Assembly: GCA_002256385.1 (NCBI GenBank) | Contig: NKJD01000009.1 | Coordinates: forward strand, 1 to 64,000 | Source of the DNA: Flavobacterium sp. BFFFF2 | GTDB taxonomy: Bacteria > Bacteroidota > Bacteroidia > Flavobacteriales > Flavobacteriaceae | Direction of reading: 5' to 3' | DNA: 64,000 bases | In this document: piece by piece, positions 1 to 64,000 of the stretch | Layout: each line of letters starts with the position of its first letter | Numbering within the stretch: the first letter of the stretch is position 1 | Made by a program: the position numbers and the translations under genes | The notes under the pieces: generated by a model | Told to the model about the DNA's origin: nothing | The model's database searches: none | The model's input: only the letters and a program-made list of their open reading frames with translations

Positions 1-38
1 GACTTTAGTGAGTTTTATTTTCAATTTCAAACCGGTGC

Positions 39-103
39 GGCAAAACCGTTTTTATTTTTTGTAAACTTACAAAAAAAGGCAAAAAACTAAAAACGGTTTT
101 GCC
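39..103. repeat. Nested perfect inverted repeat
   Basis: Two perfect 16-base arms (39-54 and 88-103, GGCAAAACCGTTTTTA and its complement) enclose a second perfect 10-base inverted repeat (55-64 and 67-76) around a 2-base loop. It lies just beyond the last recognisable cassette boundary. It could be a terminator, or part of the next recombination site, which continues outside the window. Confidence 0.6.
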
Positions 104-104
104 A

Positions 105-170
105 CTTACAACGATTATTTTTTCTTTTCACCACAGAATCCCCGCTTGCGTCAACATGATGTTAGCAGAT
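105..170 (-). repeat. Weak attC-like site ending the HigBA cassette
   Basis: On the plus strand the right end reads GTTAGCAG (161-168). This matches the first bases of the same cassette (GTTAGCAG at 931-924 on the minus strand). The left end is CTTACAAC at 105-112. The arms between them pair poorly, so this site is much less certain than the four large ones. Confidence 0.4.
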
Positions 171-177
171 AGTGCCT

Positions 178-483
178 TTACTCGGTTAAACTTAATTTCA
201 AATGTCCACCTAAACCTTGTCTAATTATTCTCATCAAAGTAGAAAGTCGAATATCACTTGCGTTATTTTCTATTTTGGAGATATAAGTTTTAGTTGTTCC
301 ACACTTTAAAGCTAATTGTTCTTGTGTCATTCCACGCTCTTTTCGCATTTCTTGTAACATTACTCCAAGTTCAAAAGTTTCATATTCTTCCTCGTATTTA
401 TCACGAGTTTCAGACCCTTTTTTTCCGTATTGCATATCTAAATGTTCGGCAAATGTTGTAACTTTTTTAATTTCTGTTTTCAT
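178..483 (-). CDS. higA: HigA-like antitoxin, XRE family
   Basis: This 101-residue protein has a helix-turn-helix domain at about residues 41-95, with the usual MTQEQLALKCGTT...YISKIE pattern of XRE/Cro repressors. It lies 5 bp downstream of a HigB-like toxin gene on the same strand. That is the toxin-first order typical of higBA. By family knowledge it would neutralise the toxin and repress the shared promoter. The N-terminal 40 residues are charged and have no recognisable motif. The pair forms one cassette of the array, fitting the known enrichment of toxin-antitoxin modules in integron cassettes. The exact subfamily is inferred from pattern only. Confidence 0.85.
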   Translation of the reverse strand: MKTEIKKVTTFAEHLDMQYGKKGSETRDKYEEEYETFELGVMLQEMRKERGMTQEQLALKCGTTKTYISKIENNASDIRLSTLMRIIRQGLGGHLKLSLTE

Positions 484-488
484 AATCG

Positions 489-842
489 TTACTTTTTATA
501 TTTAGTTTCTAAATACTCTTTTTTTAATTTTTCAGCCAGTTCTATTTCTGCTTTTGGTGTTTTTTGTGTTTTCTTTTGAAATCCGTTTACTAAAACGACT
601 AGATTTCCTTTATCAAAGAAACTAAAAACTCTAAAAATGTCTGAACCAACTTCTACTCTAACTTCAAATATTCCATCCGATCCAGTCATGTGCTTGAAAA
701 ATTTTTGAGGAATTCTATCTTGAGTTGAGATTAACTGTAATGTCCAGTTGAATTTTTTCTTAACGTCTTCTTTTTGAGCGTTAAAAAAGTCAAGATAATA
801 ATCTTCGTAATAAATAATTTCTCTTCTAAATTTTCCATTCAT
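489..842 (-). CDS. higB: HigB-like toxin (RelE/Gp49 family)
   Basis: This 117-residue protein resembles phage-derived Gp49-like HigB toxins. A central stretch reads GIFEVRVEVGSDIFRVFSFF, followed by LVVLVNGFQKKTQKTP and then a basic helix. In this family the conserved Arg of the VR.E..SDIFRVF strand and the F.KK..KTP segment form the RNase core that cleaves mRNA on ribosomes. The gene precedes its antitoxin by 5 bp, so the two are probably co-transcribed. Its start lies about 80 bp from the attC-like site at 923-1060, leaving room for a promoter. Length and motif order are normal, so the gene looks intact. Confidence 0.85.
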   Translation of the reverse strand: MNGKFRREIIYYEDYYLDFFNAQKEDVKKKFNWTLQLISTQDRIPQKFFKHMTGSDGIFEVRVEVGSDIFRVFSFFDKGNLVVLVNGFQKKTQKTPKAEIELAEKLKKEYLETKYKK

Positions 843-922
843 TTAGCAAAGTTATTCAATCAGGTAACATCTGCAAATTTTTTAAATGGAATTTTTCTTT
901 CGCACGATTTTTTTTAGGCATT

Positions 923-1060
923 TCTGCTAACGTTCCGCCGCTTCTCGTCAGTTGCGAAGTTCGGAACGAATTATTTTCTGTTAAAGATAAAAATTCTTGC
1001 GAAACGTAAACGTGAACTTACCACAAAATTCGCAATTGCGAGAAACGGCTGTTAGTGGCT
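923..1060 (-). repeat. attC-like site A
   Basis: This 138-bp imperfect palindrome has outer cores TCTGCTAAC (923-931) and GTTAGTGGC (1051-1059). Inside them the left arm has CGCCGCTTCTCG...GTTGCGAA. The right arm, reverse-complemented, has AGCCGTTTCTCGCAATTGCGAA. The left arm carries 4 extra unpaired bases next to the core, an asymmetry shared with sites B and C. Such extrahelical bases guide strand choice in true attC sites. Confidence 0.75.
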
Positions 1061-1066
1061 GGCATT

Positions 1067-1855
1067 TTATATCTTTTCAAAGTAATCTCCTTTAAATTGA
1101 TATTTTATTTTCTGTTTAGTCAACTTTCCTTCTTCTATAATTAATGGTATAATTATAATTTTATTCTCCACATCATATTTTAACCAAGCATATTCTCTGT
1201 CAACTGAGTTCGGTTCTTGATTAACACTTGACGAAAAGTCTATATCATAGCTTAATTCATTTTTAATTCCAGATTTTGTTTTTATAAGTTTAGCGTTATC
1301 ATTTAATTTTCCGTTTTCAATGCTAAAAATTTTTATTTTATGGCTTGAAACTGCTGAGCTACCAATCGAAATACATTTTACAATATAAAAAGTTTTCTTT
1401 TTTGAGATTACTTGGTCAAGAATTTCATAAGAATAACTACTTTCTCCATATTCATCAACATCTGATAATAATTGTTGAGAAAAGACTTTTTTATTGCTTT
1501 TAAATTGAAATACATTCCTAAAACTTCTCATTGTTCCTCCAGTTTCTGTATCCCAAGAATAAATCCTAAAAAGACTGTTTTTGGATGTTGATATTTCCAA
1601 ACCACTTTTCGTTAAATCTTTAAAGTCAAGAGTTAATGTTTCTGGAAATGAAGATGTACAGTGTAGCAATAGTTTTTCAAAATCTTCATTACTTTTATTA
1701 ATTGAATCGTAAGCAAATTCATTTTTGCCTCTTTGGTCTGTGTAAAATTCAATTTTTTCAAAAGTTTCTTTTAATTTTCTATTACAAGTTTTAATGTCTT
1801 GTCCATAACTTGGAAAAGTTAAGATAGAAACTAAAAGCCATATTTGAAATTTCAT
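1067..1855 (-). CDS. Secreted protein of unknown function (cassette cargo)
   Basis: I do not recognise this 262-residue protein. It begins with a clear signal peptide (MKFQIWLLVSILTFPSYGQ, cleavage after about residue 18), so it is probably periplasmic or surface-exposed. The rest is rich in Lys, Ser and aromatic residues, with alternating strand-like segments and no obvious catalytic motif. The gene fills its cassette: the stop codon is 7 bp from site A, and the start is 29 bp from site B. This tight packing is typical of integron cassettes, which often lack their own promoter. Base composition is very AT-rich, like the other cassettes and unlike the recombinase gene. Confidence 0.75.
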   Translation of the reverse strand: MKFQIWLLVSILTFPSYGQDIKTCNRKLKETFEKIEFYTDQRGKNEFAYDSINKSNEDFEKLLLHCTSSFPETLTLDFKDLTKSGLEISTSKNSLFRIYSWDTETGGTMRSFRNVFQFKSNKKVFSQQLLSDVDEYGESSYSYEILDQVISKKKTFYIVKCISIGSSAVSSHKIKIFSIENGKLNDNAKLIKTKSGIKNELSYDIDFSSSVNQEPNSVDREYAWLKYDVENKIIIIPLIIEEGKLTKQKIKYQFKGDYFEKI

Positions 1856-1883
1856 ATAGTCTTATTTAACGTGATGTATGCTT

Positions 1884-2023
1884 GCCACTAACGTTTCGCC
1901 GCTTGGCGACAGTAGCGGCCTGCGGGAACATTTTTTTCTTCTTGTAAAGATATAATTTTTTCGTAACCGTAAAAGTTGAGTTCAAGAAAAAGTAGCTATT
2001 GCGCCAAACGGCTGTTAATGCTA
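1884..2023 (-). repeat. attC-like site B
   Basis: This 140-bp imperfect palindrome has outer cores GCCACTAAC (1884-1892) and GTTAATGC (2014-2021). Its inner arms are CGCCGCTTGGCG...AGTAGC on the left and GTAGCTATTGCGCCAAACGG on the right. It is very similar to site C, about 500 bp away, over most of its length. It separates the secreted-protein cassette from a repeat-bearing cassette. Confidence 0.78.
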
Positions 2024-2086
2024 GGCGTTTCATCCCAACTTTTTTTTCTCCGTCTTCTTTTTTTTCTTCTTTTTTTTCTTCTTGTT

Positions 2087-2293
2087 CTACTTTTTGATCT
2101 TCTTTTTGATCTTCTTTTTTCTTCTTTTTTCTACTTTTTGTTCTTCTTTTTTTTCTTCTTGTTCTTCTTTTTGTTCTTCTTTTTGTTCTTCTTTTTGTTC
2201 TTCTTTTTGTTCTTCTTTTTGTTCTTCTTTTTGTTCTTCTTTTTCTTTGAATAGACTCAAATATTTCAAAGTTTCCAACGTTCTACGCGACAA
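2087..2293 (-). CDS. Possible small KEEQ-repeat protein (cassette cargo)
   Basis: The open frame begins MSRRTLETLKYLSLFKEK and continues as a run of KEEQ tetrapeptides encoded by a 12-bp tandem repeat. It ends in a poly-lysine stretch. The product would be a highly charged coil with no known function. A sister frame at 2551-2739 shares the first 17 residues with one change, but the DNA around both frames is equally conserved, so protein-level selection is not shown. It may equally be a non-coding cassette. I give it low confidence as a gene. Confidence 0.3.
   Translation of the reverse strand: MSRRTLETLKYLSLFKEKEEQKEEQKEEQKEEQKEEQKEEQKEEQEEKKEEQKVEKRRKKKIKKKIKK
2156..2245. repeat. 12-bp tandem repeat (TTCTTTTTGTTC)
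   Basis: About seven near-perfect copies of a 12-base pyrimidine unit lie inside the cassette between sites B and C. On the minus strand one unit encodes Lys-Glu-Glu-Gln. The tract is flanked by less regular TTCTTTTTT sequence. Its length probably varies between strains by slippage. Confidence 0.85.
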
Positions 2294-2396
2294 AAATTCA
2301 ACGCAAAACTATTCAATCAATTGTTGTTCAAAGCAGGAGCGGAGTTGACCTGCCAAAGTTCCTGTAATGAAAAATTAGTCCTAAAAAAAACGCTTG

Positions 2397-2534
2397 GCAT
2401 TAACGTTTCGCCGCTTGGCGTCAGTAGCGGCCTGCGGGAACATTTTTTTGTTCTCGTAAAGATAATAGTTTTTCGGAACCGTAAAAGTTCAGTTCAAAAA
2501 AAAGTAGCTATTGCGCCAAACGGCTGTTAAAACC
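2397..2534 (-). repeat. attC-like site C
   Basis: This 138-bp imperfect palindrome has outer cores GCATTAAC (2397-2404) and GTTAAAACC (2526-2534). Its inner arms match site B closely (CGCCGCTTGGCG on the left, GCGCCAAACGGCT on the right). The cassette it ends begins TTAATGCC but finishes with TTAAAACC, the weakest self-match of the series (6 of 8). Confidence 0.75.
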
Positions 2535-2550
2535 AGGCGTTTCATCCCAA

Positions 2551-2739
2551 CTATTTTTTCTCCGTCTTCTTTTTCTTCTTCTTTTTCTTCTTCTTTTTCT
2601 TTTTCTTCTTCTTTTTTTGTTCTTTTTTTTGTTCTTTTTTTTGTTCTTTTTTTTGTTCTTTTTTTTGTTCTTTTTTTTGTTCTTTTTTTTCTTTGAATAG
2701 ACTCAAATATTTCAAAGTTTCCAACGATCTACGCGACAA
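2551..2739 (-). CDS. Possible small KKEQ-repeat protein (sister cassette)
   Basis: The open frame begins MSRRSLETLKYLSLFKEK and runs into KKEQ tetrapeptides and poly-lysine. It is a sister of the frame at 2087-2293, but with a different 12-bp repeat unit. The flanking DNA of the two cassettes is nearly identical, which points to a recent cassette duplication. Whether either is translated is unknown. Low-complexity composition rules out any functional assignment. Confidence 0.3.
   Translation of the reverse strand: MSRRSLETLKYLSLFKEKKEQKKEQKKEQKKEQKKEQKKEQKKKKKKKKKKKKKKKKKTEKK
2616..2691. repeat. 12-bp tandem repeat (GTTCTTTTTTTT)
   Basis: Six copies of a 12-base unit, one C-to-T step away from the unit at 2156-2245, occupy the same place in the sister cassette. 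All copies within this tract are almost identical. This suggests that the whole array was homogenised or regrew after the cassettes duplicated. Confidence 0.85.
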
Positions 2740-2842
2740 AAATTCAACGCAAAACTATTCAATCAATTGTTGTTCAAAGTAGGAGAGGAGTTGACTAGCT
2801 AAATTTCCATTAATGAAAAATTCTTTCTAAAAAAAACGCTTG

Positions 2843-2977
2843 GCATTAACGTTTTGCAGCTACCCGAAGGGCGGGACTTTTACCACAAAACTTGATTTGA
2901 AATACAAATGTTTGATTAACCACAAAACTGTCTTTGGAACACGAAACCCCGCCTTTTGGGTAGGTGCTGTTAGGTGC
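2843..2977 (-). repeat. attC-like site D
   Basis: This 135-bp imperfect palindrome closes the restriction-modification cassette. Its outer cores are GCATTAAC (2843-2850) and GTTAGGTGC (2969-2977). Its arms are GCAGCTACCCGAAGGGCGGG on the left, pairing with CCCCGCCTTTTGGGTAGGTGCT on the right after reverse-complementing. The arm sequence is unrelated to sites A-C, yet the layout and the 4-base asymmetry are kept, as expected for attC sites. Confidence 0.75.
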
Positions 2978-3029
2978 TGGCGTTTTGTCTGTCGTTGCTC
3001 TGTTGTCCATTGTTTACTGCTGTCTTGGT

Positions 3030-3113
3030 GCGTTGGCTTGGTAGCTCTTTTGCATTTTTTAGCGGTGGTTTGTGTTTCGGAAAAAATGCAAATGTGCTAC
3101 CAAAAGCGTTGGC
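3030..3113. repeat. GCGTTGGC palindrome beside the restriction genes
   Basis: The left arm TTGGTAGC-TCTTTT-GCATTTTTT pairs with the right arm AAAAAATGC-AAATGT-GCTACCAA, with a TCTTTT/AAATGT internal mismatch. A GCGTTGGC box lies at each outer end (3030-3037 and 3106-3113). The right end touches the stop codon of the last restriction gene. A related copy with its arms in the reverse order lies at 6517-6589. Confidence 0.7.
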
Positions 3114-3577
3114 TATTTGAATAATTGTTTCGGGTCAAATTGTATTTTAATTGTCTTGTTTTCGTGATAGAATATTGCAAAGTCAATTTTGTCTAAATGC
3201 AGATTAGTTTTTTGTTCTGTATTGTCTGAATGAACTAAACCAACACCGTAAAGTATTTTAGAATATTCAAATTCTGCTAAAAGTCTCACAATAGAGTTTG
3301 AGTAATCATTATTATTCCTTAGGTCTTGAACTTTTATAAAGTCGTCAAGTAAAAACCTGTCTTTGTTTTCAAAGAAAATTACAGTTCCGTTTTTTATTGC
3401 TACAATATCAGGTATAAATGCCCCTTTATTTTTTGTAGTTCTTAATTCTTCGTTTGGATGCAATGAAACACCAGTACCACTTTGTGGAAAGTCAAAGCAA
3501 ATGATTTTCCAATCATTCGCTTCAAGCCAGTCAAGTATGGCTTTTGTTGCTTGTTCTTCTGTTATGCGTCTCTCCAT
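3113..3577 (-). CDS. PD-(D/E)XK restriction endonuclease subunit
   Basis: This 154-residue protein has a textbook PD-(D/E)XK nuclease motif: P56-D57, then E70-N-K72 after a hydrophobic strand (IPDIVAIKNGTVIFFENKD). An upstream helix with Glu (EEQATKAILDWLE) fits the usual first helix of the fold. It is the last gene of the restriction-modification operon and overlaps the 3' end of the 410-residue gene by 16 bp, so the two are translationally coupled. By context it is the cleavage subunit, or half of a two-protein restriction enzyme. The recognition sequence cannot be inferred. Confidence 0.75.
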   Translation of the reverse strand: MERRITEEQATKAILDWLEANDWKIICFDFPQSGTGVSLHPNEELRTTKNKGAFIPDIVAIKNGTVIFFENKDRFLLDDFIKVQDLRNNNDYSNSIVRLLAEFEYSKILYGVGLVHSDNTEQKTNLHLDKIDFAIFYHENKTIKIQFDPKQLFK

Positions 3578-4794
3578 AATGCACCGTCTGGGAATAATAT
3601 TGCGTCAGCAAAATATGAAAATACTCTAATGTGTTTTACTTTAGAAAACATTGAACCGTAACGAACTTGCATATAATATCGTGGAATTTCACTACTTGGA
3701 ATATCATCATAATCTTTTGTCAATAGATTTTTTCCTTCGCTTGCTTTAACAGCGTTTACAAAATCGTGAACAGTACTTTTATCGCTATCAATTGTAAATG
3801 TTTCTTCTTCCTCATCTATTTCAAGATTACCCCAACACATTACAAGATTATATTTTCTTTCTTCAAATGTTTTTCCTTCTCTGCATAATAAATAGTCTAT
3901 TGCAGCTAATGCTCCGGGATAAGGGTCACCTCTGAATGTTGCATCTACTTTGTATATAATTGTTTCTTCTCTACTTCTTAAAAGTTCGCCAATTTCGTAA
4001 TTTTTGTTTTCGTATTGCGATAGATGATTTAATAAGTATTCCGTTGGTATTTTAACTGTTGCAGTTAGTGGCGACATATTGTCGTTACCGCCTTTAGTTG
4101 CAAATTCTTGTTGCATTAATGTTTTACGAGTACTTAAAATTCTTTTTCCAAGTAGTTTTCCTCTACCTTCGATAACACCAGATTGTTCAACAACTGAAAT
4201 TATTTCATTGATTGCATCGAACATTAAAATCATTTCGGAATGAGTACTGTCGGGACTACCTGCGAAGTTTCGATTGCTATCATATTTCAGCCCTTTATTT
4301 CTAATGTTTGGTGATGTTTGAGCATTAGAATGTGTACGGAAATCGGAAGGGAAATAATAAAGTAACGCAGGTATTTTATAGATGGTCATTACATCTTCCA
4401 TTGCTTTAAAAACAAGTGGATTTATTTTGTCCCATTTTGGAGGTGTGTTTTGCCTTGTAATGATTGCAGCTTCTGGATAAATATAAAATGCAGGCACATC
4501 ATTTTCAACTGATGCCGCAAGTCTTGCAAATCGTTGAAATGCATTATGTCCTGTTCCTGCTTCCGTTGATACTTCAATAGAAAATATTGGCTCTGTGTCC
4601 AGTTCAACTATTAAATCAGGTGCGTCTAAATAAAGGATTTGCTTTATATGGTCAGGCAATGAATGAAAATTCTTTGCATTGTTTGCATCGCTTTCATACA
4701 TTTTTTTCTTGACAACATTTTTATTCCTAAGGTTCGTTTTTGCTATTACATAATCTGCAAAACTTTCGGTGCTGTACCAAACTCTATAATTCAT
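3562..4794 (-). CDS. Restriction-system protein, putative nuclease-like subunit
   Basis: This 410-residue protein lies between the methyltransferase and the small nuclease gene and overlaps both (4 bp and 16 bp). Residues 59-76 read PDLIVELDTEPIFSIEVS. This looks like a PD-(D/E)XK core in which the usual Lys is replaced (E74-V-S76). The following GTGHNAFQRFARLAA helix is also of the type seen in such folds. The remainder has no motif I recognise. It may be the recognition subunit with a degenerate nuclease domain, or the active enzyme with a migrated catalytic residue. I infer the restriction role mainly from the operon. Confidence 0.6.
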   Translation of the reverse strand: MNYRVWYSTESFADYVIAKTNLRNKNVVKKKMYESDANNAKNFHSLPDHIKQILYLDAPDLIVELDTEPIFSIEVSTEAGTGHNAFQRFARLAASVENDVPAFYIYPEAAIITRQNTPPKWDKINPLVFKAMEDVMTIYKIPALLYYFPSDFRTHSNAQTSPNIRNKGLKYDSNRNFAGSPDSTHSEMILMFDAINEIISVVEQSGVIEGRGKLLGKRILSTRKTLMQQEFATKGGNDNMSPLTATVKIPTEYLLNHLSQYENKNYEIGELLRSREETIIYKVDATFRGDPYPGALAAIDYLLCREGKTFEERKYNLVMCWGNLEIDEEEETFTIDSDKSTVHDFVNAVKASEGKNLLTKDYDDIPSSEIPRYYMQVRYGSMFSKVKHIRVFSYFADAILFPDGALWRDA

Positions 4795-6059
4795 ATATAT
4801 TTTTTTATTGCTAATGCTACTGCCTTTGCTAACAAAGGTGGAACGGCATTACCTGTTTGAACTCTACCTTGTACAATTCCACCACTAACAATAAAGTTAT
4901 CTGGAAAACTTTGTAATCTGCATCTTTCTCTTATACTCAAACCCCTGTTGTCTAATGGATGTCCGAATTGAAATTGAGGTCTAATTCCTCCAGAAACTTG
5001 TGTAGGACTTTGAATATCCCAAGCTAAACGAATTCTTTGTTTGAACTTTGGATACATCGGAGTACCTGGTTTTGTGTTCTTAATTTTTTCAATTACTTCT
5101 TTAGGATGATTGGGTGCTTTATGATTAGTTAGCTTATCATCTTTCAAATTTTTCCGCATTTGCTTTTGATATTCACTAAAAGGTTCTTTCTTATATTTAG
5201 TAATAATTTCATTTGGCTTTAGACTTGGTAGGTCACCAATAGCATCTTTAACTGTGACATAAGGTTTTTTAGTTTCTGGTCCGTGTGTTTTTTTAATTTC
5301 AGAAAAGTCGAATTCTTCGCCATCTCTAATTCCTACGAAAACTAATCTTGTTCGTGATTGCGGTACACCGTAATCTGGTGCAAAAAGCAATTTGCTTTTT
5401 ACTTTCATATTTCCTGCAAGGCTTAAATCTTTTTCAATTGTTTTCACAAAATCGCCTGTACTTTTCATTCCAGAAACATTTTCTAAAACAACTACTTTGG
5501 GTTTCAATGCTTTTACAAAACGAATAAACTCTTTATAAAGTAAATTTCTTTCATCGTCTTCGTGTCTCTTTCTATTATTCAATGAGAAACCCTGACAAGG
5601 CACTCCACCAATTAATACATCAACTTGTCTGCCGTCTAAAAGCTGTAAAAATGATTTTGGATTTACCTTTCTAACATCACCTAAAACAGTTGAAACATTC
5701 GGATGGTTAGTTTTAAATGTATTTATTGAAGGCTGGTGTATGTCACAACCAATAGCAATTTCAAAACCAGCTAATTCAAAGCCTAAAGAAGTTCCGCCAC
5801 AACCACAGAACAATTCTACAACAAGGGGTTTGTCATTTGCTGGAAGTTTACCTTTAGTTATAAATGGTTCGCCTTTCCAATAATATCCATTTTCTTCAAC
5901 TTTAACGGATTTATCCCAAACACTAATTTTATCAATTGCATCAAGGTCTATGTCGTCTGGATTTTCTCCTATTCTCAATTGATACGCTTCTTCTTCAACA
6001 AGAGTTAGAACATCGCTATCAATTTCTTTGTATGGTTTTATTTTTGCTTTTGTTGGCAT
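4791..6059 (-). CDS. DNA (cytosine-5-)-methyltransferase
   Basis: This 422-residue enzyme carries the ordered C5-methyltransferase motifs. They are the SAM-binding VVELFCGCGGTSLGFELAGF (80-99), the catalytic PCQGFS with Cys155, ENV at 193-195, QSRTR at 234-238, a target-recognition stretch of about 100 residues, and TGNAVPP at 402-408. It transfers a methyl group from S-adenosylmethionine to carbon 5 of cytosine at the host's recognition site and so protects it from the neighbouring endonuclease. The N-terminal 78 residues are an extension without a motif. All key residues are present. The gene follows the regulator by 5 bp. Confidence 0.93.
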   Translation of the reverse strand: MPTKAKIKPYKEIDSDVLTLVEEEAYQLRIGENPDDIDLDAIDKISVWDKSVKVEENGYYWKGEPFITKGKLPANDKPLVVELFCGCGGTSLGFELAGFEIAIGCDIHQPSINTFKTNHPNVSTVLGDVRKVNPKSFLQLLDGRQVDVLIGGVPCQGFSLNNRKRHEDDERNLLYKEFIRFVKALKPKVVVLENVSGMKSTGDFVKTIEKDLSLAGNMKVKSKLLFAPDYGVPQSRTRLVFVGIRDGEEFDFSEIKKTHGPETKKPYVTVKDAIGDLPSLKPNEIITKYKKEPFSEYQKQMRKNLKDDKLTNHKAPNHPKEVIEKIKNTKPGTPMYPKFKQRIRLAWDIQSPTQVSGGIRPQFQFGHPLDNRGLSIRERCRLQSFPDNFIVSGGIVQGRVQTGNAVPPLLAKAVALAIKKYI

Positions 6060-6064
6060 AACAA

Positions 6065-6376
6065 TTAGTTTTTTACTTTTTTATAATATTTGATTTTTTC
6101 TTCGGCAACTTTCAAGATGTCTTTTGTGCAATCTTCTTCCATAATTTCATAAGCAACTTTGTCACTTAAAAAGGAAACAAGAAGCGGTTTTGAGTTAATT
6201 GAAAATATTTCAGCAAATTTCTCAATCATTTCTTTATTTGCTGTTCGCTCGTTCCTTTCAATTTTTCCAAGTGTAGATGGGTCTATGTCAAGATGGGCTG
6301 CGACTTTTCTAAGAGGAAGTCCGCTTTCTTCTCTTAGTTTTCTAATTACCTCACCAAATGTTTCTTTCTGTACCAT
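6065..6376 (-). CDS. XRE-family controller of the restriction operon
   Basis: This protein of about 103 residues has an N-terminal helix-turn-helix (GEVIRKLREESGLPLRKVAA, then STLGKIERNER). It is the first gene of the restriction-modification operon. I chose the start at MVQKETFG. A longer frame reaches 6427 but would run through the promoter and operator. By family knowledge such controller (C) proteins delay endonuclease expression when the module enters a new host. The C-terminal 40 residues (EEDCTKDILKVAEEKIKYYK) form a charged helix not seen in minimal C proteins. Confidence 0.82.
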   Translation of the reverse strand: MVQKETFGEVIRKLREESGLPLRKVAAHLDIDPSTLGKIERNERTANKEMIEKFAEIFSINSKPLLVSFLSDKVAYEIMEEDCTKDILKVAEEKIKYYKKVKN

Positions 6377-6394
6377 AATTAATTTGTTTCGGGA

Positions 6395-6428
6395 CAAATA
6401 TAGTCCAAATATTAAATGTCCTGACAAA
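6395..6428 (-). promoter_or_regulatory. Promoter and candidate operator of the restriction operon
   Basis: On the minus strand TTTG (6428-6425) and TATATTTG (6402-6395) are separated by 22 bp, matching the Bacteroidetes -33/-7 promoter form. The interval and its right flank contain inverted-repeat pieces (GGACAAATATAGTCC and TGTCCTGACA), a plausible binding site for the adjacent XRE protein. Operator function is inference. Confidence 0.6.
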
Positions 6429-6516
6429 TTAAAAGTAATAGAAACTAAAATTTTATTAACAGTATTTCAACGTCACAATTTGTCGGGTGGTGGGTGGGCT
6501 TTGGGTGCGGTTGGGT

Positions 6517-6589
6517 AAAATTAAATGTGCTGCAAAAGCGTTGGCTTGTGTGTCTGCTTGCAGCTCTTTTAATTTTGCGAAGCGTTGGC
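6517..6589. repeat. GCGTTGGC palindrome, permuted copy
   Basis: The arm AAAATT-AAATGT-GCTGCAA comes first here and TTGCAGC-TCTTTT-AATTTT second, each followed by a GCGTTGGC box. This is the reverse of the arm order at 3030-3113. The internal mismatch TCTTTT/AAATGT is identical to the other copy, while the paired segments differ and remain complementary. The two copies bracket the restriction-modification genes. Confidence 0.65.
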
Positions 6590-6645
6590 TTTTTCGTCCT
6601 TCGTTTCTGGCGGTTTATGTCTGCTCTGTCGGTCGTCCTACGCTT

Positions 6646-6690
6646 GCACCTAACTCGTTTATATCTACAAATATATGTAACATTTTTAAA
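6646..6690 (-). other. Candidate attI (primary insertion site)
   Basis: A single core reads GTTAGGTGC on the minus strand (6654-6646) and sits 37 bp from the recombinase stop codon. It equals the core of site D (GTTAGGTGC), as expected if the first cassette was inserted here. The adjoining AT-rich stretch (6655-6681) contains a loose inverted repeat, GTTTATATC/ATATATGTAAC, that could bind recombinase. No second large palindrome is present, which fits attI rather than attC. Confidence 0.5.
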
Positions 6691-8457
6691 TTATGGTTCA
6701 GGCAATAAATCTTGATTGAGGTTGTTGTGCCAACGATCTAAGGGGCTTTGAATGTGGTTTACGGCACTTTTGGTAATGTGGGTATACAGCGTGGTGGTTT
6801 TAATGGAGGCGTGTCCTAAGAATTCTTGAATGTAACGAATGTCTGTGCCACTTTCTAGTAAATGAGTAGCAAAACTATGACGGAGTGTATGTACGGTCGC
6901 CTTTTTTTGGAGCCCCGATCTTAAAATGGCTTTTCGCATCACCTCTTGTGCGCTGCGGGTGCTGTAGGGTTCATGGGCGTATTGGCCATCAAAAACGTAC
7001 GTGTGTTTAGGATACATTTGTCTAAAAAATTTAAGTGATTCCACCAATGAAAAGGGGAGCATCACCATTCGGTCTTTTTTGCCTTTGGCATTTTTTACAT
7101 GAATTTTATGCTCGTCGAACAGGATGTCTTTCCATTGCAAATTCACCATTTCACTCACCCGAAGTCCGGCGCCATATCCCAATAGTAATAACAACTTGTG
7201 CTTTGGATTGACAATAACATCAAAAATCCTTTTGCACTCATCAATGGTGAGTACGGTGGGTAATTTCTTTTCTGATTTGGGCCTCGGTAAGCGCAGGTCA
7301 AAACTATTTTTTCCCAAAACCTGCACATAATAAAACTTGATGCTATTAATCAATGTGTGCCCCGAGGCAGAAGACAACCCCTTTTCCATTAATGAGCCCA
7401 AGTAGCTGATCATTTCTTTTTGTGAAATGGTTTCAGGATCTTGAAAATCAAAATGCCGCAAGAATTGAGCCCATGCAGTGGTGTAAGTTCGCAAGGTATT
7501 CGTGCTATAATTCAATGCCAAAAGATAATCAACCATATTACTGATCCAAGGAACACCCTTTTCGGGGATGTGTTCAAATAGATGCTGCTTGGTTCTTGTC
7601 AAATCGAGGCTTTTCCGATTGGGCAATTTTTGGGCATGCAAATAGGAGGGAGGCAATTGATTAATCAATGTGAGTTCCAATGAATCAATCAATAGTTGTA
7701 TACCTTCAAAAATAGCAGGTGCTGCTGGCAACAGATAGCAATCTTTTATTTTGCTGTATCGGGCACTGGCCAAACGCTTGATGGCTTCATGAGCCACTAC
7801 TTTTTTCGGAACAAATACTTCCATCCAATTGTTGTCTTCGGCATGTGGCCTGACAGTCAATTCTTCGCCTTTTAAGTTGGTTTCAGCTTGGTAATAGTCT
7901 GAGCCAAAAAAAGAATTTGTTTGCAAAACAGCCTCCACTTTTCGTTTTACATCTGGATGTCGAAAAACCATGTACACCTTGTAATTGCTGTTCCAGTAAA
8001 CCCCTTTAATGGCCAATAACTGTTTACTTATTTTGGCGTGATAATTCATTTTGAAAACCCAATATTTACCTACGTTTTTCAATAATTGAAGTTTGGCCGA
8101 GTGGGCAAACGATGTGTTCATCGTTTTATGATCAGTATCAAGTGCAGGTTCAGCGCTCAACTGATGGGTGCTATTCGCTATGGGTGAAAGGTCACGGCCT
8201 TGTATGCCGGTCACCGCGGGCAAACTTTCAATGAAGGGAGGGGTAGAATCAATTATGATCTCTTTAAAATGTTGTTTCAGCAAAGTATATGCATCGGAGG
8301 TATAATCTACATACCAACACGAATGCGTTTTGCTGTACTTTGCATGCATTTGTTTCACAATGGCATTTTTCTCTACATCGCGTGGATAGCGAATCCCAAT
8401 ATAAAATATGCCATTAAGCCACAATTTGAAAATAGTAATCACCTTTTTTTTAAGCAA
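6691..8457 (-). CDS. Tyrosine recombinase, integron-integrase-like with long N-terminal extension
   Basis: This 588-residue protein has a C-terminal tyrosine-recombinase domain with all catalytic residues: R433 (GAGLRVSE), a beta-hairpin Lys near 460 (AKGKKDR), H523 and R526 (HTLRHSFATHLL), H549 (LGHASIKTT) and the nucleophile Y558. It ends YTHITKSAVNHIQSPLDRW, close to the SPLD tail of IntI proteins. A SAM-like core-binding domain lies at about 316-385. The spacing R433 to H523 is 90 residues, like XerD and unlike IntI1 (about 130), so the IntI-specific insertion is absent. Residues 1-290 hold three degenerate modules of about 70 residues with aromatic/basic patterns. Its 3' end abuts the cassette array. 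Confidence 0.88.
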   Translation of the reverse strand: MLKKKVITIFKLWLNGIFYIGIRYPRDVEKNAIVKQMHAKYSKTHSCWYVDYTSDAYTLLKQHFKEIIIDSTPPFIESLPAVTGIQGRDLSPIANSTHQLSAEPALDTDHKTMNTSFAHSAKLQLLKNVGKYWVFKMNYHAKISKQLLAIKGVYWNSNYKVYMVFRHPDVKRKVEAVLQTNSFFGSDYYQAETNLKGEELTVRPHAEDNNWMEVFVPKKVVAHEAIKRLASARYSKIKDCYLLPAAPAIFEGIQLLIDSLELTLINQLPPSYLHAQKLPNRKSLDLTRTKQHLFEHIPEKGVPWISNMVDYLLALNYSTNTLRTYTTAWAQFLRHFDFQDPETISQKEMISYLGSLMEKGLSSASGHTLINSIKFYYVQVLGKNSFDLRLPRPKSEKKLPTVLTIDECKRIFDVIVNPKHKLLLLLGYGAGLRVSEMVNLQWKDILFDEHKIHVKNAKGKKDRMVMLPFSLVESLKFFRQMYPKHTYVFDGQYAHEPYSTRSAQEVMRKAILRSGLQKKATVHTLRHSFATHLLESGTDIRYIQEFLGHASIKTTTLYTHITKSAVNHIQSPLDRWHNNLNQDLLPEP

Positions 8458-8807
8458 AATTAGAAGTAATGCTTTGAAGACATGATAACTAAAGTTATAA
8501 AATGAAGGAGGTCGTGTAATTTAACATTTGGTAAATGTCATGTCACTTTCGATTTCTATCGATACATACACACAGGTAAATCAGAGCTTTTTTTACCCTT
8601 AAAAGCAGAACGAAGGTAATTTTAAACATTTTTTACCCTCGAAAAAAATTCAGGGGTAAATTTTATTCTGATTAGAAAGCGACACAGTAGGCAAGTTAAT
8701 AGGCTGTTATAACTGACAATTTGTAAACTTAGTGCGGGATTTATAATCCTGCATCCTAAAAATTAGGAAGCAGTTTATGCTGCCCAAAATCAACTGGGAC
8801 TACAGAT
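8458..8807. other. Gene-free gap upstream of the recombinase
   Basis: No gene is visible in these 350 bp. An inverted repeat lies at 8632-8660, and a related TTTACCC box lies at 8592-8598. The rest is AT-rich and presumably carries the recombinase promoter. Confidence 0.6.
8632..8660. repeat. TTTACCC inverted repeat
   Basis: The arms TTTACCCTCGAA (8632-8643) and TTCAGGGGTAAA (8649-8660) pair at 10 of 12 positions around AAAAA. Another TTTTTACCCTTAAAA box lies 40 bp to the left. It sits about 175 bp upstream of the recombinase start and could be an operator or a second recombinase-binding site. Confidence 0.5.
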
Positions 8808-10298
8808 TTACTTTTTATTTTTCACCGTAAGCGCTGGAAATAAGAGGGCCAAAGATTGTCGATGGGTAACATATTTATACATCCAATTGACAAAAACGAC
8901 GATGCGGTTTTTAAATCCAATAAGTAAAAACAAATGCAAAGTCATCCAGATAATCCAGGCGAAAAAACCTTGAAAAGACAATTTTGGCGTGGCCAAATCA
9001 ACCACTGCTTTGTTTCGGCCAATGGTGGCCATGCTGCCTTTGTTACTGTATTTATAAGGAAGCATAGGTTTTTGGGTGGCTAAACGAATGAAATTGGCCG
9101 CTACATTTTCGGCTTGGTCAATGGCCACGCTGGCCAATTGTGGGAATCCTTTTGGATGCAAGTCGGTTTCCATAAATGCAATGTCCCCAACCGCAAAAAC
9201 ATTTTTAAAAGAAACTACCCGGTTAAAGACGTCTGTTTTAATTTGATTCGTTTTCGTAATCTGTTCTGGGTTAATCCCCGGAGGGATATTTCCTTTTACG
9301 CCGGCAGCCCATATCACAAAGGTCGATTGAAGTTCTGTTTTGTCTTGCAATAAAAGGGTATGTCCGTCATATTCTTTTACAATGGCAGCTGTTTTTACAA
9401 TAACGCCCAATTTGGTCAAATAGGCTTGCGCTTTTTTGGAAGAAACTTCACTCATATTGGCCAAAAGTTTTGACGTTCCTTCAAGCAAATAAATGTTCAT
9501 TTTGGTAAAATCCAATTCGGGATATTCGAATGGCAGCGAATCGTTTTTCATTTCGGCCAAAGCCCCACTGAGTTCCACGCCTGTGGGTCCGCCACCAACA
9601 ATGACAACAGATAGCAGTTTTTCGGTGTCTGCCGTTTTGGTGGCAACGGCATCTTCAAAATGTTGCAAAAGGGTATTCCGTATTTGCAAGGCTTCAAAGG
9701 TTGATTTCATTGGAAAGGTGTGTTCCTGAATGGCGGAATTGCCAAAATAATTGGTGGTTGCACCTGTTGCAATGACTAAATAATCATACCTAAATTGTTC
9801 TTTTTCAGTTTCTAATGTATTTGATTCACAGTGTATTGCGGTAACCGCTTCTACTCGAATGCGCACATTTTTACTTTTTTCAAAAATATTTCGCAGCGGA
9901 AATGAAATATTACTGGCATCTAAATTGGCCATCGCCACTTGGTAAAATAGTGGTTGAAATTGATGGTAATTATTTTTGTCAATTAAAGTAATTCGATAGT
10001 GCAGATTGTTATTGAGTGAACGGGCAATTTTAAGACCTGCAAAACCTGCCCCAATAATGACAATGTGTTTAGTTGCGCTGTGGGCATATCCTTGTGCCAT
10101 TGCTTGCAATGAATCGTTGAAGTCTTTTAGCGTACTTGCATTAATTTCAGGTGATTCTTTGTCTGGAATGGTCACCGTCATTTCATCCTCAAATTTTGAT
10201 AATTCTGGATAATGCTCGTGAATACTTCGAGTGGTTTCAAGTATTTCCTTGTTAAGTTCTTCTTCAGTTTTCATGGATTCAACTATGTTAAAAGCCAA
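8808..10298 (-). CDS. ndh: Type II NADH dehydrogenase (NDH-2) family
   Basis: This 496-residue flavoprotein has two Rossmann motifs: IIGAGFAG near residue 83 for FAD and VVIVGGGPTG near 232 for NADH. A YDYLVIATGA linker follows the first domain. It passes electrons from NADH to quinone without pumping protons. The C-terminus (GFFAWIIWMTLHLFLLIGF) gives one or two membrane helices, as in membrane-anchored NDH-2. About 75 N-terminal residues precede the usual start of the fold and are unlike typical family members. A second possible start is Met9. It is the last gene of a four-gene minus-strand cluster. Confidence 0.88.
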   Translation of the reverse strand: MAFNIVESMKTEEELNKEILETTRSIHEHYPELSKFEDEMTVTIPDKESPEINASTLKDFNDSLQAMAQGYAHSATKHIVIIGAGFAGLKIARSLNNNLHYRITLIDKNNYHQFQPLFYQVAMANLDASNISFPLRNIFEKSKNVRIRVEAVTAIHCESNTLETEKEQFRYDYLVIATGATTNYFGNSAIQEHTFPMKSTFEALQIRNTLLQHFEDAVATKTADTEKLLSVVIVGGGPTGVELSGALAEMKNDSLPFEYPELDFTKMNIYLLEGTSKLLANMSEVSSKKAQAYLTKLGVIVKTAAIVKEYDGHTLLLQDKTELQSTFVIWAAGVKGNIPPGINPEQITKTNQIKTDVFNRVVSFKNVFAVGDIAFMETDLHPKGFPQLASVAIDQAENVAANFIRLATQKPMLPYKYSNKGSMATIGRNKAVVDLATPKLSFQGFFAWIIWMTLHLFLLIGFKNRIVVFVNWMYKYVTHRQSLALLFPALTVKNKK

Positions 10299-10369
10299 AT
10301 GCGATCCCTTTTGCGTGCTGTTCTAACACTTGAAAGAAATCGCTATTGGTGGCAATGGATTTGCTGTGT

Positions 10370-10738
10370 TTACTCTTTTTCTGAAACCCAATCAATGGCA
10401 TGGTGCAGGTCTTTGTGTTCAAATCCTTTAAAGGTACCTAGTATCAGGTAGCTAAAGAAATCTGTAAAATTTCTGATGGCTTGTACATCAGAAACGATGG
10501 CTGCTTTGTGCCATTTGGTAAGGTGTTTAATGCCCATCATGGCATCTTTCATCCAAGCGCCAATGGTGAAATTTTTCACCGAAGTGTCAAGCACTAAAAG
10601 ATAATTCAGTGTATCTGTTTGCTCAATGAGTGCTTGCACTTTAGGCATGACAGTTTCGGTAAAATCATTTTCTGTAATGTCACCAACTGCTTGAAAACCA
10701 ACAATGTTTGGTGGTAAATTTTCAAAGTAATGGATCAT
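10370..10738 (-). CDS. SpoIIAA-like (STAS-type) protein
   Basis: This 122-residue soluble protein fits the SpoIIAA-like family. A strand pair (IVGFQAVGDITENDF) is followed by a helix, then LNYLLVLDTSVKNFTIGAWM and an AIVSDVQAIRNF strand-helix unit. Such proteins adopt the STAS fold, and their ligands are mostly unknown. The start codon lies immediately after the stop of the DUF2383 gene, so the two are co-transcribed. Placement among stress-type genes suggests a stationary-phase or redox role, which is inference. Confidence 0.72.
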   Translation of the reverse strand: MIHYFENLPPNIVGFQAVGDITENDFTETVMPKVQALIEQTDTLNYLLVLDTSVKNFTIGAWMKDAMMGIKHLTKWHKAAIVSDVQAIRNFTDFFSYLILGTFKGFEHKDLHHAIDWVSEKE

Positions 10739-11197
10739 TTACTTTGTTTCTAATGCATCACGCAACGATTTGATTTTGTTGTGGTCAGCAGCAAGTAATT
10801 CATGTTGCGCTTTAATCATGGCTTGTTGATCCAAACTTAAATTTTCATCCTCATTTTCAAGTGCTTTTTCATACGTTTCTTTTGCCATGTCTTCCCCATA
10901 TTCGCAAGAGTTCAGAATGGTTTTTCGGTCATTGCCAGTCAGTGCGGCTTTTACATCCATCCACACCCTGAAAAACTTCCCAGATGTCAAAGTACCTTCG
11001 GCAGGATCACCACCTAACTGGATCACCTCATTTTTTAAGACTATTTTGCATTGTAGGCTGGTTGCAGAAAACTGGGCAAATAAGGTTTTTAAATCATACT
11101 CTTCAGTTTCTTTGGCTGCTGTTTCATAGCCTTCAATTCGGTCGTTGTTAATTGTGATGAGTGTGTTTAACACATCAATTGTTGCATCTCTATCCAT
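10739..11197 (-). CDS. PA2169-family four-helix-bundle protein (DUF2383)
   Basis: This 152-residue, mostly helical protein starts TIDVLNTLITINNDRIEGYE and continues with a LKTLFAQFSATSLQCKIVLKNEV helix. This matches the DUF2383 ferritin-like family, in which paired Glu and His residues may bind metal. The second half (YEKALENEDENLSLDQQAMIKAQ with a late AADHNKIKSLRDALE) is also typical. Its biochemical role is not established; members are often found with stress genes in stationary phase. It lies between a flavin reductase-like gene and a SpoIIAA-like gene with gaps of 19 and 0 bp. Confidence 0.8.
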   Translation of the reverse strand: MDRDATIDVLNTLITINNDRIEGYETAAKETEEYDLKTLFAQFSATSLQCKIVLKNEVIQLGGDPAEGTLTSGKFFRVWMDVKAALTGNDRKTILNSCEYGEDMAKETYEKALENEDENLSLDQQAMIKAQHELLAADHNKIKSLRDALETK

Positions 11198-11216
11198 TAT
11201 GTTTGATTTATTTTTA

Positions 11217-11726
11217 TTAAATTGTTAAAGTACCTTCTTTGCCAGTTATTAAATTGTCACCTGTTACAACTGATGCCACCATTTTAAGAAAGTTAATCAT
11301 GCTGTTGCCATCAATATCCCAATAATAGGCGGTCGTTGGTCTTACTTTGATGACTGAAATAGTAGGGTCGTCTTTGCCTTCTGCAAACCAAATTTTGGCC
11401 GCAGGTGTCCAGAGTTCTTCAATAATCACTTTGTCAAAAGTAATTTCTGCTACTCCGTTGACCACCAAGTAGCTGTTCTTTCCTGGATGCGAAAAAAACA
11501 GCCGCACTTTTTTGTCTGTTGCAATGGCTTTGTTTTTATCGCTGTTCTTTTCACTAAAAAACCAAATGTTGCCCTGATCGCACACTTTGATGGCCGTCAT
11601 TGGACAGCAACTAGCGCCATCGTTCGTTGTAACGTTGGTGCAAAAAAGGCAGATCATAATGTCGTCTACCAGGCTTTTTAGTTTGTCAATAGCTTCTTTG
11701 TCGATTAAATTTTCTGTGTTGCTCAT
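11217..11726 (-). CDS. Pyridoxamine 5'-phosphate oxidase-like general stress protein
   Basis: This 169-residue protein has the split-barrel flavin-binding pattern of the general stress protein 26 group. It starts with LVDDIMICLFCTNVTT, continues with GNIWFFSEKNSDKNKAI, VRLFFSHPGKNSYLVVNGVAEI and IEELWTPAAKIWFAEGKDDP, and ends with a conserved YYWDIDGNSMINFLK. These proteins bind FMN or related cofactors; the substrate is unknown. It is the first gene of the minus-strand cluster that ends with NDH-2, so the set may be a redox-stress operon. Confidence 0.82.
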   Translation of the reverse strand: MSNTENLIDKEAIDKLKSLVDDIMICLFCTNVTTNDGASCCPMTAIKVCDQGNIWFFSEKNSDKNKAIATDKKVRLFFSHPGKNSYLVVNGVAEITFDKVIIEELWTPAAKIWFAEGKDDPTISVIKVRPTTAYYWDIDGNSMINFLKMVASVVTGDNLITGKEGTLTI

Positions 11727-12153
11727 TTTACTGTTTGATATTTGCTCCTATTAAATGTTACAAGCAAAAGTCCCGTTTTGAGTCGCATGGCGCGTTACAC
11801 TTTTCGACCAATAAGTTATATGATTCAATGCTTTTAGAACATGTAAGTAAAAAAGTTGTTTATAATGTGAGCATAACGGCGTAGTCAAAACCAACTCATT
11901 TTATGAAGTAAGCGTAGATTGGTGCTAGCTGTTTTCTTTTTAAACCCAGATTTGCACTCATTTTTTCTTGCAATAGATTTCTACTGCGTAATCTGGGTTA
12001 AAACTAAAAAGGCGCAATGATTTTCCTTCGCGCTACTTAATACATTGACAAATAGAGATTAATGTCTATTTCAAGAGTCGATAAAAAAAGCCTTAAACAA
12101 AAAAGAGAGACCTACTAGGCCTCTCTTTTTTTGATACTTAAATTTATTTTATA
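11727..12153. other. Gene-free gap with inverted repeat
   Basis: No gene is visible in this 427-bp gap. It contains a near-perfect inverted repeat (TTAAACCCAGATT at 11940-11952 and AATCTGGGTTAAA at 11990-12002) separated by 37 bp. It also contains the shared terminator at 12103-12132. The left part presumably holds the promoter of the flavin reductase-like gene. Confidence 0.6.
12103..12132 (-). terminator. Rho-independent terminator
   Basis: The stem AGAGAGACC/GGCCTCTCT is flanked by A-runs on the left and T-runs on the right, so it can act in both directions. It lies about 20 bp past the end of the TlpA-like gene on the minus strand. Confidence 0.75.
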
Positions 12154-13734
12154 TTATTTTTTAGCTTTAGCTTTAGCTTCCAGCTCAATGAATTTGAGCA
12201 CATCGCTTATTTGCTCGACATCAATGCGTTTCGCTTTAATTACTTTGTTTTTGTCCAAAACGTAAATTACGGGTGTTGAAACAATATCGTATTTGTCGCG
12301 AAGGTTGTTAAAATGCACTGCATCAAATACATTGATCCAGTCTAATTTCTTTTCTTCGATATACTTTTTGTATTTATCATAATCATATTGGGTATATACG
12401 CAAAAGGCTTTTACATTCTTATTTTCAGCAAGCAATTTGTGATACAGTTCTAATAGTTTTGGGATCTCCACTTTACAATGGCTGCAATCAACGTCCCAAA
12501 ATACCAACAAGGTATAATCTGCTTGAACGTCGTTTAAATGGGTGAACGTTTTATTGATTTCTTGGTAATTATCATAAAATACCTTGGTTACTTCTTCGCT
12601 GGTTTTGGCTTTTTCGAAGCCCATTTTGGCAATTTTTGGATAATCATTGATATCAATCATTGCCAAATCAGGTGCCTTTTCACCCACTAAAATGGGACGT
12701 AACAAATTGGCTCTCTTAATGATTTTGTCAATAATGCCATCGTCAACATAAATGCCTTTGGCTTTCCCCGTTTTAAAGTACTTATCAACCATGTGGACAA
12801 AAACTTTGTCAAAGCCCATCATTTTTGAAATTTCGTAGTTCGACGTAAAGTTGGCGATTAACAATTTATTGACCAAACTACTTTGTACTGTTTTATCAAT
12901 CATCTTATCAATTTCAACGGCAACTGAATCTGGATGGCGGACCAGCACATTGTCAAAATACTTTTTAAGTTTTCCCTGAAAAAATGGGTTCCGTACAATG
13001 GCATCATCCTTAAAGTTAACATGGTCCCAGTAGTGATCTTTATAATAACGATATGATAAAATACTGTCTGGGCGGCCATTGGATGCCTTTGGAATATTTT
13101 TCAACACCTTTTCAATTTTCAGATTCATGACGTCTCCTAAATAGGAACCTTTTTGTTTCTCGTAAAATTGTTGCTCGTAATCGTTAATCAACTCATTGAT
13201 TTCTTTTTGTTTAGGCTGAACCAAAGCGGTAGAATCCTTTTTTGACATGCCTTTTGACTTTTCTTTAAATTGGGCAAATTCCATGTTTTTGCCACCTAAA
13301 AATTTCACATATTCAAAAAAAGCATTGTGCTGGTCAGAATTTTTAGCCTTTAAATCTTTGATGAATTCATCTGATGAATCGCTCGATAAATCGAGGAATT
13401 GGTGTTGGTCATCAATGAAAAAATCAAAATAAATGGATTTTTTCTGACTGATTAAAGAATAAACACCTGTGTCTAATTTGGTTTTGCCTTTAAAAACAAT
13501 TTTACCGTCTTTAATATTTTTGCACGTATCTTTAAGCATCGTCTTATCAAACTGATAATAGGTTAAGTAAACCAACGTGTCTTTGCAGTTTTTAAGATCA
13601 ATTTTTATTTCGTAGGCATTGGGCTGATTAGAGGCTGGTTTTCCCTTTTTTGTTTGTGCAAAAAGCCCATTTATGATACATATAGTGGTCAATAAATAGA
13701 GCCATTTTTTTGAAAGTACATTTTTCGCCATCAT
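12154..13734 (-). CDS. TlpA-like thioredoxin-fold lipoprotein/periplasmic protein with DUF5106-type domain
   Basis: This 526-residue secreted protein has a signal peptide ending near residue 26 (ICIINGLFAQ). The middle region contains a DUF4369-like strand domain (residues about 40-150, YEIKIDLKNCKDTLVYLTYY) and a helical DUF5106-like region. The C-terminal thioredoxin domain has the redox pair C417-S-H-C420 in FWDVDCSHCKVEIPKL and a cis-Pro loop STPVIYV. Such proteins reduce or shuffle disulfides in the periplasm of Bacteroidetes. The DUF names are from pattern memory. It is a single gene with its own terminator. Confidence 0.82.
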   Translation of the reverse strand: MMAKNVLSKKWLYLLTTICIINGLFAQTKKGKPASNQPNAYEIKIDLKNCKDTLVYLTYYQFDKTMLKDTCKNIKDGKIVFKGKTKLDTGVYSLISQKKSIYFDFFIDDQHQFLDLSSDSSDEFIKDLKAKNSDQHNAFFEYVKFLGGKNMEFAQFKEKSKGMSKKDSTALVQPKQKEINELINDYEQQFYEKQKGSYLGDVMNLKIEKVLKNIPKASNGRPDSILSYRYYKDHYWDHVNFKDDAIVRNPFFQGKLKKYFDNVLVRHPDSVAVEIDKMIDKTVQSSLVNKLLIANFTSNYEISKMMGFDKVFVHMVDKYFKTGKAKGIYVDDGIIDKIIKRANLLRPILVGEKAPDLAMIDINDYPKIAKMGFEKAKTSEEVTKVFYDNYQEINKTFTHLNDVQADYTLLVFWDVDCSHCKVEIPKLLELYHKLLAENKNVKAFCVYTQYDYDKYKKYIEEKKLDWINVFDAVHFNNLRDKYDIVSTPVIYVLDKNKVIKAKRIDVEQISDVLKFIELEAKAKAKK

Positions 13735-14019
13735 AAATAAATGTTTGGTTAACAGTAAAATTTAAAATACAAAAATAACAGAATCGCCGTTGTATTTTGC
13801 GGTGCCAAGTTACTATTTGACAAAACAGTTCGCATGATTTTTAACATTTTTTTCAGTCAAAAAATAGTAAATAAAATAAACAACCAGTATTTGCAAGATG
13901 GGAATACAGCTGGTTTAACCATTTTCTGTGACGATAAAAAAACGGCATAAGCTCCAATTTAAAATGAGCAAATATTTTAAGAAGCTTGGTAATTAATAGT
14001 TTATGCTCGTAAATAAACA

Positions 14020-14499
14020 TTACCGAGGCCCATGTGGGGGGTGTTCATTCTGTGGTTTTAAATGATGCGCCACTTCAGCTAAAATGGGTTTTAGCAGTTG
14101 TTTTTGTTCCGCGGAACACAATTGATACAGTTTTTTAAAATGATCAATATGTGTCACCTGTAGGGCATGATTGACCGAATCTATGGCGGTGATTAATTGC
14201 GCATCCTTCAGCGAATCCTCGTCAGAAATTGCCATAAACGACTCATTTCTAAGTTCCATTAAGCGATCTTCTAATTGACGAACTTTTTGCCGATGCAAAG
14301 AAATTAAGTCTTCGTATGCCTGCGTCTGATCGGCGTTTAGCTGCAAACGTTCCATCATCATTTCCTTTAATCGAGATCTGTCGTGTCTTGGAGGCGGAGG
14401 TGAAAATGGACGTGGGCCCACAACCAAAAAAGTGAGGATACCTATATTAAGGAGCAAAAGGCCTATTACAGCAATGGTTAGTGCTTTAGATTTTTCCAT
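14020..14499 (-). CDS. Spy/CpxP-like periplasmic sensor protein
   Basis: This 159-residue protein has one N-terminal membrane helix (ALTIAVIGLLLLNIGILTFL). A Pro-rich linker follows, then a long helical domain that starts RSRLKEMMMERLQLNADQTQAYEDL. The motif of a hydrophobic helix followed by L.L...Q...Y is typical of Spy/CpxP and heavy-metal sensor proteins. It is the third gene of an operon that begins with an ECF sigma factor. By family knowledge it would monitor envelope or metal stress for that sigma factor. The His/Pro-rich C-terminus (NEHPPHGPR) could bind metal. Confidence 0.75.
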   Translation of the reverse strand: MEKSKALTIAVIGLLLLNIGILTFLVVGPRPFSPPPPRHDRSRLKEMMMERLQLNADQTQAYEDLISLHRQKVRQLEDRLMELRNESFMAISDEDSLKDAQLITAIDSVNHALQVTHIDHFKKLYQLCSAEQKQLLKPILAEVAHHLKPQNEHPPHGPR

Positions 14500-14505
14500 T
14501 ATAAA

Positions 14506-14781
14506 TTAATACAACTGGTTCGAAGGCTCTTGAAAATTTGACCATTCTTGGTCGGTTTCAGGCGCTTGATTGTTTGACGAAGTGCGTTTTAATACGCCGT
14601 AACTATTTAGTGCAATGAGGATTAAAAATCCTGCTGCCCACAATGCGATCCGATTTAGAGGAACTTTCTTCTTGTTATTTATCTTTTGTAAAATGTGGTC
14701 CCAAACTTCATCAGAAGGCGATTGCGGTTCAACCGAATCGGTCAAACGCATGATGCTGTGAATCCATTCTTTATTATCCAT
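14506..14781 (-). CDS. Small membrane protein, probable anti-sigma factor
   Basis: This 91-residue protein has a soluble N-terminal part (NKEWIHSIMRLTDSVEPQSP, then DEVWDHILQKI) and one membrane helix (LNRIALWAAGFLILIALNSY). Its position between an ECF sigma gene and a Spy-like gene, with one membrane helix and a cytosolic N-terminus, fits an anti-sigma factor. No zinc-binding motif is present. The function is inferred from position alone. Confidence 0.6.
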   Translation of the reverse strand: MDNKEWIHSIMRLTDSVEPQSPSDEVWDHILQKINNKKKVPLNRIALWAAGFLILIALNSYGVLKRTSSNNQAPETDQEWSNFQEPSNQLY

Positions 14782-14804
14782 GTTTATTTAGACTTATATT
14801 AATT

Positions 14805-15353
14805 TTATTTCTTGCGCAAATGGCTGTATTTTTTTTCTAATATCGATTGAAGTTTTGATTTGGCCCGAAACACCAATGATTCTACAGCCGGAATACTGAT
14901 TTGCATAATGTCACTTATTTCAGTGTGGCTCAGTCCATCTAATTTGGCCAAAATAAAAGCTGTTTTTTGTTGTTCTGTAAGCATATCAATGGCGTTCATC
15001 AATAGTTTTGCTTCTTCTTTTTGTTCCAATTTAAAGCCAGGATGTTCGCAGTTAGGCGTGTTTAAATACAGAAATTCGTGGTCTGTTTTGGTGCCGAAAC
15101 TAAAAAAGTGTTTTTTGGTTTTTTTCTTTTTTAAAAAATCCAAACTTTGGTTGATGGTGATGCGGTAAATCCAAGTTGATAACGCAGCTTGGTGCTGAAA
15201 TTGATGGTATTGCTGAAAAACTTTGACAAAAACATCTTGCGTAATTTCTTCGGCATCCTCCACATTACTAGTATAGTGAAGTGCCGTCGAATAAACACGT
15301 TGCTTATGGACGTCATAAATTTCTTTGAGCTGTAAAGGTGACAAAGCCATCAA
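14805..15353 (-). CDS. RNA polymerase sigma factor, ECF (RpoE-like) subfamily
   Basis: This 182-residue protein has a sigma-70 region 2 at about residues 12-80, with the motif NVEDAEEITQDVFVKVFQQY and an LSTWIYRITIN segment. Its region 4 lies at about 120-172 (LTEQQKTAFILAKLDGLSHT and ISIPAVESLVFRAKSKLQ). There is no region 1 or 3, as in ECF factors. It directs RNA polymerase to a stress regulon. It heads a three-gene operon with a putative anti-sigma factor and a Spy-like protein. The start follows the MMALS pair; Met2 is equally possible. Confidence 0.92.
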   Translation of the reverse strand: MMALSPLQLKEIYDVHKQRVYSTALHYTSNVEDAEEITQDVFVKVFQQYHQFQHQAALSTWIYRITINQSLDFLKKKKTKKHFFSFGTKTDHEFLYLNTPNCEHPGFKLEQKEEAKLLMNAIDMLTEQQKTAFILAKLDGLSHTEISDIMQISIPAVESLVFRAKSKLQSILEKKYSHLRKK

Positions 15354-15382
15354 ATTGATTTCGGTACTAATATAGTCATTTT

Positions 15383-15410
15383 TTTGAACCTTAAAATAGT
15401 TCTATATTTG
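15383..15410 (+). promoter_or_regulatory. Promoter of fabG
   Basis: TTTG (15383-15386) and TATATTTG (15403-15410) are 16 bp apart, close to the Bacteroidetes -33/-7 consensus. They lie 42 bp upstream of the chosen fabG start, so the gene has a short leader. Confidence 0.6.
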
Positions 15411-15451
15411 GGCTTTGAAATAAAGTGAAACAAACCAATCTTACGTTGCAG

Positions 15452-16204
15452 ATGTCTATACAATTATTAGCCGGAAAAGTGGCTATCATTACCGGAGCTA
15501 GCCGAGGAATCGGAAGTGGAATTACCAAATTATTTGCACAACATGGTGCAGACGTTGCCTTTACTTATAGTGCGTCAGCAGAAGCGGCACAGCAATTAGA
15601 GCATGAACTTACTGCTTATGGTGTAAAGGCCAAAGGCTATCAGTCCAATGCGGCCAATTTTAATGAAGCACAACTCTTAGTAGATCAGGTGGTGGCTGAT
15701 TTTGGCACTGTTGACGTATTAGTGAACAATGCAGGAATTACCAAAGACAATTTACTAATGCGCATGTCAGAAGAAGATTTTGACAGGGTGATGGAAGTAA
15801 ACCTGAAATCGGTTTTTAATTTGACCAAAGCGGTGCAAAGAATCATGTTAAAAAACCGCAAAGGCTCTATTATAAATATGAGTAGTGTGGTGGGAGTGAA
15901 AGGGAATGCAGGTCAGGCTAATTACGCGGCATCAAAAGCTGGTATGATCGGATTCACCAAATCCATTGCCCTAGAGCTTGGATCTCGAAATATTCGTTGC
16001 AATGCCATTGCACCGGGCTTTATAGAAACTGAAATGACGGCCAAATTACAACCAGATGTCGTGCAAGGATGGCGCGATTCCATTCCGTTAAAACGCGGTG
16101 GTACCCCAGAAGATGTTGCCAATGCTTGTGTCTTTTTTGCCAGCGACATGTCGGCTTATGTAACAGGGCAAGTGTTGAATGTGGATGGCGGAATGTTAAC
16201 TTAG
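15452..16204 (+). CDS. fabG: 3-oxoacyl-[acyl-carrier-protein] reductase
   Basis: This 250-residue short-chain dehydrogenase has the NADPH motif TGASRGIGSG (14-23), NNAG at 92-95, and the catalytic residues Asn118, Ser144/145, Tyr158 and Lys162 (NYAASKAG). The end VTGQVLNVDGGMLT is typical of FabG. It reduces 3-ketoacyl-ACP in fatty-acid elongation. An upstream in-frame start at 15425 would add nine residues before the conserved MSIQLLAGKV, so I prefer the later ATG. A membrane VWA protein follows after 17 bp, and the two may share a transcript. Confidence 0.93.
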   Translation: MSIQLLAGKVAIITGASRGIGSGITKLFAQHGADVAFTYSASAEAAQQLEHELTAYGVKAKGYQSNAANFNEAQLLVDQVVADFGTVDVLVNNAGITKDNLLMRMSEEDFDRVMEVNLKSVFNLTKAVQRIMLKNRKGSIINMSSVVGVKGNAGQANYAASKAGMIGFTKSIALELGSRNIRCNAIAPGFIETEMTAKLQPDVVQGWRDSIPLKRGGTPEDVANACVFFASDMSAYVTGQVLNVDGGMLT

Positions 16205-16221
16205 TGAGTAATTTCCTGGGA

Positions 16222-18246
16222 ATGAACGGTGTATTTTTGTTTAAGTTGATCGCTACTTTATTGGTGGCGTTGGGCTTGGCTATATTTCAATATGTATATA
16301 AGGCGCGTTCCATTCAAAGAAATACCCGTTGGGTTTTAATTGGCTTACGAACAGTTATTTATTGGGCATTGCTTTTGCTTTTGCTGAATCCAATTTACAC
16401 GCATACCTTTATTGAAACAGAGAAACCGATTTTAGCGTTGGTTATTGACGGTTCATCCTCCATTAAAGAACTCAATGCGACCGCTGAGGCTTCTCAATTT
16501 TCAAAGCAGATTCAACAAGATGCAGATTTACAAGCGCGTTTTGAGGTACAATCGTTTCAAATAACAGACCAACTGAAACCAGCTGACCAACTGCAATTTT
16601 CAGGACCACAATCTAGGTTAGATAGGGTAGGCACTTCATTAAAAGAACGGTTTCGGAATCGGCAATATGCCACCATTTTGGCGACCGACGGCAACCAAAC
16701 CAGCGGGGAGTCATTTGTGTACACATTTGCTCCTAAAAAAGCGGTCTTTCCCGTGGTGTTGGGCGATACAACTGAAATCCGCGACTTGAAAATAGCACAA
16801 TTGCATGTCAACAGATACGCTTTTCATCACAACAGGTTTCCAGTTGAATTATTTATTGAAAATTTCGGCAATCAACCCCAAAAAGGAAGCATTCAAATTC
16901 GGAAGGGAAGTAAAATATATGGTAAAACGGCATTTTCATTCGGAGCCAAAGAAAAGTCAAAAATCATTTCACTGCAAATACCTGCCGACCAATTGGGTGT
17001 GCAAGTTCTTGAAGCTGAATTAATTAATTCACAATCTGAGAAAAACACCCAAAACAACCACAAGACTTTTTCGGTTGAAGTACTTGAAGAACAGTCAAAA
17101 ATTGCTTTGGTGAGTTCGTTTGCCCATCCCGATTTGGGGGCCATCAAACGAAGCATTGAAAGCAATGCGCAGCGAAAAGTGGAACTATTTACCCCACAAA
17201 CATTTAGCAAACCACAAGATTACGCGGTCATTATTTGTTACCAACCCAACAGGACTTTTGCCAATTTGCTTCAATCTATTCAAACAAAAAAATGGCACAG
17301 TTGGATCATAACGGGCAGCCAAACAGACTTTGCCTTGGTTCAAAACGTGTTAGGTGATTTCACCTTCAAATTAACAGGCCAAAATGAGGCATATAATGTG
17401 AGTTTAAACCCACTGTTTTCCCTTTTTGCGCAAGACGATATTGGTTTTGTAAAATTTCCTCCACTTGAACACCCATTTGGGATTATTCAAGCAACTTCGC
17501 CTGTTCAGCCATTGTTAGATGGCAGCATTCATCAGACGCCCACTTCATTTCCGATGTTAAGCTGCGTTGAAAAAGGTTCGCAACGAACCGTATATTTATT
17601 TGGTGAAAACTGCTGGAAATGGCGTGCCTCGAGTTTTGTCCAAAATGGTTCCTTTGAACAATTTGATCAGTTTTTCAATAAGTTGGTGCATTATGCCGCT
17701 ACTCAATCTGTTAAAAAGAATTTGGTGGTTACCCACGAACCCATTTATCAAACAGGCAATCCGATTGAAATTTCAGCCCAATATTTTAATAAAAATTATG
17801 AGATAGATCCGAATGCCCAATTGGTGCTCCAACTGCAATCGGCCAAAACCAAGAAGAAATATGCTTTTATGCGCTCATCAAATGCATACAAAGTAACTTT
17901 AGATGATTTAGAACCGGGTAAATACCAAGTTCAGGTAACTGAAACACGTTCAGGTGCCAAGTACAACGGAACCTTTACTTTGTTGAATGTGAATGTAGAA
18001 AACCAGTGCGTCAATGCAAACTGGCCCGATTTAAAACGTTTGGCACAGCAAACGGCGGGCAAATCGTATGTGACTTCGCAATGGGAAGACCTTAAAAAAG
18101 AACTTTTGTCAAGACCAAATTATACTTCCATTCAACGGGAGCAAAAAAGAAAGTCTCCGCTCATTGAATGGGAATGGTTGCTTATTGGTGTTGTTTTACT
18201 GCTAACTGGCGAATGGTTCTATCGAAAATATAATGGATTGTTATAA
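16222..18246 (+). CDS. Membrane protein with VWA-like domain
   Basis: This protein of about 674 residues begins with two membrane helices (FKLIATLLVALGLAIFQYVY and a WVLIGLRTVIYWALLLLLL segment). A VWA-like start LALVIDGSSSIKE follows; its D-x-S-x-S pattern fits a metal-ion adhesion site. A long periplasmic region and a C-terminal helix (WEWLLIGVVLLLTGEWFY) complete it. The layout matches Bacteroidetes membrane proteins of the BatA/aerotolerance type; the function is unknown. The open frame extends back to 16069, but that part overlaps fabG in another frame, so I start at MNGVFLFKL. Confidence 0.75.
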   Translation: MNGVFLFKLIATLLVALGLAIFQYVYKARSIQRNTRWVLIGLRTVIYWALLLLLLNPIYTHTFIETEKPILALVIDGSSSIKELNATAEASQFSKQIQQDADLQARFEVQSFQITDQLKPADQLQFSGPQSRLDRVGTSLKERFRNRQYATILATDGNQTSGESFVYTFAPKKAVFPVVLGDTTEIRDLKIAQLHVNRYAFHHNRFPVELFIENFGNQPQKGSIQIRKGSKIYGKTAFSFGAKEKSKIISLQIPADQLGVQVLEAELINSQSEKNTQNNHKTFSVEVLEEQSKIALVSSFAHPDLGAIKRSIESNAQRKVELFTPQTFSKPQDYAVIICYQPNRTFANLLQSIQTKKWHSWIITGSQTDFALVQNVLGDFTFKLTGQNEAYNVSLNPLFSLFAQDDIGFVKFPPLEHPFGIIQATSPVQPLLDGSIHQTPTSFPMLSCVEKGSQRTVYLFGENCWKWRASSFVQNGSFEQFDQFFNKLVHYAATQSVKKNLVVTHEPIYQTGNPIEISAQYFNKNYEIDPNAQLVLQLQSAKTKKKYAFMRSSNAYKVTLDDLEPGKYQVQVTETRSGAKYNGTFTLLNVNVENQCVNANWPDLKRLAQQTAGKSYVTSQWEDLKKELLSRPNYTSIQREQKRKSPLIEWEWLLIGVVLLLTGEWFYRKYNGLL

Positions 18247-18275
18247 CGTGCTTCGACCATTATAAATTACCTTAT

Positions 18276-18875
18276 TTATAAAATACCAATCTTCTTTCGC
18301 ACTTTCAAAAACATCAACGCCAATGCATATACTTCGTCAGAAATGAATGAATCATGCGCTAATTTAATGGAGTAGGCATCCAATAACTGTTTCATCGTGA
18401 ACGATTTGTCGCGTTGCTGCGTTAACTTTTGATGTACAATTTCCAAATCAATGGCTTCATTCCGCAATCGGCCCAATTTCATGCGTTCCAAGGCTTTGTT
18501 GATGAGTTCCAAGGTGGCATTGATGTGGTAACCAACCAACATGCTGTTGCCAATGTAATCGATAAAGGCCTGAATAGCTTGGTCTTCGGTGCGTTTTTCA
18601 AAAGGGGTTTGTATCACCAAATCGTGTGAAAGCCCTTCGTCATGTGTAAATTTGTATTGCAACAAAGTAACTTCAAATGTATCACCAATACATAAATGAT
18701 TATTGGCATCAATGCCCACGGCACTAAGGCTAATAATTACGTCCGACTCCGGATTGGTCCCCGTTTGATCGGGTCGAAGCACCACAAAACGCTGTGGTTT
18801 TTTATCCATTTTAAGTAAATATTGCTTCCAAAAATCGGGATAATCTTTCTGAATATGTTTGAGCCAATCAATCAT
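18276..18875 (-). CDS. DnaQ-like exonuclease homologue with degenerate active site
   Basis: This 199-residue protein follows the layout of DEDD exonucleases. A strand-turn-strand region (RFVVLRPDQTGTNPESD then VIISLSAVGI) is followed by the second block MLVGYHINATLELINKALER and a final FISDEVYALALMFL helix. In active enzymes the first block contains D-x-E, and the second contains Asp after the helix start. Here they read RPDQ and ATLEL, so catalysis is doubtful. Its stop-to-start gap from the DUF294/CBS gene is 2 bp. This pairing of a DnaQ-like gene with a DUF294 protein is common in bacteria. Its biochemical role is not established. Confidence 0.75.
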   Translation of the reverse strand: MIDWLKHIQKDYPDFWKQYLLKMDKKPQRFVVLRPDQTGTNPESDVIISLSAVGIDANNHLCIGDTFEVTLLQYKFTHDEGLSHDLVIQTPFEKRTEDQAIQAFIDYIGNSMLVGYHINATLELINKALERMKLGRLRNEAIDLEIVHQKLTQQRDKSFTMKQLLDAYSIKLAHDSFISDEVYALALMFLKVRKKIGIL

Positions 18876-18877
18876 TT

Positions 18878-20794
18878 TTAGGAAAATTTAGTTAGTTGAA
18901 AGGCATCTTTTATCAGCTCTTCTAAATCTTTCATGGGTAGGAGGGCCAGTTTAAGTTTTTCACGATCGGGTTTACTCATTTCCTCTAAATTTATAAATTG
19001 ACCATTGGTATCAAAACGCAGGCCTTCAATGGTTTGTGTTTTGGAAAGTACCACAAATGCCTCGGCGCAATTTTGGTAAATCTCAGCATTTCGCGGATCA
19101 ATGATAGCCAATTGTTTAAAACGAGAATACGTATTGTTGACTCCTTTGATGCCAAAATGCATACAGAACAAGCGAGCCCCATCAATGAGCGGCATTAAAC
19201 CACGGTTTTTGATGTCAAATTTGTTTTTGTTCGGTCCTTCTTCTTCAATGTTAAATTTTTTGAAGAAATTAAGGGCTGCAGGTTTTTTTAAGGTTTGATT
19301 GCCCAAATAGTCAAAGAACAAATTGTTGCTTTTGGCATATGAAAAAATCATGTCAGTTAACTCATCTTCATACGTTTGCTCGCCATAGGCCAATTCAAAA
19401 TCAAGGAACAAAGTGGCCATTTCATTTGATTTTTCACTCGGATTTTTAAGCCAATTTTGGTAATGTTTCATCCAGTCCGATTGCGATTTGCACCAAATCA
19501 TATTGCTGGCAACGTGGCCATAAGGACAGAGTGGGTAGCCAATATTTTCTAACAAAGCGGTGGAACGTTTGGCCAGTTTAATGAAATAATCTTTGGTATC
19601 TCTGAACAAATTGGCGGGGACATCTTCAAAAATCAACATACTATCCTGATCTGTTGTTAAAAGTTGCTCTTTTCGACCTTGGCTGCCAATGCTCATCCAA
19701 GCAAATTTGGCGGGCGGCGATCCCAATTCTAAAATCGATAATTCAATGGCTCTTTTAATAAGCGCGGCGGTAATTTCGCCTGAAATATTATATAAATGGG
19801 GGAGTGGTATGTTTTTCTGAATCGATGCCAAAAGCAATTCTGAGAGTTTTAAACGCACCGATTTAAGATCTTTGACATACAACGAACGCCTAATTTCTTT
19901 GATTAAGACACCTGGGTTATTTGCTTGTGAAACAATTAAATCATGTTCAGAAATAATACCGCGAATGTCGCTTTTTTCCGTGCCATCTAAGGTTACACAC
20001 AAATGACTTACTTGGTGTTTTAGGAGGAGCAATTGCGCCTCGGCTACCGATACATTTTCGGGCACAGTAACCACGGGCGTACTCATCAATTGTTGCAACG
20101 GCGCATCTAACGCCACCTTGCCCGTTCCCACCTTCATCCGAAAATCGGAATCAGTCACAATACCAATGGGACAATTCATATCGGTGATGAGTACACTGTC
20201 CATTAAATTGTCGGTCATCAATTGTGCAGCCGCACGAACAGTAGCCGCGGGAGACATTTTTAGTGGCGATTTATTATACGTTAACGATTGGAAGTAGCTG
20301 TATTCGGGTGTGTTTGTTTGGGTGTAAACCGCATCAGTTAATAAATTTCCTTTGTTGAGCGGGTCATTCGGATTTCGTGTGTTGGTTGCAAAACTTTGGA
20401 GCATAAAATCCAACACTTGGCTATTCTGAGCTACATAGGGTTTAAAAAGCGCAATAGGAACCGCATAAACAAACGATTCTTCGCGTGCTTTGGCCGTCAT
20501 CATATAATTGTTTTTGGCAAAAAATGGTCGCAAGCCAAACAATTCGCCTTCGTAGCATTTGTTTAACAAGGTTTCTTCTGCATCGGCAATAACATTCAAG
20601 TGGATCACCCCAGAGGCAACCACATAAAAGGAATCGTGAAGAGGTTCGTCAATCTTAAAAAGCACTTCGTTTCGGCTCAAATAAATCACTTTTAAAGACG
20701 TGGCAATAGCCATTAAATCTTCGGGACTTAATAAATTAAAAGGCGAATAATTGCTTAAAAAATCGGCGGAACGTTGTGTTAAACTAGCTACCAT
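18878..20794 (-). CDS. DUF294 nucleotidyltransferase-like protein with cNMP and CBS domains
   Basis: This 638-residue cytosolic protein has three parts. Residues about 18-140 form a cyclic-nucleotide-binding-like barrel (GVIHLNVIADAEETLL, GELFGLRPFF). Residues about 175-300 form a pair of CBS domains (DSVLITDMNCPIGIVTDSDF and GTEKSDIRGIISEHDLI). The rest is a GlnD-like nucleotidyltransferase region with MSIGSQGRKEQLLTTDQDSM and a helical C-terminal DUF294 partner domain. The G-S and D-Q-D catalytic signature is intact. Such proteins are thought to be regulators. The next gene is a DnaQ-like protein 2 bp away. Confidence 0.88.
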   Translation of the reverse strand: MVASLTQRSADFLSNYSPFNLLSPEDLMAIATSLKVIYLSRNEVLFKIDEPLHDSFYVVASGVIHLNVIADAEETLLNKCYEGELFGLRPFFAKNNYMMTAKAREESFVYAVPIALFKPYVAQNSQVLDFMLQSFATNTRNPNDPLNKGNLLTDAVYTQTNTPEYSYFQSLTYNKSPLKMSPAATVRAAAQLMTDNLMDSVLITDMNCPIGIVTDSDFRMKVGTGKVALDAPLQQLMSTPVVTVPENVSVAEAQLLLLKHQVSHLCVTLDGTEKSDIRGIISEHDLIVSQANNPGVLIKEIRRSLYVKDLKSVRLKLSELLLASIQKNIPLPHLYNISGEITAALIKRAIELSILELGSPPAKFAWMSIGSQGRKEQLLTTDQDSMLIFEDVPANLFRDTKDYFIKLAKRSTALLENIGYPLCPYGHVASNMIWCKSQSDWMKHYQNWLKNPSEKSNEMATLFLDFELAYGEQTYEDELTDMIFSYAKSNNLFFDYLGNQTLKKPAALNFFKKFNIEEEGPNKNKFDIKNRGLMPLIDGARLFCMHFGIKGVNNTYSRFKQLAIIDPRNAEIYQNCAEAFVVLSKTQTIEGLRFDTNGQFINLEEMSKPDREKLKLALLPMKDLEELIKDAFQLTKFS

Positions 20795-21334
20795 AAACTA
20801 AAAATAGTTGGATAGGCAAAAATACGAAATGGAAAATGGAATGGGTTGGGTTCGGATTGATTTATTTAAAATAAATTAACGCTTTTGTGAATGCTCCTTA
20901 GCTGAATGTTTCAAGTTTCAAGTTTCAAGTTTCACGTTTTTTATAGTAATTTGTTTCTTAATCTAACTTTCAAAATTCATTATTTTTAATCACCGTTGAT
21001 GACTTAAAAAACGGTATAAATTAATGTTTGTCAATGACTTTAATTTGAAAGTTTCATAGAGTTGGAAGGTAGTCCTTTTTTGAAATTGTTTTTATTTCAA
21101 AATTTAGCTTGATACTTGACCCGAAACCTGAAACCTGAAACTTGAAACCTGAAACTTGACCCGAGACCCGAAGGGGCGAACGGAGCGAAGCTAAACCTGA
21201 AACTTGAAACTTGAAACTTGAAACTTGAAACCTGAAACTTGACCCGAGACCCGAAGGGGCGAACGGAGCGAAGCTAAACCTGAAACTTGAAACTTGAAAC
21301 CTGGGGTTGTATTTTTGGCTTTTTAATATACACC
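20795..21334. other. Gene-free gap filled with TTTCAAG/CTTGAAA repeats
   Basis: No gene is visible in these 540 bp. Four TTTCAAG-type copies lie at about 20908-20935. A larger block of CTTGAAAC/CCTGAAA heptamers lies at 21118-21303. The latter is interrupted by two identical GACCCGAGACCCGAAGGGGC segments about 82 bp apart. The two blocks are in opposite orientation. Confidence 0.8.
21118..21303. repeat. Heptamer repeat block with GACCCGAGACCCG inserts
   Basis: The 7-bp units ACTTGAA and ACCTGAA alternate. Two copies of a longer segment (GACCCGAGACCCGAAGGGGC followed by GAACGGAGCGAAGCTAAA) interrupt the array. Similar blocks recur at 36359-36546 and, in inverse orientation, at 20908-20935 and 25054-25080. 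Confidence 0.85.
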
Positions 21335-21559
21335 ATGGCCGATAAAAATATGTTATTTAAAGGAGTTAAAAACATGATATGGGCGTTGCCTTTGTTTTTC
21401 ATTGGTCCGTCTATTGTCTATAATTCCTTTAGCAATCAAGATCATCCGTGGTATTATGTCGTATTAACGGTTGCAATATTGCTTTGTTTACTTGGAATTG
21501 GCTTGGCTTTTAGGGGTTTAAGGCTCATTACCAATTCATTATTCGAATCAAATAAATAG
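21335..21559 (+). CDS. Small two-helix membrane protein (DUF6095-like)
   Basis: This 74-residue protein has two membrane helices (MIWALPLFFIGPSIVYNSF and YYVVLTVAILLCLLGIGLAF). It resembles small conserved membrane proteins of flavobacteria (DUF6095-like). I chose the ATG at MADKNMLF, because the longer frame would run back into the repeat block. It precedes a lipoprotein gene by 5 bp, so they are probably co-transcribed. Function unknown. Confidence 0.65.
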   Translation: MADKNMLFKGVKNMIWALPLFFIGPSIVYNSFSNQDHPWYYVVLTVAILLCLLGIGLAFRGLRLITNSLFESNK

Positions 21560-21564
21560 GTAAA

Positions 21565-21954
21565 ATGAATCTTGCTCGTATTTTAATTTTACCTGTTTTA
21601 TGGTGTTTTGTGGTGATTTCTTGTGTGCAAAAACCAACGTGCGATTGTCCGCAATTTCACGACGGAACCTATATTGCCGTTCAGTCGATTCAAGGCAAAA
21701 ATGACACCACACAAATTATCCGGAAAGGAAATGAACAAATAGAAACCTATCATGGCAAGACTGATACAGCCATTGTGCGTTGGGTGAATGATTGTGAGTT
21801 GATTGTAAGGCCTAAACATCCTCATTCCATAGAAGACCGTAAGGCACTTTCCATGAAAATTGTACAGACCGAAAAAAATACGTGCTTGGTGCGGTATTCT
21901 TATGTGGGTGAATCAAAAGAGTTTGAGCAAAAAATGACCAAAATCGCTCCTTAA
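21565..21954 (+). CDS. Putative lipoprotein of unknown function
   Basis: This 129-residue protein has a lipoprotein signal peptide with lipobox FVVISC, so Cys20 would be lipidated. The mature part is compact, with CDCPQFHDGTYI early and alternating strands. I do not recognise the family. It lies between the small membrane protein and terC and may be in one operon with them. Confidence 0.7.
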   Translation: MNLARILILPVLWCFVVISCVQKPTCDCPQFHDGTYIAVQSIQGKNDTTQIIRKGNEQIETYHGKTDTAIVRWVNDCELIVRPKHPHSIEDRKALSMKIVQTEKNTCLVRYSYVGESKEFEQKMTKIAP

Positions 21955-21971
21955 ATTTTTATATAAAAATT

Positions 21972-22832
21972 ATGATTGAACTAATTTCAAACCCGAATGC
22001 TTGGGTTGCATTAATTACATTAACTTTTTTAGAAATTGTACTAGGCATTGACAACATCGTTTTTTTGTCCATTATTTCGGGGAAATTACCCGTCGAAATT
22101 CAACCGAAAGCACGAAGAATAGGGCTGTTGTTGGCCATGTTATTTCGCATTATTTTACTGTTTGGAATTACCTGGGTATTAAACTTGCAACAAGCATTTT
22201 ACACTTTTGATTCAAGCTTTTTTTCCATACATCCAACCGGTCAAAGTGTGATTGTGTTTGGGGGTGGATTGTTTTTATTGTACAAATCGGTCACCGAGAT
22301 TCATCATAAATTAGAAGGTGACGAGGAAAATGTTTCGGCCAAAGGCGGACAAACTTTGTCGGGTGCCGTATTGCAAATTGCCTTGCTCAACATCGTGTTT
22401 TCATTTGATAGTATACTTACAGCCGTGGGGCTGATTAGCATGAAAGCGCCAAGCCAAGGAGGTTTTGGCTATGATGGGGCTTTGGCGATTATGATTTTAG
22501 CCATCATTATTTCTGTTTTTATTATGATGGTATTTGCTGGTCCGGTGAGCCGTTTTGTAAATCAACACCCTTCCATTCAAATGTTGGGCTTGTCATTCCT
22601 CATATTAATAGGGGTCATGCTTATTGCCGAAGGTTCTCATTTGGCCCATTTAAAAATTGGCAATGAAACAGAAGTGGGAACCATTCCCAAAGGGTATTTA
22701 TACTTCTCGATTTTCTTTTCACTTTTTGTGGAATTCTTGAACCTGCGACTCAAAAAAAACCAAAAAGCGGTGCCTTTGCGAAACACGGAAATTGTAGATC
22801 CGAAGTTAAAAGACAGCGATCCATTGAACTAA
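21972..22832 (+). CDS. TerC-family integral membrane protein
   Basis: This 286-residue protein has seven or so membrane helices and the two TerC hallmarks. The first is LEIVLGIDNIVFLSIISG near residue 20, and the second is NIVFSFDSILTAVGLI near residue 145. Both contain conserved acidic residues that are thought to bind or move metal ions. TerC proteins are linked to tellurite resistance and to manganese export (Alx, MeeY). The C-terminal tail is hydrophilic (KKNQKAVPLRN). The gene follows the lipoprotein gene by 17 bp. Confidence 0.9.
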   Translation: MIELISNPNAWVALITLTFLEIVLGIDNIVFLSIISGKLPVEIQPKARRIGLLLAMLFRIILLFGITWVLNLQQAFYTFDSSFFSIHPTGQSVIVFGGGLFLLYKSVTEIHHKLEGDEENVSAKGGQTLSGAVLQIALLNIVFSFDSILTAVGLISMKAPSQGGFGYDGALAIMILAIIISVFIMMVFAGPVSRFVNQHPSIQMLGLSFLILIGVMLIAEGSHLAHLKIGNETEVGTIPKGYLYFSIFFSLFVEFLNLRLKKNQKAVPLRNTEIVDPKLKDSDPLN

Positions 22833-23086
22833 TAAGCTTTTCAAAAGCACCATTTTGCTTTGCTATAAGGGATTTAATGAATGATCGAAGCAATTACTTA
22901 ATTGCAAAACACCTCCATTTTATGCAAGATATAGTGATGGATAAGTCTGCTCATTACAATATTTTTAGTCGGCTATGTCCGAAGGGCTACTTATGTTACA
23001 GGGAGAACATGCCAGTTATTTCGTTGTAAACTTCGGGCATATTGTGAAATAGCACTTTTTTTAGGCAGTAAAATTTATAATAAACA

Positions 23087-23117
23087 TTTGCATATAAATC
23101 ATAAAATAGTACCTTTG
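23087..23117 (+). promoter_or_regulatory. Promoter of rpsA
   Basis: TTTG (23087-23090) and TACCTTTG (23110-23117) are separated by 19 bp, a near-ideal Bacteroidetes sigma-factor promoter. Transcription would start about 7 bp later, giving a leader of about 110 bases. Confidence 0.8.
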
Positions 23118-23134
23118 CACACCTTTTGGCGGAA

Positions 23135-23205
23135 TAGGGTTTCCATTAGGTATCAACAATTTACGTAAAACAACTTCTGTTAGTTGCTTCGCATGAGAAA
23201 CCCTA
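23135..23205 (+). promoter_or_regulatory. Structured 5' leader of rpsA
   Basis: A perfect 9-bp stem (TAGGGTTTC at 23135-23143 with GAAACCCTA at 23197-23205) encloses an inner hairpin CAACT/AGTTG (23171-23175 and 23182-23186). The stem ends 31 bases before the rpsA ATG. A ribosomal-protein gene leader of this form may be an autoregulatory site bound by S1. That role is inference. Confidence 0.55.
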
Positions 23206-23236
23206 CGGCAGCAGAATACAAATTATAAACAGCATT

Positions 23237-24997
23237 ATGGCTGAATTAAGTAAAGCACAAGAAGACTTTTTAACAGGCTTCAACTGGCACAATTATTCTG
23301 AAGGAATCGATCCGGTAGACGAAAAAAACCTACGTGAATTCGAAGAATTGGTTGCCAAAACATTTATTTCAACCAATCAAGTAGAGGTGGTTGAAGGCGT
23401 AGTGGTTCGTGTTACTGACCGCGACGTAATTGTGGATATCAATGCCAAATCGGAAGGGGTTATTTCATTAAACGAATTCCGTTACAACCCAAGCCTAAAA
23501 GTAGGTGACAAAGTTGAAGTGTTAATTGATGTGCGCGAAGACAAAACAGGTCAATTGGTTTTGTCACACAAAAAAGCAAGAATCATCAAATCATGGGATC
23601 GTGTTATTTCCGCTCATGATACAGGCGAAATCGTAAATGGTTTTGTTAAATGTCGTACGAAAGGTGGTATGATTGTGGATGTATTTGGTATTGAAGCATT
23701 CTTACCAGGTTCACAAATCGATGTGAAACCAATCCGTGACTACGATGTGTATGTGAATAAAATGATGGAATTCAAAGTGGTTAAAATTAACCATGAATTC
23801 AAAAACGTCGTTGTATCGCACAAAGCCTTGATTGAAGCTGATATCGAAGTTCAAAAACGCGAAATCATTGGTCAATTAGAAAAAGGTCAAGTATTAGAAG
23901 GTATTGTGAAAAACATTACTTCATACGGTGTGTTCATTGATTTAGGTGGTGTTGATGGATTAATCCACATTACTGACTTATCATGGTCACGTATTAATCA
24001 CCCAAGTGAAGTATTGGAATTGGATCAAAAATTAAATGTTGTAATCTTAGATTTCGACGATGAAAAAACACGTATCCAATTAGGTCTAAAACAATTGTTC
24101 CCACACCCATGGGATGCTTTAGATTCCAACTTGGCAATTGGTGACAAAGTGAAAGGAAAAGTAGTAGTTATTGCTGACTACGGTGCTTTCATTGAAGTAG
24201 CTGAAGGCGTAGAAGGGTTAATTCACGTTTCTGAAATGTCATGGTCAACGCATTTGCGTTCTGCCCAAGATTTCGTAAAAGTGGGTGACCAAGTAGAAGC
24301 TGTTATTTTGACTTTAGACCGCGATGAGCGCAAAATGTCATTAGGCATCAAACAATTAAGCCAAGATCCATGGACTGATATTACTACGAAATATCCAGTT
24401 GGATCACGTCATACAGGAATCGTTCGCAACTTTACCAACTTTGGTATCTTTGTAGAATTGGAAGAAGGTATTGATGGATTGGTGTACATTTCTGACTTGT
24501 CTTGGACCAAAAAAGTGAAACACCCATCTGAGTTTATCAACATTGGTGATTCTATGGACGTAATCGTGTTGGAATTGGATGTGGATGGACGTAAATTGTC
24601 TTTAAGCCACAAACAAACAACCGAGAACCCATGGGACAAATATGAAGGCACTTATGGCGTTGGAACGGTTCACAGTGGTACCATTACTGAAATGGTTGAC
24701 AAAGGAGCTACCGTTGAATTCGGTGGTGAAGTAGTTGCTTTTGTTCCTTCGCGTCATTTGGAAAAAGAAGACGGGAAAAAATTGAAAAAAGGCGATGTAG
24801 TTGACTTTAAAGTAATCGAATTCAACAAAGAATTTAAACGTATTGTGGCTTCACATACGGCTACGTTCCGCGATGAAGAAGATAAGAATGTAAAACAAGC
24901 CGAAATGGCAGCCTCTTCGACAGGTAACGAGAAATCAACTTTGGGTGATATCGATGCGTTGGCCGAATTGAAAGCTAAAATGGAAAAAAACGAGTAA
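23237..24997 (+). CDS. rpsA: 30S ribosomal protein S1
   Basis: This 586-residue protein consists of successive S1 RNA-binding domains. Each contains the pattern G.V..i..yG.Fv.l..gv.Gl.h.s, for example NITSYGVFIDLGGVDGLIHI and VIADYGAFIEVAEGVEGLIH. S1 unwinds mRNA on the small ribosomal subunit. The ATG has no Shine-Dalgarno sequence, normal for this phylum. Codon use is strongly biased to preferred codons, unlike the neighbours, as expected for a highly expressed gene. Promoter, structured leader and terminator are all visible. Confidence 0.96.
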   Translation: MAELSKAQEDFLTGFNWHNYSEGIDPVDEKNLREFEELVAKTFISTNQVEVVEGVVVRVTDRDVIVDINAKSEGVISLNEFRYNPSLKVGDKVEVLIDVREDKTGQLVLSHKKARIIKSWDRVISAHDTGEIVNGFVKCRTKGGMIVDVFGIEAFLPGSQIDVKPIRDYDVYVNKMMEFKVVKINHEFKNVVVSHKALIEADIEVQKREIIGQLEKGQVLEGIVKNITSYGVFIDLGGVDGLIHITDLSWSRINHPSEVLELDQKLNVVILDFDDEKTRIQLGLKQLFPHPWDALDSNLAIGDKVKGKVVVIADYGAFIEVAEGVEGLIHVSEMSWSTHLRSAQDFVKVGDQVEAVILTLDRDERKMSLGIKQLSQDPWTDITTKYPVGSRHTGIVRNFTNFGIFVELEEGIDGLVYISDLSWTKKVKHPSEFINIGDSMDVIVLELDVDGRKLSLSHKQTTENPWDKYEGTYGVGTVHSGTITEMVDKGATVEFGGEVVAFVPSRHLEKEDGKKLKKGDVVDFKVIEFNKEFKRIVASHTATFRDEEDKNVKQAEMAASSTGNEKSTLGDIDALAELKAKMEKNE

Positions 24998-25018
24998 TCA
25001 TCGTTTAGTTTCTTATAC

Positions 25019-25050
25019 ATGAAAAACCACTCTTCGGAGTGGTTTTTTTT
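25019..25050 (+). terminator. rpsA terminator
   Basis: A perfect hairpin AAAACCACTC-TTCG-GAGTGGTTTT is followed by more T residues, 20 bp after the rpsA stop codon. Confidence 0.9.
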
Positions 25051-25468
25051 GTTTCAGGTTTCAGGTTTCAGGTTTCAGGATTGTTGAGGCGAGGTAAAGC
25101 TCGGTCGGAGTAATTGTTTTTTTATTTGCGAACTGAAGTTCGCTTTCCTGAAGTGCACTGGACACCAAGGAAACTTTCGTCTAAGTATTTTCACAAGCTA
25201 ATGTTTGTGCACCTGAAGCACAATGGCTTCTTCCTTTTATTATCAAATGCACCGTTCTGTCTTTGGCCTCGGGTCAAGTTTCAAGTTTGTCAAGTTTCAA
25301 TTTTGTCAAATCTCAAATCTTTCAATCCTTCAATTTTTTAATCTTTCAATTTTTCAATATTAATATCCAAATTCTCGAATAAATCGTTAATAAGATTTAA
25401 TTCTTTAACAATTATTCACCCCAAAATCAGAGAAAGTTTCCCTACATTTGCGTTCAATTTTTTAAGCC
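25051..25468. other. Gene-free gap with mixed short repeats
   Basis: The gap holds TTTCAGG heptamers (25054-25080) and a hairpin GCGAACT-GA-AGTTCGC (25128-25143). Next come CTCGGGTCAAGTTTC (from 25268) and a TTCAATC/TTTCAAT run (25318-25362). A -7-like TACATTTG (25443-25450) lies just before the NTPase gene, but no -33 box is evident. Confidence 0.7.
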
Positions 25469-26008
25469 TTGGCCCGTTCTATCGTAATCATCACCGGTGG
25501 CCCCGGTACCGGAAAAACCACTATCATTGAAGGATTGATGGCCAAAGGACATGTTTGTTTGCCTGAGATTTCACGTGAAATTACCCTTGAGGCCCGAAAC
25601 CAAGGTTTTGAGCAATTGTTTTTAGAGAAGCCCTTATTGTTTAGTGAATTATTACTAGAAGGCCGAAAAAAACAATACCACCATGCTTTACATGATTCCG
25701 CTCCTATTGTTTTTATTGATCGGGGTGTGCCAGATATTTTGGCTTACATGCACTATATCGGCGATAGTTATCCGCCTTTTTTCGACCAAGCTTGTAAAGA
25801 GTTGGTCTATCATAAAATATTTGTGCTTCCACCTTGGGAAGACATTTACACCAGTGATTCGGAGCGGTACGAAAATTTCGACCAAGCAACCCTTATTTAT
25901 TCCCATTTACAAGAAACCTATTCGCATTATGGCTACGATTTAATTGTAGTACCCAAAGGGACTGTTGACGAACGTGTGGCATTTATTTGTGCTGCGATGG
26001 ATTTGTAA
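25469..26008 (+). CDS. AAA-family NTPase (AAA_28-like)
   Basis: This 179-residue protein has a Walker A motif near residue 10 (TGGPGTGKTT). A hydrophobic strand ending in DRGVPD (about residues 86-91) is the likely Walker B region. A late YFDQ-like segment and a short C-terminal domain resemble P-loop kinases and ATPases of the AAA_28 family. The likely start is a TTG at 25469, since no ATG precedes the P-loop. The substrate is unknown. The end overlaps the upstream leader of the aminotransferase. Confidence 0.75.
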   Translation: MARSIVIITGGPGTGKTTIIEGLMAKGHVCLPEISREITLEARNQGFEQLFLEKPLLFSELLLEGRKKQYHHALHDSAPIVFIDRGVPDILAYMHYIGDSYPPFFDQACKELVYHKIFVLPPWEDIYTSDSERYENFDQATLIYSHLQETYSHYGYDLIVVPKGTVDERVAFICAAMDL

Positions 26009-26058
26009 ACCAGCGGGAGTACTTAATTTTATCGTTATATTTGCGTCAAACCTTTGAT

Positions 26059-27561
26059 ATGCACCCAACTCAGACCGCTTCAGTAGTGTTGCCAGACACC
26101 CAATGGGAATCTTATTTTAAACCTTTTAGGGATCAAATTATTGGCATCAATCAGGTATTTGAAAGCCCCTTTGGGATGCAACAAATTGTATATACCGATT
26201 GGACCGCGAGTGGCCGTTTGTATGGACCCATTGAACATAAAATCAGTCATGAATTTGGACCCTTTGTAGCCAATACACATACCGAAACTACGGTAACTGG
26301 AACCACTATGACGCGGGCTTATCATGAAGCACGTCAAAAGATAAAAAAACACGTAAACGCTTCTGAATCAGATGTTTTAATCACGGATGGCACCGGAATG
26401 ACTGGTGTGGTAAACAAATTTCAACGCATTTTAGGTTTGCGTATTCCTGAAAACCTAAAACCCTACACCAACATTCCTGATTCCATGCGCCCTGTGGTTT
26501 TTATTTCGCACATGGAGCACCATTCAAACCAAACTTCTTGGCTTGAAACCACCGCCGATGTCGTGATTATTCCTTCAACGGCCGATGGTTTGTTGTGTGT
26601 CGATTCTTTTGCTGCTTTGTTGCCCAAATATGAAGATCGGGTGTTTAAAATGGCTTCCATTACCTCTTGTTCCAATGTAACGGGTATTAAAACGCCTTAC
26701 TATGAAGTAGCCAAATTAATGCATGCCCATGGTGGTGTTTGTTTTGTTGACTTTGCCTGTTCAGGTCCTTATGTGGACATTGACATGCATCCGGCAGATG
26801 CTGATTGTAGTTTGGATGCCATCTTTTTTTCGCCTCATAAGTTTTTAGGTGGACCTGGTACTTCGGGTGTGCTGGTTTTTTCCAATAAATTATATCAGAA
26901 TAATGTACCCGATTGCCCTGGGGGAGGCACCGTAAGTTGGACCAATCCTTGGGGAGAGCATCAATACATCGAAAATATTGAAGACCGTGAAGACGGTGGA
27001 ACGCCCGGTTTTTTGCAAGTAATAAAAACCGCTTTGGCCATTCATTTAAAAGAACAAATGACCGTGAAGGCCATCTTGGCCCGTGAACACGAATTGATCG
27101 ACTATATATTTCAACGCCTCGAAGTCATTCCAAATTTGGTTATTTTGGCCGAGCAACACCGCGACCGATTGGGCGTGTTTTCATTTTACATTGCCGACCT
27201 ACATTACAATTTAGGCGTCCGATTGCTCAATGACCGCTTTGGTATTCAAACCAGAGGTGGGTGCAGTTGTGCTGGTACTTATGGACATTTCTTATTGCAT
27301 GTAGACCAAGAAACCTCTCGCAATTTGGTTTGTCAAATTTCGGCGGGCGATTTGATCAAAAAGCCAGGTTGGATCAGACTTTCCATTCACCCAACAACCA
27401 CCAACGCTGAAATAAAATCGGTCTGTGATGCACTTGAACAATTGGCCGAAAACCACCAAGCATGGGCCAATGAGTATGTGTATCAACCCCAATCCAATTC
27501 ATTTTTACATGAAAAAGAATTGAATGGACAACATACACTACAGGTGTCATTGACTTGGTAA
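26059..27561 (+). CDS. Class V aminotransferase-fold PLP enzyme (NifS/SufS-like)
   Basis: This 500-residue protein has the class V fold-type I pattern. TNTHTET-like VANTHTETTVTGTTMTRAYH lies near residue 70, and SHMEHHSNQTSW near 150. VDFACSGPYVDIDMH comes before the PLP lysine in FFSPHKFLGGPGTSG, and RGGCSCAGTYGH with an active-site-like Cys lies near the end. These features are shared with cysteine desulfurases and related lyases, but the exact reaction is unclear. It is longer than SufS (about 410 residues). I chose ATG 26059 because the longer frame overlaps the preceding gene. Confidence 0.83.
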   Translation: MHPTQTASVVLPDTQWESYFKPFRDQIIGINQVFESPFGMQQIVYTDWTASGRLYGPIEHKISHEFGPFVANTHTETTVTGTTMTRAYHEARQKIKKHVNASESDVLITDGTGMTGVVNKFQRILGLRIPENLKPYTNIPDSMRPVVFISHMEHHSNQTSWLETTADVVIIPSTADGLLCVDSFAALLPKYEDRVFKMASITSCSNVTGIKTPYYEVAKLMHAHGGVCFVDFACSGPYVDIDMHPADADCSLDAIFFSPHKFLGGPGTSGVLVFSNKLYQNNVPDCPGGGTVSWTNPWGEHQYIENIEDREDGGTPGFLQVIKTALAIHLKEQMTVKAILAREHELIDYIFQRLEVIPNLVILAEQHRDRLGVFSFYIADLHYNLGVRLLNDRFGIQTRGGCSCAGTYGHFLLHVDQETSRNLVCQISAGDLIKKPGWIRLSIHPTTTNAEIKSVCDALEQLAENHQAWANEYVYQPQSNSFLHEKELNGQHTLQVSLTW

Positions 27562-27662
27562 AAAATCAAATTCTCAGTCATTCCTGGCAAATACTCATCT
27601 ACTGAAGTGCGCCCACATGGAATTGATATCTTTGTTTTGAGTTATACAAACTCCAAACAGGT

Positions 27663-29612
27663 ATGAAAAGCATTTATATACTATTAATTGGGTTCTTTAT
27701 TGGCATGTCCGTTCAGGCCCAGGATACACTCACTTTGTATCAACAGTGGCAAAAGCAACCACACGACCCCATCAAACTCAAGCTTGCTTTACAGTTGGCC
27801 GAACAATGTCAGGGATTGGCACCCAAGAGAACGCGTCATTATGCGCAATTGGCTTATTTGATTGCCCAGCGTATTCAAGACCCCATTTCAATGGGGAATG
27901 CCCTTATTTTTAAAGGAAATGCAGCCATCATTCAAGGAAATTACCCCGAAGCTTTAACCTGCATGGAATCGGCCAAAGACCAGTTTGAAGGCGTGGTTGA
28001 TCGGTTAAGTGGCGCAGAGAAAAAAGAAGCGATGCTGGGTTCTGCGCGTGCATGGGGCAGCATGGGAATCATTTTTTCGGAACAAAGCAATTACGCCCGT
28101 GCTTTGGGTTTCCATTTAAAATCATTACACATTTACCAACAGCTGAAAAACAACGAAAAGTCGGCACGGGTTAGCAATAATATTGGGGTTGTTTATTTGT
28201 CATTAAATAGCCCAGCCAAGGCTTTGCCATATTTTGTGCAAGCGCTTGAAGATTTAAAAAACAGCTCCGATCCGTCGCAGCCCAGCATGTGCACCAATAT
28301 TGGTAAGGCTTATGCGCACATGAATCAATACCAGCAAGCAGCCCGATATTATGGGTTGGCTGTTCAATTATTCACGAAATTTCCAGATGCCCGCGGATTG
28401 GGTGAATTATTTAACAACCAGGCATTATTGGCATTACAACAAAAACAGCCATTTGAGGCCTTGAAAAGGGCCCAAAGTGCTTTACAACAGTTTGCCTCTA
28501 TTGATGATAAATTTGGCCAAGCCGACACCGATTTAATCATGGCGAATTGTTATGCGTTCAATAAAAATTGGGATCAAGCCATTCAAAAGGCGCAACATTC
28601 TTTGCAGCTAGCTCGTACCTTGGGTGTTTGGGAGCAACAAAAATTAGCCGAAGAAAAACTAGCAGAATGGTTTGAATTGAAAGGCGATTTAGACAATGCC
28701 ATGCTGCATTATAAGGCGTTTAATGTGGCCAAAGACAGCTTGAACAACCAAGAAAACATGCGTTTGGGCATACAAACCGAATTGAATGAGGCCTTTGAAA
28801 AACGGGAGGCAGTCACCAAAAAGGAACAAGAAAAACAGCAAATCCGTTGGCAAGAGCAAGACAAACAGCACCAACAACTCTTCATTTTTGTGGTGGTGGC
28901 ATTGTTGCTCAGCATCGGGCTCGTTTTTGTGTTATTTAACCGGCACCAGCTCAAAAAAACACTGACTTTGCAAAAAGAATTGGCCGAATATGAGCAAAAA
29001 GCTTTGCATCTGCAAATGAACCCGCATTTTGTGTTTAATTGTTTGGGATCGATATCTAGTTTCATCGTGCAAAATGGCACTGATTCGGCTATCAAATATT
29101 TGGCTAAATTTTCAAAACTCATGCGGCTCACGTTAGAATATTCGAAAGAGGCCATTATTCCGATTAGCAAAGAACTGGAAAGCCTACAAAACTACCTAGA
29201 ATTGGAGCAATTGCGCTTTCACCGTAAGTTTGATTTTGAAATTGTGGTGGCATCCGAAGTGGAAGACGACATGGGCATTCCGCCTTTAATGATTCAACCC
29301 TTAGTAGAAAATGCGATTGTTCATGGGGTCATTCCAAAAGGAGGACAAGGACTTATTTTGTTGAAATTTAGTGTCGAAGGCCCACTATTGATCTGTGAAA
29401 TTACCGACAATGGCGTTGGTTTGCATTTTTCACAGCAGCAGAAAAAACAATCGATGGCTGCGCACAAATCGATGGCTTTGGATATTTTACGCAAACGATT
29501 GGAAATGATCACCGCAAAAACTGGAATTGCCGCTCATTTGGAAGCGTCTGAAATGACCGAAAATGGACATGTATTAGGCACCCGCATTGTATTACAATTA
29601 CCCATACAATAA
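27663..29612 (+). CDS. TPR-containing sensor histidine kinase (LytS-like)
   Basis: This 649-residue protein starts with a signal peptide (residues 1-20). Tetratricopeptide-type repeats follow (about 40-370), for example NNIGVVYLSLNSPAKALPYF. A charged coil (370-405) and one membrane helix (406-425) come next. The cytosolic kinase part has the phospho-acceptor in LHLQMNPHFVFNCL (His455) and an ATP-binding N-box PLVENAIVHG (Asn550). The periplasmic TPR domain probably senses a protein or peptide signal. The stop codon overlaps the start of the LytTR regulator by one base, so they form a two-component pair. Confidence 0.92.
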   Translation: MKSIYILLIGFFIGMSVQAQDTLTLYQQWQKQPHDPIKLKLALQLAEQCQGLAPKRTRHYAQLAYLIAQRIQDPISMGNALIFKGNAAIIQGNYPEALTCMESAKDQFEGVVDRLSGAEKKEAMLGSARAWGSMGIIFSEQSNYARALGFHLKSLHIYQQLKNNEKSARVSNNIGVVYLSLNSPAKALPYFVQALEDLKNSSDPSQPSMCTNIGKAYAHMNQYQQAARYYGLAVQLFTKFPDARGLGELFNNQALLALQQKQPFEALKRAQSALQQFASIDDKFGQADTDLIMANCYAFNKNWDQAIQKAQHSLQLARTLGVWEQQKLAEEKLAEWFELKGDLDNAMLHYKAFNVAKDSLNNQENMRLGIQTELNEAFEKREAVTKKEQEKQQIRWQEQDKQHQQLFIFVVVALLLSIGLVFVLFNRHQLKKTLTLQKELAEYEQKALHLQMNPHFVFNCLGSISSFIVQNGTDSAIKYLAKFSKLMRLTLEYSKEAIIPISKELESLQNYLELEQLRFHRKFDFEIVVASEVEDDMGIPPLMIQPLVENAIVHGVIPKGGQGLILLKFSVEGPLLICEITDNGVGLHFSQQQKKQSMAAHKSMALDILRKRLEMITAKTGIAAHLEASEMTENGHVLGTRIVLQLPIQ

Positions 29613-30382
29613 TGACAAAAGTACCCGCCATATTAATAGAAGACGATGTTCATTTACGCGAAGGCTTTAAAATGCTGCTCGAACGTTATGCGCCAGACAT
29701 GCAAGTAGTTGCGGAAGCCGACAGCGTCGCAACGGGCTTGGCTGTGTTGCAACAATATCAACCGCAGGTGGTTTTTTTAGATATCCACCTAACGGACGGA
29801 ACCGGTTTTGATTTGCTCGAAAATTATCAACAGCAATTTGGGGCGCTCACTTCGCAAGTGATTTTTATTACGGCGCATGAACAATACGCTTTAAAAGCCT
29901 TTCGTTTTAGCGCACTCGATTATTTGCTCAAGCCCATTGATCCAGACGAATTGCAAGCGGTGCTAATCAAATTACGTCAATTGGTGATTCAACAACACAG
30001 TTTTGCACACATCGATTTGCTGCTTGAAAACATGCGCAAACGCAACGATTCCTTTAAACGCATTGCCCTGACCAATTCTGATGGCATGCATTTGTTTGAA
30101 GTAGCCGATATTATGCGTTGTGAAAGCGAAGACAATTATACGGTGTTTTACATTAAGGGTCACAAACCAGTGCTCATTTCTAAAACACTGAAAGAATACG
30201 ATGACCTGTTAAGTGAACACGGATTTGAACGCGTGCACCAGTCGCATTTGGTCAATGGGGCTTATGTCAAATCGTATATCAAGAAAGAAGGCGGCTACTT
30301 GGTCATGACCGATGGGGCGCATATTCCGGTGTCGCAACGCAAAAAAGAACGGATTCAAGATTGGCTCAACCGAGGCTATTGA
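29612..30382 (+). CDS. LytTR-family response regulator
   Basis: This 256-residue protein has a receiver domain with the acidic pair D11-D12, phospho-acceptor Asp57 (VVFLDIHLTDG), and a conserved Thr/Lys pair (ITAHEQYALKAF...LLKPI). The C-terminal LytTR DNA-binding domain contains DIMRCESEDNYTVFYI and FERVHQSHLVNGAYV. It would be phosphorylated by the TPR kinase encoded just before it. The large secreted protein gene that follows after 109 bp is a plausible target, which is inference. Confidence 0.93.
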   Translation: MTKVPAILIEDDVHLREGFKMLLERYAPDMQVVAEADSVATGLAVLQQYQPQVVFLDIHLTDGTGFDLLENYQQQFGALTSQVIFITAHEQYALKAFRFSALDYLLKPIDPDELQAVLIKLRQLVIQQHSFAHIDLLLENMRKRNDSFKRIALTNSDGMHLFEVADIMRCESEDNYTVFYIKGHKPVLISKTLKEYDDLLSEHGFERVHQSHLVNGAYVKSYIKKEGGYLVMTDGAHIPVSQRKKERIQDWLNRGY

Positions 30383-30491
30383 CAAATTCTAAACGAGAAA
30401 GGACACTTACTCATTTACCCAAAATAAATTTATTTAAGCAACTTACATTTACATCACATTAATCAAAAAACGAATCTTAAAAACCAACAAC

Positions 30492-33400
30492 ATGAAACGA
30501 CTTTTACTCTTTTTCCTCCTCTGTTACGGTGGAATGCAAGCGCAAATTACGGTGACTAGTTTACCGCCCTACGAGGTGTGTGATACCGACACTGACGGAT
30601 TTAGTAATTTTAATTTATCATTTCAAATCCCATTGATCTTAAATGCTACTTCGCCTGCTAGTAGCCCCAATAATGCGTACGACGTCAGTTTCTATCAAAC
30701 GGTGGCCGATGCACAAACAGGTGCTAATCCATTGGCAAATTTGATTTATCAAAACACTGTTCCTGTAGCGCAGAACATCTATTTTAGGGTGTCCAATGCA
30801 ATAGGGGAGTATGCTGTTGGGACGCAACAGTTGCGTGTGAATTTAGCGCCTTATGTAAATCCAAATGTTACACCATTATCTGTGGTACAAAACAGTGGTA
30901 GCGGGATCACTGCGGTTGATTTAACTTCAAAAGACAATGAAATCACCTTTGGTGTTTCTAATACCCTTGTTTATTATTTTACTGACTGGGAAGCTGCGAT
31001 GAATAATGCGAATCCGATTGCAAATCCGACAAGTTTTATCAACACCGTCCCGTATCACCAAACCATTTGGGCCAGAGAAGTAAATGCCAGTACTGGTTGT
31101 TTTTCCATCACTTCTTTTGAGTTGGTGGTAAATGCGGTCACCTTGCAAGTGCCCACCCCTTATGTCCTATGCGATACCAACAACGATCAGGTGGAAGCTT
31201 TTGATTTGAATACCAAAACAGCTGAAATTTTAGGGAATGCAAATCCTAGCTCGTATGTTGTTCACTATTTTCCCACCTATGCAGATGCGACCAGTTTTAC
31301 CAATATGATTCCAAATAATTGGTATACCGGAAACAGTACAACAGTAATTGCGCGAATAGAAGACCTTACACAGAATTCTTCATACCAAGAAGTTGTACTC
31401 AAATTGAATGCAAATCCGGTAGTGACCATCACAGGCCAAAACACGGCTTGCATTGGAGAACAAGCCTTTTTGACTGTGTCTGCGGCCAACGTATCTCCGA
31501 CTGTTATCTTTGATTATAACATCAATGGATCACCAATGACGGCAACTACTACGCAATTGAATTATTTTATTATTCCTATTCCAACCGATGCAACTGGGCC
31601 TTTTACGGTGGCGGTGAGCAATGCGGCCTCCACCAATGATGGGGCTTACTGTTCTAGTCCGCAGACCGCGTCGGTTACTGTGATGGTGGGTTCATTGCCC
31701 AACGCCATGATGAATGTAAGTGCAACTACTGCTTGTGTGAATTCTCAGAATGTACAACTCACCATAGTAGGTACTAGCGGAACCCCACCTTTTACCTTTA
31801 CTTACGACATCAATGGAATAGCATCGACTGTAAGTTCAACACCAGGGACCATGATGGCCATTGTACCTTTTCCGACCACAGCGGCCGGTACTTATGTTGT
31901 TAATTTGCTGTCTGTAGCTTCTGGTAGTTGTGTGAATCAATTAAGTTATACGCCATCGGTAATTACCATTGAAAATGGGATAGTAGCCAATGATGTCCCT
32001 GAGTTAGCTGTAACTGATACGCCATTCAATGGGGTGGCCAATTTTGATTTGACTGCCCAATCGGCAGGCATCATTGGCAACCAAGCCAATTGTACAGTGC
32101 AATATTATTTGACGCAAGCAAATGCAAGCAATCAGACGAATGCGATTGCGAATCCAACAAGTTTCACTAATACAAGCAACCCGCAGACCATTTATGCCCG
32201 TATTTTTTCCAGTGGGGCTAACATATGTGTGCCAACGAACTCATTTTCAATCAGAGCGCTTGATCCATCAGTGATTTATATTCCTGATGCCAATTTTAAA
32301 GCCCAATTGGTGGCGGCCAATCCGAATAACCAAATTGCCATGAATGGATCGAGTTTTATTACGATTGATGTAAATCACGACGGCGAAATTCAATATGCTG
32401 AGGCTTTATTGGTGCAGCGTTTGCTGGTGATTCAAGCAAACATCGTTTCCATGGAAGGGGTGCAACATTTTATCAATTTAACCTCGTTGGCCTGTCATTT
32501 AAATCAAATTAATTATTTGCCCTTAAATGGCTTGGTTCATTTGCAAGAATTGCATTGCCAAAATAATGCCTTGACGAGTTTGACTGTAACAGGTTTAACG
32601 AGTTTGCAAACGTTGGATTGTGCCGATAACCAATTGCACAGTTTACAGGCTGTAGATATTACAGGTTTGTATTTAGTTAAAGCCAGTAATAATTTAATCA
32701 GCAATTTAATATTAGATAATGTACCATCGTTGCAAAACTTGTATTTCTCAAACAACTTGTTAGCAACTTGGTATTATTTACTGCCAGGACTGCGTATTTT
32801 GGATTTGAGTAACAATCAATTAACATCGTTTAATGCAAGTGGCACGGTAGGTTTAACTGATTTATATTTAACCCAAAATGCATTGACTTTACTCCAATTG
32901 GATACAATGAATTCCCTAACTACTTTGTACGCACAAAACAATCAAATTAGTACAATAAACTTAAGTGGTTTACCAGCTTTAACAACTCTTTATGTGAGTA
33001 GCAATCCATTGACCACGCTTGATGCCTCATCGAATTCACAATTAACCAATTTAAGTTTTGGGCAAACCCAAATGGTTAGTTTGTTTCTGAAAAATGGCAG
33101 TAATGAAACCATTGTATTTACCGATGTCATTAATACTACTACATTGCGATATATCTGTGTAGATCAGGAGCAAATGAGCGCTGTGCAAACCATGCTTAAT
33201 TCGATAAATAACAACCAAATTGTGTTGACTTCTTATTGTACCACCACCCCTGGCGGCAGCTACAATACGGTTACTGGTTGGGTGCGTTACGATTTTAATG
33301 GCAATGGCTGTGATGCCAACGATGATATGCAACCACTTATTAGAATGGCATTGAGTGAAGCCAATCCGAGTGGTACTTCAACAGCAATTGGTTTTACGAA

Positions 33401-34607
33401 TGCTGCTTCAACTTATTCATTTTACACAGGTGCGGGTACTATTACGGTAAATCCATACCTAGAAAACGCGACGTGGTTTGTGTCCAATCCAACAAGCTCA
33501 GCCGTTATTTTTACAGATACCTCGTCGAATACAGCTACCCGAAATTTCTGTTTAACGCCAAATGGTTATCATCCTGATATTGAAATAGTGATTGCGCCGA
33601 TGTGGCCAGCACGCCCAGGCTTTGAAACTTGGTACCGTTTGGTGATTAAAAACAAAGGCAATCAAACGGGTAGTGGAACCGTTTCATTGAATTACGACAG
33701 TGCAATGGTTAACTTTTTGACCGCCTCTTTGGCACCAACTTTTAACAGTACAGGGCAATTGAGATGGACCTATTCAGGATTACAGCCCTTTGAAAACCGT
33801 GAAATTGATTTGATTTTTCAGGTGCACACACCACAAGAAGCGCAAGCAGTTAACATAGGAGATTTATTGGTTTTTACAGCTGCAACTGTTAACTCGGGTC
33901 CTGATGAAACCCCTGCTGACAACCAATGGACACAACAGAATGTGGTGGTTGGTTCTTATGACCCTAACAATGTAATTTGCCTTGAAGGAAGTTCCTTAGA
34001 CCCGGTTTATGTGGGGGATTATTTGCACTATGTGATTAACTTTGAAAATACGGGAACGGCACCCACCAGTTTTATTACGGTGTCAACCGAATTTGACCCC
34101 ATTGAATTTGATGTTAATTCCATTCAAGTATTAAACACCTCACATCCAGCAGTAACACGAGTGGTAGATAACCGTTTAGAAGTATTTTTCCCTACCATCA
34201 ATTTGGATTCGGGCGGACATGGAAATGTGTTGCTTAAAGTACGTTCAAACAATGGTTTAGGTAATGGTGATGCGGTACAACGCCGCGCGGGGATTTACTT
34301 TGATTATAATTTCCCGGTCATTACCAATTTGGCAGTAACTACCTTTGAAACTTTAGACAGAGGCGTAATAACCCGCGATGAATTAATTGTACTGAGCCCA
34401 AATCCAACCAAAGGAATCATTCAGTTTAATGCCCAATCTGATTTGTTATCATATACATTATATGATGGCCAAGGGCGACAATTGCAAACAGAAACTTTAT
34501 CAGGTTTAAGCACGACAGCCAATATGAGCGGCCAGCCAACGGGACTTTATTTTGTAAAAGTAACCAGCAGCTCAGGTAGTAAAGTGTTTAAAGTAATCAA
34601 AGAATAA
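30492..34607 (+). CDS. Large secreted LRR protein with T9SS sorting domain
   Basis: This 1371-residue protein has a signal peptide (1-18). Several Ig-like or adhesin-type modules follow, beginning CDTDTDGFSNFNL and CDTNNDQVEAFDLNTK. An IPDANFKAQLV...DVNHDGEI entry leads to leucine-rich repeats (about 640-880, LQTLDCADNQL). A DUF7619-like domain comes next (from VGSYDPNNVICLEGS to AGIYFDYNFPV). The last 70 residues (LSPNPTKGIIQF...GLYFVKVTSSSGSKVFKVI) form a type A T9SS sorting signal. It is expected on the cell surface, perhaps in adhesion. The hairpin terminator follows at 34721. Confidence 0.9.
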   Translation: MKRLLLFFLLCYGGMQAQITVTSLPPYEVCDTDTDGFSNFNLSFQIPLILNATSPASSPNNAYDVSFYQTVADAQTGANPLANLIYQNTVPVAQNIYFRVSNAIGEYAVGTQQLRVNLAPYVNPNVTPLSVVQNSGSGITAVDLTSKDNEITFGVSNTLVYYFTDWEAAMNNANPIANPTSFINTVPYHQTIWAREVNASTGCFSITSFELVVNAVTLQVPTPYVLCDTNNDQVEAFDLNTKTAEILGNANPSSYVVHYFPTYADATSFTNMIPNNWYTGNSTTVIARIEDLTQNSSYQEVVLKLNANPVVTITGQNTACIGEQAFLTVSAANVSPTVIFDYNINGSPMTATTTQLNYFIIPIPTDATGPFTVAVSNAASTNDGAYCSSPQTASVTVMVGSLPNAMMNVSATTACVNSQNVQLTIVGTSGTPPFTFTYDINGIASTVSSTPGTMMAIVPFPTTAAGTYVVNLLSVASGSCVNQLSYTPSVITIENGIVANDVPELAVTDTPFNGVANFDLTAQSAGIIGNQANCTVQYYLTQANASNQTNAIANPTSFTNTSNPQTIYARIFSSGANICVPTNSFSIRALDPSVIYIPDANFKAQLVAANPNNQIAMNGSSFITIDVNHDGEIQYAEALLVQRLLVIQANIVSMEGVQHFINLTSLACHLNQINYLPLNGLVHLQELHCQNNALTSLTVTGLTSLQTLDCADNQLHSLQAVDITGLYLVKASNNLISNLILDNVPSLQNLYFSNNLLATWYYLLPGLRILDLSNNQLTSFNASGTVGLTDLYLTQNALTLLQLDTMNSLTTLYAQNNQISTINLSGLPALTTLYVSSNPLTTLDASSNSQLTNLSFGQTQMVSLFLKNGSNETIVFTDVINTTTLRYICVDQEQMSAVQTMLNSINNNQIVLTSYCTTTPGGSYNTVTGWVRYDFNGNGCDANDDMQPLIRMALSEANPSGTSTAIGFTNAASTYSFYTGAGTITVNPYLENATWFVSNPTSSAVIFTDTSSNTATRNFCLTPNGYHPDIEIVIAPMWPARPGFETWYRLVIKNKGNQTGSGTVSLNYDSAMVNFLTASLAPTFNSTGQLRWTYSGLQPFENREIDLIFQVHTPQEAQAVNIGDLLVFTAATVNSGPDETPADNQWTQQNVVVGSYDPNNVICLEGSSLDPVYVGDYLHYVINFENTGTAPTSFITVSTEFDPIEFDVNSIQVLNTSHPAVTRVVDNRLEVFFPTINLDSGGHGNVLLKVRSNNGLGNGDAVQRRAGIYFDYNFPVITNLAVTTFETLDRGVITRDELIVLSPNPTKGIIQFNAQSDLLSYTLYDGQGRQLQTETLSGLSTTANMSGQPTGLYFVKVTSSSGSKVFKVIKE

Positions 34608-34720
34608 TCATTTCCATTAAATCAAAAATCGAAATTAAATAGTTGTTGTTAATGAATTGGTTTGAACTTTTTTGATTGAAGCGAAAAATATTGAAAAAAA
34701 GTTTAAATCACTTTCACTTC

Positions 34721-34748
34721 AAAAGCGGCCTTAGTGCCGCTTTTGTTG
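34721..34748 (+). terminator. Terminator after the LRR protein gene
   Basis: The stem AAAAGCGGC/GCCGCTTTT (34721-34729 and 34736-34744) is followed by a T-rich tail. It is preceded by a weak copy of the GAAGTG hairpin family (34654-34712). Confidence 0.7.
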
Positions 34749-34869
34749 TATTATATAAATTTGAGATTTTGAATGATTTTATATTGAAATACAACTTTTA
34801 TTTTTTTCATCGGTGAAAATTGATTTTCATGAGAACTTTTGTTTTTTGCATGACGTATTTCTGTTGAAA

Positions 34870-35142
34870 GACCTTTGTTCATTTTCTTTGCTGGCCCAAA
34901 GAAAACGAACCAAAAGAAAAGGCCTCTTTGGCCCGCATAAAAGGTCATTTTTGCCTGCGTTCGCCAATAGCATTTTGTGCTTAATTGATTGCTTTCCATA
35001 AGACCTGTTGGTTTCTGTCTGAAGTTTTTCTATTGATTCACGATTTTGTTCATTTTCTTTGCTGGCCCAAAGAAAACGAACCAAAAGAAAGGGCCTTTTT
35101 GGCCCGCATAAATGTCATTTTTGCCTTTGGCAAAACCAGTTT
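34870..35142. repeat. Two GGCCCAAAG...GGCCCGCATAAA repeat units
   Basis: Two copies of a block of about 80 bp (TTTGTTCATTTTCTTTGCTGG to GGCCCGCATAAA, then GTCATTTTTGCC) begin at about 34873 and 35047. A third copy lies at 35512-35606. The centre contains a GGCCTTTTTGGCC palindrome. Translation in one frame gives a WPKENEPKE-like peptide, but no start or conserved length supports a gene. Confidence 0.8.
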
Positions 35143-35232
35143 AAGCTCCCTTTTTTATTGTTTTTTAATGGTGAGCTTGAATCACCTTTTCTTTAATTGT
35201 GTTTGCTTCGCAAACTCGGCTTTAGTGGTGAT
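35143..35232. repeat. Structured 92-bp element, copy 1
   Basis: The outer pair AAGCTC/GAGCTT (35143-35148, 35173-35178) forms a first hairpin. ATCACC/GGTGAT (35181-35186, 35227-35232) forms a second. Inside the second is GTTTGC-TTC-GCAAAC. See the tandem copies at 35610-35884. Confidence 0.8.
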
Positions 35233-35295
35233 GTTACAAGCCGAAATTTCCTCCAAGGATTCAGAAATTTTGCCGGCTTGAAAACCTATGCCAAC

Positions 35296-35392
35296 GAAGT
35301 GGCCTATACTTTCCTGTACTTATCCGAATTATAGAAATGACTTGGAGCAATAGCCCATTTTACAACCAATAGCAGAAAGTATAGGGCACTTC
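35296..35392. repeat. GAAGTG long hairpin, copy 1
   Basis: The arms GAAGTGGCCTATACTTTC (35296-35313) and GAAAGTATAGGGCACTTC (35375-35392) pair at 17 of 18 positions. The same flanks (TTGCCGGCTTGAAAA on the left and GCGGGCCGCAACAGTTA on the right) surround copy 2 at 36037-36196, which has different arms. Confidence 0.85.
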
Positions 35393-35511
35393 GATAAATG
35401 CGGGCCGCAACAGTTAAGCTTCGCAGAAACCTTATCATTGATTGGCTAGATTAAAAATCCTTTTCAGAAGAACTTTTAGTTTTGGTCGGACCTATTTCTG
35501 TTACAAGAAAT

Positions 35512-35606
35512 TTGTTCATTTTATTTACTGGCCCAAAGAAAACGAACCAAAAGAAAAGGCCTTTTTGGCCCGCATAAAAGGTCATTTTTGCCTTTGGCAA
35601 AACCAG
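35512..35606. repeat. GGCCCAAAG...GGCCCGCATAAA repeat unit, third copy
   Basis: This copy matches those at 34873 and 35047 almost base for base and leads directly into the tandem 92-bp elements. The order of blocks is therefore repeated, not random. Confidence 0.8.
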
Positions 35607-35609
35607 TTT

Positions 35610-35884
35610 AAGCTCCCTTTTATATTGTTTTTTAATGGTGAGCTTGAATCACCTTTTCTTTAATTGTGTTTGCTTCGCAAACTCGTCTTTAGTGGTGATG
35701 TAACCTGTTCTTTTTTATTGTTTTTTAATGGTCAGGTTGAATCACCTTTTCTTTAATTGTGTTTGCTGCGCAAAATGGTTTTTAGTGGTGATGTAAGCTG
35801 CCTTTTATATTGTTTTTTATTGGTCAGCTTGAATCACCTTTTCTTTAATTGTGTTTGCTGCGCAAAATGGTTTTTAGTGGTGAT
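35610..35884. repeat. Structured 92-bp element, three tandem copies
   Basis: Copies begin at 35610, 35702 and 35795. The first-hairpin arms are AAGCTC/GAGCTT, AACCTG/CAGGTT and AAGCTG/CAGCTT. The bases change in both arms together, so pairing is kept. The second hairpin ATCACC/GGTGAT is constant. The inner loop changes from GTTTGC-TTC-GCAAAC to TTTGC-TGC-GCAAA. The compensatory changes show that the fold is under selection, or was when the copies spread. Confidence 0.85.
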
Positions 35885-36036
35885 GTTTCAAGCCGAAAAT
35901 CCCTTTTTCTAAAAACAACTTCCTAAAAATTCAATAATTTAATTCAAAAGCAATCTTGTCCCGGACTTCCACTGGAAGTCCTCCTCTATATATCATAGGC
36001 TTCAGGATTTTTGCCGGCTTGAAAAACCTATGACAT

Positions 36037-36196
36037 GAAGTGGTTTAAACTTTTTTGATTGCAGCGAAAAATGAGGGTTTTTGTTCCAGATTTTAGCTTT
36101 TTTACACTGCATAGCAGCGCTACGGAGTAAAAAAAAACTGAAATATGGGGCGAAAAGACCATTTTGCAGCCAATTGAAAAAAGTTTAAAGCACTTC
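36037..36196. repeat. GAAGTG long hairpin, copy 2
   Basis: The arms GAAGTGGTTTAAACTTTTTT (from 36037) and AAAAAAGTTTAAAGCACTTC (ending 36196) pair almost throughout. They differ in sequence from copy 1 in both arms. A third weak copy is at 34654-34712. Confidence 0.85.
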
Positions 36197-36358
36197 AAAA
36201 TATGCGGGCCGCAACAGTTATGCTTCGCAGAACAGTAAACATTGATTGAAAATAAAATGAATACTATTTCACCTTTTTACAATATACCATTCCATTTTAA
36301 ACAACAAGGACAGCCGTTGAGCTGTCCCTACTATTGCCTTCTTTCAATATTTGACAAA

Positions 36359-36546
36359 CCTGAAACCTAAAACTTGAAACCTGACCCGAGACCCGAAGGG
36401 GCGAACGGTCCGAAGGAAAACTGGAAACTGGAAACTTGAAACCTGACCCGAGACCCGAAGGGGCGAACGGTCCGAAGGAAAACCTGAAACCTGAAACCTG
36501 AAACTTGAAACCTGAAACTTGAAACCTGAAACCTGAAACTTGAAAC
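36359..36546. repeat. Heptamer repeat block near nnrD
   Basis: The block has CTTGAAAC/CCTGAAA units with two copies of GACCCGAGACCCGAAGGGGC followed by GAACGGTCCGAAGGAAAA, about 65 bp apart. It ends 16 bp before the nnrD stop codon. Confidence 0.85.
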
Positions 36547-36561
36547 CAAAGTCTTTCGACT

Positions 36562-37407
36562 TTAAACAGAAGCCCCAATCTCCTTAAACACTTGCCCAAA
36601 ATATTTAATGCCATCAGACGCAACAAAACTCTCGGTTGATTGTTCAGCAAGGGCCAATTCGGCTGCCCTTCCATGGATGAATACACCCAAACAAGCGGCA
36701 TCAATAGGGGAGTAGCCTTGCGCCAATAAACTAGTGAGCACGCCCGTTAAAGTATCACCCGAACCTGCGGTGGCTTGGCCACAATGACCCGTGGTGCTTT
36801 CAATGATTTCGGTGGGTGTAATAATGTGAGTTGGCGCGCCTTTCAGGACCAAAATACAGGGATGCTGCTGCACCCATAATTGAGATGTATGCAAGTAATC
36901 ATCGGCATTTGCTGAAATGCCACTTAGATATTCCCATTCGCCCGCATGAGGTGTAAGTAGGGTTTCAGTGGTCAATTGTGCCCATAATGTCGGACGGTCT
37001 GCCAAAAGGTGAAGGGCATCTGCGTCAATCACTAATTTATTGGGAAACGGCCAGCTGTTAAAAGCTTTTACGGTAGATGAATGTGTTCCCAATCCTGGTC
37101 CAATCCCCACCGCTTGATAAGAAGTTGCTGCTGGAAATTGCGTGAAATGCTGCTCATTTTCGTCAAACAAGCTCATGACTTCGGGCATCACAGTCTGTAT
37201 CATGGTATTTCCACTTATGGGAATATAGGTCGTTACCTTGCCACAACCCGACCGCATCGCTGCCATCGCTGCCAATGCAATAGCCCCCATTTTACCAGCA
37301 CTCCCCCCAATAAGCAAAGCATGTCCTTGTAGGTTTTTATGAGTATGGGCAAGCATGGGCTTATACCTCGCAGAAACGGATGCAAGATCATTGAATTTCA
37401 TATTCAA
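36562..37407 (-). CDS. nnrD: ADP-dependent NAD(P)H-hydrate dehydratase
   Basis: This 281-residue protein matches the C-terminal (dehydratase) half of the bifunctional Nnr/YjeF enzymes. It has GHALLIGGSAGKMGAIALAA near the start, HAGEWEYLSG in the middle, and the catalytic GSGDTLTGVLTSLLAQG with Asp218. It repairs hydrated NAD(P)H with ADP or ATP. The epimerase half is not fused here and is probably encoded elsewhere. Length and motifs are normal for the stand-alone form. Both flanks are repeat-rich. Confidence 0.92.
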   Translation of the reverse strand: MNMKFNDLASVSARYKPMLAHTHKNLQGHALLIGGSAGKMGAIALAAMAAMRSGCGKVTTYIPISGNTMIQTVMPEVMSLFDENEQHFTQFPAATSYQAVGIGPGLGTHSSTVKAFNSWPFPNKLVIDADALHLLADRPTLWAQLTTETLLTPHAGEWEYLSGISANADDYLHTSQLWVQQHPCILVLKGAPTHIITPTEIIESTTGHCGQATAGSGDTLTGVLTSLLAQGYSPIDAACLGVFIHGRAAELALAEQSTESFVASDGIKYFGQVFKEIGASV

Positions 37408-37730
37408 AGATAATATAAGTCGAAAGTCTAAAGCCTAAAGTCGAAAGTCTTTTTTTAGTTGAAAGTGGGAAAGTTGAAAGTAGGAAAGTTGAAAGTGGGC
37501 ATGTTGAAAGTGGGAATGTTGAAAGTCGAAAGTCAAAAGTCGAAAGTCGAAAGTCGAAAGTGAAATGTGAAAGTCTTTTTTTAGTTGAAAGTGGGAAAGT
37601 TGAAAGTTGTAACGGGATCATATTTTTATCAAGATCAAAATGATTTTGATTACTTTTAAGGTTTTGATGAGAAGAAATGGAATAATTGATAATTATAAAG
37701 AAGTTTAAAAAATAACTGTAAAGGAAATAA
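37408..37730. repeat. GAAAGT repeat region
   Basis: Between nnrD and the next gene, about 200 bp consist of GAAAGTC/GAAAGT(T/G) units of 7-10 bp (37421-37608). Two GAAAGTCTTTTTTTAGTTGAA motifs lie about 120 bp apart. The remaining 120 bp are AT-rich with no feature. No gene is visible. Confidence 0.8.
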
Positions 37731-38105
37731 ATGAAAACATTTTTACTAATATTGACTATCCTTGTTTCAATTGGAAACAAGGACTTTATAGAATATAAAA
37801 AAGGCGAAAAATTATCAGCATATTTTCCTCTTGACAGTATTGAGAAAATTGAGTTAGCGAACTGGAATGGAAGAAAAATCCTCAATCTTCTCCAACAGAA
37901 ATCATTTACAAGTGATTTAAAAACCTATTATTGTGGAGGTAAATACGCGCATACGAAACCTGGTCACTTATATGGTTGCATTTATTTCAAAAATAAAATT
38001 AAGCTTCCATTTTATAGCAATACCGAAGCAGAAATCATCATTTATAACGGTTCCGACGACTTTACATTTATTAGTAAAAACAAAGTAAATTTTGAAAAAT
38101 ATTGA
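37731..38105 (+). CDS. Small protein of unknown function
   Basis: This 124-residue protein has a short hydrophobic N-terminus (MKTFLLILTILVSIG) that may be a signal peptide. The charged body includes YYCGGKYAHTKPGHLYGCIY, with two Cys that could form a disulfide. I do not recognise the family. The gene is very AT-rich compared with its neighbours and is isolated between repeat regions, so it may have been acquired. It is probably real given its length and composition. Confidence 0.55.
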   Translation: MKTFLLILTILVSIGNKDFIEYKKGEKLSAYFPLDSIEKIELANWNGRKILNLLQQKSFTSDLKTYYCGGKYAHTKPGHLYGCIYFKNKIKLPFYSNTEAEIIIYNGSDDFTFISKNKVNFEKY

Positions 38106-38236
38106 ATAATAAATTACAATAATTAAAAACGGCTTGATCAAATCTCATCCCGGTAACTATCTGGATCAAATCTTTTAATCCTCCAATCTTTCAATTAATC
38201 AACTTTACAGACCTTCAACTTTACAAACTCTCAACT

Positions 38237-38473
38237 TTAAACATAATTCCCTCGCTGCGGCTTCAACCGATCTCGGTAAAAAAGCATATCACTAGCAGGA
38301 ACCTGAATATAGGCGAGTGCATAATTTTCATCAATGACGCGAAAACCGCATGGAATGGCTCGCTTTTCGGCGATCATAAACTCTTGCAGGTGTTTGGCGT
38401 GGTGTTGCGCAAATGATTGGGCTTCTGGGCCTCGGAAATCCCAGATTAATTCAATGGTTTCGGTTACAGCCAT
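38237..38473 (-). CDS. Small conserved-looking cytosolic protein
   Basis: This 78-residue protein (GPEAQSFAQHHAKHLQEFM, then YALAYIQVPASDMLFYRDRL) has no motif I can name. It follows the isoaspartyl peptidase gene by 6 bp on the same strand. It is therefore probably the third gene of the cyanophycinase operon. The alternating helix and strand look like a compact alpha-beta fold. Its function might relate to dipeptide metabolism, which is inference. Confidence 0.65.
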   Translation of the reverse strand: MAVTETIELIWDFRGPEAQSFAQHHAKHLQEFMIAEKRAIPCGFRVIDENYALAYIQVPASDMLFYRDRLKPQRGNYV

Positions 38474-38479
38474 TTTTAT

Positions 38480-39322
38480 TTAATCAAAAAAGTCAAAATG
38501 ACTGCCATCATAAGCGGCATATACCATTTTTGGGTGTGAATCTTGGTGAAAAACTTGGCCGTTTTTGTCAATGGCGATGGCGCCTGCAAATCCGTCAAAT
38601 GGTTTCAGTTCGTCAAATGTTTTTTCAAAAGCTTGGGCCAATGTCATGCCATCGGTGACCCGGGTGACAATTTTGGCCGCAACGGCGCCGCTGACTATGT
38701 CTTCTCCAACGCCGGTGAGGCTGACACCACAAAACTCATTGACATAATTTCCGGCTACTGTCGCGGAATCAGAAATTCTGCCCGGAATTTCAAAACCTTT
38801 GCCACCAGTAGAAGTGGCAGCAGCCAATCGGCCTTCACGGTCCAAGGCCACACAACCCACGGTTCCGGTACCAGTTGCTTTTAATTTGGCTTCAAATTCA
38901 GTTCTGCGTTGTGGGATTTCAGTAGAAAATGACTCGAATCCATTTTTACGGGCATAATTGGTGGCACCAGATCCGCCCAAAATGCGGTCATCTTCTTGTT
39001 GCAACACAAGGGCCACCTGAATCGGATTTTTAACCGCTTCAATGTTTATGACCCCACTCATTTTTTTACTGACCCCATCCATTAAAGCAGCGCTCATCCG
39101 AATGACGCCATCCGCTTGAATTTGCGATCCGATGCCCGCATTAAACAATGGATTGTCTTCGAGTAATGAAGTGGCATAAACAACCGTTTCTACAGCAGTA
39201 TGACTTTGCAAATACTCAAAAGATTCTCTTGCAATGAAGCACATGGCATCTTGCTTGGCTTTTTTGGTGGCTGCATCGGTGTTTGATTCCGAGAAAAAAC
39301 CGCCGTGAATAATTACTTTCAT
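38480..39322 (-). CDS. iaaA: Isoaspartyl peptidase / plant-type L-asparaginase
   Basis: This 280-residue Ntn-hydrolase starts MKVIIHGGFFSES and has NAGIGSQ near 61-67. Autocatalytic cleavage is expected before Thr154 in GTGTVGCVALD. The later TSTGG and GEDIV segments are typical. It splits beta-aspartyl dipeptides, including the beta-Asp-Arg released from cyanophycin. It lies 3 bp after cyanophycinase on the same strand, so the two act in sequence on cyanophycin or similar peptides. Confidence 0.92.
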   Translation of the reverse strand: MKVIIHGGFFSESNTDAATKKAKQDAMCFIARESFEYLQSHTAVETVVYATSLLEDNPLFNAGIGSQIQADGVIRMSAALMDGVSKKMSGVINIEAVKNPIQVALVLQQEDDRILGGSGATNYARKNGFESFSTEIPQRRTEFEAKLKATGTGTVGCVALDREGRLAAATSTGGKGFEIPGRISDSATVAGNYVNEFCGVSLTGVGEDIVSGAVAAKIVTRVTDGMTLAQAFEKTFDELKPFDGFAGAIAIDKNGQVFHQDSHPKMVYAAYDGSHFDFFD

Positions 39323-39325
39323 CGG

Positions 39326-40201
39326 TTATTGCGCGTATTGTGATGAATGAATGGTCATTTTAAAAGTTGACAAATCAAAGGCGTCATACTGGCTCATCAC
39401 ATGCGTTACCAAATGATTGATGGATATCGGTTGGCCCAATTCAACTTGTGTCAGGTTGGTATCTTTAATTTCACGGCCATCTACTAAAATCACCAAACCT
39501 GAGCCAATGGCTTCCATGTGTTGGTTGTTTTTGATGAGCAAACCAGTATCTTCTCCCAAGCCAATACCCAATGTTTTCGGATTGCCCACGACAGCCTGAA
39601 ACAAACGACCAATGCGGCCACGTTGTACAAAATGCGTATCTATAATAACATCGTCAATGAGTCCAAGGCCACTGGTAATTTTTACTTCGCCCTTTAACAT
39701 GGCTTCGCTGCTGCTTCCCTGATAAATCATGTTGTTTGAGGCAGCGGCAGCTCCAGCAGAAGTGCCCGCATAAATAAATTCTTCGTGGTGGTATTTATGC
39801 AACAGCAAATCATGAAATGGCGAACCACCTAATATAGAGGTGAGACGCAATTGGTCTCCACCTGTAAACATCACAATATCAGCGTGTTTTAATCGGTCTA
39901 AAATTTCGGGGTCCGAAGCTTGCTCGCGGCGTTCAATGGAAAGTACATCCACGTTCTTCGCATTCAAATATTCAAAAGCGCGTGCATACTCAGGGCCCAC
40001 CTCGCGGGGAACTTTTGAAGCCGTAGTAATGACTTCAATGCGCGAGTCCAATTGGTTTTTTGATTCAGTTAAGATCCGTTTTAAAATCCCTTTTTCAAAA
40101 AAGTTCAAGTTATTTTCTACGTTCTTATCGAAATTGCTTTCAGTGAAACTGCCTTTGTCAACAGCGCCACCTATAATGACTAGTTTTCCTTGTATATTCA
40201 T
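39326..40201 (-). CDS. cphB: Cyanophycinase
   Basis: This 291-residue peptidase has the S51-type nucleophile in YAGTSAGAAAAS (Ser148), and the MFTGGDQLRLTSILGGSP segment typical of cyanophycinases. GLGLIDDVIIDTHFVQRGRI and IGLGEDTGLLI follow. It cuts the Asp-Arg polymer cyanophycin to beta-Asp-Arg dipeptides, which the next gene's product would split. No cyanophycin synthetase is in this window. The cell may use exogenous polymer or encode the synthetase elsewhere. Confidence 0.93.
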   Translation of the reverse strand: MNIQGKLVIIGGAVDKGSFTESNFDKNVENNLNFFEKGILKRILTESKNQLDSRIEVITTASKVPREVGPEYARAFEYLNAKNVDVLSIERREQASDPEILDRLKHADIVMFTGGDQLRLTSILGGSPFHDLLLHKYHHEEFIYAGTSAGAAAASNNMIYQGSSSEAMLKGEVKITSGLGLIDDVIIDTHFVQRGRIGRLFQAVVGNPKTLGIGLGEDTGLLIKNNQHMEAIGSGLVILVDGREIKDTNLTQVELGQPISINHLVTHVMSQYDAFDLSTFKMTIHSSQYAQ

Positions 40202-40354
40202 GGGCGTAAAAATAGGAAAAAGTTATTAGGCCACAAGTTTTAGATGCATTTCGCAATCGATTTCGTGCTTAAATAGCAAAAGATATGCATTTCATCGATG
40301 CCAAGCAACGTTTTGTTGGTTCCCTACCTATCTTTGCGCTTCTAAAATTATTTT

Positions 40355-41128
40355 ATGCGCTTACAATTGCACCGCCCACTGTGTTTTTTTGATTTGGAAA
40401 CGACGGGAACCGATGTGGCCCGCGACCGAATTGTTGAAATTTCGGTATTGAAACTGTATCCAAATGGCAACCGAGAAAGCCGTACATGGTTGGTGAATCC
40501 AGGTGTGCCGATTCCATTACAGGCCTCGCAAATTCATGGCATTACCAACGAAAAAGTGGCCAATGAGCCTACTTTTGATCAATTAGCTACCTCCATTCAT
40601 CAAATGATAAAAGAGGCTGATTTAGCTGGTTTTAATTCAGATCGGTTTGATATTCCGCTTTTGGCCGAAGAAATGCTCCGTGCTGGTGTTGATTTTGACA
40701 TGAAAAACCGAGTTTCTGTTGATGTGCAAACCATCTTCCATAAAAAAGAAGAACGCACCTTAACTGCAGCTTACAAATTTTATTGTGGACAAATACTAGA
40801 AGGCGCTCACGGAGCAGAAGCTGACACTGACGCGACTTGCGAGGTGTTATTGGCCCAATTGGAACGCTACGAAGATTTACCAACAGATGTAAAGGAATTA
40901 TCCGTTTTCACAACGCGCAAACGCGCTGTTGATTTTGCAGGTTTTATTGCTTATGACGAAGAAAACCGAGAAATATTTACATTCGGTAAACACAAAGGTG
41001 CACGGGTTGACGACGTTTTTGACAAAGAACCAGGTTATTTTGGTTGGATGCAACAAGCTGATTTTCCATTGTATACCAAAAAAGTACTGACGGGAATTAA
41101 ACTCCGAAAATTGAACACAAAGTTGTAA
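40355..41128 (+). CDS. DnaQ-like 3'-5' exonuclease
   Basis: This 257-residue protein has an intact DEDDh active site: FFDLETTGTD (D and E), FNSDRFDIPLL (D), and HGAEADTDAT (His and Asp). A C-terminal 70-residue extension begins FGKHKGARVDD. This is a domain often fused to DnaQ-like nucleases in Bacteroidetes. It is likely a proofreading or repair nuclease, though not necessarily the polymerase III epsilon subunit. It starts an apparent three-gene operon with an FAH-family protein and an Hpt protein. Confidence 0.88.
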   Translation: MRLQLHRPLCFFDLETTGTDVARDRIVEISVLKLYPNGNRESRTWLVNPGVPIPLQASQIHGITNEKVANEPTFDQLATSIHQMIKEADLAGFNSDRFDIPLLAEEMLRAGVDFDMKNRVSVDVQTIFHKKEERTLTAAYKFYCGQILEGAHGAEADTDATCEVLLAQLERYEDLPTDVKELSVFTTRKRAVDFAGFIAYDEENREIFTFGKHKGARVDDVFDKEPGYFGWMQQADFPLYTKKVLTGIKLRKLNTKL

Positions 41129-41145
41129 TTTATTTTTTTGTTAAG

Positions 41146-41757
41146 ATGAAAATTATTTGTGTAGGACGCAATTATGTGGATCATGTGGACGAATTAAAAA
41201 ATGAGCGCCCCACTGAACCCTTGTTGTTTTTGAAACCTGACTCCGCTTTATTACCCAAAAACAACCATTTTTATATTCCAGAATGGAGCCAAAATCTGCA
41301 ACACGAAATTGAATTGGTCGTCAAAATCAATAGGGTAGGGAAGTACATCGAAAAACAATTTGCCCATAAATATTACGACGAAATTACCGTCGGCATTGAT
41401 TTTACGGCCCGTGATGTACAAGATAAATTAAAAGCAGCAGGTCACCCTTGGGAACGTGCAAAGGCATTTGATCATTCGGCTGTGGTAGGTAAATTTATTT
41501 CAAAAAATGCGATAGAATCTGTAGAAAACTGTAACTTTGAATTACATAATTCCCAAAGGATGGTGCAAAAAGGGAATACGGCTTCTATGATTTGGTCTGT
41601 AGACGAACTCATTGCGGAGGCTTCAAAATACTTTACACTTAAAATTGGGGATTTGCTATTCACTGGAACGCCTAGTGGGGTGGCTGCCGTTAAAAATGGT
41701 GACATACTTGAAGGGTTTTTGGAACAACAACGAATGTTTAAAGTAACAATTAGGTAA
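41146..41757 (+). CDS. Fumarylacetoacetate hydrolase-family protein
   Basis: This 203-residue protein shows the FAH fold pattern. It begins IICVGRNYVDH and has LLFLKPDSALL, QHEIELVVKI (metal-binding Glu pair), VGIDFTARDVQ, KAFDHSAVVG and FTGTPSGV. Family members are oxaloacetate decarboxylases, acylpyruvases or fumarylpyruvases that use Mg2+ or Mn2+. The substrate cannot be decided here. It lies 17 bp after the exonuclease gene and overlaps the Hpt gene by one base. Confidence 0.88.
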   Translation: MKIICVGRNYVDHVDELKNERPTEPLLFLKPDSALLPKNNHFYIPEWSQNLQHEIELVVKINRVGKYIEKQFAHKYYDEITVGIDFTARDVQDKLKAAGHPWERAKAFDHSAVVGKFISKNAIESVENCNFELHNSQRMVQKGNTASMIWSVDELIAEASKYFTLKIGDLLFTGTPSGVAAVKNGDILEGFLEQQRMFKVTIR

Positions 41758-42101
41758 TGGCAATTTATTATAACTTAGCGAAAGTACATGCGTTATCAGA
41801 GGACGATGATGATTTTGTAATTCAAATACTTCAGTTGTTTTTGACAGAAGTACCGGAAGATTTGGTTCATTTAAATAATGCCATTGAACAAAAGGAGTAT
41901 GCCGAAGCCCACAGTTTTGCTCATAAAATTAAGCCGACCATTGATTTATTGGGCATGAATATGACCTATGAAGAAATTTTGCTAATTGAAGATTGGGCCA
42001 AACGCCAAGGAAAACGGAAAGAAATTAAAACAGTATTTCAATCTGTAGAACAGCATATTCATAAGGCAATGAAAGAAATCCGAAAAGATTTTAGTTTGTA
42101 A
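41757..42101 (+). CDS. Hpt-domain phosphotransfer protein
   Basis: This 114-residue helical protein carries the phosphorylatable His in AHSFAHKIKPTIDLLGM, the signature of histidine phosphotransfer domains. It starts within the stop codon of the preceding gene. It probably relays phosphate between a hybrid kinase and a response regulator encoded elsewhere, because no partner is nearby. The terminator at 42121 follows. Confidence 0.85.
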   Translation: MAIYYNLAKVHALSEDDDDFVIQILQLFLTEVPEDLVHLNNAIEQKEYAEAHSFAHKIKPTIDLLGMNMTYEEILLIEDWAKRQGKRKEIKTVFQSVEQHIHKAMKEIRKDFSL

Positions 42102-42120
42102 ACCTTTCAATTGAAAATGA

Positions 42121-42162
42121 AATAGGCATCAGAAAATAACATTTCCTGATGCCTATTTTTTA
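42121..42162. terminator. Bidirectional terminator
   Basis: The stem AATAGGCATCAG/CTGATGCCTATT (12 perfect pairs) is followed by a T-run on the plus strand. The loop is 13 bases. The stop codon of the convergent TonB-receptor gene lies at its right edge, so it can serve both genes. Confidence 0.9.
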
Positions 42163-44640
42163 TCCTGGAAAATCTGCGTCATTTCCATCTTGACCTCCTG
42201 TTCGAGGTTTTTTATCGCGCTCTTTGTCTGTTTTTTGTTTGTTAAAACGATATGTAAAAGTCAATGTGATTTGTCGCACCCGCCATTGCATGGCGATGTC
42301 AGAATAGGTGCTAGGCACATCCACAATCATGAGTCTTTTGCGGGTATTGAATACATCATTGACCGACAATGACAAAGTAGCACGGTCTTTCAGCAAATCT
42401 TTGCTAAAAGCCAAATTGGCTGACAATACCCCTTTTGAGGTCCCTTGCGCATTTTTTTGCGGGGCATTGTAAGAGATATTCGTTTGCCAATCAATGCCAT
42501 AAGGCAGCGTAATTTTTGAGTTGATTCGACTGAACCAACTAAATGTTTGAAAATTTAAATTCTGATAGATGTTTACATTTTGATTTTGGATCGGGTCAAA
42601 ATACGTATAGTTATAATCTCCCTTTATTTCATTTCTAAAAACATTGACGTTTCCATTGATTTTCCACCATTTATAGGGTGCATAATTACAAGTAACATCA
42701 AGTCCCATTCGGTATTCATTGGCCAAATTAATAGGCGTCGTTAAAATAACAGGTGTTCCGTCAGGTAAAATTTCCTTTACAGTCCGAACAGGTTGAAATG
42801 AATTTTGGGTAAAATTATAATAGGCAGAAGAAGTCAAGGTAACTGCCCCAATCTTTTGTAAATGAGTCAATTCAATGGCGTCAGTTAAAGTAGGGTTTAA
42901 GTTTGGGTTCCCTTGAAAAATACTAATATTGCTGGAATAATTTGAAAATGGATTCAAAAAACGCCCACGGGGCCGGTTGATTCTTTTGCTGTAACTGAGG
43001 CTAATGGTATTTTGATTGGCCAATTCATAAGAGACCAACGCACTTGGGAAAAAGTTGTTGTAGTGCTTTTTGGTATAACTATTGGTGCCCAATAAGTTGA
43101 CATCAATGTTGCTATCTTCAAAACGGATACCCGCCTGAAAACTGATTTTTTTGTATTTATTTCCTGCTTGCAAAAAGGCAGCATTAATCTTTTCTAAATA
43201 CTCAACGGTATTTGTGAAGTTTATATTTGGAATCCAGTTTGACCCATCAAATTCATCCACCTGATATTGTGTCAGTTGTCTGTTGTAATCGGCTTTGTAG
43301 CCCGCTTCAAATTGGCCGTTATTGCCTAGGGGTAAAATGTAATTTAACTGGGCAAAATTGCGCGATTGATTTTGGTTGTTAATTGTTCTTTGAGGTCCTA
43401 ACTGAGTGTCGCTAATTTGCGCTCGGGTATTGTCTAAACTGCTTGAAAATGCGGCATCAAAGCTTAATCTATGCCCATCTTTGGCAAATTTTTGCACCCA
43501 AGCGCTGGTATATTCAATGGAATTTGATTCGTTTGTTTGCTCGTTGGTCCGATTTCTAACATTGGTGAAATTGCCATTGGCATCATAGTAGGTATAGTTA
43601 ACCAGTTCTGGATTTTCGCCTGTACTTTTGCGGTAATTTACCGCATTAGACCACACCAATGATTTGGTTAAAAACCAATCGGTTCCAACGGTGTAATTAA
43701 AGTTTTTGGTCCAATTTTCGTTGTTGTGCTGTTCGTGGATAAAATTGCTTGGTTGGCGGTTGCTGTCAAAATTCTGCGTTGAAAGCGTGCTGTTTCCTGG
43801 GCTATTGCGGTAACTATAGCCCAACGTATTAAACAAATTAAATTGCGCCGTTTTATAATTAATGTTTGAATTGAAACCGTGATTGGCTGGCGTACCGGTA
43901 TTCACAGAAATAGAACCATCGACTCCTTGGTTTTTGCCTTGCTTCAGTAAAATATTGATTATACCAGAACCTCCTTCGGCATCGTAGCGGGCCGACGGAT
44001 TGGTTACTACTTCAATTTTATCGAGGGCATCCGCAGGAATTTGTCGCAACACATCACTAATACTATTTCCGTTTATAGGTCTGCCATTAATAAGAATACG
44101 CACATTGTCACTGCCCCGAAGCGTCACATTTCCTTCTACATCAACGGCTACCGATGGCACATTGTCCAATACATCGCTGGCTGTACCGCCCTTTACTGTC
44201 AAATCTTTGGATACGTTATAAATTCGTTTGTCTAATTTGATTTCAACAGCGCTCTTTTCCGATTTAATAGTCACTTCCTTAAGTTTAGTGGCATCCGATT
44301 CCATGTTGATGATCCCTAAATCTTCATTTTTGGTATATGTTTTTTCTGGTAATTGTATGGTTTTAAAGGAAATAAATTCCACGCTCATGGAGTAATTACC
44401 TGGTATTAATTCGATGGAAAAATTCCCTAGACCGTCTGTGACGCCCCAGCTTTTTTGTTTTTTCTGGGAATTAACAGGAATAAAAGTAACAGTGGCATAT
44501 TCTAGTGGACTTTTTGCGAGCTTATCTCGTACTTTTCCGGTAAGTATTACCTTTGTCACAGTGTTATTTCTTTGCGTTTGTCCCATTAAAAAACAAAAGG
44601 AAAATAAACAAATTGCCAAGGCAATAGAGGAAGTCTTCAT
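42160..44640 (-). CDS. TonB-dependent receptor, outer-membrane beta-barrel family
   Basis: This protein of about 826 residues has a signal peptide after the chosen start MKTSSIALAICLFSFCFLMG. A carboxypeptidase-like N-terminal domain follows (SPLEYATVTFIPVNSQ), then a plug (GGTASDVLDNVPSVAVDVEG and VRILINGRPING). The long C-terminal barrel ends TLTFTYRFNKQK. The plug sequence is the typical OMP_b-brl_3 form of Bacteroidetes. The substrate is unknown, and no SusD partner is adjacent. An upstream in-frame Met (44679) would add 13 residues before the signal peptide. Confidence 0.88.
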   Translation of the reverse strand: MKTSSIALAICLFSFCFLMGQTQRNNTVTKVILTGKVRDKLAKSPLEYATVTFIPVNSQKKQKSWGVTDGLGNFSIELIPGNYSMSVEFISFKTIQLPEKTYTKNEDLGIINMESDATKLKEVTIKSEKSAVEIKLDKRIYNVSKDLTVKGGTASDVLDNVPSVAVDVEGNVTLRGSDNVRILINGRPINGNSISDVLRQIPADALDKIEVVTNPSARYDAEGGSGIINILLKQGKNQGVDGSISVNTGTPANHGFNSNINYKTAQFNLFNTLGYSYRNSPGNSTLSTQNFDSNRQPSNFIHEQHNNENWTKNFNYTVGTDWFLTKSLVWSNAVNYRKSTGENPELVNYTYYDANGNFTNVRNRTNEQTNESNSIEYTSAWVQKFAKDGHRLSFDAAFSSSLDNTRAQISDTQLGPQRTINNQNQSRNFAQLNYILPLGNNGQFEAGYKADYNRQLTQYQVDEFDGSNWIPNINFTNTVEYLEKINAAFLQAGNKYKKISFQAGIRFEDSNIDVNLLGTNSYTKKHYNNFFPSALVSYELANQNTISLSYSKRINRPRGRFLNPFSNYSSNISIFQGNPNLNPTLTDAIELTHLQKIGAVTLTSSAYYNFTQNSFQPVRTVKEILPDGTPVILTTPINLANEYRMGLDVTCNYAPYKWWKINGNVNVFRNEIKGDYNYTYFDPIQNQNVNIYQNLNFQTFSWFSRINSKITLPYGIDWQTNISYNAPQKNAQGTSKGVLSANLAFSKDLLKDRATLSLSVNDVFNTRKRLMIVDVPSTYSDIAMQWRVRQITLTFTYRFNKQKTDKERDKKPRTGGQDGNDADFPG

Positions 44641-44735
44641 AGCTATTAATTCAAGGCGCAAAGGTAGCTTTCTGATCATTTTGAAAAGCCAAAATCCTGT
44701 TAAAAGGGGAGGGGTAAGCGGGGTTTAAAAGGATG

Positions 44736-45605
44736 TTATTTACTGGTGAACCAATCACGCAAGTTTAAAAGAACCCCGGGATCACCTAATATTTTGCGGT
44801 GACCCAAACCATCTGTGATGATGCAACTGCCATTTGGCAAACTAGCCGTAATGTTTTGGGCACATTGCACGGGAATTTCCAAATCATTAGAATCGTGAAT
44901 CACCAAAACAGGAAATGGAATTTGAGGCGCCACCTTGTTGGCATCATAATTGGACATGGGTTGCCCAAGTTTTGATTCATAATGGTTTTTCATACGCTGG
45001 CCATACGAAACGTCCAATCCTAGTGCTGCGACAAACGGATCAATAATATCTTGAATGACATCGCCACTGCCAATCACTGCCATTTTTTTTACTTCGAAGC
45101 CTCTGGCTGCGGCGTTTAACAATGACATGCCACCTAGCGAATGCCCCACAGCCACTTCAAAAGTGCCGATTTTACGTGTAATTTCTAAAATACTTGAAAT
45201 AAATTCAACCATCATGGTAGTACTTCCTTCTGATTGCCCATGTGCAGGCGCGTCAAAACTCCACACTTCGTAACCAAGCTTGAGCAATAAATCGGTTATT
45301 TTATATAGTTGTGTTCCACGACCTGACCAACCATGCACTAATAGCGCTTTTCTGTCACTTTCGCCCCAACGATACACTTGGATTTCTTTGTTAATTTCAG
45401 GAATAAAAATTCTTCTTTGTGAAGCTAAATGATAATGCCGGTTTTCACGCTTTGGCCTAATGTGTCTAATGGGTTTTGAAAACAGATAAACCGCTAGTTT
45501 GGTGGTTAAAGATTTTGAAAACAACGAACTCAGCCATACTGTATTTTTAATTACAGCTGGAACCTGCGGAGATGGCGTTCGTTTATGGTTTTTTTTCTTT
45601 GACAT
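44736..45605 (-). CDS. Alpha/beta hydrolase
   Basis: This 289-residue enzyme has the nucleophile elbow GHSLGG (Ser156), the oxyanion loop VHGWSGRGTQL, a late Asp (IHDSNDLEIP) and the catalytic His in GLGHRKIL. The YDAPAHGQSEGS-like stretch before the nucleophile resembles lysophospholipases and esterases. A basic N-terminal 50 residues, without a signal peptide, precede the fold. The substrate is unknown. It is a single gene. Confidence 0.85.
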   Translation of the reverse strand: MSKKKNHKRTPSPQVPAVIKNTVWLSSLFSKSLTTKLAVYLFSKPIRHIRPKRENRHYHLASQRRIFIPEINKEIQVYRWGESDRKALLVHGWSGRGTQLYKITDLLLKLGYEVWSFDAPAHGQSEGSTTMMVEFISSILEITRKIGTFEVAVGHSLGGMSLLNAAARGFEVKKMAVIGSGDVIQDIIDPFVAALGLDVSYGQRMKNHYESKLGQPMSNYDANKVAPQIPFPVLVIHDSNDLEIPVQCAQNITASLPNGSCIITDGLGHRKILGDPGVLLNLRDWFTSK

Positions 45606-45806
45606 AACAAGTGTACAAATATAGGTTTATTTATGATTGAATTTCAGATAATCGATAAAAATCAACTGTTTGTCTATCGCAAAAGAAGCATGAATCCATA
45701 CAAAAGGGGATGGTTTTACTTGATTTTCAAATTTAAAAGTTTCAAAAAGGGAAATTAGGTTGTTCGCATTTTTTTTTTTACTTTTTCACCCACTAATCTT
45801 CATTTT

Positions 45807-47747
45807 ATGCAAAAGCAGACTAGAGTCATTATTGAACAAGTTTCACCCCAATTAGATGGTGGTGTTTTTCCAATTAAACGTGTTGTAGGTCAGACGATTG
45901 AAGTAACTGCCCATGTGTTTGCCGATGGCCATGATGTGGTAGCAGCTTCGCTGTGGATTCAACACGAAAATGAAAAGAAAGCCCAAGAAATCAGAATGAA
46001 TCCTACGGGGAATGATGAATGGGAGGCCAGTTTTGTGGTAAACAATCAGGGGTATTACACCTATTATATTGAAGGTTGGGTGGATCAGGCCTTAAATTGG
46101 CAACATGGCACCGAACGCAAAATTAAAGATGGTCAATACCTCCGGTCTGAATTGCTGGAAGGAGCGTTGTATTGTGAAGCCATATTAAAGAAGGTGTCTG
46201 CTGCACATAAACCCTTTTTAAAGGAAGCCATTGAAGCGCTTCAAGAAGAAAAATTATATGATAAAGGAATAGCCATTGCCCTTTCAGAAGAATTACACAA
46301 CCTATTTACTCAATTTCCAACCCGCGAATTATCCAATCAATCAGATCCGCTGCGTGTATATGTTGATCGGAAAAAAGCACTTTTTAGCACTTGGTACGAA
46401 TTTTTCCCCAGATCTGCCGCGCAAGAGCTAGGTAAACATGGCACTTTTAAAGATTGTGAAGCTTTGTTGCCCCGCGTGGCTGCTATGGGTTTTGATACCT
46501 TGTATTTTCCGCCCATCCATCCGATTGGCGAAGTCAACCGAAAAGGGAAAAACAATGCCACCGCTGCCGAACCAGGCGATGTGGGCTCTCCTTGGGGTAT
46601 TGGTTCGCAATATGGCGGTCACAAAGCTGTACACCCCGAGCTAGGTTCCATTGATGATTTTAAATCGTTGGTGCAAAAAGCACAAGAATACGGCATTGAA
46701 ATTGCCATGGATTTTGCGTTGCAAGCTGCCCCCGATCATCCATATGTAAAAGAACACCCGCAATGGTTCAAATGGCGTCCAGACGGCACGGTGCAGTATG
46801 CCGAAAATCCACCTAAAAAATACCAAGATATTCTACCCATCTATTTTGAAACGCCCGACTGGAAGGCACTTTGGGACGAATTGCTTTCAGCGATGTTGTA
46901 TTGGATTGAAACCTGCAATATCCGTGTTTTCCGAGTTGATAATCCGCATACCAAACCCTATTATTTCTGGGGCTGGCTCATTGAAGAGGTAAAGAAACAA
47001 CACCCAGATATTTTATTTTTATCGGAATCATTCACCCGACCGAAAGTAATGCATGAATTGGCCAAACAAGGGTTTACCCAATCGTATTCTTATTTTACGT
47101 GGCGCAACAGCAAAGCCGAATTGATCGAATACATGACCGAACTGACGCAAAGCAATCAAAAAGAATTTTTCCGCCCCAATTTTTGGCCGAATACACCAGA
47201 TATTTTACCCTATGCCCTGCAAACGGGACATGAGAGCGTCTATTTGCACAAATATTTCTTAGCCGCCACGCTGAGTTCCAGTGTCGGAATTTACGGCCCT
47301 GCCTACGAATACATGGTATCTGCCCCGATGCCTGGCAAAGAAGAATACCACCAATCAGAGAAATATGAAATCTATCACTGGGATTGGAACCACCAAAATA
47401 AATTAACCACGCTTATTGGCCGATTGAATCGTTTGCGCCATGAACACGCTTCGTTGCAACAAACCAACAACATCCAGTTTTGTGCCACTGACAGCGATCA
47501 GGTGATTGCGTATCATAAGTGGGATGATGAAAAATCAGATGAAACTTTAATGATTTGCAGCATTGACCCTTATCAAATTAAACAAGCTTGGGTGCAATTG
47601 CCGTTGCAATCGTTGGGAATTGCCGAAGGCAGGCCTATTCGGGTGGTTGAGTTGATTACTGGAAACACTTATATTTGGGATCGGGAGTGGAATTTTGTTG
47701 AATTACATCCTTCCTTGCCGTTCCATTTATTTAAAATATACAAATAA
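45807..47747 (+). CDS. glgE: Alpha-1,4-glucan:maltose-1-phosphate maltosyltransferase
   Basis: This 646-residue GH13-family enzyme has an N-terminal beta-sandwich domain and a catalytic barrel. The nucleophile is Asp378 in FRVDNPHTKP, and the acid/base is Glu407 in LFLSESFTRP. The FRVDNPHTKP block is the hallmark of GlgE, as opposed to trehalose synthase. It lengthens alpha-1,4-glucan with maltose 1-phosphate. Maltokinase follows after 2 bp, supplying the donor. The usual TreS partner is not adjacent. Confidence 0.93.
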   Translation: MQKQTRVIIEQVSPQLDGGVFPIKRVVGQTIEVTAHVFADGHDVVAASLWIQHENEKKAQEIRMNPTGNDEWEASFVVNNQGYYTYYIEGWVDQALNWQHGTERKIKDGQYLRSELLEGALYCEAILKKVSAAHKPFLKEAIEALQEEKLYDKGIAIALSEELHNLFTQFPTRELSNQSDPLRVYVDRKKALFSTWYEFFPRSAAQELGKHGTFKDCEALLPRVAAMGFDTLYFPPIHPIGEVNRKGKNNATAAEPGDVGSPWGIGSQYGGHKAVHPELGSIDDFKSLVQKAQEYGIEIAMDFALQAAPDHPYVKEHPQWFKWRPDGTVQYAENPPKKYQDILPIYFETPDWKALWDELLSAMLYWIETCNIRVFRVDNPHTKPYYFWGWLIEEVKKQHPDILFLSESFTRPKVMHELAKQGFTQSYSYFTWRNSKAELIEYMTELTQSNQKEFFRPNFWPNTPDILPYALQTGHESVYLHKYFLAATLSSSVGIYGPAYEYMVSAPMPGKEEYHQSEKYEIYHWDWNHQNKLTTLIGRLNRLRHEHASLQQTNNIQFCATDSDQVIAYHKWDDEKSDETLMICSIDPYQIKQAWVQLPLQSLGIAEGRPIRVVELITGNTYIWDREWNFVELHPSLPFHLFKIYK

Positions 47748-47749
47748 TT

Positions 47750-49372
47750 ATGGGAAATGTAGACCAAGAAACGTTTAGTACCCCTTTTGAATTCAAATGC
47801 GAGTGGAAAAATGCGTTGGATGATGCAGAATTCGTCAAAGTTTTTTCATCGGATATTTTAGAACAGTACATTATCAACAAACGTTGGTATGGGGGCAAAG
47901 CCAGTACGCTTAAATATGTTGAAATAGTCGATCATTTTAAAATAGCTTCCAAAAAGAACACTTATTATGGTGTGTTGTTGGAAGTCAACTTTAAAGAAGC
48001 TTTTTTTCAGCATTATTTTATGCCGCTGTCTTTTATGTCGCAAGATGAATTGGACACCAGCACCATCATTGCGCCCATTGTGATGAATGGCTTACAAGGC
48101 TATTTGGTAGATGCTTTGCACCAAGAAGATTTCCGAAAATTATTGTTTGAAAATATCGTGCAAGCGCAAGATGACAGCAGTTCCAAATTGGTATTCCACA
48201 AGGGAATCAAATTAGCGGACAAAAGCTATAAGTCCTCGCGTTTTATGGGCTTGGAACAGAGCAATACTTCCATTATTTATAATGATGCCTATGTGCTTAA
48301 AATTTTCCGCCGCATTTATGTCAGTACCAATCCGGACTACGAAATCAGCCGGTTTTTAACGGACCGCATGCACTTTAAAAATACACCAGCCTACACCGGA
48401 AGCATCAATTTGGCATTACCTGAAGGCAACATTACCTTGGGGCTCATGCAAGAATTGGTGCCAAACCAAGGTGATGCATGGAAATTTATGTTGGATGCCA
48501 TTGACGTGGTATTTGAAAACCAAAAAGCCAAAAAAATTAAAATTGACAAATTGCCCCATTTGGATTTGTTTCAACGGGTGAAAATTCAAAAATTACCACC
48601 AGAAATCATCGATTGGGTCGGTTTGAGTTTGTTTTTACGGGTGCAAACCATGGCCATTAGGACGGCAGAAATGCACATTGCGTTGGGTGGCGACATTCAT
48701 GACACGGCCTTTACACCCACCACTTACAATGGCGATTACACGGTTTGGCTCAAAAACCGCATGCTGTATCAGTTTCAAAATCGGTTAAATATCATTGAAA
48801 ATAGCTTGCACAAGTTGGATGGATTGGCGCTGGAATTAGCCCAATTGTTTATGGAAAACAAAAAGCAAGTCCGAAAGCATTTTGTCGATTTTGACTGGAC
48901 CAAAATGAAATCGGAACGCATTCGCATTCACGGCGATTATCATTTGGGGCAAGTGTTGGTCAATGGTGATGATTTTTACATCTTGGATTTTGAAGGCGAA
49001 CCCGAAAGCACCATCCGCGACCGCAAAGTGAAGCAGCCGCCGCTTAAAGATGTAGCGGGCATTTTCAGGTCATTCCATTATGCCATTTATGCCACCATTT
49101 TTAACAACAAAGACAAATACACTTTTGACCAAGAAACCTTGTTCAAGTCGGGCGAATTGCTGTTCAACTACATCGTCGGCATCTTTTTGGACGCCTATGT
49201 GGAAACGGCCCAAAGAGGCAATTTGAACATTGGCTACAGCCACGAAATTGAATTTTTGTTGCGCTATTGTTTACTCGAAAAAGCAGTGTATGAATTAGGA
49301 TACGAATTGAATTCAAGACCGCGTTGGGCGGTGATTCCGCTCAAGGGGATTCAGAGTATAATGGGGTATTGA
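47750..49372 (+). CDS. mak: Maltokinase
   Basis: This 540-residue protein has a basic N-terminal lobe (NKRWYGGKAS) and the kinase signature RIHGDYHLGQVLV with YILDFEGEP behind it. These are the catalytic and metal-binding motifs of maltokinases (Pep2/Mak). It phosphorylates maltose to maltose 1-phosphate for GlgE, encoded 2 bp upstream. It is not fused to trehalose synthase here. A repeat tract begins shortly after the stop codon. Confidence 0.9.
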   Translation: MGNVDQETFSTPFEFKCEWKNALDDAEFVKVFSSDILEQYIINKRWYGGKASTLKYVEIVDHFKIASKKNTYYGVLLEVNFKEAFFQHYFMPLSFMSQDELDTSTIIAPIVMNGLQGYLVDALHQEDFRKLLFENIVQAQDDSSSKLVFHKGIKLADKSYKSSRFMGLEQSNTSIIYNDAYVLKIFRRIYVSTNPDYEISRFLTDRMHFKNTPAYTGSINLALPEGNITLGLMQELVPNQGDAWKFMLDAIDVVFENQKAKKIKIDKLPHLDLFQRVKIQKLPPEIIDWVGLSLFLRVQTMAIRTAEMHIALGGDIHDTAFTPTTYNGDYTVWLKNRMLYQFQNRLNIIENSLHKLDGLALELAQLFMENKKQVRKHFVDFDWTKMKSERIRIHGDYHLGQVLVNGDDFYILDFEGEPESTIRDRKVKQPPLKDVAGIFRSFHYAIYATIFNNKDKYTFDQETLFKSGELLFNYIVGIFLDAYVETAQRGNLNIGYSHEIEFLLRYCLLEKAVYELGYELNSRPRWAVIPLKGIQSIMGY

Positions 49373-49626
49373 TTTCTTGTTTGTAATGTTGCATGTTTGT
49401 AAAGTTGAAAGTTTGTAACGTTGAAAGTTTGTAAAGTTTGAAAGATTTGAAATTTAAAGTTTGGACCTGATTGCTATCAGTATGAGACCGAAGGATATCA
49501 TTTTGATAATCATCCGAATGAGTTTTGACATTGTATCTTTCGATCTAAAGAGATGACGTAAGGGCGATTTCGGACTTAGCAATTAAGATTGTGAATTGAA
49601 AAATAAAAAGAATTTTAAAGTAGAAA
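49373..49626. repeat. TTTGTAA/GTTGAAAG repeat tract
   Basis: The first 70 bp consist of variants of GTTTGTAA(A/C)GTTGAAA (about 49381-49450). The rest is AT-rich and presumably carries the promoter of the Mrr gene. Confidence 0.75.
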
Positions 49627-50520
49627 ATGAACAAGGAAATACCAAAATTTCACGAAACTTTCAACCCAATTTTGGAGATATTAAGTAATGGAGAAACGAT
49701 TCATACGAGAGATTTACAGAAATTAGTAATTGAAAGATATTTTTCAGACTTAACAGAAATTCAATTGCTTGAAAAAACAAAGTCAGGCGAAAACTTAGTA
49801 AATAACAGAATTGCTTGGGGAAAATCATATTTAAAAAAAGGAGGGTATATTTTTTATCCAGAAAGAGGAAATGTGAAAATTACTGAAAAAGGATTAAAAC
49901 AGAAATCTCAATTATCATTAAAGAATGTGGTTGAAGATTCTGGTATTGTCAATTTTTACTCTGACGAAAATTCTAAATCAAATACTGAAAAGGTTGAAAT
50001 TAAAGAAATTATAAATTCATCTCCACAAGATTTAATAGATTCGGGTTTTTCACAAATTGAGAGAGAAGTAAAAAATGATTTGCTGGATAAACTAAAAACC
50101 ATCGATCCGTATTATTTTGAAAAAGTCATTTTAATTCTACTCAAAAAAATGGGATATGGTGAATTTATCGAAACTTCCAAATCAGGTGATGGCGGAATTG
50201 ATGGGATCATAAACGAAGACAAACTTGGATTGGATAAAATTTACATTCAAGCAAAGAGATTCAGTGAAAACAAGGTTCGTGAAAAAGATATTAGAAATTT
50301 TATTGGAGCAATGAGTGGTGATACAAATAAAGGAGTCTTCGTTACAACTTCTTTATTTGATGCTGGCGCAATTGAAAAAGCTAAAAATGCGCATCATAAA
50401 ATTATATTACTTGATGGAAATAAATTGGTTGACCTGATGCACGAGTTTAATGTAGGGATACAAATTAAAGCAACGTACGAGGTCAAACAACTAGATGAAG
50501 ATTTCTTCGAAGAACAATAA
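49627..50520 (+). CDS. mrr: Mrr-type restriction endonuclease
   Basis: This 297-residue protein has a winged-helix N-terminus (residues about 1-95) and a C-terminal Mrr_cat PD-(D/E)XK domain. Catalytic residues are D192 (SGDGGIDGIINE), Q208 and K210 (IYIQAKRF). The late LFDAGAIEKAKNAHHKIILLDG segment is typical. Mrr enzymes cut modified DNA and act as type IV restriction. The gene is AT-rich compared with its neighbours and is bordered by repeats, which suggests acquisition. No methyltransferase is adjacent. Confidence 0.88.
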   Translation: MNKEIPKFHETFNPILEILSNGETIHTRDLQKLVIERYFSDLTEIQLLEKTKSGENLVNNRIAWGKSYLKKGGYIFYPERGNVKITEKGLKQKSQLSLKNVVEDSGIVNFYSDENSKSNTEKVEIKEIINSSPQDLIDSGFSQIEREVKNDLLDKLKTIDPYYFEKVILILLKKMGYGEFIETSKSGDGGIDGIINEDKLGLDKIYIQAKRFSENKVREKDIRNFIGAMSGDTNKGVFVTTSLFDAGAIEKAKNAHHKIILLDGNKLVDLMHEFNVGIQIKATYEVKQLDEDFFEEQ

Positions 50521-50626
50521 AACCAATCACTTATTTTTTTTTATCCTGTATAATATACTTGCCAACTATAAATTGCATTTGTATAAAAACCTATATAATC
50601 TTGAATCAAATAAGTATTTTTAGCAC

Positions 50627-51784
50627 ATGCAGAAAATTAGCGTCTTAGCAGTCTTTTTATTTATTTGTTTAAAATGCTATTCCCAAACCATTTTTGGTGC
50701 CAATAACTATACAGAATACCATCCAGGACAATTACCTATAATTATTTCAGTGCCTCATGGCGGTGATCTGCTTCCTTCGGGTATTCCTGATCGTACTTGT
50801 AACAGTGCGGTAACCGTTTCAGATTTGAATACGATTGAATTGGCGCAGCAAATTGATGCTGCCTTTGTAACGGCTACGGGCTGTCATCCTTATATTATTT
50901 ATTGTAATTTACATAGATCGAAGTTGGATTGCAACAGAAACATGGCCGATGGGGCTTGTGGGAATGTATTAGCAGAAAATGCTTGGAATGAATTTAACAA
51001 TTTTATTGCCACAGCCCAAGCCAGTGCACAAAATGAATTTGGAGGGAAAGCACTTTATATCGATCTACACGGTCACGGGAATCCCATTCAGCGACTGGAG
51101 TTGGGGTATTTATTATATGACAATGAATTGGCTTTTACCGACAGTGTCTTAAACACCCCCCAATATATTGGTTACAGTTCCATCCAACATTTAGTTTCAA
51201 CTAATTTGAACGGATATAGTCACGCTGAATTATTAAGAGGTAATAACGCGCTAGGCACTTTGTTAGGCAATGCGGGTTATCCGTCGGTACCTAGTCAACA
51301 AATACCATTTCCAGGAACCACCACTAATTATTACAGTGGCGGTTATAACACGGCAAACCACACCAGCTATGCAGTGGGTAACACGGTGAACGGTTTACAG
51401 ATTGAATGTAATTATACCGATGTTCGTGATAATTTCGTAAATCGCCAGTTGTTTGCCGAATCGTTGGTGTCGGTGCTACACCAATTTTTATTGCACCATC
51501 AAGGCATAAACTTGCTCAATTGTAGTTTGGCAGCAGAACCAAATACAGCAGCCATTCAGTCGCTCACTATTTCACCTAATCCTGCCACAGATTTTCTTTA
51601 TGTAAACTTTACACAAAACAGTATCAATTTTGACATTGAAATCATTGATTTTTTAGGACAAACCATTTGTAAAGTAAGCAATCAAAACAAGGTGGATATT
51701 CATCATTTTCAAAGAGGGATCTATTTAGTAAAAGTAACGGACGAACAAAACAATGTGGTGGTCAACAAAATACTATTTCAATAA
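50627..51784 (+). CDS. T9SS-exported N-formylglutamate amidohydrolase-like protein
   Basis: This 385-residue secreted protein has a signal peptide (1-19). A catalytic-type N-terminus follows with IIISVPHGGDLLP, CNLHRSKLDCNR and ALYIDLHGHGNPI. These are the metal-binding and substrate motifs of N-formylglutamate amidohydrolases. The last 70 residues (LTISPNPATDFLYVNF...GIYLVKVTDEQNNVVVNKI) form a T9SS sorting domain. An enzyme of this family placed on the surface is unusual; the substrate may be another formylated amide or a peptide. Confidence 0.85.
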   Translation: MQKISVLAVFLFICLKCYSQTIFGANNYTEYHPGQLPIIISVPHGGDLLPSGIPDRTCNSAVTVSDLNTIELAQQIDAAFVTATGCHPYIIYCNLHRSKLDCNRNMADGACGNVLAENAWNEFNNFIATAQASAQNEFGGKALYIDLHGHGNPIQRLELGYLLYDNELAFTDSVLNTPQYIGYSSIQHLVSTNLNGYSHAELLRGNNALGTLLGNAGYPSVPSQQIPFPGTTTNYYSGGYNTANHTSYAVGNTVNGLQIECNYTDVRDNFVNRQLFAESLVSVLHQFLLHHQGINLLNCSLAAEPNTAAIQSLTISPNPATDFLYVNFTQNSINFDIEIIDFLGQTICKVSNQNKVDIHHFQRGIYLVKVTDEQNNVVVNKILFQ

Positions 51785-51960
51785 GATTAGAAAATACAAC
51801 TTGGCACTATTTGTCATAGTCCGAAATGCGCAGGCCTCATTTTGACGTTCCACAAGCATGAATTACGCAACACATCCTTTTAATTGTGTAATTTTTCTGG
51901 AAATACAATGCTCATTTTTGCAACGATATCATCATTCGTTCAAAATATAGCACATCAAAC

Positions 51961-52482
51961 ATGAAAAAACAGCTGCCAATTTACCTGTATGGTTCCATCA
52001 TCATTCTTGTAGGGGTTTTTCTGTTGATTTCGGAGCATAACCCATTTCAAAAAATCAAACTTATAGTAGGCATCAGCTTGATAGTGGGCGCTGTTTTTGC
52101 GTTTATTTCTGCATTTGCCCGTCAAAGACAACAAGTGCAATTTGCCTATCATGAAATGCACGCTTTGGCGATGTTGGTGTATGGCATTGCGCTCTTTTTG
52201 TTTTGTCATTCAATGGAAAGTTTAACATCGATTACCGCCTTTTTATTTTTTTTCTATGCTTTTTCAGAAATATTATTTTGCAATTGGCTATTCAATTTGG
52301 CGCAAAAGGTGGTGTTTAGAATTGTACTAGTTCGCGTTGTACTTGGTTTAGCCATTGGTGTTGGGACCGTTTTCGCAATGAATGACTCCGCGTTTCCACT
52401 TCAAATATTTGGTATTTTGTTCATCATGGTTGGCATCAACATCCTCTTTTATGTTCCGGTAATGAAGGCGAAGCTAAAGTGA
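51961..52482 (+). CDS. Multi-pass membrane protein, HdeD/DUF308-like
   Basis: This 173-residue protein has six predicted membrane helices, for example YLYGSIIILVGVFLLIS, LIVGISLIVGAVFAFIS and FGILFIMVGINILFYVP. The repeating helix-pair pattern resembles the DUF308/HdeD family of small membrane proteins. Function unknown. A TPR-containing gene follows, overlapping the end if its GTG is used. Confidence 0.7.
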   Translation: MKKQLPIYLYGSIIILVGVFLLISEHNPFQKIKLIVGISLIVGAVFAFISAFARQRQQVQFAYHEMHALAMLVYGIALFLFCHSMESLTSITAFLFFFYAFSEILFCNWLFNLAQKVVFRIVLVRVVLGLAIGVGTVFAMNDSAFPLQIFGILFIMVGINILFYVPVMKAKLK

Positions 52483-52493
52483 AATGCGCAGCA

Positions 52494-52754
52494 ATGAAAA
52501 TGAACGAATACCAAATTACCTATGTGGCTTACGACTTAATGAATAAAAAGCCCTTGAATGGGGAAGCGGTAAAAACAATATTAGAAGTTGCCACTGAACA
52601 GCACCCAAATGCATCAATTGTTTATAGTCGTTGGGGTGATTACTACCTGAAAATCAATGACAAACCCAATGCTATTACAAGTTACCAAAAAGCAATAGCA
52701 CTTGACCCAACGGACCAACAATCAAAAGAAATTCTCGATAGCTTGACAAAATAA
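52494..52754 (+). CDS. Small TPR protein
   Basis: This 86-residue protein (chosen start MKMNEYQ) contains one to two tetratricopeptide units, the clearest at YYLKINDKPNAITSYQKAIA with ALDPTDQQSKEIL. It could mediate protein contacts. A GTG start at 52479 would overlap the membrane-protein stop by 4 bp and add five residues. The two genes are probably co-transcribed. Confidence 0.65.
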   Translation: MKMNEYQITYVAYDLMNKKPLNGEAVKTILEVATEQHPNASIVYSRWGDYYLKINDKPNAITSYQKAIALDPTDQQSKEILDSLTK

Positions 52755-53259
52755 TGGGGCCCTTGGCGGTATCTCACTTGAACGAATTTTGAACTTAATA
52801 CACATTTCAAAAAAGTGTCAACTTACACACTTTTTGTGATAGTGTCAAGCACATTGAACAAAGGATTTTTTTCCTGAAAATATTTTATAAGAATTTGAAA
52901 ATGGGTATTCTAACATTGTATTTCTTCCTTCGTGAAAATATTTTCTGACCCCAAGTAAACAAGACACCTTTCAAAGTCAACAAGACACCAGTCAACTATA
53001 TATGGCAAAGACTTTAGCTTATTCTTCATTGAGCGAGCTAAAGCTCGCGTACCTGAAGCCCACTGGGCTTCCTCCTCTATATCTCATATGCTCCGTTCGC
53101 CCCATTTGTTCCAATTGGTCTCGGGTCCAAATTTCCAAATCCTTCAATCCTTCAATCCTTCAATCCTTCAATTTTTCAATTTTTCAATTTTTCAATCCTT
53201 CAATCCTTCAATCCTTCAATCCTTCAATCCCAATAACAACTATTCAAAATGCGCTCCGC
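52755..53259. other. Gene-free gap with hairpins and 8-bp repeats
   Basis: These 505 bp hold two perfect hairpins (GCGAGCT-AA-AGCTCGC at 53033-53048 and GAAGCCC-ACT-GGGCTTC at 53055-53071). A tandem run of CCTTCAAT and TTTTCAAT units follows at about 53138-53230. A GGTCTCGGGTCC motif (53118-53129) belongs to the GACCCGAGACC family. No gene is visible. Confidence 0.75.
53138..53230. repeat. 8-bp CCTTCAAT tandem repeat
   Basis: About eleven copies of an 8-bp unit, CCTTCAAT or TTTTCAAT, are arranged in blocks. The tract ends about 30 bp before the lysS stop codon. Similar units occur at 25318-25362. Confidence 0.85.
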
Positions 53260-54948
53260 CTACAAAAGAACCACTACTTTCTCCTCGCCATTCACTTCCA
53301 CTTTGGTCAGGCCATTTTTGGCTAAACCTTTCATGGCGGCATCCCATTTTTTGCCGCTTAAGCCAGATTGGTCTTTTAAAACTGCAATATTGGTGGAACC
53401 ATTGGTTTTTAATAAACCGACTACTAATTTTTCGTCTTCGGTTAATTCGGGGCCTTTTTTCTCAGGTCGCATTTGTGGAAAAAACAATACTTCCTGAATC
53501 GAGGCATTGTTGGTCAAATACATAATAAGTCGGTCCATGCCAATACCCAAACCTGAGGTAGGGGGCATGCCGTATTCTAAGGCACGTAAAAAATCTTGGT
53601 CAATGAACATGGCTTCGTCGTCGCCTTTTTCGGCCAATTGCATTTGGGCTTCAAAACGGGCGCGTTGGTCAATCGGGTCGTTTAATTCCGAATAGGCATT
53701 GGCGATTTCTTTGCCGCACACCATTAATTCAAAGCGCTCTGTAAGTTCCGGATGGTCGCGGTGTTCTTTGCATAATGGCGACATTTCTTTTGGATAATCT
53801 GTAATAAATGTGGGTTGAATGAATTGACCTTCGCATTTGGCGCCGAAAATTTCATCAATCAATTTGCCTTTCCCCATCGAATCATCGACGGCTATACCCA
53901 TTGACTTGGCCGCTTCTTTAAGTTCATCTTCCGATTTGCCCGTAATATCGAAACCAGTAAATTGTTTAATAGCCTCCGTCATACTCATGCGCGCATACGG
54001 TGCTTTGAAATTCACCGTATGCTCACCGAAAGTTGCTTCGGTGGTGCCATTTACTTGTAGCGCGCAATATTCCAGTAATGATTCGGTGAAATCCATCATC
54101 CAGTGGTAATCTTTATAGGCCACGTATATTTCCATGGCTGTAAATTCCGGATTGTGGGTGCGGTCCATGCCTTCGTTTCGGAAGTTTTTTGAAAATTCAT
54201 ACACGCCATCAAACCCACCAACGATGAGTCTTTTTAAATACAATTCGTTGGCAATCCGCATATATAAAGGAATGTCTAACGCATTGTGGTGACTCACAAA
54301 AGGGCGTGCTGCGGCACCACCGGGTATGGCTTGCAATATGGGGGTTTCCACTTCAAAATACCCACGCTCATTAAAAAAGGTGCGCATGGCATTGAACAAC
54401 TTGGTTCTTTTTAAGAATACTTCTTTCACTTGGGGGTTCACCACCAAATCAACATACCGCATGCGGTAGCGCAATTCTGGATCGGTAAAGGCATCAAAGG
54501 TGTTGCCATCGGCATCTACTTTGGGTAGGGGTAGGGGGCGCAACGCTTTACTCAACAATTTCAATTCTTTGACCATGATGGTTTTTTCACCTACTTGGGT
54601 GGTAAACAACGTACCTGTAATCCCGATGAAATCGCCTAAATCTAGTAGTTTTTTAAAGACGTCATTGTACAAAGTTTTGTCTTCACCTGGGCACATTTCG
54701 TCCCGATTTACGTACAATTGTATGCGGCCATCACTATCTTGCAACTCGGCAAATGAGGCTTTTCCTTGAATGCGAAAACTCATTAAACGACCCGCCAAGG
54801 TTACCTTTTTACCTTCTACATATTCGTGTTTAACAGACTGAGAACTAGCAGTAATTGGAAATAAATCTGCTGGGTATGGGTTGATTCCCATGTTGCGTAA
54901 AACGACTAATTTATCGCGTCGAATCTGTTCTTGTTCAGAAAGTTGCAT
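53260..54948 (-). CDS. lysS: Lysyl-tRNA synthetase (class II)
   Basis: This protein of about 562 residues has an OB-fold anticodon-binding N-terminus (VTLAGRLMSFRIQGKASFAE) and class II catalytic motifs. They are VETPILQAIPGGAAARPF (motif 1), FRNEGMDRTHNPEFTAME (motif 2) and TSGLGIGMDRLIMYL (motif 3). A C-terminal extension of about 75 residues (PEKKGPELTEDEKLVVGLL) goes beyond the standard enzyme and is common in Bacteroidetes. I chose the start MQLSEQEQ over a Met seven codons upstream, which does not fit the family N-terminus. Confidence 0.95.
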   Translation of the reverse strand: MQLSEQEQIRRDKLVVLRNMGINPYPADLFPITASSQSVKHEYVEGKKVTLAGRLMSFRIQGKASFAELQDSDGRIQLYVNRDEMCPGEDKTLYNDVFKKLLDLGDFIGITGTLFTTQVGEKTIMVKELKLLSKALRPLPLPKVDADGNTFDAFTDPELRYRMRYVDLVVNPQVKEVFLKRTKLFNAMRTFFNERGYFEVETPILQAIPGGAAARPFVSHHNALDIPLYMRIANELYLKRLIVGGFDGVYEFSKNFRNEGMDRTHNPEFTAMEIYVAYKDYHWMMDFTESLLEYCALQVNGTTEATFGEHTVNFKAPYARMSMTEAIKQFTGFDITGKSEDELKEAAKSMGIAVDDSMGKGKLIDEIFGAKCEGQFIQPTFITDYPKEMSPLCKEHRDHPELTERFELMVCGKEIANAYSELNDPIDQRARFEAQMQLAEKGDDEAMFIDQDFLRALEYGMPPTSGLGIGMDRLIMYLTNNASIQEVLFFPQMRPEKKGPELTEDEKLVVGLLKTNGSTNIAVLKDQSGLSGKKWDAAMKGLAKNGLTKVEVNGEEKVVVLL

Positions 54949-55058
54949 GCCTTGTTTTTTAGGGCGCAAAGATAGCCCAATTTTTTTCAGAAATTAAATG
55001 TCACATTCAAATAAAAATGATTAATTTTACTTTTTAAAAAAAGTAATTTTACGCTATT

Positions 55059-55499
55059 ATGAAGGCTTCTACCCAACCCAAAACCTATAGTTTACATTTA
55101 GAAGAACTTCCAGCAGTCCGCGATTTTTCGGCGATGTACTTTTACATGCGTTCCCATTCGCAAGACGGGGCTTTTGTTCAATTGTTGGATCAACTCATTG
55201 GCATCAGCGACAAATTATTGGCCCAATGGCTGAATGTCACCCCCAAAACCTACCGCAGTTATCGGTCAAATCCGAACTTAATCCTTAAAGACGCGATCAA
55301 AGAACACATTGCCTTATTATTATCGCTTTACAAACACGGAATAGCCGTTTTTGGCCAGAAAGAATCCTTTGAAAAATGGTTGACCACCGCCAACCCCATC
55401 TTGGAAGGTGAGGCACCGGAAGGTTTTTTAGACACCATTACAGGTATTCAATTTATTGACAACCGCCTGACTGCCATGGAATATGGCGAAAATGCGTAA
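55059..55499 (+). CDS. Xre/MbcA/ParS-type antitoxin (DUF2384)
   Basis: This 146-residue protein has the DUF2384 helix-turn-helix core (LAQWLNVTPKTYRSYRSNPN) and a C-terminal block ending GEAPEGFLDTITGIQFIDNR. This is the antitoxin layout found upstream of RES toxins. It would bind and block the toxin encoded 2 bp downstream and repress the operon. The gene lies divergently next to lysS. Lengths and order match known RES-Xre systems. Confidence 0.88.
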   Translation: MKASTQPKTYSLHLEELPAVRDFSAMYFYMRSHSQDGAFVQLLDQLIGISDKLLAQWLNVTPKTYRSYRSNPNLILKDAIKEHIALLLSLYKHGIAVFGQKESFEKWLTTANPILEGEAPEGFLDTITGIQFIDNRLTAMEYGENA

Positions 55500-55501
55500 G
55501 C

Positions 55502-55954
55502 ATGAACGTATTCAATATCCGACGGGACTATTTGGTTCCTGGAATGAAAGCTTCGGGCTTGGCCAATCGTTGGAACCGCGATGATGAATTTGTGTTATAC
55601 ACTGCTGGAAGTATTTCTTTGGCTACTTTAGAATTGGTCGCGCACCGCAGCGGCATTCGGGTTGATGTGCCCTACTGCCTAGTTACCTTAGAGATTCGTT
55701 TAGATAAATTGGATGTCACGGAATGGCTGCCAAACGAATTGCCAACTGATTGGCAATCGGTTCAACTTTATCCGAAATTGCAAGAAATTGGATCCAATTG
55801 GTACCAAAACCAGCAAAGTTTGGCCTTAAAAGTACCCTCTGCCTTGGTGCCACAAGAATCTAATTTCATCATAAACACGAAACACCCCGCTTTTAATAAA
55901 AAAGTGAAGGTGGCCCAAGTGGATCCTTTTTTTTGGGACCAACGCTTACTATAA
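55502..55954 (+). CDS. RES-domain toxin
   Basis: This 150-residue protein has the RES signatures: ANRWNRDDEFVLYTAGSISL (R, N, Y and S positions), a central NELPTDWQ region, and SALVPQESNFIINTKHPAF. RES toxins degrade NAD+ and so arrest growth. The antitoxin gene is 2 bp upstream. The key Arg, Tyr and Ser positions appear intact, so the system looks functional. Confidence 0.88.
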   Translation: MNVFNIRRDYLVPGMKASGLANRWNRDDEFVLYTAGSISLATLELVAHRSGIRVDVPYCLVTLEIRLDKLDVTEWLPNELPTDWQSVQLYPKLQEIGSNWYQNQQSLALKVPSALVPQESNFIINTKHPAFNKKVKVAQVDPFFWDQRLL

Positions 55955-55978
55955 TATCCCTTTACCTATATTTGTTTC

Positions 55979-56875
55979 ATGACACCAACTGTATGCTGTT
56001 TGGGCGGAGCCCTTGTCGATGAACTCTTTTTCTGTGAAGGCGAAGTACTTATGGGCACATCAAACATTGCAAACAGACAGATCGCGATGGGCGGCGTCAT
56101 CACCAATATTGCCCGTCATTTGGCCGTTTTAGAAATTTCAACCAGCTTGTTGACCGCTTTGGGGGACGACATGAACGGACATTGGATTCAACGGCAACTG
56201 GCGTCATTGCAAATTAAACAGCCATTTACGGCAAATAGTCCATTGGGAACCGGGAAATATGTTGGCATTCAAGATGCCAATGGACAATTGGTTACTGCTG
56301 TTTGCGCTGATGCGGCCACGCCCAATATTACGGTCGATTGGTTGCAAAAAAACCTACCATCAATAGCGCCGAGTTCCATCTATATTGCGGATGCCAACAT
56401 CAATCCTTCCGCTATGCAGTGGCTGATTGAATGGGCAACATCCCAGCAGCTTCCATTAATTATTGAACCAGTTTCGGTGGCAAAAGCGGCTCGTTTAAAT
56501 CCACTAGATTTAAAAGGTCTTTGGTTAATCACCCCCAACGAAGAAGAATTGGCCATTTTGTGCCCCCATGCAGCTAGCCTAGAAGCACAAGCACACGATC
56601 TATTGCAACGTGGCGTTCAAAACGTGTGGGTACGCCAAGGCAGTAGGGGATCCACTTGGTTTAGTCACAATGAAAAATGGCAATTGCCAGCGATTTCATG
56701 TGCTGTGGTAGATACGACGGGGGCCGGAGATGCCGCATTGGCTGGGTTTGTGTATGGATTTTTACGCAATAAATCGATCCCTGAAAGCATACAACTTGGC
56801 CATCAATTGGCCAGCCACATCGTTGGCATGAAAGGGGCTTTTGACCCCACATTAACCCATCAATTTTTCACATAA
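55979..56875 (+). CDS. psuK: PfkB-family kinase, probable pseudouridine kinase
   Basis: This 298-residue sugar-kinase-fold protein has GGVITNIARHLAVLE near residue 38 (family signature 1). The anion-hole block DTTGAGDAALAGFVYG, with its catalytic Asp, lies near residue 244. It precedes the psuG gene by 11 bp. In this pair PsuK phosphorylates pseudouridine, and PsuG splits the product. The assignment to pseudouridine relies on the neighbour. Confidence 0.85.
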   Translation: MTPTVCCLGGALVDELFFCEGEVLMGTSNIANRQIAMGGVITNIARHLAVLEISTSLLTALGDDMNGHWIQRQLASLQIKQPFTANSPLGTGKYVGIQDANGQLVTAVCADAATPNITVDWLQKNLPSIAPSSIYIADANINPSAMQWLIEWATSQQLPLIIEPVSVAKAARLNPLDLKGLWLITPNEEELAILCPHAASLEAQAHDLLQRGVQNVWVRQGSRGSTWFSHNEKWQLPAISCAVVDTTGAGDAALAGFVYGFLRNKSIPESIQLGHQLASHIVGMKGAFDPTLTHQFFT

Positions 56876-56886
56876 CACAAGATATC

Positions 56887-57801
56887 ATGTTTCAACATTT
56901 TTTACAATTCAGCCCAGAAGTAGCGGAGGCTATTGCACAAAAAAAGCCTATCGTCGCCCTTGAATCGACCATTATTTCACATGGCATGCCTTGGCCTCAA
57001 AACGCACAAACCGCCAAAGAAGTAGAGGCAGTGGTTCGCGCCCAAGGTGCGGTACCCGCCACGATTGCTATTCGCGAGGGCAAGTGTTTGGTAGGCCTCA
57101 CCGATGCTGATATCGATTGGCTCGGACAAACCAAAGGCGTCTGGAAAGTAAGCTTGCGCGATATGCCGTATGTGTTAGCCAACGGATTGGCAGGCGCCAC
57201 CACAGTAGCTGCGACCATGCGCATCGCTTCATTAGCTGGGATTTCCGTTTTTGCCACAGGCGGCATCGGAGGCGTGCATCGGGGCGCTGAAAACACCATG
57301 GATATTTCGGCCGATTTAACGGAAATGGGCCAAACGAATGTCGCTATTGTATCGGCGGGGGTCAAATCCATATTAGATATTGGCCTCACTTTAGAATATT
57401 TAGAAACATTGGGCGTACCTGTTGTTACTTATGGTCAATCTGCATTTCCTAGTTTTTACTCGTCTGAAAGTGGATTTCAGTCGCCCTTGCGTGAAGATGA
57501 CCTCACTAAACTGGCAAAGCTCATGGCTTGCAAATGGCAATTGGGCCTTTCAGGCGCGGTATTGGTAGCGAATCCAGTGCCCAAACAATTTGAAATGCCA
57601 TTGGATGCCATTGAACAACACATTTTGGAAGCCTTGCATGCAGCTGATGCACAGCATGTAAAAGGAAAGGATATTACCCCATTTATATTAGGTCACATCG
57701 CCCAACACACCCAAGGAGAAAGTCTGGAAGCCAACATTGCGCTCATCAAAAACAACGCGAAATTGGCGGGGGAATTGGCGGTGGCTTATTCGAAATTTTG
57801 A
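56887..57801 (+). CDS. psuG: Pseudouridine-5'-phosphate glycosidase
   Basis: This 304-residue protein matches the PsuG family closely. ALESTIISHGMPWPQN lies near the start, then a VPATIAIREGKCLVGL block with the catalytic Glu and Lys. ATTVAATMRIASLAGI and FATGGIGGVHRGAENT complete it. It converts pseudouridine 5'-phosphate to uracil and ribose 5-phosphate, recycling modified nucleosides. No dedicated transporter is in the window. Length is normal. Confidence 0.94.
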   Translation: MFQHFLQFSPEVAEAIAQKKPIVALESTIISHGMPWPQNAQTAKEVEAVVRAQGAVPATIAIREGKCLVGLTDADIDWLGQTKGVWKVSLRDMPYVLANGLAGATTVAATMRIASLAGISVFATGGIGGVHRGAENTMDISADLTEMGQTNVAIVSAGVKSILDIGLTLEYLETLGVPVVTYGQSAFPSFYSSESGFQSPLREDDLTKLAKLMACKWQLGLSGAVLVANPVPKQFEMPLDAIEQHILEALHAADAQHVKGKDITPFILGHIAQHTQGESLEANIALIKNNAKLAGELAVAYSKF

Positions 57802-57975
57802 ATGATGAATTTTGAATTTACAAAAGTCGAAAGTCCAAAGTCGAAAGTCCAAAGTCGAAAGTTGTTTTTGAAATTCTTCAATCTTTCAATCATTAAATCT
57901 TTAAATCAAGCTAAAGCAATAGCCAAAAGGCAACAGTAGTAATGATCATTCAAAATTCATCATTCAAAATTTAAT

Positions 57976-58255
57976 CTGGATTACCTCCCTTCGGTCGGTG
58001 ATCCAGTAGGGGTTTTGTTGCTCGATCAAAAAGCAACGGCTTTGCCGTTGACCTTTTTTTTTGCTCAATCAGGCCTGCCAAGCGAGCTTGGCGCCTGCTA
58101 ATCAATAAACATTTGGTCTTTCTGGATTACCTCCCTTTGGTCGGTGATCCAGAAGGGGTTTTGTTGCTCGATCAAAAAGCAACGGCTTTGCCGTTGACCT
58201 TTTTTTATTTCCTTAAGCCCTACCAAGCAAGCTTGAGGGCTTGGAAATAAAAAAA
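57976..58255. repeat. Tandem pair of 134-bp palindromic elements
   Basis: Each copy has a hairpin CTGGATTACC/GGTGATCCAG, then AAAGCAACGGC-TTT-GCCGTTG with a T-run. A third hairpin follows that differs between copies: AGGCCTGCCAAGC/GCTTGGCGCCT in the first and AAGCCCTACCAAGC/GCTTGAGGGCTT in the second. The first two hairpins are nearly identical between copies. The third keeps pairing although its sequence changed. Confidence 0.85.
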
Positions 58256-58279
58256 GCCGAACTCCCGTTCGGCTTTTTA
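58250..58279 (-). terminator. Terminator of tRNA-Pro
   Basis: The stem AAAAGCCGAAC/GTTCGGCTTTTT lies just beyond the tRNA 3' end. It overlaps the right edge of the repeat pair. Confidence 0.8.
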
Positions 58280-58283
58280 TCGG

Positions 58284-58357
58284 TCGGGATGACTGGATTC
58301 GAACCAGCGACCCCTAGCACCCCATGCTAGTACGCTACCAGGCTGCGCTACATCCCG
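58284..58357 (-). tRNA. tRNA-Pro (GGG)
   Basis: On the minus strand the acceptor stem is CGGGATG/CATCCCG, and the D arm contains AGCCTGGTAG. The anticodon stem is CTAGC/GCTAG around the loop ATGGGGT, which gives anticodon GGG. The T arm is GCTGG-TTCGAAT-CCAGT (wobble pair included). The CCA is not encoded. All stems pair. Confidence 0.93.
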
Positions 58358-58434
58358 AATTTTGCGAGCGCAAATATAACGGAACCGACGGCTACCTACA
58401 AACGGTTTTTAAATTATTTTAAATTATTTTAAGA

Positions 58435-59157
58435 TTAGACTGCAACGCCAAAAAGTGCGCCTACCAAGGCAGAGAGTCCCATGGCAATAGTACCCCAAAG
58501 GGTGATGCGCATGACTGCTTTTTTTACATCTGATCCGCCTGTTTTGGCGGCTAATATGCCCAATAAAATTAAAAAACCGATGGCGAAACCATATAAGGAA
58601 TAACTTAAATGAGCAAGTGGTAAAAATAAAGTGACCAGTAATGGCAACAATCCACCAGCGGAGAAGGCCGCTCCCGAGGCCAATGCTGCTTGCAAAGGAT
58701 TAGCTTGGCTAAGTTCTGTGATGCCTAGCTCATCGCGTACGTGGGCTGCTAAGGCATCTTTTTCTGTTAATTCGACAGCCACTTGCATGGCTGTTTCTTT
58801 TTTGAGGCCACGTTGTTCATAAATTTCGGCCAATCGCAGCAATTCAATGTCAGGCATGTCAAGGAGTTCTTGGCGTTCTCTTTCAATATCAGCTTTTTCA
58901 ATGTCCGTTTGAGAACTCACAGAAACATATTCGCCAGCCGCCATTGACAAGGCGCCCGCCACCAAACCAGCTAAAGTGGCTACGACTACAGCATCGCGAC
59001 CAGCCTGAGCTGCGGCCACACCAATGGCCAAACTGGCAGTAGATAAAATGCCATCATTGGCCCCTAAAACAGCTGCTCGGAGCCAATTGCTGCGGTGAAT
59101 GAAGTGGTTGTCGAGGTAATTTTCAGCAGTAGACATAGGGGATAGTTGATCCTTCAA
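58435..59157 (-). CDS. VIT1/CCC1-family transporter
   Basis: This 240-residue membrane protein begins with HFIHRSNWLRAAVLGANDGI, the signature of the VIT family. It has a charged central region (SSQTDIEKADIERERQELLD) between two sets of helices, where the cytosolic metal-binding bundle lies in plant VIT1. Members move Fe2+ or Mn2+. It looks complete. Confidence 0.9.
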   Translation of the reverse strand: MKDQLSPMSTAENYLDNHFIHRSNWLRAAVLGANDGILSTASLAIGVAAAQAGRDAVVVATLAGLVAGALSMAAGEYVSVSSQTDIEKADIERERQELLDMPDIELLRLAEIYEQRGLKKETAMQVAVELTEKDALAAHVRDELGITELSQANPLQAALASGAAFSAGGLLPLLVTLFLPLAHLSYSLYGFAIGFLILLGILAAKTGGSDVKKAVMRITLWGTIAMGLSALVGALFGVAV

Positions 59158-59187
59158 AATTACCTAATTTATTGTCTCATTGGTCGA

Positions 59188-60267
59188 TTAATCGAAGGCA
59201 TTTAAATCGACCCGCAAAGAAAAGATATTTGAATACAAGGCATTGGTGGCATCGCCAATATTCGTGATGGCATAATCAAGTTTAAAACCGCGGTAATAAA
59301 AACCAAGGCCCAAATTGGGTTGCATGCCCAAACTAGTACTGCCATCGGGTTGCAATACATTTTGAAAATTGCCCAAACCTGCTCGGGCAAAAACCATTTC
59401 CGTATAAGCAAATTCGGCACCCAAGGCTGGGGTGGCGCTAAAATGCTGTGAACTAATCCAGTCATTGGTGCGGTAAAATTGTCCATTAACATTGAACGCC
59501 ACTTTTAAACTGTATTCTCGGTCAAATTCATGATACCGTGACACGCCCAATTGAATTTTTGGCAACGTAATTTCGGTCTTTTCGGGCAATTCCTGATTCT
59601 GATCTGGAATGGCATTTTGCACCGTTTTAAATTCTTCTTCGTTGATATTCCACACATTATAAGTGGTGGTCACATCACGCAGCATGAGCCCAAATTTCCA
59701 TTCTTTTCTTTCCCATTGACATCCCACATCAAAGCCAAATCCCCAAGAAGTGGCAAATTTGCCAATGATGCGTCGAATAATTTTTGCATTCACGCCATAT
59801 CGAAACTCCTTCACTTCCGTTTTACGCGCCAAAGAAAGGGTGAGTGCGTAGTCGGCAGTTGAAAATTTACTCACCCGATTGTAGTCGACGTTGCCTTGGC
59901 TATCAATCAATTGGGTGGTATTTAAAATATCATCGACCCCAAAGCGCATCAATGAAGCACCCCAAGAAGTACGTTCATCAACGGGGGTTGCATAGGCAAT
60001 GTAATCATATTGGGCAATATTGGCAAAATAACTGGCGTGCATGGCGCTCGCTTGGCTGTGTTCCAAATACAACAAACCTGCTGGGTTCCAATACCCTGCA
60101 TTGACATCATCGGTACTTGCAGTCACCGCCTGGGCCATGCCAAGGGCAGCTGCATCTACTCCCAAATTCATGAATTCATTGGAATATTTGCGAACTGATT
60201 GGCCGTGCAAGAGCGTTCCGACAAACAGAACAATTACCCAAGTAAATCTGAAAAAAAGCTGATACAA
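59188..60267 (-). CDS. PorV/PorQ-family outer-membrane protein
   Basis: This 359-residue protein has a signal peptide ending near LLHGQS and a typical early motif AAALGMAQAVTASTDDVNAG, followed by YWNPAGL. Beta-strand-like segments run to the C-terminus. PorV- and PorQ-type proteins are outer-membrane barrels, several of which take part in type IX secretion. The two T9SS-tagged proteins in this window show that the cell has this system. The exact role is not resolved. Confidence 0.83.
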   Translation of the reverse strand: MYQLFFRFTWVIVLFVGTLLHGQSVRKYSNEFMNLGVDAAALGMAQAVTASTDDVNAGYWNPAGLLYLEHSQASAMHASYFANIAQYDYIAYATPVDERTSWGASLMRFGVDDILNTTQLIDSQGNVDYNRVSKFSTADYALTLSLARKTEVKEFRYGVNAKIIRRIIGKFATSWGFGFDVGCQWERKEWKFGLMLRDVTTTYNVWNINEEEFKTVQNAIPDQNQELPEKTEITLPKIQLGVSRYHEFDREYSLKVAFNVNGQFYRTNDWISSQHFSATPALGAEFAYTEMVFARAGLGNFQNVLQPDGSTSLGMQPNLGLGFYYRGFKLDYAITNIGDATNALYSNIFSLRVDLNAFD

Positions 60268-60483
60268 TTGTGTTTGGTTTTGGGCGTCAAAAGTAACAAA
60301 TTGATGGCGGAACGCCGCTTTAATTATTGTTAAAGCATTGATTACTTCTGCGCTGTTAACGACATTTGACTTAATATATTGTATTACATTTGCGGCCGCT
60401 GGCGATTACAACTTTTCATTTTTGACATGATGGACGGCTGTTAAAAGTCAACTTTTTGGAAATGATAACTAGATCGATTACTT

Positions 60484-61182
60484 ATGAAATTGGCACGATT
60501 GGTACCCAATGCTTTTACGATGTTGAATTTAGGCTCGGGTTGCGTTGGTTTGATAGCTTTAACAGAACATCGCTTTGGATGGGCCTTGTTTTGGGTGGCC
60601 TTGGGCATTTTCTTTGACTTTTTTGATGGCTTTTTTGCACGTTTGCTGCATGTCAGCAGCCCATTAGGGATACAATTGGATTCTTTAGCCGACATGGTGA
60701 CCAGCGGTGTAACGCCCGGCATGGCGGTAATGATCACGCTATTAGATCGTTTTCCTTCGCACTCAATTTGGCCGTATTTGGGCTTTGTGATTACGTTAGG
60801 GTCATGTTACCGATTGGCCAAATTTAATTTAGATACCCGACAATCCGATTCATTCATTGGTTTGCCGACGCCAGCCAATGCCTTGTTTTTTTTAAGTTGG
60901 ATGTTTCTGATTCAGCAAACACCCAATCTCTGGATGCCGTGGATGTCAAGCACGTCTTTGATTATGGTCATGGTGGGTTTAAGTGCTTGGGTCATGAATG
61001 CTGAAATACCCTTGTTTTCATTGAAAGTAAAAGCACCTTATAGCTGGCAGAAATACCAAGTACAGATTCTTTTTCTCTTATTTTCCATTGGTTGTATGGC
61101 CTTTTTACAATGGGCAGCCATCCCAATTATCATATTGGTGTATGTACTTACTTCAGTAGTTGTTAAGCCAAAAAGCCATTAA
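60484..61182 (+). CDS. pssA: CDP-diacylglycerol-serine O-phosphatidyltransferase
   Basis: This 232-residue membrane enzyme has the CDP-alcohol transferase motif spread over FFDFFDGFFARLLHVSSPLG and IQLDSLADMVTSGVTPG, with the conserved DG..AR...G...D...D residues. It makes phosphatidylserine from CDP-diacylglycerol and serine. Several membrane helices follow. Its 3' end overlaps that of the serine dehydratase gene by 4 bp, on the opposite strand. The pairing of a serine-using and a serine-degrading enzyme is probably chance. Confidence 0.92.
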   Translation: MKLARLVPNAFTMLNLGSGCVGLIALTEHRFGWALFWVALGIFFDFFDGFFARLLHVSSPLGIQLDSLADMVTSGVTPGMAVMITLLDRFPSHSIWPYLGFVITLGSCYRLAKFNLDTRQSDSFIGLPTPANALFFLSWMFLIQQTPNLWMPWMSSTSLIMVMVGLSAWVMNAEIPLFSLKVKAPYSWQKYQVQILFLLFSIGCMAFLQWAAIPIIILVYVLTSVVVKPKSH

Positions 61183-62603
61183 CAATCGGCCATATTTACA
61201 GCTACTGCCAAGCCACCTTCTGATGTTTCTTTGTATTTAATGTTCATGTCCTGAGCCGTTTGCCACATCGTGTTAATCACTTTGTCAAGGGGCACTTTCG
61301 TGTCTTTGGCATCGGTCGACATAGCCAATTCTGCGGCATTAATCGCTTTGATCGCACCCATGGTGTTGCGTTCAATACATGGAATTTGCACCAATCCACC
61401 AATCGGATCGCAGGTTAAACCCAAATGATGCTCCATGGCAATTTCGGCTGCCACCAACACTTGTTCGGGGGTTCCGCCCATCAGTTCGCACAAAGCTGCC
61501 GCCGCCATGGCACTAGACACCCCAATTTCCGCTTGGCAGCCACCCATAGCTGCTGAAATAGTGGCACCTTTTTTGAAGATACTACCCATTTCGCCGGCTA
61601 CCATCAAAAATTGATTGATTTGTTCAGCGCCTGCTTGGTGGTTTTCAATGACATAATAATACATCAAAACCGCCGGAATGACGCCCGCACTGCCATTGGT
61701 AGGGGCTGTAACCACCCGTCCTAAGGAGGCATTTACTTCATTGACGGCCAAGGCAAAACAACTGACCCATTTTAAAATTTGACGAAATTTTACTTCTCGG
61801 GTTCTAATGGCAGCAATCCATTCTTCTGGATTATTGTAAACAGCATCGCCAATTAGTTCTTTATGCATGTCAAAGGCGCGGCGTTTTACGTTGAGCCCAC
61901 CTGGCAAAATGCCCTCGGTATGACAGCCCACGTACATGCACTCAAGCATGGTTTTCCAAATGCGTTGCAATTCCGATTGAATGGTGGCTGCATCACGCAT
62001 GGACAGTTCGTTGTCAAAAACGACAGCTGATACAGATCTATTTTGCAGTTGTGTATAATTCAATAAATCATCGGCTGTATTAATGGGGTAGGGGAACCCA
62101 CATTTGATGATCCATTTCTTTTGCGCATTGATTCGTTCTTCGACCACCACAAAACCGCCTCCGATAGAGTAATAAGTTTCATGGAATTCAAAATTATTTC
62201 CCTTGGCCGTAAAAGTGAGGCCATTGGAATGAAAAGGTAAAAATTGACGGTGAAAAGTAATGTGTTGGCTAGGGTCAAAATCAATAAAGTGCAGGTTGCC
62301 CAGTTTTAATTGTGTTGTTTCTTTGATTTGCTGCACAATGGCATGAATTTCTGGAACAGGGATGTATTCTGGATCTTGTCCACTCAGCCCCAACATGACG
62401 GCGTAATCGGTGGCGTGACCTTTGCCCGTCAGAGAAAGTGACCCATACAAATCCACTTGGATGCTTTCGATGGCATCTAAAGAGTGCACTTCTTGGAGCT
62501 CTTTCAAAAAGCGTTCTGCTGCCCGCCAAGGGCCCAATGTGTGTGAACTAGACGGACCTACCCCGATTTTGAGCATGTCGAAAACTGAAATACTTTCTTC
62601 CAT
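61179..62603 (-). CDS. sdaA: L-serine ammonia-lyase
   Basis: This protein of about 474 residues combines an N-terminal beta domain ([20 protein letters not shown]) and a C-terminal alpha domain ([20 protein letters not shown]). Cys residues near [16 protein letters not shown] would bind a 4Fe-4S cluster. It deaminates serine to pyruvate. The start at MEESISVFD fits the family; a Met 29 codons upstream does not. It is the single-chain form. Confidence 0.93.
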
Positions 62604-62741
62604 CAATTTGTGGTCATTGGTTTGTTTGTCGCAAAAATAGGTTTTTTGCGAACCTTTCGCCCATAAACCTAAAATTTTGGTCGATTCCATAAAAAAAGCT
62701 TTCCGAAGAAAGCTATTTGTCCAAAAGGTAAAATGTAGCTA

Positions 62742-63581
62742 TTATTGCTTCTTCATGTTTTTCATTTCTTTTTCAATCATCTCGTAAAACTGGTCAATTT
62801 TGGGCAACACCACAATGCGCGTTCGGCGGTTGATGGCCCGGTTGTCGCTGGTGTTGTTGTCAACCAACGGAATGAATTCACTTCGGCCAGCGGCAATGAG
62901 CTGTTTGGGATTTACACCCAAATCTTTGGTTAACACCCTGATAATGGCTGTTGAACGTTTCACACTCAAATCCCAATTGTCAAGCAAAATGGCATTGCCC
63001 GTAAAAGGCACATTGTCGGTATGGCCTTCTACCATGCATTCAAAGTCGGGTTTGCTATTGACGACTTTGGCCACTTTAGCCAACACTTCTTTCGCTTGTT
63101 CGCTTACTACGTACGAGCCGCTTTTAAATAATAATTTATCTGCTATAGAAATGAATACCACCCCTTTATCTACGTTGACCTCAATGTCTGGATCATTGAT
63201 GCCCACTGAACTTTTGAGGCTAGTAACCAATGCCAAAGTAACGCTATCTTTTTTGGTTAACGCATCTTGTAATCGGTAAATTTTAAGGTCTTTTTCTTTT
63301 AAACTCTCCAATGACTTCTCCAAATTTTGTGCGCCTTTGGCCGTTAAATTGGTCAAATTGCCCACATTGTTGATGAGCTCTGAATTGTTGTTTTTGAGGT
63401 AGTCAGCTTGCTTACTAAGTGCGTCTTTTTCAGTCAGGCAAGTATTTAATTTAATGGTGCAAGTATTCAATAAATCTTGTACCTCTTTGTTTTTGGCTTC
63501 TAGTTCAGCGATTTTCTTTTTTGAACCGCAACTGGCTAAAACCAAGGCAGCTCCCATGAAAATTAAAATTCGGCGTTTCAT
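62742..63581 (-). CDS. OmpA-family lipoprotein
   Basis: This 279-residue protein has a lipobox (LVLASC, Cys18) and a long coiled coil (residues about 25-120). The C-terminal OmpA-like peptidoglycan-binding domain contains EGHTDNVPFTGN and NRRTRIVVLP. It anchors to the outer membrane and contacts peptidoglycan. The coiled coil is a spacer across the periplasm. It is followed by sdaA on the same strand after a 138-bp gap. Confidence 0.9.
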   Translation of the reverse strand: MKRRILIFMGAALVLASCGSKKKIAELEAKNKEVQDLLNTCTIKLNTCLTEKDALSKQADYLKNNNSELINNVGNLTNLTAKGAQNLEKSLESLKEKDLKIYRLQDALTKKDSVTLALVTSLKSSVGINDPDIEVNVDKGVVFISIADKLLFKSGSYVVSEQAKEVLAKVAKVVNSKPDFECMVEGHTDNVPFTGNAILLDNWDLSVKRSTAIIRVLTKDLGVNPKQLIAAGRSEFIPLVDNNTSDNRAINRRTRIVVLPKIDQFYEMIEKEMKNMKKQ

Positions 63582-63740
63582 TTTTGATTATATTTAAAAG
63601 ATGGTAAACAAATGATTATTTCATTTCATGTAATTTAACACATAAATGGTGGCAAAGATACAACCAACCATTGAGCTATAAAACGATGATTTTCCTAAAA
63701 TATTGTTACATTTTTCTTTCAGAAAAAAAACACGTACTCA

Positions 63741-64000
63741 CTATTCATAGCGCAATGCCTCAATCGGATCAAGTCGAGAAGCTTTGATGGCGGGGTATAA
63801 GCCCGAAACCAAGGCAACCACAAAACTCGTAATTACTGCTGCAATGATGGCCATCCAAGGAACGACAAAAGAAAATTCCAAAGCAGATGAAAGTGCATAC
63901 CCAATTAATATACCGAATATGATGCCAAACAGGCCACCCAATTGGCCTATGAGTAAGGTTTCAATAAAAAATTGCCAAGCAATGGTGTTTTTACGTGCGC
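63741..64000 (-). CDS. ABC transporter permease, FtsX/MacB type (partial)
   Basis: Only the C-terminal 86 residues or so are in the window; the gene continues past the right edge. The visible part reads [20 protein letters not shown], then a membrane helix, a second helix, and the classic end [20 protein letters not shown]. This is the C-terminal signature of MacB/LolE-type permeases. An apparent TTG start at 63941 is an artefact, since the frame stays open to 64000. Confidence 0.85.

What the first reader, a model, noticed from the sequence alone, without database searches (positions are those of the whole stretch)
112..8457. Integron-like cassette array in a Bacteroidetes chromosome
Seen in the sequence: a recombinase gene, one attI-like core, and five segments each ending in a palindrome with GTTA cores. 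Each segment's first 8 bases match the reverse complement of its own terminal core (8/8, 6/8, 7/8, 8/8, 8/8). Chance or simple repeat duplication would not tie each segment's start to its own end. Known biology: only insertion of circular cassettes by an integron-type recombinase predicts this. The cargo (toxin-antitoxin, restriction-modification, unknown secreted protein) is also typical of cassettes.
Basis: partly seen in the sequence, partly recalled or inferred. Interest (0 to 1): 0.93.

Follow-up and report, generated by a model that had tools for sequence, protein, structure and literature searches.

The report
Integron-like cassette arrays across Bacteroidia
Flavobacterium and many other Bacteroidia carry strings of gene cassettes, each ending in a DNA site predicted to fold into a hairpin, beside a recombinase that lacks the part used to define integron enzymes and that likely inserts and shuffles the cassettes much as integrons do.

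Summary
Four complete cassettes and the body of a fifth lie on the minus strand behind a 588-aa tyrosine recombinase, and each cassette start is complementary to its own end. The rule is general: over the window and 21 related stretches, 51 of 61 own start/end pairs match 6 of 6, against 18 of 564 non-own pairs. The complementarity is 15 nt long with a near-fixed A·C mismatch at position 11. In two closed genomes and one draft, identical cassettes occur 2-3 times and their identity ends inside CGTT. Integron-type cassette recombination is strongly supported.

It is not a textbook integron. None of 11 recombinases of this family has the IntI-specific insertion that 6 of 6 IntIs have, and the sites lack attC-type extrahelical bases. 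Instead the recombinases carry N-terminal repeats weakly like XPB/HARP/MutS readers of distorted DNA. The family matches in 130 of 247 sampled Bacteroidia genomes; in 20 such loci the arm rule fired 30 times on the recombinase strand and once on the other. Nine literature searches found no description. Activity is inferred, not shown.

The parts
6691..8457 (-). 588-aa tyrosine recombinase of the array (TTG start as listed; start codon not certain)
   Evidence: PF00589 1.1e-38, PF13495; catalytic residues and no IntI insertion
7573..8457 (-). N-terminal part (residues 1-295): three repeats of a beta-beta-alpha-beta-beta-alpha module
   Evidence: AlphaFold models, mean pLDDT 76.7 and 82.0; one copy in each of 11 short forms aligned
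6652..6690 (-). attI-like region, ending in the GTT core at 6654-6652; holds TATATTTG, a candidate promoter element
   Evidence: conserved behind related recombinases; TAnnTTTG in 7 of 9 long-form regions
2851..6654 (-). cassette 1: HTH protein (6065-6427), cytosine-5 methyltransferase (4791-6059), putative restriction endonuclease (3562-4794), 154-aa protein (3113-3577), then its site
   Evidence: own arms match; families
2848..2971 (-). site 1 (AAC...GTT)
   Evidence: R1 91.1 bits
2405..2850 (-). cassette 2, low complexity, no clear gene
   Evidence: own arm 6/8
2402..2528 (-). site 2
   Evidence: R1 86.5 bits
1893..2404 (-). cassette 3, diverged copy of cassette 2
   Evidence: repeats D4 and D6; own arm 8/8
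1890..2016 (-). site 3
   Evidence: R1 84.0 bits
932..1892 (-). cassette 4: 262-aa protein of unknown family (1067-1855) and its site
   Evidence: own arm 8/8; no Pfam or NCBIfam match
929..1053 (-). site 4; close copies (80-98%) in many related genomes
   Evidence: R1 115.3 bits
161..931 (-). cassette 5: Gp49/RelE-ParE-like toxin (489-842) and HTH antitoxin (178-483); ends in an outer arm at 161-175, no complete site detected before the contig end

Best explanation
This is an integron-like gene-cassette array whose cassettes are likely inserted, excised and copied as circles by the adjacent XerA/IntI-related tyrosine recombinase acting on folded single-strand hairpin sites. Shown directly: the recombinase, the attI-like core, four complete sites, the tie of each start to its own end, and in relatives whole-unit duplication bounded by CGTT. 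Inferred: the bottom strand of each site folds, so that its 15-bp outer arm and its inner stem together stand in for a double-stranded core site. Inferred: the recombinase joins that hairpin to attI by one strand exchange in CGTT and replication resolves the product, as in integrons. Most tentative: because the IntI-specific insertion is missing, the N-terminal XPB/HARP/MutS-like repeats read the hairpin, perhaps at the near-fixed A·C (top strand) or T·G (bottom strand) positions. New cassettes would enter at attI, downstream of a candidate promoter inside it.
For: Own start/end pairs 51 of 61 against 18 of 564. Arms of 15 nt ending sharply, A at position 11 in 52 of 52 pairs. Sites 72 on the recombinase strand, 5 on the other, 1 in a Markov shuffle over 268 kb. 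All 16 pairs predicted by RNAalifold have compensatory changes in 64 sites. Nine cassettes at 100% identity in 2-3 places in G044, G118, G046; in 15 copy pairs identity runs on 1-9 nt to the left and 3-12 nt to the right. With own arms joined, the bottom strand folds better in 148 of 149 cassettes, in 26 of 137 control stretches. Conserved attI-like stretch. Genomes with the recombinase have 5 or more sites in 53 of 78 cases, those without in 18 of 121. Class-wide: 30 arm pairs on the recombinase strand, 1 on the other, 14 of 20 loci; 35 of 35 R1 matches on the recombinase strand.
Confidence: 0.88

Rival explanations
1. It belongs to the integron lineage proper: the recombinase is an IntI that lost its insertion, or keeps the form before it was gained, and the sites are long attC sites.
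For: TIGR02249 (integron integrase) is the best NCBIfam match of the window protein, below its cut-off; IntI 2a3v is the best PDB match; two of two short forms pass NF040815, named 'site-specific tyrosine recombinase/integron integrase'; PMC8138268 says the insertion is not fully conserved in its integron-like subgroup (passages).
Confidence: 0.3
2. The cassettes are real mobile units, but another enzyme (host XerC/XerD or a recombinase elsewhere) moves them, and the adjacent gene has another role.
For: Many genomes without a detected relative of the recombinase hold sites (53 of 121 at least one, 15 at least eight). The own genome has other tyrosine recombinases.
Against: A relative of the recombinase stands directly before the first cassette in the loci examined, with a conserved attI-like stretch in between; presence goes with site number.
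Confidence: 0.07
3. The palindromes are passive repeats (REP or MITE-like, or terminators) that spread between genes without any cassette recombination.
For: Palindromes of this kind are widespread: 125 of 199 genomes of the relatives set, own genome included.
Against: Repeat spread does not tie each unit's start to its own end, does not give a 15-nt limit with a near-fixed mismatch, and does not duplicate gene plus site as one unit ending in CGTT.
Confidence: 0.02

Closest known systems
Integron (IntI, attI, attC)
   Same: Tyrosine recombinase, attI-like first core, GTT...AAC cassettes, palindromic sites of 116-132 nt in the set scanned (attC: 57-142 nt in PMC2727003), units duplicated whole, bottom-strand fold favoured, mixed defence-like cargo.
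   Different: No IntI-specific insertion; arms 15 nt with an A·C mismatch at position 11 instead of 9-11 continuous nt; unpaired bases lie on the R'-L' arm, not on the R''-L'' arm; N-terminal repeats.
Treponema 'atypical' chromosomal integrons
   Different: Treponema has IntI; in G021 (L064) of this family the recombinase is divergent from the array.
XerA-type recombinases (NF040815, PDB 5hxy and 4a8e)
   Same: Catalytic fold and score; two short forms pass NF040815.
   Different: The window protein, three other long forms and the Rufibacter form fall below it (191.9-205.4 against 220); arrays are not part of that family (recalled).
XPB damage-recognition, SMARCAL1 HARP and MutS mismatch domains

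Membership tests
Integron integrase (IntI) | Tyrosine recombinase catalytic residues | tested here: met
   R, K, H-R, H and Y positions aligned with IntI1
Integron integrase (IntI) | IntI-specific additional domain around patch III | tested here: not met
   absent in 11 of 11 members of this family, present in 6 of 6 IntIs; criterion as stated in PMC9668308 (passages)
Integron integrase (IntI) | TIGR02249 above its cut-off of 265 bits | tested here: not met
   199.4-221.7 bits in 7 of 7 proteins tested
Integron attC site | AAC...GTT boxes, palindromic, 57-142 nt | tested here: met
   published range in PMC2727003 (passages). Some further sites found by R1 span up to 189 nt
Integron attC site | Two or three extrahelical bases on the R''-L'' arm | tested here: not met
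   in the aligned structure the unpaired bases (columns 133 and 147-150) lie on the L'-R' arm; the R''-L'' arm has mismatches instead
Integron attC site | Recombination through the folded bottom strand | not testable with these tools
   only predicted: bottom strand folds better in 148 of 149
Integron platform | attI next to the recombinase gene, followed by the first cassette | tested here: met
   window and relatives
Integron platform | Cassettes gained, lost or copied as units at the R' core | tested here: met
   copying in G044, G118 and G046; gain and loss between strains of the window's species not tested
Integron platform | SOS control of the recombinase | not tested
   no LexA-box search was made
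HARP/XPB/MutS-type domains (N-terminal repeats) | Same fold by sequence or structure | tested here: inconclusive
   weak matches only

The most novel reading that the evidence does not exclude
A second, independent way to build an integron: across class Bacteroidia a XerA-like recombinase without the IntI insertion recombines single-stranded hairpins, and has replaced that insertion by tandem mismatch-reading (XPB/HARP/MutS-like) domains that recognise a fixed T·G pair in each folded site, so that much of a class's gene exchange runs through a cassette system that present integron finders pass over.
Probability: 0.4. Interest if true: 0.94.

Novelty: new variant of a known kind. Interest (0 to 1): 0.87.

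Why it matters
[quoted passage not shown] A class-wide cassette system with arrays of dozens of units and much defence-like cargo would be a large unrecognised route of gene exchange. It also makes an open question testable: what a tyrosine recombinase needs in order to recombine a single-stranded hairpin, given that the insertion held essential in IntI is absent here. The 15-nt arm rule and the near-fixed A·C / T·G position give a simple search rule and clear mutational targets.

Tried and rejected
Tried without result: Rfam on the window (one tRNA); PDB search with the putative endonuclease (none up to E 1); R1 and the arm rule on L044 and L052, recombinase relatives with long flanks but no sites; synteny of four genes upstream of the recombinase (no hits in 16 loci); a first scan of IntI loci with a stem of 8 (no pairs), relaxed to 6, where both strands were scanned, so palindromic pairs can count twice. 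No NMR, crystal or family match settles the N-terminal repeats.

Rows dropped before counts: one likely chance site of 72 (L049:15896); cassettes with fewer than 5 of 6 own matches; 8 of 157 unique cassettes with arms under 11 of 15 before the energy count; pairs with fewer than 5 of 6 before the profile, so positions 4-9 there are selected and positions 10-15 are not. Overlapping fetches of one place (L042/L067 in part, L068/L069) are not counted as duplications. One search scored at most 17 candidates per genome with stricter filters, so its site counts are floors. In some searches the A·C position was part of the rule, so there only the strand contrast is evidence; searches did not select on it. 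Some hits look like chance (L138 6177, L146 8543). The short IntI loci may hold no attC; one search repeats the test on 252 kb.

Rejected: REP/MITE or terminator repeats; canonical IntI integron in the strict sense. Literature: the searches listed no paper on such arrays; only open-licence PMC papers are held and no preprints, so absence from print is not shown. Seen as passages only: PMC9024848, PMC2426708, PMC4792948, PMC9668308, PMC8618304, PMC8352920, PMC8138268, PMC2727003, PMC3607928. Recalled, from no call: the Bacteroidetes -7 consensus TAnnTTTG, XerA/dif biology, what XPB, HARP and MutS domains bind.
Full report
What is in the window. The array runs leftward on the minus strand from a recombinase gene at 6691-8457 to the start of the contig (the window is bases 1-64000 of contig C69). 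After the stop codon come 36 nt, then the first GTT core at 6654. Four complete sites follow (2848-2971, 2402-2528, 1890-2016, 929-1053). They delimit a restriction-modification cassette, two diverged copies of a low-complexity cassette, a cassette for a 262-aa protein of unknown family and a toxin-antitoxin cassette. Of a fifth site only the outer arm at 161-175 is seen, and the contig ends soon after. The genus is taken as Flavobacterium by inference: a genome of the same genus (G081) has a contig of the same length, 45579, as that of the recombinase P0048 named Flavobacterium silvisoli.

More than chance. A scanner for the hairpin layout found 72 sites on the recombinase strand of the window and 21 related stretches, 5 on the other strand and 1 in a Markov shuffle (268 kb). 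Of 61 own start/end pairs 51 match 6 of 6 at positions 4-9; of 564 non-own pairs within the same loci 18 do. The match is 15 nt long (GTT plus 12), with A at position 11 in 52 of 52 pairs, facing C in 45; it drops to background at position 16. A locus found separately by protein search (L008, titled Flavobacterium MAG) has one 6.6-kb restriction cassette whose 15-nt arms differ only at position 11.

Site architecture. In 64 aligned sites all 16 pairs predicted by RNAalifold have compensatory changes. Two positions are nearly fixed: T·G at columns 21-141 (52 of 64) and A·C at columns 30-131 (58 of 64). The outer and the inner A·C are T·G on the bottom strand; the T·G at 21-141 is A·C there. With each cassette's own start joined to its end in a script, the bottom strand folds better than the top in 148 of 149 unique cassettes (means -31.7 and -27.1 kcal/mol, DNA parameters), with A at position 11 in 149 of 149 and C opposite in 131. 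In 137 control stretches of cassette bodies the bottom strand is better in 26. The interior alone shows little bias (44 of 71). Around IntI genes of the same phylum own arms pair at position 11 in 79% and fade after it (28 pairs, both strands scanned), in line with the 9-11 nt published for attC (PMC2727003, passages). R1 finds one weak match (30.4 bits) in 252 kb around 14 IntI genes.

Units move at CGTT. In two closed genomes (G044, G118) and one draft (G046), nine cassettes occur in two or three places at 100% identity over their full length. In the 15 copy pairs the shared sequence runs on 1-9 nt before the start and 3-12 nt after the end. The 100 nt beyond are 25-87% identical on the left (two pairs above 80%, where related sites precede) and 26-43% on the right. 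C and GTT are common to the sites, so the exchange point lies inside CGTT. G118 holds 55 sites in 36 kb and G044 34 sites in 42 kb, each set on one strand (counted), each beside a relative of the recombinase. The TA genes of the window (85%) and the 262-aa protein gene (78%) stand next to other sites in other genomes; site 4 recurs at 80-98% in many genomes without the neighbouring gene.

attI and expression. Long-form loci share a stretch ending ..GATATTTACTA/GTT or close to it, 26-48 nt after the stop; short forms share ..TATA.A.AA/GTT-like ends farther away. Seven of nine long-form regions contain TAnnTTTG, against 63 of 1677 background 60-nt stretches, which could be a cassette promoter. 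The longest ORF runs in array direction in 135 of 157 unique cassettes, against it in 8; 14 have none of 60 aa.

Cargo. 136 cassette proteins match 44 Pfam families at E up to 1e-5; of the 25 families shown, 22 match one protein each, among them AbiH, AbiGi, SLATT, Mrr, AlwI and a cytosine methylase; GmrSD matches two. PADLOC lists 125 models, several of them on the same protein.

Distribution. Own genome: 34 R1 matches at E up to 0.01, at least one a reverse image of another. Relatives set (own genome included): 125 of 199 genomes with a match at 1e-6; recombinase family in 78 of 199 at 1e-50; 53 of those 78 and 18 of the other 121 have five or more sites. Class sample: family in 130 of 247 genomes, 82 of 135 genera (E up to 1e-45); not all need have arrays. 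In 20 such loci the arm rule gave 30 pairs on the recombinase strand and 1 on the other; 14 of 20 loci had at least one. All 35 R1 matches there were on the recombinase strand. A Rufibacter tibetensis plasmid has a 484-aa relative followed by three arm pairs and shorter sites that R1 misses. True IntI over the cut-off occurs in 84 of 296 phylum genomes, one of them in this class.

What it is. It works like an integron; that claim is strong. Membership in the integron integrase family fails two tested features (insertion, TIGR02249) and the sites fail one attC feature (extrahelical bases) and differ in arm length. Against this, two of two short forms pass NF040815, whose name includes 'integron integrase', and PMC8138268 notes that the insertion is not fully conserved in its integron-like subgroup (passages). 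I file it as a new variant: an integron-like system of Bacteroidia with its own recombinase branch and its own site grammar. Recombination itself, strand choice and the role of the N-terminal repeats remain to be shown.

Noticed in passing
L109 11386-18300 (NZ_CP012644.1, Rufibacter tibetensis plasmid): A 484-aa relative of the recombinase is followed by same-strand small ORFs; three start/end pairs obey the 15-nt arm and A·C rule, with sites of roughly 70 nt that model R1 misses. The system is thus also on a plasmid.
   Followed up: partly
L064 (G021:C1:2187000-2206900): Recombinase on the plus strand, sites on the minus strand: the divergent layout of typical integrons, unlike the window.
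   Followed up: no
L073 (own contig C99), L075 (own contig C107): Short contigs of the same genome that consist mostly of cassettes; the array was probably broken in assembly at its repeats.
   Followed up: partly
window 39-103: A 22-nt inverted repeat with 21 nt between its arms (95% complementary) right at the contig start, perhaps a terminator or an assembly fold-back.
   Followed up: no
window 1890-2850: Cassettes 2 and 3 are diverged copies with 12-nt low-complexity repeats (lysine, glutamate and glutamine codons on the minus strand).
   Followed up: no
G044:C1:3275999-3277039: A second copy of the short-form recombinase in a closed genome, with one stop codon inside the match; G111 has two copies as well.
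   Followed up: no
L053, L054, L060, L061 behind the recombinase: Short-form attI regions seem to hold two copies of a TATA-rich motif some tens of nt apart, perhaps accessory binding sites; judged by eye, and the pattern count did not show it clearly.
   Followed up: partly
phylum sample: Canonical IntI over the TIGR02249 cut-off in 84 of 296 genomes of the phylum, all but one outside the class of the window.
   Followed up: no
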